Shown: positions 1-35,354 of the stretch, one piece after another | Position numbering within the stretch: the first letter of the stretch is position 1 | Layout: the number at the start of each line of letters is the position of its first letter | DNA from: Phycisphaeraceae bacterium | GTDB taxonomy: Bacteria; Planctomycetota; Phycisphaerae; Phycisphaerales; Phycisphaeraceae | NCBI GenBank assembly: GCA_029260595.1 | Contig: JAJDCY010000026.1 | Location: forward strand, 1 to 35,354 | Direction of reading: 5' to 3' | DNA: 35,354 nucleotides | Notes under the pieces: model-generated | The model's database searches: none | Told to the model about the DNA's origin: nothing | The model's input: only the letters and a program-made list of their open reading frames with translations | Made by a program: the position numbers and the translations under genes

Positions 1-66
1 GTACTGGGCGCGCTGCTCAGCTTCGCAGAGGAGCTTCTAGCGGTGCTCGGCAGCGGGGCGGGCTGA
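1..66 (+). CDS. C-terminal end of an unidentified protein (partial)
   Basis: Frame 1 is open from the first base to a TGA at 64-66 and gives only the last 21 residues, rich in Leu, Ala and Gly. The stop overlaps the ATG of the next gene in a TGATG arrangement, which is typical of coupled phage genes. The preserved tail is too short to identify; its hydrophobic, amphipathic look and its position before a lipoprotein gene would fit a lysis or membrane protein, but that is only a guess. Confidence 0.5.
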   Translation, partial: VLGALLSFAEELLAVLGSGAG

Positions 67-423
67 TGGCCACCCGGATGCGGTTAATCGCGTCAGCAGC
101 CGCTACAGTGGCCGTGGTGGCCTGTTTGACGGCACTGGTCACGGGCTGTGGGCTGAAGTACAAGGACTGGGAGCACTCCCTGTTCCAATTCGTGCCCAGC
201 GATGTCATCCAGACCGGCACCACGACGGTTGTCGGTGCCGAGGTGTCCCCGATGGGGGCCGACGGGGCCGAACCTGCGTATCGGGTACGTCCGCAGCCAG
301 CGCACGGCCATCCCCGGCTACGACGACGGCACGGTGATTCCTGACGTGGTAGCGACGACCAAGGTGGACGCGGATTCGGGCGTCACGGTCGAGGAAACCC
401 TTGAAGTGGGCGCTCTAGAATAG
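66..423 (+). pseudogene. Phage lipoprotein with a +1 frameshift
   Basis: The ATG at 66 opens a signal peptide: basic start (ATRMR), hydrophobic stretch, then lipobox LVTG-C at about residues 25-29, so an exported, lipid-anchored protein is expected. The first frame stays protein-like to about base 280 (TTTVVGAEVSPM), then turns into an Arg/His-rich tail ending at 344. The protein-like sequence resumes one base forward as LRIGYVRSQ, continues through IPGY.DG.VIPDVVATTK and stops at 423. Joining the frames gives about 118 residues resembling small phage lipoproteins of the pattern VxG.EVS...LRxGYxR. The shift lies in the G-rich stretch around 255-280. It may be a sequencing or assembly indel, a real mutation, or a programmed +1 shift; the sequence alone cannot decide. 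Confidence 0.6.
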
Positions 424-431
424 CCCCTGCG

Positions 432-468
432 GAGGCAGTCTGCCTACTACCCTCGGGTGGGCTGCCTC
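432..468 (+). terminator. Candidate hairpin terminator after the lipoprotein
   Basis: GAGGCAG (432-438) pairs with CTGCCTC (462-468); a smaller alternative hairpin, AGGCA-gtc-TGCCT, lies inside it. Only two T residues follow, so termination may be weak. It separates the lipoprotein gene from the promoter of the following HTH gene. Confidence 0.4.
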
Positions 469-497
469 TTGCCAATGTCTCACGGACGCAATACCTT
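469..497 (+). promoter_or_regulatory. Candidate sigma70-type promoter, possibly leaderless
   Basis: TTGCCA (469-474), 17 bases, then TACCTT (492-497), which fits the TAnnnT form of the -10 box. A transcript starting seven bases further on would begin at or next to the ATG at 504. No Shine-Dalgarno sequence precedes that ATG, so leaderless translation is plausible. Confidence 0.45.
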
Positions 498-503
498 GCA
501 GGC

Positions 504-863
504 ATGCACGACCCTGAGTGCGCCGTAGCCGAGGCCCTTGCGGCCAACCCCTTCCTAACCGTCCGGCAGACCGCCGACTTCCTACAAATCCACCCCCATA
601 CGGTGCGACGCTACATCTGGGCCGGAACGCTACCGGCTGTGACCGTCGGCGAGGACCGAGGGACAAAGCGCGTGATACGAATCCGTTACGACGACGTGGT
701 GGCGTTGCTGCATGCCGTCGAGACGCGGCCTGCGTGGCATAAGTGGGCACCGCGCAACACCAACGACATGAAGCGGATCGCGCTTGAGCACGCCATGGCG
801 GTGTTGACCGACGCGGGTTACGAGTTGGATATGGAGGAGGAAGGCGATGCGAGCGTTGGCTGA
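504..863 (+). CDS. Helix-turn-helix protein of the excisionase/MerR (HTH_17) type
   Basis: A 119-residue protein. Residues about 18-60 (LTVRQTADFLQIHPHTVRRY, then W..G.LPAV.VG, then RIRYDDVV.LL) form the winged helix-turn-helix of excisionase and BldC-like regulators. Such proteins bind DNA as accessory recombination factors or as repressors/activators. The C-terminal 45 residues are charged and unassigned. No integrase is visible nearby, so a regulatory role is more likely than excision. The ATG is placed by the TACCTT box just upstream. The end overlaps the next gene by 17 bases. Confidence 0.75.
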   Translation: MHDPECAVAEALAANPFLTVRQTADFLQIHPHTVRRYIWAGTLPAVTVGEDRGTKRVIRIRYDDVVALLHAVETRPAWHKWAPRNTNDMKRIALEHAMAVLTDAGYELDMEEEGDASVG

Positions 864-1251
864 GAGACAGATTGATTGGTTCGGCGACGAGAACACGCCG
901 GAACCGGAGCGGGTCGAGGCACCCTGCGTGGAGTGGACATCACTAGCGCGGGCCATCCTGGTGGATGCGTGCTCGACGGTGGCGTACAAGGTGGGCGACC
1001 GCAAGTGGCGCGACAACAACCCCGAGGAGTGGGACGAGCTGGTGGCGTGGTTTAGCGCGCGGGACCCCTTACGTGAGGTACTCTTCTCTCTGGACTCGGT
1101 ATGCGACGGGCTGGCTGAGTCGGGACTCAAGCTGTCGTCGGGGTGGGTGCGGATGCACATCAAGCGAGCGATAAAGGCGGGACTCAAAAAGACGGGGCAC
1201 CGCCCCCGCCTAACGGTTGTATCACGGCGATTGGGGGTGACGGATGGCTGA
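847..1251 (+). CDS. Hypothetical protein, 134 residues
   Basis: The ATG at 847 follows a strong GAGGAGGAAGG Shine-Dalgarno sequence lying inside the end of the HTH gene. The protein is acidic in its first half, with a basic, possibly DNA-binding C-terminus (HIKRAIKAGLKKTG, then RPRLTVVSRRLG). I do not recognise a family. Tight overlap with the HTH genes on both sides suggests one transcription unit. Confidence 0.7.
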   Translation: MRALAERQIDWFGDENTPEPERVEAPCVEWTSLARAILVDACSTVAYKVGDRKWRDNNPEEWDELVAWFSARDPLREVLFSLDSVCDGLAESGLKLSSGWVRMHIKRAIKAGLKKTGHRPRLTVVSRRLGVTDG

Positions 1252-1765
1252 CGAACTCGAGACCACTGGCCGCGAGGTCGAGGTGATGGAGCGCACCGGG
1301 CTGGAGCTTCGCAAGGCGAAGATGCTGGCGCTGGTGATGCTTGAGGGCGGGCACAAGTACGCGCACATCATGGAGGCGACGGGGCTAAGTCGCGGCACTG
1401 TGGCGAACGTGAGCAAGGGGCGCGACGCCTACACGTCCGAGGTGGCGACACGCATGCGCCGCCAGGAGCGCGACAAGCTGACCTTCATCATGGACGGCAT
1501 CCTGGACTCGATCGACGATCAGGACATCCAAGCCGCGACGCTGGCGCAGAAGGGCGTGGTGTACGGCATCTTCAACGACAAGCGTGACGCCATCGAACTC
1601 GACCCATCCGACACGCCGGAGCGCAAGTACACGGACGAAGAGCTGCTGCGCGAGATCAACAGAGAGAACGAGAACCTGGCGCAATATGCCGAGACCTTGG
1701 CGGGGTATTCCGACATGGAGGAGGCTCAGATAGAGTCGCCGGCGCAGGAGGATGACGGTTCCTGA
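1244..1765 (+). CDS. Small HTH protein, possible terminase small subunit-like or regulator
   Basis: A 173-residue protein. Residues about 24-58 contain a helix-turn-helix (LVMLEGGHKYAHIMEATGLS, then RGTVANV). A helical middle follows, with TLAQKGVVYGIFNDKRDAIE near 99-118 and an acidic tail. The motif in which a helical segment is followed by YGI..DKR occurs in some phage small terminase-like proteins, but this gene is over 20 kb from the large subunit within this window, so the assignment is tentative. It overlaps the previous gene by 8 bases and is the last rightward gene before the terminator at 1887-1925. Confidence 0.65.
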   Translation: MADELETTGREVEVMERTGLELRKAKMLALVMLEGGHKYAHIMEATGLSRGTVANVSKGRDAYTSEVATRMRRQERDKLTFIMDGILDSIDDQDIQAATLAQKGVVYGIFNDKRDAIELDPSDTPERKYTDEELLREINRENENLAQYAETLAGYSDMEEAQIESPAQEDDGS

Positions 1766-1886
1766 CGTTCACGGCCTGCTTGACAGTGCCCCCGCGCCGT
1801 GGGCAAGGTTGTGACGTTGCCTCCAGCAACCGAAGTTGCCATCAGCGGTGTTGTGCGGTGTGGCGGAACGGCGACTTCAACCCTCT

Positions 1887-1925
1887 GCCGGGAGGGGTGC
1901 AGAGCGCACCTAGACCCCTCCCGGC
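1887..1925. terminator. Bidirectional intrinsic terminator between converging units
   Basis: A perfect 12-base inverted repeat: GCCGGGAGGGGT (1887-1898) and ACCCCTCCCGGC (1914-1925). The loop itself can pair GTGC with GCAC. It sits between the last rightward gene (ends 1765) and the last leftward gene (ends 1937), so it can stop both units. No long T tract follows on either side. The stretch 1766-1886 holds no convincing gene. Confidence 0.8.
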
Positions 1926-1936
1926 CCTCACTTTAC

Positions 1937-2737
1937 CTACGCGGCAATACGGCGAGAGGAACGCCCCTTGTTCCAACACTCCACCACGAGGCGGTAGGAG
2001 ATGGTCGCCCGTGAGTTATCCCCCGCGCCATACAGCCCCGAGGATGCCGCGCCGATGATCTTAGAGATCCAAGTCGCCGCCGTGCCGGATTTGCGCAGCT
2101 TAGCCGCGAGGACGGATGGAGTGGCCTCCTCGCCGTGCAAGTGCAGGAACCGTGCAACCCCCTCAATGAGCGGCCCCTCCCACGACTCAGGCGCTGAGTC
2201 CCAGGCTTCCTTGATGGTGTCGAGCGCCCGACCGAGTACCGCCGGACCCCGTATCTCGGCGATGCGCAGGAGCGTGGCTACGGCTCTGATCTCCCTGGTC
2301 TTGTGACGCCCTACGGCCAAGCCACGGTCGCCTAGAACCCTCTCGACATCGACGTACGGACTCAGTCCCGCGGTCACGCCGACCTTGTACTGCTCCAGTG
2401 GCTTAGGCTTGCGGCTTTCGCGGTTTTTTATCAGGAAAAGCTGGGCCTGTTCCTCCCGGTTAATCCCCCGGTGGACCTCGGCTTCCATCTCTGTGAGCCC
2501 CGCCTTCGCCGCGGCCAGTGCTCGGTGCATGCCGTCCACGATGGATAGCGCCCCGTTGTAGTCGGCGAGAACGAGAGACCCCGCGGCGTTGGGCATGAAG
2601 TTCGCCGCCATGCTGTTCACCCTTCTGATGTTGACCTCGCGCTGCGCGTCCTCGTGGACGATCAGGTCGGCCAGCACGACCTTTACGCCGTAGTCGATGT
2701 GGTGGTCCCGTATCGTATAGTTAATATTGTTTGCCAT
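1937..2737 (-). CDS. ParB/sulfiredoxin-like domain protein (DUF6551-like)
   Basis: 266 residues. The ATG is preceded by GGAGGAGG. The N-terminal half has the ParB-fold pattern: a segment with DAQREVNIRRVNSMA, then LVLADYNGALSIVDGMHRAL containing the GxHR motif typical of ParB/Srx-like folds (about residues 56-75), then a region resembling the DUF6551 proteins common in actinophages (LFLIKNRESRKPKPLEQYK). Members may bind DNA or nucleotides; the exact activity in phages is not settled. The C-terminal 130 residues look helical. It is the promoter-distal gene of the long leftward unit. Confidence 0.8.
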   Translation of the reverse strand: MANNINYTIRDHHIDYGVKVVLADLIVHEDAQREVNIRRVNSMAANFMPNAAGSLVLADYNGALSIVDGMHRALAAAKAGLTEMEAEVHRGINREEQAQLFLIKNRESRKPKPLEQYKVGVTAGLSPYVDVERVLGDRGLAVGRHKTREIRAVATLLRIAEIRGPAVLGRALDTIKEAWDSAPESWEGPLIEGVARFLHLHGEEATPSVLAAKLRKSGTAATWISKIIGAASSGLYGAGDNSRATISYRLVVECWNKGRSSRRIAA

Positions 2738-2785
2738 TGTGTTGCCTCCTCCGGTTATGGCCCGCGGTGGGGCCGGGTTTATCGG

Positions 2786-3139
2786 TCAGTCTTTAAGTCC
2801 TAGTTCACCTACCCGTCGGATGATGTCGAGACAGCCCTCCGGGTCTTTCTTGATTTGGTCCGTAGTGAAGACGAGCGGCGTGTAGCCGTTGAGCGCGCAC
2901 AGATTCACCTTCAGCGCATCTCGGGCGATGCCGGCACCGCGGGCGTGAGCCCCACCACTATAGGTACCGCCGTGGATCTCGATAGCTATGCGTAGCCTCG
3001 GATGCACAATGTCCCAACGGTGCTTGGTGTGGGGTTTGTTGAGCACCACCTCACGCTCAAAGCCGTCTAGGCCGCGGGCCTTGAGGTAGTTAGCGAAACC
3101 CTGGGCGGCGTCGGCCTTACCCCCGGACGGCTTAGGCAT
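2786..3139 (-). CDS. PD-(D/E)XK-type endonuclease (VSR/DUF559-like)
   Basis: 117 residues. The core reads FEREVVL, then KHRWDIVHP, then LRIAIEIHGGTY, then RDALKVNLCALNGYTPLVFT. This matches the compact PD-(D/E)XK nuclease layout, with the RWD aspartate as metal ligand and EIHGG standing where E-x-K is usual, His replacing Lys. Such proteins act as nicking or resolving nucleases in phage recombination or packaging. The start MPKPSGG was chosen over a longer frame because the extra 46 residues are Arg/Cys/Ser-rich and not protein-like. It overlaps the upstream gene by 8 bases. Confidence 0.75.
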   Translation of the reverse strand: MPKPSGGKADAAQGFANYLKARGLDGFEREVVLNKPHTKHRWDIVHPRLRIAIEIHGGTYSGGAHARGAGIARDALKVNLCALNGYTPLVFTTDQIKKDPEGCLDIIRRVGELGLKD

Positions 3140-3404
3140 AGAGCGCCCCTGGCACATGGACGCACTTGTCGCAGCGGTGAGCGGGGCACCGCAGGGCCTC
3201 CCGCTCCTCGGCGCACCGACGGCAATCCCCGACGTACTCCAGCAGGCCCTCCTCGAGGCTCTGGACCTCCGCTTCAAGGCCGTCGATCTCTTGATTTAGG
3301 TCGCGCTCGCACTGCTGGTAGCCCTCCTCCTCGCCATCCTCACGACCCTTCGTGTAGCCTTCGTCGAACGCAGCCTGCTCTTTCTCTGTTCGTTTGTCAC
3401 TCAC
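3132..3404 (-). CDS. Acidic coiled-coil protein with C-terminal cysteine cluster
   Basis: 90 residues from a GTG preceded by GGAGG. Residues about 1-55 are highly charged and heptad-like (EGYTKGREDGEEEGYQQ, then LEAEVQSLEEGLLEYV), predicting a coiled coil. The tail has two CxxC-like pairs (CRRC, CDKC) plus a further Cys-Pro-x-His, which could bind zinc. No family recognised. The GTG overlaps the stop of the RHH/zinc-knuckle gene by 8 bases. Confidence 0.75.
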   Translation of the reverse strand: MSDKRTEKEQAAFDEGYTKGREDGEEEGYQQCERDLNQEIDGLEAEVQSLEEGLLEYVGDCRRCAEEREALRCPAHRCDKCVHVPGALYA

Positions 3405-3624
3405 CGAAAAGCCTCCTCTGCATGGGGCACTTCTTCCAGGTGTGCCCGTCCTGGTTGCACAGCGAGCACTGGGTTGTGCTCGTATCCTCTCGTCGCAGGT
3501 CGTCCGACACCTGGTTATGCAGGACGGAGATGGCGAACTCCCCCATTGAGATACCGCGCTTAGCTGCGGCACGCTGCACGGCCCGGTAGACCTGCGGGTT
3601 TAGGTCGATTCGCAGCTGAGCCAT
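3397..3624 (-). CDS. Ribbon-helix-helix protein fused to a CCHC zinc knuckle
   Basis: 75 residues. Residues 3-40 (LRIDLNPQVYRAVQRAAAKR, then GISMGEFAISVL) have the beta strand-helix-helix pattern of Arc/MetJ-type DNA-binding proteins. Residues about 53-66 (CSLCNQDGHTWKKC) are a perfect C-x2-C-x4-H-x4-C zinc knuckle, a single-stranded nucleic acid-binding motif best known from retroviral nucleocapsids. The fusion suggests a dimeric DNA-binding protein that also contacts single-stranded DNA or RNA. The ATG lies in a TAATG context one base past an upstream stop. Confidence 0.85.
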   Translation of the reverse strand: MAQLRIDLNPQVYRAVQRAAAKRGISMGEFAISVLHNQVSDDLRREDTSTTQCSLCNQDGHTWKKCPMQRRLFGE

Positions 3625-3627
3625 TAC

Positions 3628-4005
3628 TCATGCGCTCCCTGGGGCGTGATGCCGTCGATGGCAGGCTGCACACAGAATTTCGGCGTTCGCTGTGCTGTCC
3701 TCCCCACCACGCGCTCGATGTTGTCTGTGATGCAACTGAAGCGTACCTGGTCTACCGCAGCGTTCACACCGCCATCCGGCACGGTCCAGTGCATCGAGTT
3801 CCCATTGCTGTCGGTGAGATAGATTGTGTACATGCTCTGCCTTCCATTGTGGTAGGCACTCGAAGACCACAGCCTCGATCATGCCCGCGTCGGTGTCCCC
3901 GTTGGTGATTCTCGCGATCCATAGCGTCTCGCGGAGTTGTTGCTCTAGCTCCCACGGCAACTTCCAGTCGGCATGGAACGTGGTCCAGCCGGATTTCCTA
4001 CTCAT
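3628..4005 (-). CDS. HNH endonuclease (zinc-binding HNH class)
   Basis: 125 residues. The C-terminal 60 residues carry the full HNH signature: WRCERCG, then LQLHHR, then RGGEDSTANAEILC, then CHRRHH. The two CxxC pairs bind a structural zinc, and the HH plus N and final H form the metal site. The N-terminal half (MSRKSGWTTFHADWKLPWEL) is unassigned. In this position it could be a free-standing homing enzyme or a packaging-linked nuclease. The ATG at 4005 overlaps the end of the upstream 56-residue gene by 8 bases. A second same-strand frame (3624-3833) overlaps it and was rejected. Confidence 0.8.
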   Translation of the reverse strand: MSRKSGWTTFHADWKLPWELEQQLRETLWIARITNGDTDAGMIEAVVFECLPQWKAEHVHNLSHRQQWELDALDRAGWRCERCGRPGTLQLHHRQHRARGGEDSTANAEILCAACHRRHHAPGSA

Positions 4006-4168
4006 CGTACATACCACGCCGGATGTCGTCCTTGAGCATGAGGCGGCGCATCTTGCTGTAGAACCGCCGGTACCACTTGTTGTTTGGCGGATGGCGGTGC
4101 CAGTTCCGGCGACGCCAATGAGACAACATGTCGTCCTTTGCGGCCTTCTTCATCACGGGTTCACCCAT
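3998..4168 (-). CDS. Small basic protein, 56 residues
   Basis: Starts at an ATG preceded by CGGAGGCGAC, a strong Shine-Dalgarno sequence, and ends at TAG 3998-4000, overlapping the HNH start. The product is rich in Arg, Lys, Trp and Tyr (SHWRRRNWHRH, NNKWYRRFYSKMRR), suggesting nucleic acid binding. It fills what would otherwise be an empty gap between two good genes, with tight overlap at its end, so I regard it as real. No family recognised. Confidence 0.7.
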   Translation of the reverse strand: MGEPVMKKAAKDDMLSHWRRRNWHRHPPNNKWYRRFYSKMRRLMLKDDIRRGMYDE

Positions 4169-4171
4169 GTC

Positions 4172-4188
4172 GCCTCCGTGTAGCGCGG
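4172..4188 (-). repeat. 17-base leader repeat, copy 1
   Basis: On the minus strand this reads CCGCGCTACACGGAGGC and supplies the GGAGG ribosome-binding site for the gene starting at 4168. An identical copy lies at 4480-4496 in front of the gene starting at 4471. Confidence 0.75.
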
Positions 4189-4189
4189 C

Positions 4190-4471
4190 TTAGGCATCTT
4201 GGCGCAGCGCGGCGGGGGTCGGGGTGCCGAGTTTGCCCTGGTATGGGCGCAGTGGGTGCAGCGAGCAGCCGGTGATGTCGCAATTCCCCACCCGCCACTG
4301 CCAGCACGGGTCGGCGTCGCACCCTTGGCACTCGTAGCACTTCCCTCTGATCGCCAGGGACCGCGACCGGGGATTCGCCGCTGCTTTCTGGATGGGGTCC
4401 AGCACCACGGCTCCTTGCCTCAATTCGGACAGTTTTTTCATATCTACCGAGCTTTTATCGTTGGATTCCAC
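4190..4471 (-). CDS. Cysteine-rich phage protein with CxxC motifs
   Basis: 93 residues from a GTG (4471), with GGAGG supplied by the upstream leader repeat. The middle reads AIRGKCYECQGCDADPC, then VGNCDITGCSLHPLRPY. This resembles small phage zinc-binding proteins of the form R..C..CQGG....V..C....CPL.P.R. A structural zinc site is likely; function unknown. The first 40 residues are charged and probably flexible. Confidence 0.8.
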   Translation of the reverse strand: MESNDKSSVDMKKLSELRQGAVVLDPIQKAAANPRSRSLAIRGKCYECQGCDADPCWQWRVGNCDITGCSLHPLRPYQGKLGTPTPAALRQDA

Positions 4472-4479
4472 TTAATTAG

Positions 4480-4496
4480 CCTCCGTGTAGCGCGGG
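4480..4496 (-). repeat. 17-base leader repeat, copy 2
   Basis: Identical on the minus strand to 4172-4188 and again placed just before a start codon (4471), where it provides GGAGG. A diverged relative at about 4728-4746 lies inside the 3' end of the gene at 4703-5251, where it encodes DPRYT. Confidence 0.75.
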
Positions 4497-4530
4497 TCCA
4501 TGACCGCGCAGCCTAGTATGCCGGTGCCAC

Positions 4531-4686
4531 TCACGCGCTGGACCACGCCACCGACAGCCCGAGCACCGCCCCGCACGCAGCCGCCACGAAGGACCACATA
4601 GCCATGCGCCAGCGATGCACTCGCAGGGCCGCGTCCACCGCCGCCTCTAACCACGCCAACTCTTGTTCTGTTAAGTCCCTTGCCAT
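4531..4686 (-). CDS. Small membrane protein, one transmembrane segment
   Basis: 51 residues from an ATG preceded by GGGGAGGACCAC. Residues 1-28 are polar (DLTEQELAWLEAAVDAAL), followed by a hydrophobic span of about 20 residues (WSFVAAACGAVLGLSVAW) that ends the protein. A single-pass inner-membrane topology with a cytoplasmic N-terminus is likely. No family recognised. About 60 bases between this stop and the next gene hold only the leader repeat. Confidence 0.65.
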   Translation of the reverse strand: MARDLTEQELAWLEAAVDAALRVHRWRMAMWSFVAAACGAVLGLSVAWSSA

Positions 4687-4702
4687 GTGGTCCTCCCCGC
4701 CG

Positions 4703-5251
4703 TTAGGCGTCATGGTGCCCATCGTAGTCCGTATAACGCGGGTCCAGCAGGTTGTCGGTGTACATGGTGAGCGCGGGAATCACGGTCCCCTCGTACGTGA
4801 TGCCGTTCTGCCACGTCCTGCCGTAACCGCAGTAGCAGGCGAAGGCGTGCGAGGCCGCGCGGATGTCGGCCTTGGGGAACTCCAGGTAGGCGTCGTTGGT
4901 AGCCCACCTATGGCCGTCCGTGCGATGCAGGGACACGATGCCGCGGTTCTCACACAGGGGGCAGTCGGGCAGCCTCTCGCCGCACGGCGCACCGCTGGCG
5001 CTACGAGCTTCCTTCAGGCGTTGGTGTATCGTGCCAAACTGGGGGAATCTGCGGGATTCCTTGGGCGTGCCGGGCGCGAAGTCCTGATCTAGGTGCGCTT
5101 TCATGGCAGCGATGACCTCGGGCAGTGTCCATTCTCGCCGGAGCCCCTGGTACCAATCCTCACGGCGTTGGACGTTAGTCGAGTGGTCTTCGTTTAGATT
5201 GTAGTGCTTTAAGAGTCGATTAAACGCTTCGTCGAAACCTGACTTAATCAT
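4703..5251 (-). CDS. Hypothetical protein with a C-terminal zinc-binding site, 182 residues
   Basis: The N-terminal 80 residues are helical and charged (FDEAFNRLLKHYNL, LRREWTLPEVIAAMKAHL). A CPLCENRG motif near residue 97 and CYCGYGR near 139 may form a four-cysteine zinc site. The architecture of a helical N-domain followed by a zinc domain loosely recalls phage replication accessory or helicase-loader proteins, but no diagnostic motif supports that. The ATG overlaps the upstream stop by 8 bases. Confidence 0.75.
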   Translation of the reverse strand: MIKSGFDEAFNRLLKHYNLNEDHSTNVQRREDWYQGLRREWTLPEVIAAMKAHLDQDFAPGTPKESRRFPQFGTIHQRLKEARSASGAPCGERLPDCPLCENRGIVSLHRTDGHRWATNDAYLEFPKADIRAASHAFACYCGYGRTWQNGITYEGTVIPALTMYTDNLLDPRYTDYDGHHDA

Positions 5252-5564
5252 CGTCGGGCTCCCAGCGCTTCGCTAATTCTGTGTAAGCCCTTTGCGCCGA
5301 GGGCCACTTTTCTTGGAGTGCGCAGAGTACTGCGTATACGGGTTCGAGCTTCGCGGAAATCAGATCCTCGGCGTGCCTAAGGCCTGAGCGCTTGAGCGCA
5401 TCGGCTATTGCCGCACCATCGTATTGGGCTTGTAGGCACGCGCTGAGGCGCAGCCGGGCCGAGTCGCTGTCGCCGCCTAGGGCTCGGTCAACACGACACA
5501 ACTCACAGTTGCACCCCGAAGTAGACCTACCGAGCGGTTTACTGTTTGTCTCGCGGTCCGTCAT
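5244..5564 (-). CDS. Hypothetical protein with N-terminal CxCxxC
   Basis: 106 residues. A CNCELC motif lies near residues 18-23; the rest is helical (LRLSACLQAQYDGAAIADAL, then HAEDLISAKLEPVYAVLCAL). No family recognised. Its ATG overlaps the upstream gene's stop by four bases (ATGA), and its end overlaps the downstream start by 8, so it is part of the coupled leftward unit. Confidence 0.7.
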   Translation of the reverse strand: MTDRETNSKPLGRSTSGCNCELCRVDRALGGDSDSARLRLSACLQAQYDGAAIADALKRSGLRHAEDLISAKLEPVYAVLCALQEKWPSAQRAYTELAKRWEPDDD

Positions 5565-5848
5565 ACCCCCAACCCCTCTTTGAGTTTGTCGAAGGCCCGC
5601 ACGTACGGGGCTACCGCGAAGGCGATTCCTCGCCTAGTGGCGCAATCGGAGCATAAATGTGGGCAGTATTCGTCCCCATGCCCAGACCGCGACGCCGACG
5701 TGATTGCATCGCACAGTTCCAGCGCGGCGGCGAGCACGGGCCGCAATCGCTCGTCAAGTTCGGCATGAGGACGGCCCACACGCCAACTCCCCCTCTGCTT
5801 TGTCAGTAGGGCTTCGGCCCACACCTTAGCGTCATCTTCGCGGCTCAT
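5561..5848 (-). CDS. Hypothetical protein with Cys/His cluster
   Basis: 95 residues. A helical N-terminal half contains LRPVLAAALELCDAI. A possible zinc site reads EYCPHLCSDCATRRG around residues 60-75. No family recognised. ATGA overlap with the neighbour downstream and four-base overlap with the HNH gene upstream. Confidence 0.7.
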   Translation of the reverse strand: MSREDDAKVWAEALLTKQRGSWRVGRPHAELDERLRPVLAAALELCDAITSASRSGHGDEYCPHLCSDCATRRGIAFAVAPYVRAFDKLKEGLGV

Positions 5849-6411
5849 GGCGTCTCCTCCTGCTCAGCCCTCACCAAGAGGACGGCTTTGCGTCTCCGTC
5901 CGCTAATTATGTCGCTCGCGTGCTGCTGGCCCACACCGAAACGGCGACCAAGCTCCGTCTTGGTTAGGGGTGTAGTGCGGTAGAGTTCGCGCATCTCTCG
6001 CACCTGGTCATCGGACACTCGGGTGTTGGGGTGCTTGTCCCCGACCAGCGGCAGCTTGAGGCCTGTGCTGACGGCGTGCCTGATATTCTCCCCCGCAGAA
6101 CACCACTCCAGGTTGCCTACGCGGTTATTGGTCTTCACCCCGTCCTCATGATTGCACTGCGCGCTGGGGGACGGCGGTTCGCCCACGAACGAGACGAGCA
6201 CCAGCCGGTGCACCTGGAACTCCCGCTGCACCCCATCGCGCCGAAGCCCCACCCTGCTGTAGCCCCTAGTGACTCGCTGCTTCATCGCACGCCCCGGAGA
6301 TACGGAGCCACTCGGGCGGGGGCTGCTGGGATGCCTCCTGACGTGCCCGTGGTCGCTCACCTGGTACGACCCCTCATAACCGACGACATCTCGCCATTGC
6401 TCACTCTGCAT
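5845..6411 (-). CDS. NUMOD4-HNH homing-type endonuclease
   Basis: 188 residues. Residues 4-24 match NUMOD4 (EQWRDVVGYEGSYQVSDHG). HNH_3-type catalytic residues follow near 80-120 (VHRLVLVSFVGEPP, then CNHEDGVKTNNRVGNLEWC, then ENIRHA). The C-terminus carries a NUMOD-like segment (HPNTRVSDDQVREMREL) and a helix-turn-helix (TKTELGRRFGVGQQHASDI). This is the architecture of free-standing HNH homing enzymes found in phages. The last residues (VLLVRAEQEE) repeat the C-terminal tail of the next gene upstream, suggesting insertion with duplication of the target gene's end. Start MQSEQWR was chosen because it opens the NUMOD4 domain. Confidence 0.9.
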   Translation of the reverse strand: MQSEQWRDVVGYEGSYQVSDHGHVRRHPSSPRPSGSVSPGRAMKQRVTRGYSRVGLRRDGVQREFQVHRLVLVSFVGEPPSPSAQCNHEDGVKTNNRVGNLEWCSAGENIRHAVSTGLKLPLVGDKHPNTRVSDDQVREMRELYRTTPLTKTELGRRFGVGQQHASDIISGRRRKAVLLVRAEQEETP

Positions 6412-6823
6412 TCTTAGCCTCCTCCTGCTCGGCGCGGACCAGGAGAACCCCCCTGTTGACGGCGTCGTATATCTCGTCGGCAAACGTCACATTCTCGATC
6501 ACTACCGTCCCGCTCCCCCCGGTGGTCCCTGTTACGACCGTAGCGGGGAACTCCTTTGTGCGGCTGTAGTCTATTCCGAGATGCACGCCTTCCGACGCCA
6601 TCTGGTCGATGAGCTGCATCATGCCGTTGCCTGTGTGGAAGTGGCCGACCGCGAACGTCAAGACATCCTCGCAGCGGTAAGCGTCCACTTTTGTGGCGAG
6701 CGCGCTGATGGTGTCGGGGAATACGTCGAGCACACGAGCATTAAGGCCGACAGCGAGCATCGCGATGCACTGCTCGCGCGGCGACATCGTCTCGTACTTC
6801 TCGTAGGCTTCGCGGGCCTTCAT
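6401..6823 (-). CDS. Hypothetical protein, 140 residues
   Basis: The N-terminal half is helical (MKAREAYEKYETMSPREQCI) and contains VGHFHTGNGMMQLIDQMA; the C-terminal half is more strand-like (ATVVTGTTGGSGTVVIENVT). Not recognised. Its final residues, GVLLVRAEQEEAKNAE, are nearly duplicated at the end of the adjacent homing endonuclease gene, which overlaps it by 11 bases. Confidence 0.75.
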   Translation of the reverse strand: MKAREAYEKYETMSPREQCIAMLAVGLNARVLDVFPDTISALATKVDAYRCEDVLTFAVGHFHTGNGMMQLIDQMASEGVHLGIDYSRTKEFPATVVTGTTGGSGTVVIENVTFADEIYDAVNRGVLLVRAEQEEAKNAE

Positions 6824-6996
6824 CCGAACACCCCACTACCCCAGAGCATGAAGACTACTAACACCTTCGCAATGAGCTGGGGTGGGCCGTAGGTCCGCGG
6901 AACCACAGGCTGCCCCCACTGCGACCATAGGATGCCCAGGTCCACGCTAATGAGCGCAACCCACGCCATTGCCCACAAAGTCTCGCGGTCCATCAT
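6820..6996 (-). CDS. Small membrane protein, two transmembrane segments
   Basis: 58 residues from an ATG in an ATGATG context overlapping the upstream stop. Hydrophobic spans lie at about residues 7-24 (LWAMAWVALISVDLGILW) and 41-57 (LIAKVLVVFMLWGSGVF), separated by a Pro/Gln-rich loop. The short hairpin topology resembles small phage membrane proteins, including holin-like ones, but nothing proves lysis activity. Confidence 0.7.
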   Translation of the reverse strand: MMDRETLWAMAWVALISVDLGILWSQWGQPVVPRTYGPPQLIAKVLVVFMLWGSGVFG

Positions 6997-7223
6997 CCCG
7001 TCACCGCCTTGAACACCACCACCATCAGCAGCACGCATGCCGCGGACAGCACGACGGCGATCACGGCCAGCCCCCTGCCGGCACCGCGGAAGATCAGGTC
7101 GTCCGGCTCAAGCTGCGTGGTCCGGCGGTCCTTGTCACGATCAGTCATGGCGACACCGCCTGTAGTACCGTCGGTCCAGCGTCGCGACCCTGGGTACCGG
7201 CCCAAATTATTATCCTTGTTCAT
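6993..7223 (-). CDS. Small single-pass membrane protein
   Basis: 76 residues. The ATG at 7223 is preceded by GGAGG at a 10-base spacing and overlaps the upstream stop as ATGA, so this start is favoured over the internal MTDRDKD. The first 50 residues are hydrophilic; the last 25 form a hydrophobic helix (GLAVIAVVLSAACVLLMVVV). An N-in, tail-anchored topology is likely. Function unknown. Confidence 0.7.
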   Translation of the reverse strand: MNKDNNLGRYPGSRRWTDGTTGGVAMTDRDKDRRTTQLEPDDLIFRGAGRGLAVIAVVLSAACVLLMVVVFKAVTG

Positions 7224-7492
7224 TTTTTCGTATCCTCCAGTCCCTTTACCTGCTTATCGAAGGCCGCGAGCGTCGCACGCAGGTCGTCTTCATCGCCTTG
7301 GTGGTTCAGCATCTGTTCGTAGCGGTCGCGCAGGTCTAACGCGCGCTCGAACACATGGGCGAGCGTCCATATCTCATCCATGCCGATGGTCTCGCGCCAC
7401 CCCTGGTTTTTATCGAACCACGCACACGCGAGTCTCTCTGCGTGTGTCCAGCCCGCAGGATTGAACGACCTACCCACCTTGGAGATACTCAC
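7220..7492 (-). CDS. Hypothetical helical protein, 90 residues
   Basis: Starts with a GTG overlapping the upstream stop (GTGA), preceded by GGAG. The sequence is soluble and helical, with Trp-rich patches (WTHAERLACAWFDKNQGWRE) and a charged C-terminus (DDLRATLAAFDKQVKGLED). The tail AFDKQVKGLE resembles the ends of other products in this unit (FDKLKEGLG, FDNLVRGLE), hinting at common descent. No known family recognised. Confidence 0.7.
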   Translation of the reverse strand: MSISKVGRSFNPAGWTHAERLACAWFDKNQGWRETIGMDEIWTLAHVFERALDLRDRYEQMLNHQGDEDDLRATLAAFDKQVKGLEDTKK

Positions 7493-7680
7493 TGGCGCTC
7501 CATCTTTAAGACTCGGCAGTGACGACAGTCAGTCACTTTTACTCGCCACCAAGGGACGCCCAACACGACCACACCTCCGTGCTCCGTGGACAGAACAGAC
7601 CCGTGGTTGTGCCACTGGTGAAGTCCGATAGAGCACAGCATTCGATGCCGACATGCCTTCATAGCTACAGATAACTGCAT
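7489..7680 (-). CDS. Small zinc-binding-type protein
   Basis: 63 residues, with Cys/His spacing that looks like a zinc site: CRHRMLCSIGLHQWH near residues 10-24 and TDCRHCRVL near the end. Small proteins of the form CxxGxHxW....CxxC are frequent in phage accessory regions. Its start overlaps the end of the upstream membrane protein gene by 16 bases. No role can be given. Confidence 0.65.
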   Translation of the reverse strand: MQLSVAMKACRHRMLCSIGLHQWHNHGSVLSTEHGGVVVLGVPWWRVKVTDCRHCRVLKMERQ

Positions 7681-8126
7681 GCGGTCACCTCCAGTCCTCT
7701 CACGAGGTTATCAAAAGCCTTGATACTTGCGTTGAGTTCCATCTCGAAGTCGTCGCGCTCCGCTGCGTCTAGGTGCTCGACGAGCGAGCAGGCCCTCATG
7801 CGCAAGTCCATTGCGGCCGGGGCTATGGCGGCCATGTGTATGGCGTCGGCGCGTGTCACGGCGTCGTCGAGGCTCGTCGGCCCGATCACATTTAGTAGGT
7901 AGCCCGAGTACGCGGTGCCGAGCCCCAACACCCCGATCAGCCAGACTATCGGTTCGGTGTGGCCCTTGACCACGAAAGCCCAGGCAACGAAGGACACTGT
8001 TAAGACCCCCAGAGTCCAGCTGCATGTGGTCGCGACTGCCAGGCGGAACGGCGTCGCGTGCCCCCACCCAAACCGGCGGTCCTTGGTCCCTACCTCCCCC
8101 ACCTTCCTCGGCCTACGGTCGGTCAT
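7665..8126 (-). CDS. Membrane protein with cytoplasmic helical tail
   Basis: 153 residues. A basic N-terminus (MTDRRPRKVGEVGTKDRR) precedes two hydrophobic spans at about 29-52 (VATTCSWTLGVLTVSFVAWA) and 60-80 (VWLIGVLGLGTAYSGYLL). The remaining 70 residues are soluble and helical (MDLRMRACSLVEHLDAAERD) and end FDNLVRGLEV. Function unknown. The codons for the N-terminal DRRPR lie in a 17-base repeat shared with the neighbouring gene. Confidence 0.75.
   Translation of the reverse strand: MTDRRPRKVGEVGTKDRRFGWGHATPFRLAVATTCSWTLGVLTVSFVAWAFVVKGHTEPIVWLIGVLGLGTAYSGYLLNVIGPTSLDDAVTRADAIHMAAIAPAAMDLRMRACSLVEHLDAAERDDFEMELNASIKAFDNLVRGLEVTACSYL
8107..8123 (-). repeat. 17-base direct repeat in gene starts, copy 1
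   Basis: CTCGGCCTACGGTCGGT on the plus strand, encoding the N-terminal DRRPR of the gene starting at 8126. An identical copy lies at 8430-8446 near the start of the adjacent upstream gene. Confidence 0.7.
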
Positions 8127-8461
8127 GAGCCGTCACCCAGGGCCGCACGGACGGCGATGTGATCGACGATGTCCGCTTCGAGCTGACACCCGTCGCAAGC
8201 CCCGGCTTTGGCGTGGTTGCGGTGGTCCACCACCTCACAGTTGCAGTCGATCCAGTGAGCGGCGCGGTTGAGCAGCGCCCGCGCGGCGGCACGGTCCCGG
8301 ATCAGCGCCACGGCCTCTCTATGGATGGCTCGTGTCATCCCGGTGCCACCGGCCCTCTGCACCTCGGATAGTACACGCCCCAGGAAACCGTAGGCTTCTT
8401 CCATCACTGCGTCGTCCGTCTCGGCCTCGCTCGGCCTACGGTCGGTTGTATCGTCTGTCAT
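8123..8461 (-). CDS. Hypothetical protein with Cys/His cluster and shared N-terminal module
   Basis: 112 residues from an ATG preceded by GGAGGTGCAGACG. The N-terminus MTDDTTDRRPSEAETDDAVM resembles those of the products starting at 9935 and 12380. The middle is helical (GMTRAIHREAVALIRDRAAA). A C-terminal CNCEVVDHRNHAKAGACDGC could bind zinc through Cys and His. No family recognised. Confidence 0.7.
   Translation of the reverse strand: MTDDTTDRRPSEAETDDAVMEEAYGFLGRVLSEVQRAGGTGMTRAIHREAVALIRDRAAARALLNRAAHWIDCNCEVVDHRNHAKAGACDGCQLEADIVDHIAVRAALGDGS
8430..8446 (-). repeat. 17-base direct repeat in gene starts, copy 2
   Basis: Identical to 8107-8123. Here it encodes the DRRPSE segment near the N-terminus of the gene starting at 8461. 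The pair implies that the 5' end of one gene was copied from the other. Confidence 0.7.
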
Positions 8462-8499
8462 CGTCTGCACCTCCAGTGCTGTCCCGCGCGGGCGGGGGT

Positions 8500-8844
8500 C
8501 TAGTCTGCCGTCCCGAACGAGACTCGCTCGCTGTAGTACCCGTTGGACGCCCCGTACCACCGGACAGTGACGGAGCCCTTGATCGTCGCGAGGTTGTAGA
8601 ACGTCCACGTCCCGGACTCGCTCGCCTTGTCGTCTTCATGGCTATCCTCGACGGCGATAAGGATGGGGGTGTCCAGGAGGTCGTCCAGGTCACCGCAGAT
8701 GTCTTGAATCTCGACCCGTTCGCAGCAGTCCTGGTGGTGCTGCATAACATGGTCGGTGCCGTCGCTGTCGGTGAAGGTGAGGCGGTCGTCCCCCTCCCTC
8801 ATCACCGCGGTCAGTGTCTTGCCTCTCAGGTCTTCAAATTCCAT
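8500..8844 (-). CDS. DUF7448-like phage protein
   Basis: 114 residues with the full pattern of this family: LTFTDSDGTDHVMQHHQDCC near 22-41, then VEIQDICGDLDDLLDTPIL, then SGTWTFYNLATIKGSVTVRW and YGASNGYYSERVSF. The compact, Trp/Tyr-rich domain is widespread in phages and some plasmids; its activity is unknown to me. It follows the 530-base gap, so a promoter inside that gap may drive it and the genes downstream. Confidence 0.85.
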   Translation of the reverse strand: MEFEDLRGKTLTAVMREGDDRLTFTDSDGTDHVMQHHQDCCERVEIQDICGDLDDLLDTPILIAVEDSHEDDKASESGTWTFYNLATIKGSVTVRWYGASNGYYSERVSFGTAD

Positions 8845-8905
8845 CGTCAGCCTCCAGTGCTGCGGTCATACGGGTGGCCTACCCACCCTCGGTTGAAGGG
8901 TTGGG

Positions 8906-8914
8906 GGTATAGCA
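8906..8914 (-). promoter_or_regulatory. Candidate extended -10 element
   Basis: On the minus strand this reads TGCTATACC, matching the TGn-TAnnnT-like extended -10 layout apart from its last base. No good -35 hexamer is present. It would transcribe the DUF7448-like gene starting at 8844. Confidence 0.3.
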
Positions 8915-9179
8915 ATCAACTACAAACCACCTCTGATTTACGGTTTACCACTACTGTTCCATGCCTAGCTGCGCCACCCGGTTTTCGTTGCCGGTGCCGT
9001 AACCCGAGGGGGAGGATCTAGGCTCCCATGCTCGCGGTGTAGATCGTTTTGCCTGCCGCCTGTCTACAAGGTTCGGCTTGCCAGGTGTCGGCCGCCCACA
9101 GGTACCTGGCGCACGTACTTCGGCGCTGCCGCGATTTCTGCGACCACCGAGATCATCCGAGATGTGTTTTTGATTAGAC

Positions 9180-9272
9180 TCAACGTACACATACGCGGAC
9201 CCTACAGCAGCGGGACGGTACGTGTCAAGAGCGGCGGACAAAGGAAGGCCCTCAAGGGTATGTGTACATTGA
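9180..9272. repeat. Inverted pair of TATGTGTAC(A/G)TTGA sites
   Basis: TATGTGTACATTGA at 9259-9272 and, inverted, TCAACGTACACATA at 9180-9193 (13 of 14 bases matching as reverse complements), 65 bases apart. The spacing suits a pair of protein-binding sites, with looping possible. Confidence 0.45.
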
Positions 9273-9303
9273 CTCCGGGGAGGGTCGCCGAACCTTGAGG
9301 GCC
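9247..9303. repeat. Perfect 11-base inverted repeat
   Basis: GGCCCTCAAGG (9247-9257) and CCTTGAGGGCC (9293-9303) with a 35-base spacer that contains one of the TATGTGTAC sites. It could form a long-loop hairpin or act as a paired binding site. Confidence 0.55.
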
Positions 9304-9375
9304 AGTGGTTCCTCAGAGAGCGGGAACTGGTGAGATCATCGCGCATTCGACCCGTCCTTGTCAAGCGCCGCAGCT

Positions 9376-9618
9376 TCACTCATCGTTATTCTCCATTTGT
9401 AGCGCGAGTCTGCGCTGCAGGCATGCAACGTGCCACGCCAGGTCAATCACAGCGTTCATGCTGTGGATGGTCTGCGTCAAGGGTTGCCCATCCGTGTCGA
9501 AGTGGTCAACCACCACGGTGAGCCCTTTGAGTTCGCCGCGCCGAGCGATCTCGTTGACGAAATCAAGGGTTTCTTTGATGGTTTTACGGTCATGGGATAG
9601 CGGGGTGATACCGCTCAT
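9376..9618 (-). CDS. Hypothetical protein, 80 residues
   Basis: A mixed alpha/beta sequence with a strand-like GLTVVVDHFD near the middle and a helical end (NAVIDLAWHVACLQRRLALQ). Not recognised. The ATG overlaps the upstream stop by four bases. It is the last gene before the 530-base gap. Confidence 0.7.
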   Translation of the reverse strand: MSGITPLSHDRKTIKETLDFVNEIARRGELKGLTVVVDHFDTDGQPLTQTIHSMNAVIDLAWHVACLQRRLALQMENNDE

Positions 9619-9935
9619 GTCGTCTCCTCGGGTGTGTCAAGCGCCGCGGCTTCATGGAGCACTGCCTGTAGTAACACGAAGGCATCAAACTCGTCCCAGT
9701 CCGCGACGTCGCCGTTGAGGTGGAAGCCAGCGACCCCTTCGCTATCTTGGCGTATGGCGTCGATGTCGCGCAGCAACTCGCGCAGCCGCGCGTTTTCGGT
9801 CTGGGTGTCGTCACGCCCCTGGACCAGGCTCAGGACGGCATGGTAGCGCTCGTCCCGGTCCGGCCAGTCCGTCATCACGGCGGCCTGTGTCTCTTGGGCC
9901 TCGGTCGGGGCTCTCTTGTTTGCGTCGTCGCTCAT
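9615..9935 (-). CDS. Hypothetical coiled-coil protein with shared N-terminal module
   Basis: 106 residues from an ATG preceded by AGGAGGAGAT. The N-terminus MSDDANKRAPTEAQETQ resembles that of the gene starting at 12380, also at the DNA level (both contain GCCTCGGT and CTCTCTTGT on the plus strand). A heptad-like stretch (TENARLRELLRDIDAIRQ) is followed by an acidic aromatic segment (ADWDEFDAFVLLQAVLHEA). Function unknown. Confidence 0.75.
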   Translation of the reverse strand: MSDDANKRAPTEAQETQAAVMTDWPDRDERYHAVLSLVQGRDDTQTENARLRELLRDIDAIRQDSEGVAGFHLNGDVADWDEFDAFVLLQAVLHEAAALDTPEETT

Positions 9936-10273
9936 ATCTCCTCCTGCGCCGGCCACCATGTCGCGGCCTGGCGTCCTGTCACTCGGCACTTGCGCGGCTC
10001 CCCCTTCCTCACCCCACGGCACTCAGGCAGCCGCTTGTGGAGCCACTCGTAGGCCGCGCGGTCGAGGTCGAACTCGGCCAACTCACGGCACGTGTACCCC
10101 GGCCACCGTTGCACCAGCCATTCGGCCTGGCGTACTTGCGCCGCGGCCTTGCCGGTCCTGGTCACATGCACGGCTGCGGCCTTGGAAGTGTCGGGATCCA
10201 CGGCCCGCGCCCGCGCCTTCGCGGCGTCGAACAGCGGCCCATCGCTGCGGCTTGCGATACCTTCGCGGCTCAT
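9932..10273 (-). CDS. Winged-helix-like DNA-binding candidate
   Basis: 113 residues, with GGAGGGAG before the ATG. The opening part has DPDTSKAAAVHV, a segment often seen at the N-terminus of small phage wHTH proteins. It continues with WPGYTCRELAEF, DRAAYEWLHKRLPEC and a basic wing-like GVRKGEPRKCRVTGR. I infer DNA binding; target unknown. Overlaps both neighbours by four bases. Confidence 0.75.
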   Translation of the reverse strand: MSREGIASRSDGPLFDAAKARARAVDPDTSKAAAVHVTRTGKAAAQVRQAEWLVQRWPGYTCRELAEFDLDRAAYEWLHKRLPECRGVRKGEPRKCRVTGRQAATWWPAQEEI

Positions 10274-10353
10274 CGGTTCTCCCTCCAAAACCAGACACAG
10301 ACGCCGATAATCAGCGCCCAGGACAGGATGTGGTGTAGCCATGGCTGTTGCAT
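10270..10353 (-). CDS. 27-residue membrane peptide
   Basis: Begins MQQPWLHHILSWAL and is mostly one hydrophobic helix ending in WFWRENR. The ATG overlaps the upstream stop by one base (TGATG), GGTGGAG precedes it, and its stop overlaps the next ATG by four, so translation is very likely despite its size. Its first four residues match those of the next gene upstream (MQQP). Confidence 0.6.
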   Translation of the reverse strand: MQQPWLHHILSWALIIGVCVWFWRENR

Positions 10354-10541
10354 CAACGGCTCCACCACGCCGGTTTGCGTGCGTCCGGCATGCCACGCAG
10401 TTCCATTTCCTTCAGCCAGTTGGCGCGCATATCCGCACGCAACCCCTCGGTTTGTGCGCGGAGTCTCTGCCAACGCCACATCATCTGCCCACGCTCGTCC
10501 TGCAGTGCGTTAGCGTCCTTCGTTTTTGCGGGCTGTTGCAT
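10353..10541 (-). CDS. Small charged helical protein, 62 residues
   Basis: Rich in Arg, Gln and Met (ERGQMMWRWQRLRAQ, EGLRADMRANWLKEMELRG); predicted to be a single long amphipathic helix. One-base overlaps at both ends (TGATG) tie it to its neighbours. No family recognised. Confidence 0.65.
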   Translation of the reverse strand: MQQPAKTKDANALQDERGQMMWRWQRLRAQTEGLRADMRANWLKEMELRGMPDARKPAWWSR

Positions 10542-10840
10542 CACTCGGCCTCCTGGCAGGACTTCTCGCACTGGTAGATGCGCTTCGCGTCCTCGGCGCA
10601 CTTGATCCAGCAGTCCGCACGGTTGTCGAGGCGGGTGCGACGGCGCGTACACTCGTTGATGCAGTACGTCGCCTTGGACATGGGGTCATCGAGCACGGTC
10701 CATGTGTCCGTCTCGTTACACACATAGTCGGCTCCCCACGCGCCTGATCGCACCATCTCACACCTCGCCTCTACTGCCGGCGCTGCGGTCGCGGTCACGA
10801 GGCACAGAGCTAGAGTTGTCAGTACCGCGCGGCTAGTCAT
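10541..10840 (-). CDS. Secreted cysteine-rich protein
   Basis: 99 residues. The start MTSRAVLTTLALCLVTATAA is a classic Sec signal peptide with probable cleavage after APAVEA, and GGAGG precedes the ATG. The mature part has eight cysteines, including two CxxxC pairs (CINEC, CEKSC) and CWIKC, a spacing seen in disulfide-bonded helical hairpins. It would be exported to the periplasm or outside. I cannot name a family. A role in envelope modification, superinfection exclusion or lysis timing is possible but unproven. Eight-base overlap with the upstream gene. Confidence 0.8.
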   Translation of the reverse strand: MTSRAVLTTLALCLVTATAAPAVEARCEMVRSGAWGADYVCNETDTWTVLDDPMSKATYCINECTRRRTRLDNRADCWIKCAEDAKRIYQCEKSCQEAE

Positions 10841-11450
10841 CGTTCTTGCCTCCAGGCTCGCCACTGAGACGGGCGATCAGTTGGTCGTGCTGTTGAACCG
10901 GCACGCAGGTGTCGCACGTTGGCGGTCCGCAGCCACCAGGGCACGCGACGACATGCGACCATGTCCCCATCGCAGCCCGCAGCCGCATGGCGTCCGCGAT
11001 GACTTCGACCAGTGCCTTGCGCACTTCAGAGGGGACAACGAAACTATTCCACGGCCCAATCAGCTTACAGTCGTCCATCACGTGTCCCGCGATCTCACGG
11101 GCGCGGGCTTCGATTATCTTGTCGTTCATGCTTCGTCCCCTATGCCGCGAGTACAGAACGAGCACGGCGACCTTGTCTTCGTTCTTCGCCGCTTCGAGTA
11201 GGTACTCCTGGTACATCTCGTCGTACTCGTCTTTCCAGTGCCGCACCTTCTCGTCCGCCGATGCAGCGCCGAGGTCGTAGGAGGCCTTTAGCACCGGCTC
11301 GACCTCTGCCACGAATGTGCAGAATTCGCAGTCGCCATGCTCACGTGATTCGCACTCGCACTCGGGGTGGCACGTCGTCTCTGCAATGTAGTTTTCCGCC
11401 AGCGCCCGCAGTATCTGCGCGCGGTCTTTCGTCGCCCTAGCCTTTGCCAT
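10833..11450 (-). CDS. Cysteine-rich hypothetical protein, 205 residues
   Basis: Start MAKARATKDRA chosen after GGTGAGGGCGAG. Near residues 25-45 lies a dense cluster, CHPECECESREHGDCEFC. A helical, charged middle follows (HWKDEYDEMYQEYLLEAAK). The C-terminal third has KALVEVIADAMRLRAAMG and ends with CPGGCGPPTCDTC. Two separate zinc sites look likely. Not recognised. Confidence 0.75.
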   Translation of the reverse strand: MAKARATKDRAQILRALAENYIAETTCHPECECESREHGDCEFCTFVAEVEPVLKASYDLGAASADEKVRHWKDEYDEMYQEYLLEAAKNEDKVAVLVLYSRHRGRSMNDKIIEARAREIAGHVMDDCKLIGPWNSFVVPSEVRKALVEVIADAMRLRAAMGTWSHVVACPGGCGPPTCDTCVPVQQHDQLIARLSGEPGGKNDD

Positions 11451-11625
11451 GGTTCTCGCCCTCACCATCCGCCAGGATGGATTCCGCCGCGAGCAGCATC
11501 CTGTGCGCCTCGCGTATGCCGTCCGCGATGTCTGCCGCAAGCTTCGGAGCAATTGCTGGCGTACCCCACTTGGCTGCAATATCGGTCGCTACGGATTGGA
11601 TTATGATCTCCCGAGTATCGCCCAT
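11437..11625 (-). CDS. Hypothetical helical protein, 62 residues
   Basis: AAGGAG precedes the ATG. The sequence (TREIIIQSVATDIAAKWGTP, then ADIADGIREAHRMLLAAESI) reads as two amphipathic helices. Overlaps the downstream gene by 14 bases and the upstream gene by 25. No family recognised. Confidence 0.65.
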   Translation of the reverse strand: MGDTREIIIQSVATDIAAKWGTPAIAPKLAADIADGIREAHRMLLAAESILADGEGENHGKG

Positions 11626-11837
11626 CGCTTCTCCTTCGCGGCCGCTTCGTTGGCGAACCGAACTACCTGGCCAAGCCGACCCGGGTCGGTTGTCACCACG
11701 ATCAGCATCAGCGTTCCCGGGGTCACACCCGGCCCCTGCTCGAAATCGCAACCGGCGTCGGTCAGGTGCCTCGTGAACAGTTCGAGCTTCCAGGCATCGA
11801 TCGCAATCCCAACTCTTTTCGGTTCAGTCGTTGTCAT
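11601..11837 (-). CDS. Small conserved phage-type alpha/beta protein
   Basis: 78 residues with GGAGG before the ATG. The pattern RVGIAIDAWKLELFTRHLTD, AGCDFEQGPGVTPGTLMLIV, then LGQVVRFANEAA is one I associate with small conserved phage proteins in which an amphipathic helix is followed by a strand pair. No biochemical role known to me. Confidence 0.75.
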   Translation of the reverse strand: MTTTEPKRVGIAIDAWKLELFTRHLTDAGCDFEQGPGVTPGTLMLIVVTTDPGRLGQVVRFANEAAAKEKRWAILGRS

Positions 11838-12027
11838 GGTTGTCCTCCGTCGGCTTCCAGTGCGTCGGTGTGTAGTAGACGTACATGCTCCGGTCCTTGA
11901 GCCACCACAGGTTGCGGTCGAACACCAAGCGTTGTTCGTTGCGGCATCCGGCGCGGTCGTCGATCTTCGTTTCAACCGCTACCCCGGTCGGTGGCTTGCG
12001 GGTTTCTGTCTCTATCCAGTGCGGCAT
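11824..12027 (-). CDS. DUF551-like small phage protein
   Basis: 67 residues from MPHWIETETRKPP, preceded by GAGGGAGAG. The arrangement W(I)....RKPP.GV.VETK at the start and YYTPTHWKP near the end resembles DUF551-type proteins, in which W...LP..G..V ends in a THW..L/P motif. Function unknown. It shares one base with the upstream gene's stop. Confidence 0.65.
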   Translation of the reverse strand: MPHWIETETRKPPTGVAVETKIDDRAGCRNEQRLVFDRNLWWLKDRSMYVYYTPTHWKPTEDNHDND

Positions 12028-12380
12028 CACGACTCTCCCTCCGGGCCGGGCCGCGAGATGGCATCGCACTCACGCATCATCAAGCACAATGGCTTTTCGC
12101 AGCCCTCGTCCTGGCAAAACGATGCAATGTTGTCGATGTCCGCGAGACGGAGTTCCATTCGCGTGAGTAGATCTCGCAGCCGCGCGTTCTCTGCCGCGAG
12201 AGTGTCGCGCTCCTGCCTGTACCTATCACGGTCGAATATGGGGCCGAGCACCGCATCCGTTGCTTGCATGCCGTTCTGCGATGCCGCGACGATGGTGCGT
12301 ATTACGCGCGCCTCTCGCTCTTGCTCGCGCGTGGGTACTTCGGCCTCGGTGGGCTCTCTCTTGTCGGTGGGGTCACTCAT
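12027..12380 (-). CDS. Coiled-coil protein with shared N-terminal module
   Basis: 117 residues. The N-terminus MSDPTDKREPTEAEVPTREQ resembles the starts of the genes at 9935 and 8461. A heptad region follows (RYRQERDTLAAENARLRDLL), then a Cys-containing C-terminal part (CQDEGCEKPLC). The layout matches the 9615-9935 product (module plus coiled coil), so the two are probably paralogues. ATGA overlap upstream. Confidence 0.75.
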   Translation of the reverse strand: MSDPTDKREPTEAEVPTREQEREARVIRTIVAASQNGMQATDAVLGPIFDRDRYRQERDTLAAENARLRDLLTRMELRLADIDNIASFCQDEGCEKPLCLMMRECDAISRPGPEGES

Positions 12381-12592
12381 AGCCAGCCCTCACATTCGCG
12401 GCACCGCAGGCCCGGACAGCCTGCCGGCGCATCGCATTGGCAGTGGCGCACGTCCGAGAACGCCAGCCGCACGGTGGCGCGCGGCCGCTCGTGGACGGTG
12501 GTCCCGAGCCGTGGTCGCGGGTCTTCGTACGGGTCTTCGCGGGTCAGGCCGTCATACTCGGTGGTCGGCGCGGGCTTCTCACACTGCTTCAT
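12377..12592 (-). CDS. Small Cys-rich protein, 71 residues
   Basis: Mostly polar and Pro/Arg-rich, with a C-terminal cluster CQCDAPAGCPGLRCREC likely to bind zinc. The ATG overlaps the upstream gene by 14 bases. Not recognised. Confidence 0.65.
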   Translation of the reverse strand: MKQCEKPAPTTEYDGLTREDPYEDPRPRLGTTVHERPRATVRLAFSDVRHCQCDAPAGCPGLRCRECEGWL

Positions 12593-12944
12593 CGGTGTAC
12601 CCCCGGTCGGCCATCCACTTATCCCAGCAGTCGCGGTGTCCGAGCATTAGGGGGTAGCGGAGGATGCGCCCAAGCCCATCCTGCGCCAGACCGACGCTAG
12701 CGTACGAGCTTGAAGGGGGTGTGTCCCCACACTGACGGCAGCGGATGTAGAATCCCGGCTCATACCGCCTGTCGTGAATGCGGAACATCTTCGAGTGTCC
12801 GTCCACCGTGGCGTGGTAGATGTAGCTCTCGCCCCCGCCCGCGGTTACTTCAAAAATCTCGAACGGGATGTCCAGCTCACCCTCGGCTCGCGGCTCCTGG
12901 GCCTGTTTCGTGATGTCTTCGTGTCCTTGTGCGTATTCAGTCAC
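12579..12944 (-). CDS. Hypothetical protein with zinc-like CxxC, 121 residues
   Basis: Starts at a GTG after GGAGGTAGAGGT and overlaps the upstream stop (GTGA). The central part is strand-rich (FEIFEVTAGGGESYIYHATV). A CRQCGDTPP motif is followed by HRDCWDKWMADRGY; together these may hold one zinc ion. Not recognised. Confidence 0.7.
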   Translation of the reverse strand: MTEYAQGHEDITKQAQEPRAEGELDIPFEIFEVTAGGGESYIYHATVDGHSKMFRIHDRRYEPGFYIRCRQCGDTPPSSSYASVGLAQDGLGRILRYPLMLGHRDCWDKWMADRGYTDEAV

Positions 12945-13234
12945 ACCTCTACCTCCACGCGTACTACTCGGATTTCTTTTTGGGGTTCCTTCTCGGCGAA
13001 ATACTTCCCCTCGGGGCCGCACCTATCGGACCACCACCACCCCAGGCATCGCTCGGTGTAGGGACTTAGGCCCTCGCTTGGCCATCGCTCAAGTCCGCTG
13101 ACAGGGTCGATGACCAGGCGCTGCTTCCGCATGCATCGGGGTAGGTCCACCGCGCCCATGTATGGCGTGTGCTTCGGGATCCATGGAACCCGGCAGTAGT
13201 GACGGCAGTCTTTACATACTCTCGGTTGGCTCAT
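12941..13234 (-). CDS. Zinc-binding phage protein of the CxDCxHY...CGPEGKYF type
   Basis: 97 residues. Key residues in order: CKDCRHY near 7-13, a Cys near 35 (LPRCMRK), DPVSG near 45, C near 65 (TERCLG), and CGPEGKYF near 74-81. Four to five cysteines at these spacings define a small zinc-binding fold that recurs in phage accessory regions; the same layout appears in the genes at 19796, 20188 and 20475 of this window. Function unknown. Confidence 0.8.
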   Translation of the reverse strand: MSQPRVCKDCRHYCRVPWIPKHTPYMGAVDLPRCMRKQRLVIDPVSGLERWPSEGLSPYTERCLGWWWSDRCGPEGKYFAEKEPQKEIRVVRVEVEV

Positions 13235-13538
13235 TGTCGTTGCCCTCCAGGCGTTTGTTGAATGTCTCGAGTGCGGCGTCGGCTCGTGCGGCGAACCAAG
13301 ACGCCTCCATTTGGTCATCAAAGCGGCGTGCCCCGCGCGACACGGTGGTATGCACGCGGCCCAGCACCGCGCCGACCCGTGCCAGCGTCCAGCCGCGCTG
13401 GCGCAGCAGCCACATAGCCATGGCGCGGGCGTCGGTGGCTCTGCGGGCCGTGGATTCGCCGGCGACGATGCGCGGGTTCAGGTCCGCGACCTCTGCGGCG
13501 ACGGCAATGGCGGCTTGCGCTGTGTCGTAGTCGGACAT
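13212..13538 (-). CDS. DnaA domain IV-like helix-turn-helix protein
   Basis: 108 residues from an ATG in a TGATG overlap (an adjacent GTG at 13541 is an alternative). Residues about 35-75 read RAMAMWLLRQRGWTLARVGA, then VLGRVHTTVSRGARRF. The G-R-x-H-T-T-V segment is the hallmark of the DnaA C-terminal domain that reads DnaA boxes. There is no ATPase domain, so it could compete for or mark origin-like sites, or act as a repressor. The C-terminal 30 residues are helical. A second such protein is encoded at 15174-15626. Confidence 0.8.
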   Translation of the reverse strand: MSDYDTAQAAIAVAAEVADLNPRIVAGESTARRATDARAMAMWLLRQRGWTLARVGAVLGRVHTTVSRGARRFDDQMEASWFAARADAALETFNKRLEGNDNEPTESM

Positions 13539-14164
13539 CACTGTGATTCTCCCAGGCTTGCTGTGGTGTCGAGGGTTATTCCCAGTTTCCAGACGAATTG
13601 CCGCACATCGAAGCCGAGTCCGCGCTTGGTATATTTCTCGTTCCAGTAGGCGCGGAACTGTGCGACTGGACTGCGTGGGTCGGCTTCGTCAATCCTGACC
13701 TTAGCTCGCCGGGGGTCATGGACTCCCTCTGCAATGGCATCTTGCCAGCGGATGTCCTGCAACAGCTCGACACCGATCGCAGTGATGCGGACGTGGGTGC
13801 GGACGAACTCAGGTGGTAGGCTCTCTGCCGACTCCCAGGTGTCCTTGTCTCGGTAGCGGGGGTTGTCGTCAGCATAATAGAGGCACCGTCGTGGCTGCGT
13901 CAGATACTCGTCCAGTGTTGGCAGGCCAGACTTCTCTGCGATGCGCCACGCTTCCTTCACCGGGATCACGTCCCCCACCTTGCCAAAGGGGCAGTGCCGC
14001 GCGATTCTGTCAGGGGAGCCACACTTCTTGCCCCAGACGAGCCCGAACCCGCCGCCAGCCTCGTACATTCTCGGCTGCGGATTCATCAGTACCCGGTGCT
14101 CGGTCTTGCGGCCCTCGCGCACGGCCAGTGCCGCCCAGTCGGGGAGGATTAGCGCGCGGCTCAT
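13538..14164 (-). CDS. ASCH/PUA-like domain phage protein
   Basis: 208 residues. The pattern matches the phage ASCH-like family: an initial strand with REGRKTEHRVLMNPQP near 16-31, HCPFGKVGDVIPVKEAWRIA near 57-76, YYAD near the middle, then VRITAIGVELLQDIRWQDAI, AEGV and a terminal FRAYWNEKY plus VWKLGI. ASCH domains are RNA-binding-like folds; in phages the substrate is not known. Sits between the DnaA-like gene and an OB-like gene. Confidence 0.8.
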   Translation of the reverse strand: MSRALILPDWAALAVREGRKTEHRVLMNPQPRMYEAGGGFGLVWGKKCGSPDRIARHCPFGKVGDVIPVKEAWRIAEKSGLPTLDEYLTQPRRCLYYADDNPRYRDKDTWESAESLPPEFVRTHVRITAIGVELLQDIRWQDAIAEGVHDPRRAKVRIDEADPRSPVAQFRAYWNEKYTKRGLGFDVRQFVWKLGITLDTTASLGESQ

Positions 14165-14736
14165 TCGTACTTCCAGCCCTGCCCAATGGCGACGTGGATG
14201 GCGAGCGCGCGGGCGTTGTCCATCACTTCGGCTGCGGTCATCGGCATCTCGTGCTCGTTGGCCTTGGCAGTGATGTCGGCAATCCAGAGGTCGATCTCGG
14301 CGGACAGCCGCGCCCGGTTGCCCTGCTTGGCCCCCGCAGCCTCGCGGTACCCCGGAATCGGCTCCTGTGAGCCCTGTGGCGGCCCCTGCTGGCCTGTGAG
14401 CGCCGGATGCGGGGGTTCGTCCGTCTGGGACGCTGCGGGCGCTGACGGCGTCTTAGGGCCTCGTGGGGCTAGGACCACGGAACCGTTGGCGCGGCTGGCG
14501 CTCCAGTATTCGTTGCCGTCGGCGTGGTGCCACGGGTCCCACTCGGTCTTGACGATGGCGTCGAAGGCGTCTCCGGGGGCGATGTCGTTCTTCGGTTCGG
14601 TGTTCACCTTGAGCCGCTGGCCGTCGGTGCACAGCAGGAACCAGGACATCATGGCTTTCGCGGGTATGCCGCGTTCGGGTTTGGCTTTCTGGTTGTAGGG
14701 CTGTGAGCCCACCACTTCTGCTACGGTTACATTCAT
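14161..14736 (-). CDS. Hypothetical protein, possible OB-fold nucleic acid-binding protein
   Basis: 191 residues after GGAGG. The first 85 residues look strand-rich (VTVAEVVGSQPYN, KAMMSWFLLCTDGQRLKVN, APGDAFDAIVKTEWDPW), consistent with an OB-like barrel. A Pro/Gln/Gly-rich linker spans about 95-145, followed by a helical C-terminus (LSAEIDLWIADITAKANEHE). This layout recalls single-strand-binding or recombination accessory proteins, but no signature residue proves it. Confidence 0.7.
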   Translation of the reverse strand: MNVTVAEVVGSQPYNQKAKPERGIPAKAMMSWFLLCTDGQRLKVNTEPKNDIAPGDAFDAIVKTEWDPWHHADGNEYWSASRANGSVVLAPRGPKTPSAPAASQTDEPPHPALTGQQGPPQGSQEPIPGYREAAGAKQGNRARLSAEIDLWIADITAKANEHEMPMTAAEVMDNARALAIHVAIGQGWKYE

Positions 14737-15140
14737 TGTTGTTTTTCCTCCATATCGGCGCGGTATGCGTCGCCGCAGGCCCGGCAAAGCGAGTTCGGCA
14801 GGCCGTTAGCGCCGCAATCGACGGGGTTTAGGCAGTCCCCGGCTTCCAACTCCGCCAGCTCATCGTATGCGGCATGGGCTGCGGGTGTCTCCCCGGCACG
14901 ACGGGCGTCGCGGTACTTGCGTGCCACCCCCTGCCAGGCCCAGACGCGGGTGATTTGGTCGGCTAACTCCTGACATAGCGCGGCAATATCTGCGTTGTGC
15001 CGCGCCAGGAGCGACGCGATTTCGGGGAGCAGGTCTTCCTTTGGCCGCGTTTCGTCGGTGATGCCCGACACGATCAGGTTGTAGGCGTGCCGTCGCTCCT
15101 GGTCGGTGGGTGCCCCTCTTTTCTTACCTTGGTGTTTCAT
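14733..15140 (-). CDS. Hypothetical protein with C-terminal zinc-like site, 135 residues
   Basis: CTGGAGG precedes the ATG. A basic start (MKHQGKKRGAPTDQERRHAY) leads into a long helical region (EIASLLARHNADIAALCQEL). The end contains CLNPVDCGANGLPNSLCRAC, a probable four-Cys zinc site. Not recognised. Four-base overlap with the OB-like gene. Confidence 0.75.
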   Translation of the reverse strand: MKHQGKKRGAPTDQERRHAYNLIVSGITDETRPKEDLLPEIASLLARHNADIAALCQELADQITRVWAWQGVARKYRDARRAGETPAAHAAYDELAELEAGDCLNPVDCGANGLPNSLCRACGDAYRADMEEKQQ

Positions 15141-15173
15141 TGTTGCCTCCAGGCTTGTGCGACTATGCGCACA

Positions 15174-15626
15174 CTACTCTGTGTCTGTCAATTTGCGTAC
15201 GAAGCCTTTGACCGCGTTCACCCGTGCCGCAAACAGGGGATCGCGAGTTACGGCGTCACGGGCGTTGCGCTCGCCGCGTAGCGTGGATGTGTGGTTGCGT
15301 TTGAGCGCGCGGCCTATGTCGGACCACCCCATGCCCAGTTCATGGTGCGCGACGAGGTAGACGGTATTGCGCACGCGCACGACAGCGGCGGTGCGTTCCT
15401 GCGAGTACACAAGTCCCGGTTCGCACTGCCAGATATGCGCGGCATAGCGCACCACCTCGTGGATCAGGTCGCCCCGATCGGCGGTGTTGATCGCTTCACA
15501 CTCGGGTCTTTCGGCGGCAATGCGGCGGGCCCTCGCGGTGCCGTAATGGGTGGCCAGCGCGGTCCCAGCCCCGAACATGCGGTTAGCCAACTGCTGGTCG
15601 GTTTCTTGGTATGGATATTCGGTCAT
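15174..15626 (-). CDS. Second DnaA domain IV-like protein
   Basis: 150 residues. The C-terminal half reads VRVRNTVYLVAHHELGMGWS, then DIGRALKRNHTSTLRGERNA, matching the DnaA domain IV helix-turn-helix with its R-x-H-T-(S/T) basic loop. The N-terminal 80 residues are helical and unassigned, with no Walker motifs. It is less than 2 kb from the other DnaA-like gene but not closely similar outside the motif. It could bind DnaA-box-like sites in host or phage DNA. Confidence 0.8.
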   Translation of the reverse strand: MTEYPYQETDQQLANRMFGAGTALATHYGTARARRIAAERPECEAINTADRGDLIHEVVRYAAHIWQCEPGLVYSQERTAAVVRVRNTVYLVAHHELGMGWSDIGRALKRNHTSTLRGERNARDAVTRDPLFAARVNAVKGFVRKLTDTE

Positions 15627-15630
15627 GGCT

Positions 15631-15903
15631 CTATTCCGTTGGATGACGATCGTCGTTGCGGTGTCGGTTGCGGCAGATTGAGCACGGCGCGTAGTATTCA
15701 CCGGCCAGCCAGTCGGTGGCGTCAGCGTGGGCGCGCGGCCCTACGCGCGTAGTTAGCAGCGCGACAATGACGTGCGATGCTTGCGCGATGATCGCGGCAT
15801 CGCTGGGCCTACTAACAGCACCGCTCCCGTGACAACCTACACACGACCCCCTCTCGGGGATTTGCCCCCGGCCCTTGCATTCGGGGCATTCGCGGGCCTT
15901 CAC
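15631..15903 (-). CDS. DnaJ-type zinc-finger protein
   Basis: 90 residues. The first 31 hold CPECKGRGQI...SCVGCHGSG, two CxxCxGxG repeats as in the DnaJ central zinc domain. A hydrophobic, helical middle (AAIIAQASHVIVALLTTR) and a C-terminal APCSICRNRH follow, giving a possible second site. Stand-alone DnaJ-like zinc fingers are common small phage proteins; no partner is evident. Confidence 0.75.
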   Translation of the reverse strand: MKARECPECKGRGQIPERGSCVGCHGSGAVSRPSDAAIIAQASHVIVALLTTRVGPRAHADATDWLAGEYYAPCSICRNRHRNDDRHPTE

Positions 15904-16073
15904 CGTACCACCACTACTTGGAAGTGGTCCTTAATGAACTTCCGGGCTTTTTGCTCGTTGGACAATCCCGAGGCCGGTCGCACTCCGCAGCTGCATTGCT
16001 TGTCGTCCCACCATGGGCAGATGGGGGTATGGTCCTTGTCCGTTTTCGGCTTGTCTTTCGTGTTTTCGTCCAT
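15900..16073 (-). CDS. Small Lys/Asp-rich protein with Cys motif
   Basis: 57 residues from MDENTKDK, with GGAGG placed ideally (a start five codons earlier is less well placed). Contains ICPWWDDKQCSCG and a C-terminal helix-strand (QKARKFIKDHFQVVVV). Function unknown. Confidence 0.65.
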   Translation of the reverse strand: MDENTKDKPKTDKDHTPICPWWDDKQCSCGVRPASGLSNEQKARKFIKDHFQVVVVR

Positions 16074-16088
16074 GGTCGTAGCCTCCAT

Positions 16089-17267
16089 TTACTTCACCCC
16101 GTGTATCTGCTGAGCCAGATAGAAGAGACGATCCAGGACTCGATCCTGGAACTCTCGTGTATGGTCCCCGATGCACTCATGCGCGTGCAGGTGCTCCTCG
16201 AACAGCGTCGAAGCGACGAACGCCGGCCCCTTGTCGATACAGAGTTGCGACAGCAGGATCTCGCCATTCCTCACCAGCCCCCACCGTTGGCCCATGGCCT
16301 TGATGAGCTTGAACCCGTCGCGTTTCAGCTCCGCACCGACCAGCGCCAGCAGCTCCAAGGCTTCTGCTATCACCGCCTCATCCGCATCCGACCCCCTGAC
16401 CACCTCGAACTGATCCTGTTCCGGCCGGTTCTTCTTCCACAGCGCAATCGCCGATTTGTTCAGCCGGGCATCGTGCAGCTTCGACGACACCACCGACGAA
16501 AACAGCTCGCTAGGCGTGTCGCCGTTGTCGAAATCGAGGAGCGGCTCTAGGTACCCCTGCGGAGCCAGCAGGATACGCTCTATCATGTCGCGATCACCGA
16601 GATCCTCGACCACCGCCTCCACGATCGCCCCCTTCCAATAGAAATCGTACTTGAGCGTACGGTCTTCAGTCAGCTCCAGGGTTTTTCCGATGATGTTGTA
16701 CGTGAACGTGGTCCTGACGCTCAGGTCGCACGCCCTCACCCGCCGGTAGAAAATCGAGGTGGACTCGCCCTCATTGAACGCCACCACGGGTGTAACCGCC
16801 TTGGGCTCGCGCTCGATGAATATCTGATTACGCGCCTCGTACGCCTCTAGTATCCCGTCACCTCGAACGGCTAGGACGGTGCCGTGCGCGTCGTCCTGCT
16901 CAAGGCCCACCGTACCGCTCTCGTCCAGAGCATTTGAGTACAGCTCCCGGTATGCCTGCCAAGGCTTCCAGTCCTTGCCTAAGTCCGTGGTGAACGGCAG
17001 CTCAACCTCGTTGACCCCGTCGCCCATGATGACCCGCTCGAACTTCTCGCCACGGAACTCCATCGGCTTCCGTGTGAACTCCTGCCACACACAACCCGAG
17101 TAAATCCGCACCTCGTGCCCCGTCCGTAGTAGCGTCGCGATTGCGAACTTGAGCCCGGTGCCGAAGTAGCCGATGGGGTTGTCAGCCGTCTTCACCGACA
17201 CGCCCATAACGCTGATGGCCTGAAGATCAATCTCTTCCTCGTTGCCGAAATACACCCACGGTTTCAT
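16089..17267 (-). CDS. GHKL (Bergerat-fold) ATPase-like protein with C-terminal His-rich motif
   Basis: 392 residues, the longest gene of the leftward unit. NPIGYFGTGLKFAIATLL at residues 30-47 resembles the G2 lid box of Hsp90/MutL/histidine-kinase ATPases (compare GQFGVGF in Hsp90). YRELYSNALDE at 106-116 matches the N box, with E108 as base and N112 as Mg ligand. In ordinary GHKL proteins the N box precedes the lid; here the order is reversed. A possible G1 box (VRGDGI) follows. Near the C-terminus, FEEHLHAHECIGDHTREFQD (356-375) offers several His and Glu ligands resembling a metal site. I expect ATP binding; substrate and pathway are unknown. Starts after AGGG within CGCGAGGGATCACT. Confidence 0.75.
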   Translation of the reverse strand: MKPWVYFGNEEEIDLQAISVMGVSVKTADNPIGYFGTGLKFAIATLLRTGHEVRIYSGCVWQEFTRKPMEFRGEKFERVIMGDGVNEVELPFTTDLGKDWKPWQAYRELYSNALDESGTVGLEQDDAHGTVLAVRGDGILEAYEARNQIFIEREPKAVTPVVAFNEGESTSIFYRRVRACDLSVRTTFTYNIIGKTLELTEDRTLKYDFYWKGAIVEAVVEDLGDRDMIERILLAPQGYLEPLLDFDNGDTPSELFSSVVSSKLHDARLNKSAIALWKKNRPEQDQFEVVRGSDADEAVIAEALELLALVGAELKRDGFKLIKAMGQRWGLVRNGEILLSQLCIDKGPAFVASTLFEEHLHAHECIGDHTREFQDRVLDRLFYLAQQIHGVK

Positions 17268-17294
17268 AGTGATCCCTCGCGGATGACGTTATTG

Positions 17295-17480
17295 TTAGAT
17301 CTCATGGTCGTAGCCTCCAGTTGCGCATAAATGCACGCAGTAGTCAGTCAGTTCACCGGGGTCACAAAACCGCTCGCACTCGTATTGCTCAACACGGGCA
17401 AGCCCGTAGGGAGCGGCGGCGTTAATCACGATACCGGCAGCGATGGTGAGGATGGTCACGGCTATGATGTCACGAATCAT
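17295..17480 (-). CDS. Small membrane-anchored or secreted Cys protein
   Basis: 61 residues. Residues 4-25 form a hydrophobic helix (DIIAVTILTIAAGIVINAAA), either a membrane anchor or an uncleaved signal. The outer part has CERFC and CVHLC, two CxxxC pairs reminiscent of the secreted protein at 10541-10840. Overlaps the upstream gene by 11 bases. Function unknown. Confidence 0.65.
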   Translation of the reverse strand: MIRDIIAVTILTIAAGIVINAAAPYGLARVEQYECERFCDPGELTDYCVHLCATGGYDHEI

Positions 17481-17772
17481 GGCCGCGCCCCTCGCCGTCG
17501 GTGAACACGTGGGCATAGTCGCCGCTGGGCAGGCACCCCGTCCACATCTCGTGCCCGTAGGTGTCCCACTCAAACTTGTGTGCGAGCGCTTCAGCGGCGG
17601 CACGGTGATTCTCGGCGGATGCCCACGGACGGCCCTCGCCTTTGCCGTCACTCAGGCCGTCACAGCCAAGGGTGATGGACCCTGCGGCGGCGGTTGCCTT
17701 GATCCGCGCGGGCCTACAGTTAGTCGGGGCTAGGAACTTTGTCTGGATTGCTTGCAATGTCTTTTTCTCCAT
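17470..17772 (-). CDS. Small conserved phage protein, 100 residues
   Basis: The N-terminal half, with TKFLAPTNCRPARIKATAAA and then GSITLGCDG, matches a frequent small phage family (T..RGaRIkA.a..GSi). The continuation HRAAAEALAHKFEW is its usual C-terminal helix, and a further 30 residues follow. No clear Shine-Dalgarno sequence. Role unknown. Confidence 0.7.
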   Translation of the reverse strand: MEKKTLQAIQTKFLAPTNCRPARIKATAAAGSITLGCDGLSDGKGEGRPWASAENHRAAAEALAHKFEWDTYGHEMWTGCLPSGDYAHVFTDGEGRGHDS

Positions 17773-17843
17773 TCGCGGCTCGGTCTAGCCGTGCCAACGC
17801 GGCAACGCACCCCCGTAGTGGCGGATGCGCTGCGACGTGGGCG

Positions 17844-18158
17844 CTACTCACCGGTGGGCATCTCGCAGCGGTGGCAGTAGTTCTGCCCCTGTAGCTTGTC
17901 CTCGAGTTCAGCGATCCGCGCGGCCTGCTCGGCTATCACGGCATCAGCCTCGATGTTGCGGGCCAGTAGTGCGGGGGCGTCGATAATTAGGTTGTGGTTG
18001 GCTCGCCCCTCATCGCCAGGCACGAGGTCTGCGCGGCAGTCGGCCACCTGCGCACCCTTGCCGCCGTAGATCATGGGCCCCGGTCGCATGCCTACGTACC
18101 ACGGCGCGGCGGTATGCCCCTCGTACTTCGTGCGGTCTATCGGTTGTAGTGTTTTCAT
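17844..18158 (-). CDS. Hypothetical protein, first gene of the leftward unit
   Basis: 104 residues after an AGGAG-containing leader. The sequence PWYVGMRPGPMIYGGKGAQV, then DCRADLV, then NHNLIIDAPALLARNIEADA resembles phage proteins of the form APW......I.......IA......N..LI..AP.LL. It ends in a short coiled coil (AEQAARIAELEDKLQGQ) and CHRCEMP. The long upstream frame extension is not protein-like. Being promoter-proximal it should be expressed early, but its function is unknown. Confidence 0.75.
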   Translation of the reverse strand: MKTLQPIDRTKYEGHTAAPWYVGMRPGPMIYGGKGAQVADCRADLVPGDEGRANHNLIIDAPALLARNIEADAVIAEQAARIAELEDKLQGQNYCHRCEMPTGE

Positions 18159-18572
18159 AGTCCGTTGTCTCCTAGCGCCGGCGGTATCCCCGTCCGACTG
18201 ATACCCACACTGAAAGACTGTGCGTGGATACGCAAGCGCAATCGACCCTACATGCGGCATTGCACGTAAAATAATTGTCAGATACGCACACGGCCTACCG
18301 AGCACGGCACCACGTCGGCAGTACGCCAGAACCGACGGCCCTTCCTTATACGCACCCAGCCCCATGCCCTAGACCCACGGCACCGCCACGCCTGACCCGC
18401 ACGGTCCCCCGTTACCCACATTCCCACAGAACACACGCCACCACCGCTCCACGCATGCCCCAGGCACCGCCCCACATAGTCCCGCCACTGCATCGAGCGC
18501 AGACAAAAAGAGAGAGAAGCTCAAGCAAGCCATCCATCTCGACAAGCTAGAAAAGCCAATAGAATCAACGAT
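18159..18572. other. Divergent intergenic region, strongly C-rich on the plus strand
   Basis: About 410 bases between the leftward and rightward units. The part at 18300-18490 is visibly C-rich and G-poor on the plus strand; 18495-18570 is A/purine-rich. It contains three copies of ATACGCA (near 18230, 18284 and 18350), the first within TGCGT-ggat-ACGCA, a palindrome-like site, and CGTCGG/CCGACG arms near 18322-18347. The leftward promoter must lie here. An origin is conceivable given the skew, but unproven. Frames across it do not look coding. Confidence 0.5.
18244..18252 (-). promoter_or_regulatory. TGTAGGGTC element, candidate -10 for the leftward unit
   Basis: The minus strand reads TGTAGGGTC, containing TAGGGT (TAnnnT). 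The same nine bases occur at 28691-28699 before the capsid genes, in both cases downstream of an AC(G/C)TGCA. The -35 region is poor. It lies about 90 bases upstream of the ATG at 18158. Confidence 0.35.
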
Positions 18573-18734
18573 ATGAGAGAAGCGAAACACCCCCTCACCC
18601 GCCTTGAATATATGTACAGAGCAGCCTTTGGAGCCGGGTTGAAGAAGACGCGTGATACAGGGAATACGGCACCTAAAGCGGGGTGTCACAGGTGCTGGCA
18701 AGCCGTCTTGACAGCAGTGAATGAAGAGGTGTAG
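18573..18734 (+). CDS. Small basic protein with CxxC, first rightward gene
   Basis: 53 residues. The frame reads protein-like throughout: HPLTRLEYMYRAAFGAGLKK, then CHRCWQAVLTAV. A CxxC follows a Gly/Lys stretch. The upstream part of the frame has no start codon before an in-frame TAG, so the ATG at 18573 is the only choice, but no ribosome-binding site is visible. A good promoter sequence overlaps its end. Confidence 0.5.
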   Translation: MREAKHPLTRLEYMYRAAFGAGLKKTRDTGNTAPKAGCHRCWQAVLTAVNEEV

Positions 18735-18737
18735 AGT
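18708..18737 (+). promoter_or_regulatory. Sigma70-type promoter for the rightward unit
   Basis: A perfect TTGACA (18708-18713), 18 bases, then TAGAGT (18732-18737). A start near 18744 would precede the inverted repeat GCTGGC-aa-GCCAGC (18748-18761) and the GGAGG of the gene at 18773. It overlaps the end of the 53-residue frame, so one of the two may be coincidental. Confidence 0.6.
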
Positions 18738-18772
18738 GCCTGCGAGCTGGCAAGCCAGCACGGAGGTTTAGG

Positions 18773-18847
18773 ATGGAGATTTTGGCTGCTTTGTGTTTCG
18801 GGTGCCTGGTTGGGGCATTGGTTACTGCGTTGGCGTTGATGCCGTGA
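18773..18847 (+). CDS. 24-residue membrane peptide
   Basis: Preceded by CGGAGGTTTAGG. The product is almost entirely a single hydrophobic helix (LAALCFGCLVGALVTALA). Its TGA overlaps the following GTG (GTGA). Very short single-helix products recur in this genome (10270, 21534). Function unknown. Confidence 0.6.
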   Translation: MEILAALCFGCLVGALVTALALMP

Positions 18848-19098
18848 AGAAGGTGACGACCGAGACGGATGTGGAGAAACGCCTTCGCATAGAGAGGGAG
18901 GGGGGCGTGTTATGCCTGATCTGCGGCGACAGTCGCCAGGTCGCGCTCTTGTGTGACGACGAGGACGGGGTGCCGCACGGGTGTAGGGTGAAGTGCCCCT
19001 TGTGCGGCGACACCAGGTCGGCGGCAAACGAAGAGATGCGGCATTCGGTTCCCGTTTGGCGTAAGAGTGCGAATACAACGGACGCGGACGGTGGGTGA
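18844..19098 (+). CDS. Two-CxxC zinc-finger protein, 84 residues
   Basis: GTG start overlapping the previous stop. Knuckles CLICGD near residue 24 and CPLCGD near 52 should bind one zinc ion; between them lies an acidic strand pair (VALLCDDEDGVPHGCRV). A charged N-terminus (MKKVTTETDVEKRLRIE) precedes. No exact family recognised. Confidence 0.7.
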   Translation: MKKVTTETDVEKRLRIEREGGVLCLICGDSRQVALLCDDEDGVPHGCRVKCPLCGDTRSAANEEMRHSVPVWRKSANTTDADGG

Positions 19099-19105
19099 GG
19101 GCGAT

Positions 19106-19465
19106 ATGAAGAAGGTGACGTTGCGTGTGTCGGAGGAGGATTGGATGCGGTGGAAGGCCGCGGCGTTGGCTTCTGGGGAGACGTTACAGGGATGGGTGTT
19201 GGGCCGCGTGGACGCCGGGGTGAGCAGGAAGGCGGAGTTGTTGGAGGGCGTGACGCCAGCACCTGTGGTGTTGGCCGACGGTGTTGTGGTGAAGAGCACG
19301 AGCACCCTAGTTCCACCCTCCCAGCCCTACCCCCCGGAGAAGCTCCCCACCTTCCCGACCCCTGACCCGACGTCATTGCGGGCAGGGTGTCAGTGCCGGG
19401 TACCTGGGGTGCAGCGTGTCGTGCGCGGAGATCATCACGACAAGGAGTGTGGGTTGTATGAGTGA
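19106..19465 (+). CDS. Ribbon-helix-helix-like protein with Cys/His tail
   Basis: 119 residues. Residues 1-35 (MKKVTLRVSEEDWMRWKAAA, then LASGETLQGWVLGRV) have the CopG/Arc pattern of one strand and two helices. A Pro-rich linker leads to a C-terminal CQCRVPGVQ...DHHDKEC, possibly a metal site. A dimeric DNA-binding regulator is the simplest reading. Start ATG at 19106, with GAGGG upstream. Confidence 0.7.
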   Translation: MKKVTLRVSEEDWMRWKAAALASGETLQGWVLGRVDAGVSRKAELLEGVTPAPVVLADGVVVKSTSTLVPPSQPYPPEKLPTFPTPDPTSLRAGCQCRVPGVQRVVRGDHHDKECGLYE

Positions 19466-19799
19466 GAAGCTAGAGAATGCGTTGATGGAGTTGGCCGCGC
19501 AATTGGGGACGACGGTGGAGCACCTGTGGGGCGTGTTGGTCCGGCAGGCGCAGGTAGAGGGCGTGCTGGCTGTACTGACGCTGACCGCGATCGGTGCCGT
19601 GGGTTACGGTCTGTACCGCCTGACGAAGAAGTATTGGTGTAAGACCGGCCAGGGGGAGACCGAGGTGCTGCTCGTCGGCGCTTGGGTGCTGGGCGTGATC
19701 TTCGCCGCCATCCCCGCGGCCTTCGCGGTCCACACTCTCGCCACCAGCCTTGTGAACCCCGAATACTGGGCGCTACAGCGCATCCTGGGGCTGCTATGA
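19458..19799 (+). CDS. Membrane protein, two transmembrane segments
   Basis: 113 residues. The N-terminal amphipathic helix ELAAQLGTTVEHLWGVLVRQ is typical of a common group of small phage membrane proteins. Hydrophobic spans follow at about 34-53 (GVLAVLTLTAIGAVGYGLY) and 69-93 (EVLLVGAWVLGVIFAAIP). The loop between is basic (RLTKKYWCK), so both termini probably face the same side. A role in lysis or superinfection immunity is possible but unproven. ATGA-type overlaps at both ends. Confidence 0.75.
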   Translation: MSEKLENALMELAAQLGTTVEHLWGVLVRQAQVEGVLAVLTLTAIGAVGYGLYRLTKKYWCKTGQGETEVLLVGAWVLGVIFAAIPAAFAVHTLATSLVNPEYWALQRILGLL

Positions 19800-20191
19800 G
19801 CACGGACCCGACGGTGTACCTGTGTAAGGACTGTGCCCACTACGAGGCCGTGGACGGGGATGAGCGCGGGATACTGGTGGAGCCGCACCACTACTGCTGG
19901 CGGCTAGGCCGGACGAGGCCGCCGAAGGTGGACCTAGTCACCGGCTGGGAAACCGACCAGCTAGTCCAACCCCTCGATTGCGGGGATCAACGGCGGCAGG
20001 AGTCCCGCGCGTCCGCGCAAAACGTGGTGCCTAAACACTGCGGCCCCGAGGGCTACTACCACTCCGCACGACCACGCCCCCGCCCCCGCGCGGACAAGCC
20101 GAAACTCTCGTCCGGGCCACTGGAACCAACTCTGGACACGCCGCCAATGGGGCACCTCCGGATGCCGAAAGGGCTGAGAGACAACAAATGA
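19796..20191 (+). CDS. Zinc-binding protein of the CxDCxHY...CGPEG type with basic tail
   Basis: 131 residues, paralogous in layout to the gene at 12941: CKDCAHY near 10-16, HYCWRLGR near 32-39, VDLVTGWE near 45, LDCGDQR near 61 and CGPEGYYH near 82-89. It differs by an Arg/Pro-rich C-terminal extension (RPRPRPRADKP). Function unknown; a structural zinc is likely. Confidence 0.75.
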   Translation: MSTDPTVYLCKDCAHYEAVDGDERGILVEPHHYCWRLGRTRPPKVDLVTGWETDQLVQPLDCGDQRRQESRASAQNVVPKHCGPEGYYHSARPRPRPRADKPKLSSGPLEPTLDTPPMGHLRMPKGLRDNK

Positions 20192-20478
20192 GCGATGACG
20201 TTTTGACAGATGTGCGAGGGGGTGGAGGGTGTTCGGCGTGCGTTCATTACTGCTTGAGCACCAAGCCGGGCTGGGGCCTGTGCGTGCAAGGGGGCCTCAC
20301 GCGCCTGGCGGTCGAGGAGCGGTCTGTCGGTGCCGTGTGTGGTCCGGACAGGCGGCTATTCCAACAGTGGATGTCCCTCAATCGCGAGCACGGTGAGTAC
20401 ATGAAGGGTCCGGCGGTGTTCGCCGTAGTAATTGCGGTGCTGGCATTCAGCACCTTCGCGGCACTGGTGTGGCTATGA
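20188..20478 (+). CDS. Zinc-domain protein with C-terminal membrane anchor
   Basis: 96 residues. A reduced version of the zinc module: CSACVHY near 15-21, LCVQGG near 32 and VCGPDRRLF near 50-58. The last 23 residues are a transmembrane helix (AVFAVVIAVLAFSTFAALVW). The fusion would place the zinc domain at the inner membrane. ATGA overlaps at both ends. Confidence 0.7.
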   Translation: MSDDVLTDVRGGGGCSACVHYCLSTKPGWGLCVQGGLTRLAVEERSVGAVCGPDRRLFQQWMSLNREHGEYMKGPAVFAVVIAVLAFSTFAALVWL

Positions 20479-21173
20479 GCGACAAGTGCCGCGCCTGCGA
20501 CGGAAACCGACGCATCTTCGTCCAACCACCTGACGGCGATAAGGAGGACGCACAATGCCCCTCATGCAGCAGGTCGCCGTGCGGGCCCATATCTCCGCCA
20601 CCGGACGACCTGCCGACGTACGTGCGCATCACGCAGGGGTACGACTCCAGCGAATTCACCACCGCCCGAGTGCGGGTCGCACGCAAGGAGGGCGGCGTCA
20701 CTGCACGCCGCGGCTGGTGGCTCTGGTGGCGTGGCGAAGGCGGCCAGGAAGACGGCCCCACGCTATGCGACACGCGGGACGCGCTCAACAACGCCCTCGA
20801 CGCCGCGCTAGGCACACCCGACACAGACACGGAGGAACCAATGAGCGACGACACAACCACCCTCAATTGCAGCGACTGCCTACACTTCGTCCAGAATGAG
20901 CCCAACCCCGCACTATGCGCCCGCACCGGCATGACCGTCGGCTACGAGCGCTTTACGGAGGCATCGCAGCGGTGCAGCCCGGCAGGCAAGTTCTTCACCC
21001 ACTTCTGCGCGCCAGACGCACCAACCACGCACTCAATCCCGGAGCCGGTGGGCTGGGAAATCAACTGCCCCGCCGGCCACGTCCCCTGGTACGAGGACCC
21101 CAAGCTCGGTGAAGCCCTCCTCGACGCCCTACGCAGCCTCACAGTCCTACTTGAGAAGGAGCGCACCCGATGA
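20475..21173 (+). CDS. Fused zinc-finger protein with internal start
   Basis: 232 residues. The first part opens with CRACDGNRR and CPSCSRSPCG knuckles, followed by an alpha/beta stretch (TYVRITQGYDSSEFTTARVR). From residue 123 (base 20841) begins MSDDTTTLNCSDCLHF, another copy of the CxDCxH...CSPAGKFF module. That internal ATG has its own GGAGG at the right spacing, so this looks like two genes whose intervening stop was lost, and both a fusion and a 110-residue product may be made. The C-terminus (KLGEALLDALRSLTVLLEKE) is helical. Confidence 0.7.
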   Translation: MSDKCRACDGNRRIFVQPPDGDKEDAQCPSCSRSPCGPISPPPDDLPTYVRITQGYDSSEFTTARVRVARKEGGVTARRGWWLWWRGEGGQEDGPTLCDTRDALNNALDAALGTPDTDTEEPMSDDTTTLNCSDCLHFVQNEPNPALCARTGMTVGYERFTEASQRCSPAGKFFTHFCAPDAPTTHSIPEPVGWEINCPAGHVPWYEDPKLGEALLDALRSLTVLLEKERTR

Positions 21174-21541
21174 GTGACGAGAAGACCCCGATGAAGATCC
21201 TGCAATACTGGCACGACGAGCCCTGGCAACTGATGGACGGCACCGCACGGCAGATGACCGAAGCCGAAGCCCAATGGGTCCGCGACATGGTCCTGCTCGG
21301 CAGGATGTGCAAAAAGCAGCACCCCAACACTCTCCCCGATGCACCTGGGACATGTGTGGAGGTCGTTAGGCGCTACAACCGTTACGACGAGATGCTGGTG
21401 CTGCTCAAAGCCATGCACGGCCTCCTTAAGGGGGTCATCAACATCGACTGCGACGGAGGCAGCTACTACGCGGAGGAGTCGGACGACATCATGATCGCCA
21501 GAGCCGGGAAACTACTAGAGGAAGAACCGTCCGATGATTAG
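21170..21541 (+). CDS. Hypothetical protein, 123 residues
   Basis: Acidic and helical (MKILQYWHDEPWQLMDG, QMTEAEAQWVRDMVLLGRM). No motif recognised. It overlaps its neighbours by four and eight bases. Confidence 0.7.
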   Translation: MSDEKTPMKILQYWHDEPWQLMDGTARQMTEAEAQWVRDMVLLGRMCKKQHPNTLPDAPGTCVEVVRRYNRYDEMLVLLKAMHGLLKGVINIDCDGGSYYAEESDDIMIARAGKLLEEEPSDD

Positions 21542-21653
21542 CAACGAAGCCCTGCTCGGCCTCACGTTCGGCTTCGGCGTCGTCTGGGCCGTCACATACC
21601 GCGCCATCTATCGTGCAATCGCGCACTGGTACGCACGGATGCACGGCCACTAG
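21534..21653 (+). CDS. 39-residue membrane peptide
   Basis: Overlaps the previous stop (ATGATTAG). Reads EALLGLTFGFGVVWAVTYRA, then an aromatic basic end (YRAIAHWYARMHGH): a single transmembrane helix with a positively charged C-terminus, expected inside. No family recognised. Confidence 0.6.
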   Translation: MISNEALLGLTFGFGVVWAVTYRAIYRAIAHWYARMHGH

Positions 21654-21655
21654 CG

Positions 21656-21697
21656 CGTGATACACGTTCCGGGGTACACTCACCCCCGTGATACGCG
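21656..21697 (+). promoter_or_regulatory. Promoter and operator-like repeats before an RHH gene
   Basis: CGTGATACACG (21656-21666) and CGTGATACGCG (21687-21697) differ at one base and are 31 bases apart, about three helical turns. Between them lies TACACT (21675-21680), a TAnnnT -10 box. A transcript would begin at about the GTG of the next gene. The second repeat covers that start codon, as expected if the RHH protein represses itself. Confidence 0.5.
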
Positions 21698-22020
21698 ATC
21701 AGGTGGTGCATACACGCTGCACCGAACAAGAGAAGAACCGCTGGACCGCCGCGGCTGAGCTTCACGGCTCCCGCCTCGGCCCATTCTCGCGAAAAGCACT
21801 CGACGAAGCCATTTCCGGCACCGTCATACTCACCACCGTCGCCAGCGGTGAACAATCCGCCACCCAAGCTGCCCGCGAACTCAAAGCCATGTGCATCGAG
21901 GCTAGGAATCGGCTCAGCCTCGTCAAGGACAACTGCTGCAGCAACGGAAACGCCGAATACGCCGACGATATCGACTACGTCACCGCCGTTCTCGGCTCCA
22001 TCAGCAACAAGCTCGGGTAA
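21688..22020 (+). CDS. Ribbon-helix-helix-like protein, 110 residues
   Basis: GTG start with no ribosome-binding site but a -10 box seven bases upstream, so possibly leaderless. Residues 5-40 (QVVHTRCTEQEKNRWTAAAE, then SRLGPFSRKALDEAI) fit the MobC/CopG-like strand-helix-helix form. The C-terminal half is helical (TQAARELKAMCIEARNRLSL). Probably a small DNA-binding regulator; its position two genes before the terminase also allows a packaging role. Confidence 0.7.
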   Translation: MIRDQVVHTRCTEQEKNRWTAAAELHGSRLGPFSRKALDEAISGTVILTTVASGEQSATQAARELKAMCIEARNRLSLVKDNCCSNGNAEYADDIDYVTAVLGSISNKLG

Positions 22021-22046
22021 TCACCCGCAAACCGGAGGAAAGAATC

Positions 22047-22232
22047 ATGCCAATGGGCAAAAGTAGAAGTCCGCAGCGCCGAGACGTGCATTTCGGCAAA
22101 CGCCGCATCATCGCAGCCAAAAAGGCCGAATTAGCCACCGAAATCACCGAAAACCTCGAATCGCGGCCAAAAAAGAAGGCCAAGAAAGCCAAAGCCACGA
22201 AAAAACCGAAAAACGGCGGTCTTCTAGCCTGA
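22047..22232 (+). CDS. Lys-rich basic protein upstream of the terminase
   Basis: 61 residues after CCGGAGGAAAG. An amphipathic start (DVHFGKRRIIAAKKAELATE) is followed by a histone H1-like tail (RPKKKAKKAKATKKPK). It ends one base before the terminase TTG, so translation is coupled. It occupies the place where a small terminase subunit is often found, but lacks a recognisable HTH; nonspecific DNA binding is likely. Confidence 0.7.
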   Translation: MPMGKSRSPQRRDVHFGKRRIIAAKKAELATEITENLESRPKKKAKKAKATKKPKNGGLLA

Positions 22233-22233
22233 A

Positions 22234-24669
22234 TTGAGCACTCCGGGCGACATCAACGCTGGCCGCGAGCAACTACTCGGCGAAGCGGCACAGGAGCACG
22301 CCAGGGCAGCCGCGGCGTCGCTCTCGCGCGCCCGCTCGCTCGAAAGGGAGTACAAACGCCGCAAGAACGAAGAAGCCATCCGCTTCTACATCCCCCACGA
22401 CAAACAAGCCGAATTCCACGCCGATCCAGCCCGAATTCGCTGCGTACTTGGAGGGAACAGGTGTCTAGCCCCCTGGCAGAAGATACACGACCCCGTGACC
22501 AACCAGAGGATGCCAGTTTCGGAGATCACGGGCCCATTCCACGTCATCGCATACGACGGCGAGAAACTGGTGGTGGCGAAGGCCGAGAAGCCGTTCCCGA
22601 AGGAACTCGGGATGATGTACCGGGTCAGCCTTTCGGACGGACGGGATTTCCACGCCTCTGCGTCTCACCGAGTGCTTTGCGCCGACGGCGAGTATCGTGA
22701 GATTTCGCAACTCCAGCCCGGATTCGAGCTTTTCCGTCATCCGTCCAGTTCGGGCACCGGCCTGTCAGCTCATGCCGAAGATGATCGCCGTTCGACGGGA
22801 ACCACTTCAGGTTCACCAGGCGGTTGTCTTTCTTATCTCCGTTCTTGTGGTGAACGACTTCGTCAGGCCGCAGGAAACGTCCTAGCGCCTCCTCCATTAC
22901 CAGCCGGTGCTGCAGCACATACGGGTTCCCCTTTCGACGCCCCTTCGGGGCTTTTCGGGCCAGAACCGTCGGGTGATTCGGGGAGTACACACGGACGTAG
23001 CCGTCCTTGTCTATCACGACCCCACCATTCCAATTCGGGTGCCCGCCACCAGGGCGAGGCCCACGGGACTGAGACTGTATGCCGTGACGCAAGCACGCCT
23101 TCGACACGTTCTTGGTGGTCTGACCTAACTGTTCAGCTACTTCGCGGTGCTTCATTCCCATTTCCTCGATCCAGTACCGCATCTGTTCGACAGGCCAGTC
23201 TATCCGATTGTGAATCGCCATTGGTGGTAATAGATATACGTGAGACGGTCGTTGCTGCCAAATGGGACTTCCACGTCCCCGGTTACAACAACTACTGGTG
23301 TGGCGGTGCGATTCACCATAACAGCGGCAAAACGCACTCCAGTATGGCCGAGGCTTCAGCCCACGCGCTCGGCTACAGGCCGTGGCTGGCGGAGGATGAC
23401 CCGCACTACCGCGCAGACATCCATGTGCCCAATAAGGGGCTACTAGTCGCCGAGTCCTTCGACAAGGTGAAGACAGTCCTGGTTTCGAAACTGCTCGGTG
23501 ATCCCGAATCCGGCTGGCCCGGCATGATCCCGAAAGCCGAGATTGCCAAAACTAAGAAAAATCAACAGGGCGTCGTGAACTTCATCCAACTGAAGAACGG
23601 CTCCACCATGTCGTTTCAGTCCTACGACCAGGACGTCGGCCTGTTTGAGTCGTCCGACTACGACTACGTGGCATTCGACGAGCCGCCGCCCCAGGGCATC
23701 TTCAAGGCCGTCTGGCGCGGACTCACGGACCGGCTCGGTCGCGCGTGGCTCGCCATGACGCCGCTCAAGGAGCCGTGGGTGAAGGAACAGCTGGTGGACG
23801 CTGAGCACGTCTCTACCCACATCTTCTTCATGGACGACAACGTTGGCTTCGGCCTCACGCAGCAGGGCGTGGACGAGTTCATCCGCGAACTAGACGACGA
23901 CGAGATCAAGGCCCGGCGCTTCGGCGAGTTCCTGCACCTACAGGGCCTCGTCTACCGCACCTACGTCCGCAACGCTCAGAAGGTGTTCCGCCGCCCACGC
24001 GAGAAACTGCTCACCCGCAACCACCGTGGGCAAATTTACGTGCCGCGCTCGTGGGGGCTGTGCATGTCGATCGACCCGCACCCTAAAACCCCCCACCGCG
24101 CCGTGTGGGCCACACCACGACCCGACGGCAACCTGATCGTGTGCGGTGAGCTGATTAACCAGGACCCCGAGAACCGCGTGGACGCCTTCGCCGACGACAT
24201 CCTCGCCTACGAGACCGACTTCCTACACTGCGACTACCAGGATGAAATCACCCGACTGATCGACCCGTCATCCCAGATCAACAACCCCGTTGACGGCAAC
24301 AGCATCTGGGACGCCTTCGCTGACAAGGGCATCATTTGCGAGATGGGCAGCAAGGATTTGCAGGGCTGTATCGCTCAAACGAAGAAGCGCATGGCCTACG
24401 ACGCCGACAAGGGTCTGTTCCCAACCATCTTCATGTGCGAGGACCTGGTAGAGTTAGACCGAGAGCTTCGCGGCTACGTCTGGGAAGAATGGCTAACGAA
24501 GCTCGGACAGCAGAAGAACGAGAAGAATGTTCCCAGGGATAAGAACGACCACCTCATTGAGTGCCTGCACCGAATCGTGAAGTACGACCCCGAACCGCCG
24601 CCGGTGATCGGCGCGGAGCAGGACCAGGAATACAGCCGCAGCGTCGGCGCTACAGGGACGGGATACTAG
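22234..24669 (+). CDS. terL: Terminase large subunit interrupted by an intein
   Basis: 811 codons from a TTG one base after the previous stop. The extein (about 524 residues after splicing) is the packaging motor and headful nuclease. Walker A GGNR-SGKT is split between R76 and S364. Walker B is YVAFDE (D482, E483), followed by a coupling-motif-like WLAMTP. The nuclease domain begins near MSIDPHP (D614) and carries further acidic residues (HCDYQDEITRLID). The intein spans residues 77-363 and must be removed to restore the ATP-binding loop, so packaging depends on splicing. The start is inferred from coupling; there is no strong ribosome-binding site. Confidence 0.92.
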   Translation: MSTPGDINAGREQLLGEAAQEHARAAAASLSRARSLEREYKRRKNEEAIRFYIPHDKQAEFHADPARIRCVLGGNRCLAPWQKIHDPVTNQRMPVSEITGPFHVIAYDGEKLVVAKAEKPFPKELGMMYRVSLSDGRDFHASASHRVLCADGEYREISQLQPGFELFRHPSSSGTGLSAHAEDDRRSTGTTSGSPGGCLSYLRSCGERLRQAAGNVLAPPPLPAGAAAHTGSPFDAPSGLFGPEPSGDSGSTHGRSRPCLSRPHHSNSGARHQGEAHGTETVCRDASTPSTRSWWSDLTVQLLRGASFPFPRSSTASVRQASLSDCESPLVVIDIRETVVAAKWDFHVPGYNNYWCGGAIHHNSGKTHSSMAEASAHALGYRPWLAEDDPHYRADIHVPNKGLLVAESFDKVKTVLVSKLLGDPESGWPGMIPKAEIAKTKKNQQGVVNFIQLKNGSTMSFQSYDQDVGLFESSDYDYVAFDEPPPQGIFKAVWRGLTDRLGRAWLAMTPLKEPWVKEQLVDAEHVSTHIFFMDDNVGFGLTQQGVDEFIRELDDDEIKARRFGEFLHLQGLVYRTYVRNAQKVFRRPREKLLTRNHRGQIYVPRSWGLCMSIDPHPKTPHRAVWATPRPDGNLIVCGELINQDPENRVDAFADDILAYETDFLHCDYQDEITRLIDPSSQINNPVDGNSIWDAFADKGIICEMGSKDLQGCIAQTKKRMAYDADKGLFPTIFMCEDLVELDRELRGYVWEEWLTKLGQQKNEKNVPRDKNDHLIECLHRIVKYDPEPPPVIGAEQDQEYSRSVGATGTGY
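22625..23221 (-). CDS. HTH-HNH homing-type endonuclease encoded antisense inside the intein
   Basis: 198 residues on the strand opposite to terL, wholly within the intein. Residues 8-50 contain a helix-turn-helix (WPVEQMRYWIEEMGMKHREV, then AEQLGQTTKNVSKA). A strand-rich region follows (VVIDKDGYVRVYSPNHP). The HNH core is at 101-150: YVLQHRLVMEEALGR, EVVHHKNGDKKDNRLVNL and NGDHLRHE, with H105, H124/H125, N133/N137 and H147 as likely catalytic and metal residues. The last 40 residues are antisense to intein block B and may be only a read-through tail. ATG start; no ribosome-binding site, but a promoter lies just upstream. It presumably cuts intein-less terL alleles. Confidence 0.9.
   Translation of the reverse strand: MAIHNRIDWPVEQMRYWIEEMGMKHREVAEQLGQTTKNVSKACLRHGIQSQSRGPRPGGGHPNWNGGVVIDKDGYVRVYSPNHPTVLARKAPKGRRKGNPYVLQHRLVMEEALGRFLRPDEVVHHKNGDKKDNRLVNLKWFPSNGDHLRHELTGRCPNWTDDGKARIRAGVAKSHDTRRRRKALGETQRRGNPVRPKG
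23233..23261 (-). promoter_or_regulatory. Candidate promoter for the antisense HNH gene
   Basis: On the minus strand TTGGCA (23261-23256), exactly 17 bases, then TATATC (23238-23233). Transcription would start about five bases before the ATG at 23221. It lies within codons of the intein's C-terminal splicing segment, upstream of block F. Confidence 0.55.
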
Positions 24670-26619
24670 ATGGCTACCAGACCCAAAAACTTACTCGAGA
24701 GCATGGCCGAGGAGCATATCGAAGCCCTTGGCCGCCGCGTCACCCGATTCGTCGACGGAGACCTACAGTCGCGCTCAGGCTGGGAATCCCGCCAGGACGC
24801 GCACTTCGCCCTATGGGCATGCGACGCCCCAACCCGCCGTGGCCCGTGGTCCGGCTCGGCCAACGTGACCGTGCCCATGGTGGCGTCGGCCATCAACAAC
24901 TGGTCCGGAATCACCGGCGCGTCCATGTTCGATAACCCGCAGAAAGAGTGGGTCGCGACGATCCCGAACAGTCCCATCGACATCAAGAAAGCCGAACGGG
25001 TCGAGAAATACACGAACTGGCAACTGATGTTCGAGCAGGAGGGGCGCTACGAGGCGTCCTACGACCGACTATTGGCTCACCTCGCCATCACCGGCATGGC
25101 GTTCAAGAAGGCGTCAATCAACTACGAGGACGAGTCCTGGACCTCCGAGTTCGTCTCCAGCCTCGACGTCATCCTGCCCGACGATACGTCCGATATCGCG
25201 ACTGCCCGGCGCATCACACACCGCCAAGAGCAGCACATCGACGAGATCAACGACCTCGCAGCCGACGACTTCTATCTAGGGTCCCAGGTCGAGAAGCTCA
25301 GCGACCCGGCCCCCGACGGCCAAGAACAGCAGCCCAACCAGACGAGGGAAAACACCAAGCGCCGCATGGGCCTGGACAAATCCACACTAGAACAGGGCAA
25401 CCACATCATCTACGAGCAGCACATCCGTGGCAGCATCGACGGTGTCGAGGGCGACCGCTTCATCGTGTGGGTGGATGCCGTGAGTTCGACGCCGCTGCGT
25501 CTCGTGCCGCACCCGAAGTCGATTCGCCGGTTCTTCGTGGACTTCCACTTCATCCCGAGCCCCGAGGGTGGCTACCACAGTTACGGATTCGGCCACTTCC
25601 TGCGCCCCCTCAATGAGATTCTCAACACGCTGTTCAACCAGTACATCGACGGCGTGACCATCTCGAACGTGCCGATGCTGTTCTACGGACGCTCGGCCGG
25701 CCTGCGTGGGCGCAAGATCAAGATCAGCCCCGGCGCTTCCGAGGAAGTCTCGGACGTAAAACAACTGCTGATGAGCAAGTTCCCCGGCCTCGACCAGAAC
25801 ATGCCGCTGCTCATCGAGTTCGTGCTGCGCTTCGGCCAGGACATCACGGCCAACACCGACGAGGTCCAAGGCCGCGCCCAGAAAGGCGTACGCGAGCCGA
25901 CGGTGCGCGGGCAAAGCGGGCGTATCGGTCAGGCGATGACGCGGTTCAAAGTGTTCGCTAAGCGGGTGTACCGCGGGCAGAACGACGAGCTACGCATCAT
26001 CCACGAGATCAACCGCCTGGTGGTGAGCAAGTCCAAGCAGTTCTTCGTGCTCGGTTCCAGTGAGGGCCGGGCGTTCGCAGAAGTAGGAAAGGACGACTTC
26101 AAGGTGAACATGCACCTGATGACCACCGCCGACCCGGACTTCGCATCCCAGGGGCAACGGCGCAACGAAGCCACGACCATCATGCAGGTGGCGCTGCAGC
26201 ACCCGCAGCTCGCCCAGAACGCCAACGCCATCGCCAAGATCACCGACGACTGGCTGGTGACGATGGGCCGCGGCGACCTGACACGCTACACGCAAAACGC
26301 TACGCCGCCCCCGGTGGACCCGCACACCGAGAACATGATTTTTGCCAACGGCGAGACCGAAGAGCCCAAGACCGGCGAGGACCACGCGCAACACGTCACG
26401 GTCCACCTACAGTTCACCCAGGACCCAGAGTTCACAGGGATGGACGAGGACAAGCGCCGGGCGCTGCGCGACCACGTCGAGGCACACACGATCATGCTGC
26501 AACTAGAGCAGCAACAACAGGCCCAGGAGGTGCAAACAAATGGACAAGGCGCTGCTAATGGCGTGGGCCAGGGCGGAGGAGGCCAAGGACTATCTAGCGT
26601 CCTTGGTGAAATATCGTGA
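24670..26619 (+). CDS. Portal protein
   Basis: 649 residues, directly after the terminase gene with no gap. The protein forms the dodecameric channel at the head vertex. Supporting segments: SGSANVTVPMVASAINNWSG near 56-75, SLDVILPDDTSDI near 165, SYGFGHFLRPLNEILNTLFN near 305-325, then a long helical stem and wing region with NTDEVQGRAQKGVREP near 397-412. The C-terminus is Gln/Gly-rich. The length is at the upper side for portals, suggesting a P22-like C-terminal extension (barrel). It overlaps the next gene by 80 bases. Confidence 0.85.
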   Translation: MATRPKNLLESMAEEHIEALGRRVTRFVDGDLQSRSGWESRQDAHFALWACDAPTRRGPWSGSANVTVPMVASAINNWSGITGASMFDNPQKEWVATIPNSPIDIKKAERVEKYTNWQLMFEQEGRYEASYDRLLAHLAITGMAFKKASINYEDESWTSEFVSSLDVILPDDTSDIATARRITHRQEQHIDEINDLAADDFYLGSQVEKLSDPAPDGQEQQPNQTRENTKRRMGLDKSTLEQGNHIIYEQHIRGSIDGVEGDRFIVWVDAVSSTPLRLVPHPKSIRRFFVDFHFIPSPEGGYHSYGFGHFLRPLNEILNTLFNQYIDGVTISNVPMLFYGRSAGLRGRKIKISPGASEEVSDVKQLLMSKFPGLDQNMPLLIEFVLRFGQDITANTDEVQGRAQKGVREPTVRGQSGRIGQAMTRFKVFAKRVYRGQNDELRIIHEINRLVVSKSKQFFVLGSSEGRAFAEVGKDDFKVNMHLMTTADPDFASQGQRRNEATTIMQVALQHPQLAQNANAIAKITDDWLVTMGRGDLTRYTQNATPPPVDPHTENMIFANGETEEPKTGEDHAQHVTVHLQFTQDPEFTGMDEDKRRALRDHVEAHTIMLQLEQQQQAQEVQTNGQGAANGVGQGGGGQGLSSVLGEIS

Positions 26620-26809
26620 CGACCATGAAGATACGATGGTGGTGGCGATAGACGAGAACGAGATGCACAAAGCATCCATCTTTCGCGGACGATCACAGGG
26701 GATCGAGGACGCGATAATGATCTTGAAAGACATGGCTAAAGGAGGCCAGGACGATGACGAAGACGGCGAAGAAACAGGCGACGACAACACTGATTCCACT
26801 TGGGGCTAG
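26540..26809 (+). CDS. Small acidic protein, 89 residues
   Basis: A strong AGGAGG within the portal gene precedes the ATG. A helical N-terminal half (LLMAWARAEEAKDYLASLVK) and RGRSQGIEDAIMILKDMA end in an Asp/Glu tail (DDDEDGEETGDDN). It may be a head-assembly accessory factor. The 80-base out-of-frame overlap with the portal is genuine dual coding if both are expressed. Confidence 0.7.
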   Translation: MDKALLMAWARAEEAKDYLASLVKYRDDHEDTMVVAIDENEMHKASIFRGRSQGIEDAIMILKDMAKGGQDDDEDGEETGDDNTDSTWG

Positions 26810-27137
26810 GCTGCTCGTTCGCCCCGACGACATGCAGATCGACCCGGAGGCATACTCCGAGCACGTCGATGTCCGGCGTAACGCAGATGGAGACGTCATC
26901 ACGCGCCACGGCATCGTGATGCCCGACACGGTGAAGGACCAGGCCGAACGCCAGGCCCTTACTGGCGAGATCATCGCGGTTGGCCCGGCATGCGAGTGGA
27001 AGGAACTCACCGTTGGGGACCGTATCCTGTTTGGTGATCACGCACCGTGGCCGCTCGGCAATCGAGTCGTAGGCTACGAGGGCTGCGTGCTCTTACAAGA
27101 AGACGATGTCTTCTGCCTGGAGCAGACTGATGCCTGA
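26754..27137 (+). CDS. GroES-like co-chaperonin
   Basis: 127 residues. IPLGARLLVRPDDMQ near 15-29 is the cpn10 opening strand, followed by a longer than usual mobile-loop region (EHVDVRRNADGDVITRHGIV), then TGEIIAVGPACEW, VGDRILFGDHAPWP and a terminal EDDVFCLE. Bacterial GroES is about 95 residues; the extra length is in the loop and N-terminus, as in phage versions. It probably caps host GroEL to help fold the capsid protein. Placed between portal and scaffold genes, with AGGAGG upstream. Confidence 0.85.
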   Translation: MTKTAKKQATTTLIPLGARLLVRPDDMQIDPEAYSEHVDVRRNADGDVITRHGIVMPDTVKDQAERQALTGEIIAVGPACEWKELTVGDRILFGDHAPWPLGNRVVGYEGCVLLQEDDVFCLEQTDA

Positions 27138-27981
27138 GCTATTCGACGCAATCACCCCGGACGAGAAGGCTGCGGCCCAGGCATTTGTCGATGCCGTGGG
27201 CGAGCCCGAATCGACGGACAAGAAACCGGCCAAAGAGGCCCCGGACAGCGATCCGGCCGAAAACCCTGAGGCGAAGGAGGCCGCTGACGACACGCCGCCG
27301 GCGGACGAGCCCAAGGAGGGTGCCGACGACACTGAGCCCGAGCCGGATTCCAAGAAGTTGGAACTTGGTAAGCGCGCCCAGAGGCGCATCGGTCAACTCA
27401 CGGCCCGCAACAAGGCACTCGAAGCCCGGTTGCAGCGGCTAGAGGCAAGCCAGGCCGAGACTGCGGCCAAGCTCGAACCGAAGGAGGAACTCGCCGAGGA
27501 CGCCACCCCGGAGGAGCGCCTAGCGTACATCGAACGCCAGGACGCCATCCGTGCGGAGCGCCAAGCCTCGGATGCCCGAGATCGCGAGCTTCGCGACTAC
27601 CACGAGCGCGCACACCGTGCCCACGACGGGCGTAATGGCAAGGCGACGATGGCCGATCAGATCGACCGCTGGAAGGACATCATCGACCAGGAACCGGGCT
27701 ACGAGTTGGTCAAGAACAAGATCCTCACCGCTGCGGACCCCTACGAGGAGTTCTACTACCAGGCATCACTGCTCGATGACCAGGAGGAGGCCGAGGAACG
27801 CAAGGCCCGCGGCGAAGTCGAGGACGAGGCCAATGCCGAGAAGGACTCAGCCAGGGTGTTTTCGGGCAAGAACCCGCGGCGTAAGGGGAAATCCGCACCC
27901 CAGGGGTCGCCGGAAGATCGCGCGTTCATCGAGAAGACATTCGGAGGCGGCGGCGAGCGCCTGCTTCCAGGAGAGAAGTAA
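27130..27981 (+). CDS. Scaffold-like capsid assembly protein
   Basis: 283 residues from MPELFDAITPDEK, overlapping the GroES-like gene by 8 bases; an earlier in-frame ATG (27106) is less likely. Highly charged: an acidic N-terminal third, then a coiled coil (RIGQLTARNKALEARLQRLE), more Glu/Arg-rich helices, and a basic C-terminus (RVFSGKNPRRKGKSAP), as scaffold proteins use to contact the shell. Position just before the capsid genes supports this. Confidence 0.8.
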   Translation: MPELFDAITPDEKAAAQAFVDAVGEPESTDKKPAKEAPDSDPAENPEAKEAADDTPPADEPKEGADDTEPEPDSKKLELGKRAQRRIGQLTARNKALEARLQRLEASQAETAAKLEPKEELAEDATPEERLAYIERQDAIRAERQASDARDRELRDYHERAHRAHDGRNGKATMADQIDRWKDIIDQEPGYELVKNKILTAADPYEEFYYQASLLDDQEEAEERKARGEVEDEANAEKDSARVFSGKNPRRKGKSAPQGSPEDRAFIEKTFGGGGERLLPGEK

Positions 27982-28668
27982 GTGCCGAAACTGAAGAAGA
28001 AAGCCGAAACCATCGAAATCGAAGCAGAACTGCCGCCCGAGGGCACATTGGACGCCGCCGGCAGCGCGGTAGAGGACGACTTGCCCGAGATCCCCGCGGA
28101 CGAGTACGACCCGGACCAGAAATATGTGTCCCCGTTCGAGGCTCAGTTGGAATCTGCCGACGAGGCCCGCCAAGAGGACGCTGACCGCATCGCGGGCGAG
28201 GTGGCCGAGGACAACGCCCGCAAGAAGCGCGGTCGCAGCCTGTGGAAGAGCGGTATCCAGGCGTTTCGGCGTGACATCATGAACTTCGGGGGCGTGAAGA
28301 ACAACAGCCACCCGAAGTACCCGCACCTGTACTTCCGGCCGGTCGCGCGCAACCGTGTCACCGAACGCAAGTACCTCGGTTACCGTGTCGCGAGCAAGCA
28401 GATGATCGACGACATGGACGAGGTGTTCGGCGAGAGTCGCGGGCTCACGTCTGCGGCTCAGCGCAATGAGATGATCCTCATGTACATCCCGAAGAAGTAC
28501 AAAGAGGACCGTGACGCCATGATCAGCATGCAGACCGACGCCCAAGAGGCTGATCTGGAGGCCGCGGCGGCTGAGGAAGGGCTCAAGCCTGTGGTGCCGG
28601 GCCAGTTCGGGAAGAACAAGCTACGCATCTTCAACCAACGCTACCGCGGGCAGTACAAGGGCGATTAG
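27982..28668 (+). CDS. Hypothetical head-region protein, 228 residues
   Basis: GTG start directly after the previous stop, with AGGAG upstream. A disordered acidic N-terminus is followed by a basic segment (NARKKRGRSLWKSGIQAFRR) and KYPHLYFRPVARNRVTERKY, then helices and a basic end (KNKLRIFNQRYRGQYK). Conservation of place between scaffold and capsid genes suggests a head-assembly role. No family recognised. Confidence 0.7.
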   Translation: MPKLKKKAETIEIEAELPPEGTLDAAGSAVEDDLPEIPADEYDPDQKYVSPFEAQLESADEARQEDADRIAGEVAEDNARKKRGRSLWKSGIQAFRRDIMNFGGVKNNSHPKYPHLYFRPVARNRVTERKYLGYRVASKQMIDDMDEVFGESRGLTSAAQRNEMILMYIPKKYKEDRDAMISMQTDAQEADLEAAAAEEGLKPVVPGQFGKNKLRIFNQRYRGQYKGD

Positions 28669-28698
28669 TTGCAAACCTGCACGATCAGGGTGTAGGGT
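28669..28698 (+). promoter_or_regulatory. Candidate promoter before the capsid genes
   Basis: TTGCAA (28669-28674), 18 bases, TAGGGT (28693-28698) inside TGTAGGGTC, the same nine bases as in the divergent region at 18244-18252. It would transcribe the structured leader and the capsid genes. Confidence 0.4.
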
Positions 28699-28715
28699 CT
28701 AAGTAAGAAAGCCTC

Positions 28716-28904
28716 CGCCCCCCGGCTCAAAGGGGGGTGCTTCCCGCCGCTGCTAAGGGACAAGCAGCGAGTCGTTACGCATGCGACGCCACAGGCATGC
28801 ACCGCAACCCCGTCGGTGGGCCGACGAGACATCTCGCGGATAGTCGGTAAATCCCGCGCTCAAACCAGACTGATTAAGTTTTCCTCTCGCACGAATGCGG
28901 GAGG
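28716..28904 (+). ncRNA. Hairpin-rich untranslated leader upstream of capsid genes
   Basis: At least five consecutive stems: 28716-28723/28732-28739 (8 pairs); 28748-28754/28763-28769 (7 pairs, CGCTGCT/AGCAGCG); 28779-28784/28795-28800 (GCATGC arms); 28811-28816/28821-28826 (CGTCGG-tggg-CCGACG); and 28883-28891/28896-28904 (9 pairs, loop CGAA). The last ends one base before AAGGAG at 28906-28911. The region has no coding frame. It may be a leader controlling capsid translation, an RNA processing site or a separate small RNA. I recognise no known RNA class. Confidence 0.55.
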
Positions 28905-28918
28905 CAAGGAGTGCGAAG

Positions 28919-29422
28919 ATGGCTAATACCGATGCCCCTCGGGGCTACTACAACCCACAGACTGACACTGGGTCGGCCGCACGGGTGCGTGACTACAAGA
29001 GCGACGGCGTAGCGATTATCTACCCCGGCGACCTCGTGGACATCGCCTCTGGCCGTATCGCCAGCATTACGTCTGCCGCGGATAACCCTATTGGGGTCGC
29101 CGCCGGCTACGCTGCTGCTGTCGCGGATACGGTGGTGCCGGTCTACGACGACCTCGTCAACACCAGCTTTGAGGTGCAGATCGACGACAACACCATCACC
29201 GACGATACGGTGATCGGTGATTTCTTCGACACCACAGTGACGACCGGCGACACCACGCGTCTTACATCCACCATGGAACTTGACGGCGACGCATCTGCAC
29301 AAGACACGCTTGTCATCGTCGAAATGGTGAACCGTCCCGACAACGACGACTCCCTTGCCAACAACAAGGTGCGCGTCAAAATCCGAGTTGACGCTCAAGC
29401 AACCGTCATCGCGACGACCTAA
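28919..29422 (+). CDS. Capsid cement/decoration protein candidate
   Basis: 167 residues from MANTDAPRGYYNPQ, seven bases after AAGGAG. Rich in Asp, Thr and Val and strand-like throughout (ARVRDYKSDGVAIIYPGDLV, PIGVAAGYAAAVADTVVPVY, TLVIVEMVNRP). Small all-beta proteins just before the major capsid gene are usually head decoration or structural cement proteins. No Cys or catalytic motif. Confidence 0.75.
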   Translation: MANTDAPRGYYNPQTDTGSAARVRDYKSDGVAIIYPGDLVDIASGRIASITSAADNPIGVAAGYAAAVADTVVPVYDDLVNTSFEVQIDDNTITDDTVIGDFFDTTVTTGDTTRLTSTMELDGDASAQDTLVIVEMVNRPDNDDSLANNKVRVKIRVDAQATVIATT

Positions 29423-29435
29423 GGAGGACTGAAGA

Positions 29436-30332
29436 ATGGCAACTGTCACAAATACCCTCCTGGACCTGCTTGACGTTCGGTTCAGAGAGATCGCGGACGA
29501 AGAGATGTTCGAGCGTTGGGAACCCATCTACACGAGGGTTTGCAACGTCGCCTCATCGACTCGTTCAGAAGAAATGCACTCGGAAATCACCGGCCTCGGG
29601 CTAGTCCCGGTACTCGGTGAGCACGCGCCGGTCACGTACGACGACCCGATCCAGGTGTTCGATACCACGTTCTCACACCTGCAATACGGTCTGGCGAACG
29701 AAACGTCGGAAGTCATGATCGAGGACGATCAGTACGGCAAGATCGCGATGGCACCGCGGAATCTGTCCATTTCCATGAAGGAAACGGTCGAGACTGACGC
29801 CGCGAACATCTGGAACCGTGCGTTCAACTCGTCCTACACCGGCGGCGACGGCATCGAGCTTTGCTCGACGTCTCATGTGCTAGTCGGCGGCGGCACGTTC
29901 GCGAACCGTCCTACCAACGACGCCGACCTCTCGGCAACCTCGCTGGAGCAGGCGGAGATCGACCTGGCCGCGACCACGGATCACCGCGGTAAGAAGATTC
30001 GTCTTCGCATCGCACGGCTCATCCACCCGACCGAGTCGAACTGGACCGTTGCCCGTCTGTTTGGTTCCGAGAAGGACCCCGACAGCGCGAACAACGCGAT
30101 CAACCCGGCGCGGACCCGCGTAGGCGAGTTTGTCGAGTACCCGTACTTGACCGACCCGGATGCGTGGTTCTTGCAGTGCAACAAGCACGGCGTGACGTTC
30201 TACTGGCGTCGTCGTCCCAAGACCATGCGGGACCGTGACTTCTCGACCAGTGGCCTGCGACACAAGCAGACCGCGCGTTGGTCGAACGGTTGGACCACAC
30301 CTGTTGGCGTGTACGGCTCGTCCGGCGGCTAA
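29436..30332 (+). CDS. Major capsid protein
   Basis: 298 residues after a strong AAGGAGG. The central part, KETVETDAANIWNRAFNSSY then DGIELCSTSHVLVGGGTFAN, is typical of HK97-fold major capsid proteins of the Mu gpT-like group, followed by DLSATSLEQAEIDLAATTDH and KIRLRIARLIHPT. Its N-terminus has the helical pattern seen in this class (LDVRFREIADEEMFERW). Followed by a terminator, as expected for a highly expressed gene. Confidence 0.9.
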   Translation: MATVTNTLLDLLDVRFREIADEEMFERWEPIYTRVCNVASSTRSEEMHSEITGLGLVPVLGEHAPVTYDDPIQVFDTTFSHLQYGLANETSEVMIEDDQYGKIAMAPRNLSISMKETVETDAANIWNRAFNSSYTGGDGIELCSTSHVLVGGGTFANRPTNDADLSATSLEQAEIDLAATTDHRGKKIRLRIARLIHPTESNWTVARLFGSEKDPDSANNAINPARTRVGEFVEYPYLTDPDAWFLQCNKHGVTFYWRRRPKTMRDRDFSTSGLRHKQTARWSNGWTTPVGVYGSSGG

Positions 30333-30356
30333 CGACAATCGCGCGTAAGCGTGGAT

Positions 30357-30384
30357 GGGGACCCTCTAATCGCGGAGGGTCCCC
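30357..30384 (+). terminator. Intrinsic terminator after the capsid gene
   Basis: GGGGACCCTC (30357-30366) pairs perfectly with GAGGGTCCCC (30375-30384) around an 8-base loop, followed by TGTT. The weak T tract suggests partial termination, which would give more capsid than downstream transcripts. Confidence 0.8.
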
Positions 30385-30408
30385 TGTTCGACAAAAGGAG
30401 CGATTATC

Positions 30409-31329
30409 ATGGGAACTTCAAACTACCCCAACGGCTTCCCTGGCGGCCTCACTGTCCAGGACATCCCCGTTCTCAACGTACACGGGGGAAACGTTTTCTG
30501 GGTCGATTCCGGCGCTGGCTCGGACGGGAACAAGGGCTCGTTCATCCAGCCCTTCGCGACAATCGACTACGCCATCGGCAAATGCACGGCGTCCAATGGT
30601 GACATCATCATGGTCAAGCCTGGGCATACCGAGACGGTATCGGCGGCTTCCGGCATCGACCTGGATGTCGTCGGTGTATCTATCGTGGGCTTGGGCCGCG
30701 GCGCTGACCGCCCGGCGGTGAACCTGACAGCCACGACATCAACGGTGACTATCGCTGCGGCGAGTTGCTCTGTGCAGAACATCCTGTTCACCGGCGGCAT
30801 CGACGCAGTGGTCACGGCCATTGTCGTGAGCGCCGCCGACTGCGCGCTTGTGGACTGCGAACTTCGGGACGTGACAGGTCAAATGGTGTCCGGCGTCACG
30901 ACCACAGCGGCAGCCGACAGGTTCTACTGCGACGGTCATATCCATCGTGGTGCTGCGGCGGCCGGCGGTGCGAACGCATTCGAGATCGTCGGCGGCGACG
31001 GCATCGTCATCAAGAACTTCTGGATCGACGGCAACTTCTCGGTTGCTGCGATTGAGAACGTGACGACCGCAGCCACGAACATCTCTATCTATGGCGACCG
31101 GCAGTGCTTCGCGAGAACGCGCAACGCCGCGGACGTGATCATCACATGCGTGGCGACCAGTACGGGCAATATCGGCCCTAACATCAATGCGAGACTGCAA
31201 GACAACGCGGCCAACGTCACGGAAGCATTCGTCGGCGCGGACATTCAGTTCTTCCAGCCGATCAACATCTGCAACCTCGACGGTGAAGTCGCAATGCAGA
31301 CGAATATCACCGCATCGACGGACGCCTAG
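30409..31329 (+). CDS. Right-handed beta-helix virion protein candidate
   Basis: 306 residues after AAAAGGAG. NVFWVDSGAGSDGNKGSFIQ, then PFATIDYAIGKCTASNGDII, matches the opening of DUF1565/pectate-lyase-like helices; later turns repeat G-x-D/V-I-x patterns (VGVSIVGLGRGAD, DGIVIKNFWIDGN). No catalytic set is evident. Placed after the capsid gene it may be a head fibre or decoration protein. Confidence 0.75.
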   Translation: MGTSNYPNGFPGGLTVQDIPVLNVHGGNVFWVDSGAGSDGNKGSFIQPFATIDYAIGKCTASNGDIIMVKPGHTETVSAASGIDLDVVGVSIVGLGRGADRPAVNLTATTSTVTIAAASCSVQNILFTGGIDAVVTAIVVSAADCALVDCELRDVTGQMVSGVTTTAAADRFYCDGHIHRGAAAAGGANAFEIVGGDGIVIKNFWIDGNFSVAAIENVTTAATNISIYGDRQCFARTRNAADVIITCVATSTGNIGPNINARLQDNAANVTEAFVGADIQFFQPINICNLDGEVAMQTNITASTDA

Positions 31330-31330
31330 C

Positions 31331-31621
31331 ATGCCTTCACGCCCGTCACCTGACACTCGGTACCGCCCTGGCGATAACCTCGTCAGGACGGCCGACGGCT
31401 GGACCGAGTACGCCAAGGACACGGCAATCGAGCAATACGGCCCCCGCAAGGGGGCTCGTGTTCGCATCGACGAGCTGGATGAGCCTGGTTTTTCGGATAT
31501 CCCGGCGTTGCAACTGCAAGAGATCGTCCCCGAGGTCATCACCGACACGGAGTCGAAGCCGAAGCAGACGTACAACAGTTCCGGCATCCCGCTCGATAGC
31601 AACGGAGACCCGTACTACTAA
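31331..31621 (+). CDS. Small hypothetical protein, 96 residues
   Basis: Start MPSRPSPDTRYRPGD follows the previous stop by one base; a longer upstream frame is not protein-like. Polar, with TADGWTEYAKDTAIEQYGPR near the middle and a Tyr-ending C-terminus. Its TAA overlaps the next ATG (TAATG). Probably a structural accessory protein; unrecognised. Confidence 0.7.
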   Translation: MPSRPSPDTRYRPGDNLVRTADGWTEYAKDTAIEQYGPRKGARVRIDELDEPGFSDIPALQLQEIVPEVITDTESKPKQTYNSSGIPLDSNGDPYY

Positions 31622-32031
31622 TGGCGAACGTATCGACAACACATACCGCGTCGTCGGGGATTCTTCACGGCGTCTACTACTGCAACAGCGGTGCAAGCAC
31701 CCCGACGGACCTAACCGACGAGTTGATCCTGGACGCTTCGGCGCTCACCGGCAGCCCGACCAAGATCGCGCTAGAGAGCATCTCTGTGGCGTGTTCGGGC
31801 AACATGTCGCTTGTCGTCGAGTTCGACGACGCCACCGATTCAATCATCTTCGCAGGTGGTACCACTGGCGGTGGTGGCGGCGGGACGTTCTTCTGGGAAT
31901 CCAAGGGCCTTGACCTGGTCGTGAGCCCGACCATTTCCGGCCCCACCGGCGACGTACAGGTTACGACTTCCGGCATGACGGTGGCGGACGAGGGATTCAC
32001 GCTCGCGATGATCTTCCGGGGTACGACGTGA
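31621..32031 (+). CDS. Hypothetical all-beta structural protein, 136 residues
   Basis: Thr/Ser/Gly-rich and strand-like (TTHTASSGILHGVYYCNSGA, MSLVVEFDDATDSIIFAGGT) with a poly-Gly turn. Resembles small beta-sandwich virion proteins rather than enzymes. Overlaps both neighbours. Confidence 0.7.
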   Translation: MANVSTTHTASSGILHGVYYCNSGASTPTDLTDELILDASALTGSPTKIALESISVACSGNMSLVVEFDDATDSIIFAGGTTGGGGGGTFFWESKGLDLVVSPTISGPTGDVQVTTSGMTVADEGFTLAMIFRGTT

Positions 32032-32906
32032 GCCGAAAGGCCGCGAATAAGCTGGTCGGTGAGGCACTCAAGCAATCCGGCCACGCCAGTCCGAGCGGCA
32101 GGCTGCTCAACCGCGCCCGCGACGAATGGCTCAAGCGTGTGGTGCAGGACGTACAGGACCGTGCGCATCTCACGGGGCGTAGCGAACTGCGGTCACTGCA
32201 TGTGCGGTCCATCGGCATCGCTGAGATCAACCGGGGGCGCTACAAGCTGCCCGCCGACTACAGCCACGGCCTCACGGTGGACCTACTAGACGCAACGCAT
32301 ACCGGCCTTTCGCAGTCAGGCGCAACGTCATCTGTAACCCTGGCCTCCTCAGAAGACATCACTGCTGCGGACGCGGAAGGTCGGTACATCTTGATGACGG
32401 CGGGTGAGAGCAAGGGCCAGTACCGCCAGATCACGGACTACGACACCACGACCAAGATCGCGTCGGTAGACAAGAACTGGGACGCCCATTTGACGCCCGC
32501 GTCCGGTGATTCCTACGAGGTGATCGACGCATCGTACCCGATCGACGCCGAGGCACCGGAAGAGCTGACACTGCACTCGGTGCGGTCCAATTCGGGACGC
32601 CCGTGTCGGCGGACGATCTACGAGAAGGAACTCGTGTTCGACCGCGCGGTGGATAAGACCTACGGCATAATGCTGTGGTACTACTCGAATCCGTCGAGCC
32701 TGCCGTTTAGCGACGACACGTGGGTGCGGCTGTTGGACGAGTGGATGAACGTGTTGACGCTGGGCGTGCAGTTCCGGGCGTTGCGCGAGAGCGACGACGA
32801 TACGGCTGTGAATGTTCAGGTCGATTACGAAACAAGCATGCGTTCCCTCTTGGAAAGAGAGCAGGACGCCGGACGTGAACTCACGTCATTCGAGGTAGCA
32901 CAATGA
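32028..32906 (+). CDS. Head-tail adaptor candidate (P22 gp4-like)
   Basis: 292 residues from a GTG in a GTGA overlap. The helical N-terminus includes LLNRARDEWLKRVVQDVQDR, then RYKLPADYSHGLTVDLLD, with the LP.DY motif seen in connector adaptors. An inserted beta domain spans about 95-170 (SSVTLASSEDITAADAEGRY). The helical C-terminal half includes DDTWVRLLDEWMNVLTLGVQ. Adaptors of this type sit under the portal in short-tailed phages. The family is inferred, not proven. Confidence 0.65.
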   Translation: MSRKAANKLVGEALKQSGHASPSGRLLNRARDEWLKRVVQDVQDRAHLTGRSELRSLHVRSIGIAEINRGRYKLPADYSHGLTVDLLDATHTGLSQSGATSSVTLASSEDITAADAEGRYILMTAGESKGQYRQITDYDTTTKIASVDKNWDAHLTPASGDSYEVIDASYPIDAEAPEELTLHSVRSNSGRPCRRTIYEKELVFDRAVDKTYGIMLWYYSNPSSLPFSDDTWVRLLDEWMNVLTLGVQFRALRESDDDTAVNVQVDYETSMRSLLEREQDAGRELTSFEVAQ

Positions 32907-33361
32907 GACAGTATTCAGTTTACGGCACGCGGGCGATCAGTTCGTCGGGCACCATCGCCACGATAGGCTCTGTCGCAGACGCCATTCCCCACATCTTCGA
33001 GATCTTGCTCAGCACGTCCGACACGCCGAGCGACACGAACATCAACATGCAGGTCGCGCGGTCTACGACGGCGGGTGGCACCATCGCCACGGGTGGGGTT
33101 ATAACCACGCCAGTTCCTATGGACCCCGGCGGTATCGCTGCTAACACGGTCGCCTACAACACTTTCACGGGTTCGCCGACCTACGACAGCACACCGCTGC
33201 TGAAGTTCTCATTCAACGCACAGGTGACGTTCCGGTGGGTAGTCCCGCCGTCTGAAGGCATCATCATCGCGGTGGATGCGAGCGATGGTGTTGGCGTGGA
33301 CTGTACAGGCCGAACATCCGGTACGCCGAACGTCGAGACGACCATCCTGTTCGACGAGTAA
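32903..33361 (+). CDS. Hypothetical beta-rich virion protein, 152 residues
   Basis: YSVYGTRAISSSGTIATIGS, then FEILLSTSDTPSDTNINMQV, then VPMDPGGIAANTVAYNTFTG and FRWVVPPSEGIIIAV: an all-beta protein of a type I associate with environmental phage virions. No catalytic residues are evident. ATGA overlap with the adaptor candidate. Confidence 0.75.
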   Translation: MRQYSVYGTRAISSSGTIATIGSVADAIPHIFEILLSTSDTPSDTNINMQVARSTTAGGTIATGGVITTPVPMDPGGIAANTVAYNTFTGSPTYDSTPLLKFSFNAQVTFRWVVPPSEGIIIAVDASDGVGVDCTGRTSGTPNVETTILFDE

Positions 33362-33627
33362 TGTACCGCACGCCGAAAATGGCGGGGTACCTCACCGCAG
33401 TCGGTCCTGGCACTCAGGTCGAGGGCGACACCATCACCTGCTCACATTGCAGCAGCGTTGTGGTGGTGCGCAGCACCGACCCGACAATGGTCACGGACAT
33501 TGGCGGCGGGTGCCGAATGTGTGGCAAGCACATTTGCGGCCCGTGCGCGGACAAGGGCGGGTGCGACCCGTTCATCAAGCAGGTAGAGCGGCAGCTAGAG
33601 CGCGGCCGGTCCCGTGAGGCGCTATGA
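33361..33627 (+). CDS. Small zinc-ribbon protein, 88 residues
   Basis: CSHCSS near residue 27, then GGGCRMCGKHICGPCADKGG near 49-68, with about seven cysteines suiting one or two zinc ions. Small zinc-ribbon proteins between tail genes occur in many phages; the role is unknown. The C-terminus is helical and basic (FIKQVERQLERGRSRE). Confidence 0.75.
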   Translation: MYRTPKMAGYLTAVGPGTQVEGDTITCSHCSSVVVVRSTDPTMVTDIGGGCRMCGKHICGPCADKGGCDPFIKQVERQLERGRSREAL

Positions 33628-33905
33628 GCCCGCTAGAAGGCCCTGCCAGCCCGCTACGCCGCGGCACACGCCGTGCCCTAGCCGATTCCTACCAGATGTG
33701 GGTGCCCGGCATGGCTCGCGGCCTGACCGGCATTCGTGCATTTCTGCAAGTTACGGCACCGACCAGTGCAGGATTGCGACGTGTGAACCGCGGACACCTG
33801 TACCAGCACTTCTTCTTTGCGCCGGCACTCGTGCCGACACCACGGTGGCGCGACCCTGAGTGGACAGAAGTCACAGGACCGGACGACACTTTTACCGAGG
33901 TTTGA
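33624..33905 (+). CDS. Hypothetical protein, 93 residues
   Basis: ATGA overlap with the zinc-ribbon gene. A basic N-terminus (PLRRGTRRALADSYQMWVPG), then GLTGIRAFLQVTAPTSAGLR and an aromatic, acidic end. No family recognised. Three bases separate it from the tailspike start. Confidence 0.65.
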   Translation: MSPLEGPASPLRRGTRRALADSYQMWVPGMARGLTGIRAFLQVTAPTSAGLRRVNRGHLYQHFFFAPALVPTPRWRDPEWTEVTGPDDTFTEV

Positions 33906-33908
33906 CCG

Positions 33909-35354
33909 ATGGCTGAAAATCACGCGAAACTATGGCACCTGCACCTCGGCACTGAGTTCGCCGGATTCAAGGTGTACGCCTACGAGCCCGGCACCAGCAC
34001 CCCCAAGGACGTATGGGCCGACCCCGGTAGGAGCAACCCCTACTCGAACCCCGTCACGGCAGACGCCAACGGGTGGATCGTCTTCTACGCCGACGGCGAC
34101 TACCGCCTTAAGATCAAGGACAGCTCCGGCGCACACCTGAAGACCTTAGACCCGATTCGCATCACCGACGACCGTTTCGCGGCTTGGGAGGGCGACAACG
34201 GGACCACGGTGCCTGGGGCAAGCTGCTACGACCCGTGGCAGTTGTTCCTCAAGCACACGGCGACCGAGTTCTCTGGCCTCTACACCAACACGGGCACCGA
34301 GTTCACCGAGATCCTCTCCGGCGACACGGACAACGCCTACAACGTCCAGACCTACATCGGCGGCGAGCCGGACGGGTCCGCGGATAATAGCGTCGCCATT
34401 CAAGAAGCGATCGATGCCTGTGAGGCCACAGGCGGTATTGTATACTTCCCGGCCTGCACGAACGCCTACCGCGCTATCGGGCTAACCGTCAACGAGCCCA
34501 TCACCATCGAGGGCGACGGCCGCATGTCGCAGATCAAGACCAACGGCGACGGGTCTCTGTTCACCTTCGACGAGGGCACGAACCAGAACGTCGAGGGGCA
34601 AAACCCCGGTGTTACGATGCGCGGTCTGTATCTGGACGGGAATTCCCGTACGGACAACGCCTGCGCTATCACCATGTCCCGGCTCGACCACGCGCTGTTT
34701 AGCGACCTGTGGATCGAGGAATTCCTCGGCACGAACGAGGCGGGGCTCAACGGCGCGGGTCTGACGTTCGCCGACACGGTGCGAGAGTCCCGGTTCACGG
34801 ACATCCAATTCCGCTACTGCGGCACGTACAACTCAAAATGGGTGGTGGATATCAGCGACGGCGGCACCGGCGCGCAGGACGCTACGAACAACAACCTGTT
34901 CACCCGTTGCGCGTTCATCTACTACTACGGCGACGCGGTGGTGGCCTCGACGCCGTCGGGCGCACCCAACCGGATTCGCGGGCAGAGGTTCGACAACTGC
35001 TTGTGGCACGGCGTACTCGCGACGACACCCATCCACGTACCGACGGCCAACGACAAGACCAGCCGTCCCATCGTGCTCACGCGCAGTGAGGCGAACGTCG
35101 TCTCGAACTGCCGCTTCTCGACGCTACCCATCGACAACCCCGCCATCTACGTGGATGACGACGGCACCGGCGGCGCGGTAGCAGGACAGGGGGCGTTCGG
35201 CTGCAGTGTCGAGAGCTGCATCTTCACCCAGCACATCAGCCCGAGCACGGCGGGGCTCAAGCACGGCATATACGTGGCCGCGGGCGAAGTCTCTATCCGC
35301 AAATGCACCTTCGTGGTGCAGGACCCGGCATGGGAAGCCGCCACCGGCGCGACG
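33909..35354 (+). CDS. Tailspike / tail fibre with pectate-lyase-like beta-helix (partial)
   Basis: 482 codons open to the window's last base, so the C-terminus is missing. Residues 1-75 form an N-terminal virion-binding-type domain (FAGFKVYAYEPGTSTPKDVW, NPVTADANGWIVFYADGDYR). After a linker, GGEPDGSADNSVAIQEAIDA and GGIVYFPA (about 148-180) mark a Pectate_lyase_3 beta-helix, followed by regular turns (GVTMRGLYLDGN, FSDLWIEEFLG, NLFTRCAFI). It should bind and probably cleave host surface polysaccharide. Catalytic residues cannot be assigned from this part. Confidence 0.9.
   Translation, partial: MAENHAKLWHLHLGTEFAGFKVYAYEPGTSTPKDVWADPGRSNPYSNPVTADANGWIVFYADGDYRLKIKDSSGAHLKTLDPIRITDDRFAAWEGDNGTTVPGASCYDPWQLFLKHTATEFSGLYTNTGTEFTEILSGDTDNAYNVQTYIGGEPDGSADNSVAIQEAIDACEATGGIVYFPACTNAYRAIGLTVNEPITIEGDGRMSQIKTNGDGSLFTFDEGTNQNVEGQNPGVTMRGLYLDGNSRTDNACAITMSRLDHALFSDLWIEEFLGTNEAGLNGAGLTFADTVRESRFTDIQFRYCGTYNSKWVVDISDGGTGAQDATNNNLFTRCAFIYYYGDAVVASTPSGAPNRIRGQRFDNCLWHGVLATTPIHVPTANDKTSRPIVLTRSEANVVSNCRFSTLPIDNPAIYVDDDGTGGAVAGQGAFGCSVESCIFTQHISPSTAGLKHGIYVAAGEVSIRKCTFVVQDPAWEAATGAT

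Follow-up and report, generated by a model that had tools for sequence, protein, structure and literature searches.

The window, a stretch of 35,354 nucleotides from a genome bin of a Phycisphaeraceae bacterium (contig JAJDCY010000026.1), encodes a large terminase gene (terL) that is interrupted by a predicted intein. Within the intein, on the opposite strand, lies an HNH endonuclease gene. The features are the following.

22234..24669, forward strand: terL, an intein-containing large terminase ORF of 811 aa from the ORF list, with a TTG start and no internal stop
22234..22461, forward strand: N-extein, ending ...VLGGNR, the first half of the Walker A motif (intein-free relatives read GGNRSGK)
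22462..23322, forward strand: intein of 287 aa, Cys1...His-Asn287 followed by Ser+1, inside the Walker A motif with C1 after GGNR and HN before SGKT
22462..22752, forward strand: intein N-terminal splicing region, aa 1-97, AlphaFold pLDDT ~98 up to residue 90, resembling DnaB and RecA mini-intein structures
22753..23193, forward strand: sense linker, approximately aa 98-244, opposite most of the HNH gene, with pLDDT ~45 and without secondary structure
23194..23322, forward strand: intein C-terminal splicing region, approximately aa 245-287, pLDDT ≥95 from residue 251
23323..24666, forward strand: TerL C-extein, starting SGKTHSS, the second half of Walker A
22625..23221, reverse strand: HTH-HNH endonuclease gene, 198 aa, ATG start, stop codon included, nested antisense in the intein
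23222..23245, reverse strand: bases directly upstream of the HNH ATG, without a Shine-Dalgarno motif in the window phage
23084..23191, reverse strand: helical N-terminal DNA-binding (HTH-like) region, HNH aa 11-46, three helices with pLDDT >90
22793..22912, reverse strand: HNH_3 core, aa 104-143, identified by Pfam and by the motif EVVHHKNGDKKDNRLVNL
22628..22741, reverse strand: HNH C-terminal tail, aa 161-198, with a helix at 161-190, antisense to the conserved intein N-splicing region

The C-extein matches Pfam Terminase_6N (E 2.5e-05) and the terL product matches the PHROG TerL family (phrog_2, 1.8e-09). The intein-free relative P0004 is 55% identical to the window TerL over 53% of the query, and P0004, P0007, and P0010 all read GGNRSGK without interruption. 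Residues for splicing are present in the window intein (C1, H69, H286-N287, and S+1); C1, H69, and N287 are invariant across 41 aligned inteins, and C1, the block-B His, the block-F Asp, and the terminal HN are conserved in these inteins. The AlphaFold model has a Hint fold, with probability 1.00 matches to DnaB, RecA, and DnaE inteins. Pfam Intein_splicing gives E 0.024 for the window intein, which falls short of the Pfam cut-off, and matches 26 of 32 sense ORFs at E ≤0.01. We predict that the insert is an intein that splices itself out of TerL. Among 100 relatives of the host bin, TerL was found in the window only. The contig is therefore likely to be of phage or prophage origin and to have been placed in the bin with that genome.

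The antisense gene, with both ORFs open, lies exactly where the original prediction placed it, and the wobble base of each HNH codon does face the second base of an intein codon. Its description as a complete HTH-HNH gene opposite the middle of the intein agrees with the protein matches to PF13392 (5.5e-10) and to three PHROG HNH families at ≤4.2e-19 (phrog_20891, 1.1e-23), and with the helical structure model (mean pLDDT 83). There are 994 homologous proteins. The best Foldseek match to the model is I-HmuI (1u3e; probability 0.99, E 0.029); the match at the sequence level is weak (E 0.39). I-HmuI is an intron-encoded HNH homing endonuclease with which the nested family shares the HNH_3 core, but the family has an N-terminal HTH-like region and a tail of its own. 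The sense linker had been described as free of endonuclease motifs, and indeed we identified no endonuclease match to it in Pfam. Both strands are constrained where the HNH tail faces the N-splicing region of the intein, which is conserved, and remnants of this tail persist in the mini-inteins L029 and L066. The bases upstream of the window HNH resemble those of loci L071 and L146, and a leaderless promoter was considered; the sense code may account for the similarity.

The search for other TerL inteins with an antisense HNH that the original prediction had proposed returned 236 nested loci, in TerL and in other P-loop genes, which form 154 clusters at 95% HNH identity. Some contigs had two locus ids across scans, and these duplicates were removed by the clustering. 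Approximately 150 distinct sequences thus have the two-strand arrangement; they are mostly phage, and one is an Escherichia coli prophage. Two scans of viral contigs used HNH alignments, one made from the window HNH and 13 relatives of unknown context and the other from nine HNHs already known to be nested, and we took the best 80 of at least 579 and the best 80 of 257 confirmed loci. These 160 are the loci that most resemble the query alignments. In every one of them the strand opposite the HNH carries intein sequence in the same codon phase: both intein halves in 157 and the C-terminal half only in 3. A call of nesting needed intein matches in the tested phase. Every locus from the two alignment scans had such matches, and for the first 71 loci the phase had been recorded before an intein-phase condition was applied.

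An intein-query scan found antisense HNH sequence in 69 of the best 80 loci, two of the 69 being remnants. An earlier and weaker scan, with the window HNH used singly against viral contigs, returned seven loci: L003 and L004 are nested, L005 and L006 are too truncated to classify, and L007, L008, and L009 are remote relatives without intein matches. A scan of genome contigs gave two loci, one of them nested. The truncated loci L005, L006, and L082 were assigned to no group. A tblastn search with one intein (a piece of P0080) found no match among phages or plasmids; diverged copies do occur in cultured phages, where the HNH rather than the intein query revealed them. The element is present in isolated and cultured phages (e.g., Pseudoalteromonas phage PHS3), and its carriage by isolated phages implies a working TerL. 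The pattern E-[VIL]-V-[HD]-H is missing in 10 of 105 representatives, and the HNH frame extends past the intein in 4 of 95.

The decisive evidence that the two open frames are more than a chance overlap is the comparison of these sequences across loci. For the 151 usable representatives of the 236 nested loci (151 of 154 clusters), 29,406 HNH codons contain no stop in the intein frame, while the other two antisense frames over the same codons contain 1,059 and 1,375 stops. For the 105 representatives kept from 108 clusters (three were dropped with an HNH core of <90 aa), 551.6 intein-frame stops were expected and none was found; the chance of an open frame is ≤0.01 in 89 of the 105 and >0.05 in 5. 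Ten control HNH genes, remote relatives outside antisense inteins (L007-L009, L174-L176, and L178-L181, of which L179 sits in a phage methylase gene), have 36 stops versus 37.2 expected, which is the chance level; two of these controls also have none (L178, 79 codons, and L181, 59 codons). The avoidance is visible in the protein. Dipeptides of Phe followed by Ile, Met, Thr, Asn, or Lys, each of which makes an intein-frame stop unavoidable, occur at 0 of 401 positions after Phe in nested HNHs, and Ile before an A-initial codon is ATA in 161 of 161 cases, compared with 290 of 1,226 elsewhere. In the window, synonymous shuffling of codons with the HNH protein fixed predicts 5.46 sense stops where none is observed, and only 0.025% of 20,000 shuffles had none. 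The converse shuffle, with the intein protein fixed, leaves the antisense frame open with P ~0.06, which is weak by itself.

Substitution patterns within the overlap suggest what is being kept on each strand. Nested HNH codon positions 1, 2, and 3 differ at 0.265, 0.209, and 0.516, respectively, and in all 36 pairs the third position, which is the sense second base, is the fastest. For the intein on either side of the overlap it is the sense third position that is highest (20 of 21 pairs). These sequence comparisons indicate that the HNH is conserved as a protein and that the sense linker drifts in its amino acids and only avoids stops; conservation of the linker as a protein is ruled out by the rapid sense second base. 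The original prediction that both frames must be kept is borne out by the lack of stops, and its corollary that neither can drift freely stands insofar as both stay open, but not for the amino acids of the linker, which is also modeled at low confidence. The window HNH has no close nested relative among the loci for a window-specific selection comparison. Translation signals were considered at the 99 of 105 representatives with a usable ATG. A strong Shine-Dalgarno motif occurs at 33 of the 99 HNH starts versus 22 of 985 other ATGs (p 6e-23), and 50 of the 99 are without even a weak motif. Both this test and the pair tests covered the loci apart from those of the second alignment scan.

The distribution of the element is informative about mobility. 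In E. coli it was detected in 1 of 5,426 genomes, as a prophage (MEI003, NZ_CP071263.1), and a query with the empty site matches 772 E. coli genomes at ≥80% coverage; this sporadic presence against empty alleles is the pattern of a homing endonuclease. The E. coli insert, a predicted intein of 336 aa, comprises 1,008 nt exactly between the GFG and SGKT codons, and 949 of 1,000 left-flanking and 923 of 1,000 right-flanking bases are identical to the empty allele, an identity that gives no insertion date. Terminase is the commonest extein family among 32 examined (Terminase_6N in 12 and Terminase_3 in 3), and the nested unit also occurs in inteins of DnaX-like clamp loader, primase-helicase, SNF2-type helicase, and SMC-like ATPase genes. 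HNH clades track the class of insertion site (4 changes versus 17.7 when shuffled), and HNH and intein distances correlate (Mantel r 0.64). The proposed backwards invasion of a mini-intein by a free-standing gene may hold for an ancient founding event, but the two distances are now correlated and no locus departs from the common phase.

Loss of the endonuclease was also observed. A broken HNH beside a kept sense frame, which the original prediction named as counterevidence, occurs in L029 and L066; the breaks there, however, are in-frame deletions with a mini-intein left behind, the decay predicted by a homing cycle. The TerL P0002 (69% identity, 60% of the query covered) carries a mini-intein that lacks the HNH, so the host can do without the HNH gene. 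Mini-inteins and nested inteins interleave on a splicing-domain tree in which 57 of 112 inner branches are unresolved (11 changes, shuffled mean 13.5). On these sequences the interleaving fits repeated loss, and does not by itself prove the direction of change.

Several other explanations were weighed. A GC-rich, low-complexity sense linker could have left the antisense ORF open as a by-product that makes no protein, as the converse shuffle and the lack of a Shine-Dalgarno motif in the window would allow, but the HNH has close to a thousand homologues and a confident model, its change is dominated by the third position in every pair, 33% of HNH starts have a strong Shine-Dalgarno motif, and the arrangement recurs at GC contents from ~0.37 to 0.69. 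For the HNH family, the codon-position and Shine-Dalgarno results already refute this explanation, and we give it next to no chance. It is equally hard to credit that the insert is removed from RNA as a self-splicing intron whose sense frame is open by accident. Antisense homing genes are known in group I introns, according to the available text of one report (PMC9548176), but the intein splicing residues are conserved here, change in the sense splicing region is dominated by the third position, and no sense stop interrupts any of the 151 representatives. Furthermore, Rfam identified no match at E ≤1 in positions 22000-24000 of the window, and no Rfam intron family matched in 11 other loci. 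A split intein was also considered and rejected; in all 151 representatives the sense frame continues across the HNH without a break.

Two further possibilities accept the HNH as a protein and assign it another function. It may be a terminase accessory (an HK97-type packaging or cos nuclease) that is nested in TerL for co-inheritance rather than homing. Terminase is the commonest extein, and HNH proteins beside terminases can serve packaging, as in HK97, and aid cos cleavage, as far as the available text describes (PMC10448857). We regard this role as very unlikely, since the unit also interrupts clamp-loader, helicase, and SMC-like genes, TerL relatives that are intein-free or carry mini-inteins are without the HNH, and occurrence in E. 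coli is sporadic. Alternatively, an HNH that was formerly homing could now be kept for another role, such as cutting competing phage genomes or regulating terL via the antisense transcript. In favor are the age and diversity of the family (154 clusters) and the co-diversification of HNH and intein, which could mean vertical keeping. The sporadic E. coli occurrence, mini-inteins with or without HNH remnants, and spread over unrelated P-loop genes instead fit active homing, and we consider a changed role unlikely.

The arrangement resembles known systems in part. In canonical homing inteins the endonuclease is normally fused in the sense frame and released with the intein. As in these, the endonuclease here splits the splicing domain, lying in our alignment after the N-terminal splicing blocks and ahead of block F, but the HNH forms an independent gene that has its own start and runs on the opposite strand, and none of the 236 nested inteins has an HNH match in sense. 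Dassa in 2009 reportedly described fractured genes, in which split inteins are said to have a free-standing endonuclease gene between halves that are separate genes. There too the endonuclease is a separate gene within an intein, but the sense frame of the elements studied here is continuous. The ShiLan domain of mycobacteriophage DNA methylases has an out-of-frame HNH in an in-frame insertion, for which homing has been proposed, and shares with our loci an HNH in another frame of an insertion without host-frame stops (PMC11855218, available text). It matches the nested HNH family weakly (E 4e-10 and 3e-7). The ShiLan HNH shares the strand of its host gene, no intein splicing domain is detectable in the insertion, and the word "antisense" is absent from the available text (PMC11855218), whereas our HNHs are on the opposite strand of a predicted Hint domain. 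Nuclear group I introns with antisense homing genes, as the accessible portions of two reports describe them (PMC9548176; PMC3679873), likewise place the homing gene opposite its self-splicing carrier; that carrier is an rDNA ribozyme with an untranslated sense strand (PMC9548176). In the nested inteins the sense strand also encodes protein, which puts codon constraints on both strands. The original prediction knew of no standard intein class built this way, and a literature search likewise found no published description of antisense-HNH inteins; a preprint on actinobacteriophage inteins of "non-canonical architecture" (10.1101/2025.01.02.630785) could cover related cases.

We consider it highly probable that the element is a mobile intein with two functions on opposite strands, an intein predicted to splice in sense and a predicted antisense HTH-HNH that likely drives homing into intein-free P-loop genes, based on the splicing residues, the open TerL frame, the HNH in fixed phase and under selection, stop avoidance, and the occupied and empty pair of E. 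coli alleles. The look of a two-strand mobile unit noted at the outset is thereby supported. The HNH would be made from an antisense transcript and would cut intein-free alleles in their Walker A codons, the sequence interrupted by the insertion. Repair may then copy the intein with its nested HNH gene into the cut allele, and TerL would work because the intein splices out together with its disordered linker. Eventually the endonuclease would be lost by in-frame deletion, leaving a mini-intein. More generally, these loci probably represent an ambisense class of mobile inteins, with splicing on one strand and homing on the other, encoded by the same bases in one inherited phase. Such a class would be widespread in phages, in the P-loop codons of essential ATPases, with an endonuclease sequence limited by the opposite-strand protein (no Phe before an A-initial codon, and Ile there encoded by ATA).

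Opposite-strand gene nesting is often suspected to be an annotation error. The nested HNH-intein recurs in diverse forms, and its signature of zero stops in 29,406 codons is statistically unambiguous; it offers a clean natural system for antisense dual coding in which the HNH is kept as a protein and the linker need only stay open. It accounts for terminase genes annotated as incomplete, cut short, or hypothetical, and surveys of sense-frame endonucleases would miss the class or file its members as mini-inteins with odd linkers. The E. coli prophage, the 772 genomes with empty sites, and cultured phages such as PHS3 provide testable material for splicing, cutting, and homing. Nesting could uncouple expression of the endonuclease from that of the host gene, which in-frame inteins cannot do. 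If the ambisense reading is true, a large family of endonucleases is held to the sequences that a second, opposite-strand protein allows.

The 35,354-base contig of the window is binned with a bacterial genome, and because portal and head genes come after terL it is a phage or prophage. The original prediction placed an HNH endonuclease gene antisense inside a terminase intein, with the sense frame open across it. Both parts are borne out by the positions of two genes:

22234-24669, + strand: terL, a single open frame of 811 codons without interruption
22625-23221, - strand: HNH gene within the terL insert, 198 aa, with an HNH_3 domain (E 5.5e-10)

The Walker A motif GGNRSGK is uninterrupted in the insert-free TerL relatives P0004, P0007, and P0010. 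In the window, 287 residues lie between GGNR and SGKT, and since the first is Cys and the last two are His-Asn, we read the insert as a putative intein. Its AlphaFold model has two blocks (residues 1-90 and 251-287) with mean pLDDT of at least 95 each, and residues 98-240, at pLDDT near 45, are without secondary structure. The model matches DnaB, RecA, and DnaE inteins (probability 1.00), and a search with the family profile hits solved DnaB inteins (E 2.5e-14). The HNH protein matches HNH PHROG families (down to E 1.1e-23). Its model (pLDDT 83, pTM 0.51) comprises an N-terminal three-helix region and an HNH core, and the closest solved structure is I-HmuI (probability 0.99, E 0.029). The public protein set (entries P0087 and P0001) lists the HNH plus a TerL of only 481 aa, so a gene caller apparently favored the HNH over the full terL.

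The antisense HNH within an intein is confirmed and widespread. At the insertion site of the window, inteins of 287 to 357 aa with an odd middle also interrupt several TerL relatives. Scanning with the window HNH alone gave seven loci: two nested (HNH gene inside the intein, on the opposite strand), two truncated, and three remote relatives without an intein. A viral-contig scan with nine inteins returned 325 stretches and 116 relatives; among the best 80 of the 116, HNH sequence is antisense in 69, including two short remnants, and the rest are ten mini-inteins and one incomplete locus (L082). An alignment of the window HNH and 13 relatives confirmed at least 579 loci, and antisense intein sequence is present in all of the best 80, with both intein halves in 77 and the C-terminal half alone in 3. 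A second alignment, of nine HNHs of the Taid and PHS3 phage type, confirmed 257 loci, of which the best 80 are all nested with both intein halves. Pooling the scan loci with three cultured phages, L003, L004, L090, and the window gave 236 nested loci in 154 clusters at 95% HNH identity, among them other TerL inteins with an open antisense HNH frame, for which the original prediction had proposed a search. No HNH match was found on the sense strand of the inteins in any of the 236 loci.

The phase between HNH and intein codons is identical in 236/236 loci. A codon-aligned antisense phase, in which no amino-acid pair is forbidden, would be at least equally easy to keep open, and the fixed phase therefore suggests that these inteins stem from one founding event.

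The claim that both frames are kept holds well beyond the window. Across 29,406 HNH codons of 151 representatives (one locus per cluster), the intein frame has 0 stops, versus 1,059 and 1,375 in the remaining two antisense frames. For 105 of these representatives, synonymous shuffling predicts 551.6 intein-frame stops; the chance of openness at a single locus is <=0.01 in 89 and >0.05 in 5. Ten control HNH genes outside such inteins have 36 stops versus 37.2 expected, although two short ones, taken alone, have 0. The zero-stop rule extends into the HNH protein sequence itself. In the observed phase, the opposite strand gains a stop whenever an A-initial codon comes after Phe, and none of 401 Phe residues is followed by I, M, T, N, or K, which follow 22% of all HNH residues. 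Before an A-initial codon, only ATA among Ile codons avoids a stop, and ATA is used in 161/161 cases, versus 290/1,226 elsewhere. Both patterns are consequences of the rule, not separate proofs of it.

HNH codon positions 1, 2, and 3 differ by 0.265, 0.209, and 0.516 over 36 independent pairs, the third being highest in 36/36, and in the flanking intein, which codes on the sense strand alone, change is fastest at the sense third base in 20/21 pairs. The HNH is thus the conserved protein of the overlap, under selection, and the linker (the intein middle opposite most of the HNH) varies freely provided its frame is open. The expectation that neither frame can drift freely therefore stands for the HNH and for openness of both frames, but not for linker residues. 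Translation signals occur in a third of elements: a strong Shine-Dalgarno motif precedes 33/99 HNH starts versus 22/985 other ATGs on the same strand (p 6e-23), and 50/99 starts, including that of the window, are without even a weak motif. A TTACCACCA-ATG context without Shine-Dalgarno lies near the HNH start in the window (23222-23245, - strand) and in loci L071 and L146, all GC-rich; it may reflect a leaderless start or a sense-code constraint. Intein and HNH distances correlate (Mantel r 0.64; 0/2,000 permutations as high; n=101), which indicates that the two travel together. In six loci (L101, L133, L134, L136, L140, and L166), the best HNH-profile match is not the main one but a short stretch upstream of it, perhaps an extra N-terminal DNA-binding domain.

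A Pfam search of 32 chosen sense ORFs identified Intein_splicing in 26, Terminase_6N in 12, and Terminase_3 in 3. Other ORFs have domains of a clamp loader, a primase, an SNF2-type helicase, or an SMC-like ATPase. Insertion sites fall within P-loop codons: among the 105 representatives, 81 lie directly before (S/T/C)-(G/S/C)-K, 19 before Thr, and 5 elsewhere. The left side of the before-Thr class is GK in 17/19 (GK/T of Walker A) and unreadable in two. Site class changes 4 times on the HNH tree versus a shuffled mean of 17.7, a pattern to be expected if site choice is up to the HNH. In L154 (3-3593, - strand), a TerL-like ORF that contains a nested intein also has a weak in-frame LAGLIDADG_3 match (aa 1085-1138, E 0.0016), which may mark a second element within that gene. 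A 1,327-aa ORF with a nested intein (L060:3089-7069, + strand) has a separate second Hint_2 match (aa 937-974, E 0.0004), and possibly holds two inteins. On phage contig L044, a Type-P5 twister ribozyme (Rfam RF02684, 43 bits; 2166-2229, - strand) lies ~2.4 kb upstream of the terL ORF.

Full-length HNH relatives occur in Pectobacterium phages Taid, Pappous, Ymer, Abuela, Sabo, Koroua, and Amona, Dickeya phage Setonix, and Pseudoalteromonas phage PHS3; the nested arrangement was read directly in Taid, Setonix, and PHS3. Insertion in E. coli is sporadic, with the element in 1/5,426 complete genomes (strain MEI003, locus L263), and 772 E. coli genomes cover at least 80% of a 601-base query for the empty site. 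The MEI003 genes are annotated as follows:

2677-3981: TerL, incomplete (pseudogene)
3969-4964: HNH, as a separate gene

Nested inteins also cause annotation errors in Taid (L172), where terL is a "hypothetical protein", and PHS3 (L173), where it is shortened and adjoins the HNH gene on the opposite strand; the Setonix record is without annotation. Relative to the empty allele of strain EC5, the MEI003 insertion is precise: its 1,008 nt fall exactly at the junction of the GFG and SGKT codons, and 949/1,000 left and 923/1,000 right flanking bases are identical. At the L263/L264 terL site, the adjoining Walker A codons are GGT/AGCGGT when occupied versus GGC/TCGGGC when empty and encode the same protein, a trace that co-conversion or site immunity could leave.

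Loci L029 (1187-1375, - strand) and L066 (5164-5481, - strand) have 148-aa inteins with only an antisense C-terminal HNH piece (37% identity over 67 aa and 51% over 41 aa, respectively). This piece is the part of the HNH opposite the conserved N-terminal region of the intein. Both loci resemble remnants of an endonuclease that was lost while the sense frame stayed intact. A broken HNH opposite a kept sense frame, which the original prediction regarded as evidence against itself, reads here as decay within a homing cycle. The closest TerL relative to the window other than itself, P0002 (69% identity over 60% of the query), carries an intein of 148 aa as well, and the three inteins fit a cycle of gain, decay, and mini-intein.

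Our literature search found no paper on an antisense endonuclease inside an intein; a 2025 preprint on non-canonical inteins fell outside its scope. The closest published case found is the ShiLan domain, as described in PMC11855218: an out-of-frame HNH inside a methylase insertion without splicing domains, on the same strand, whereas here the HNH is antisense in an intein. Antisense homing genes are described in nuclear group I introns (PMC9548176), but there the carrier is RNA and here it is an intein. Canonical homing inteins encode the endonuclease in frame, a feature that the nested elements lack, and we file them as putative homing inteins of an ambisense form. The HNH would be transcribed antisense and cleave empty sites, the intein element would be copied in by repair, and the TerL precursor would splice out the intein.
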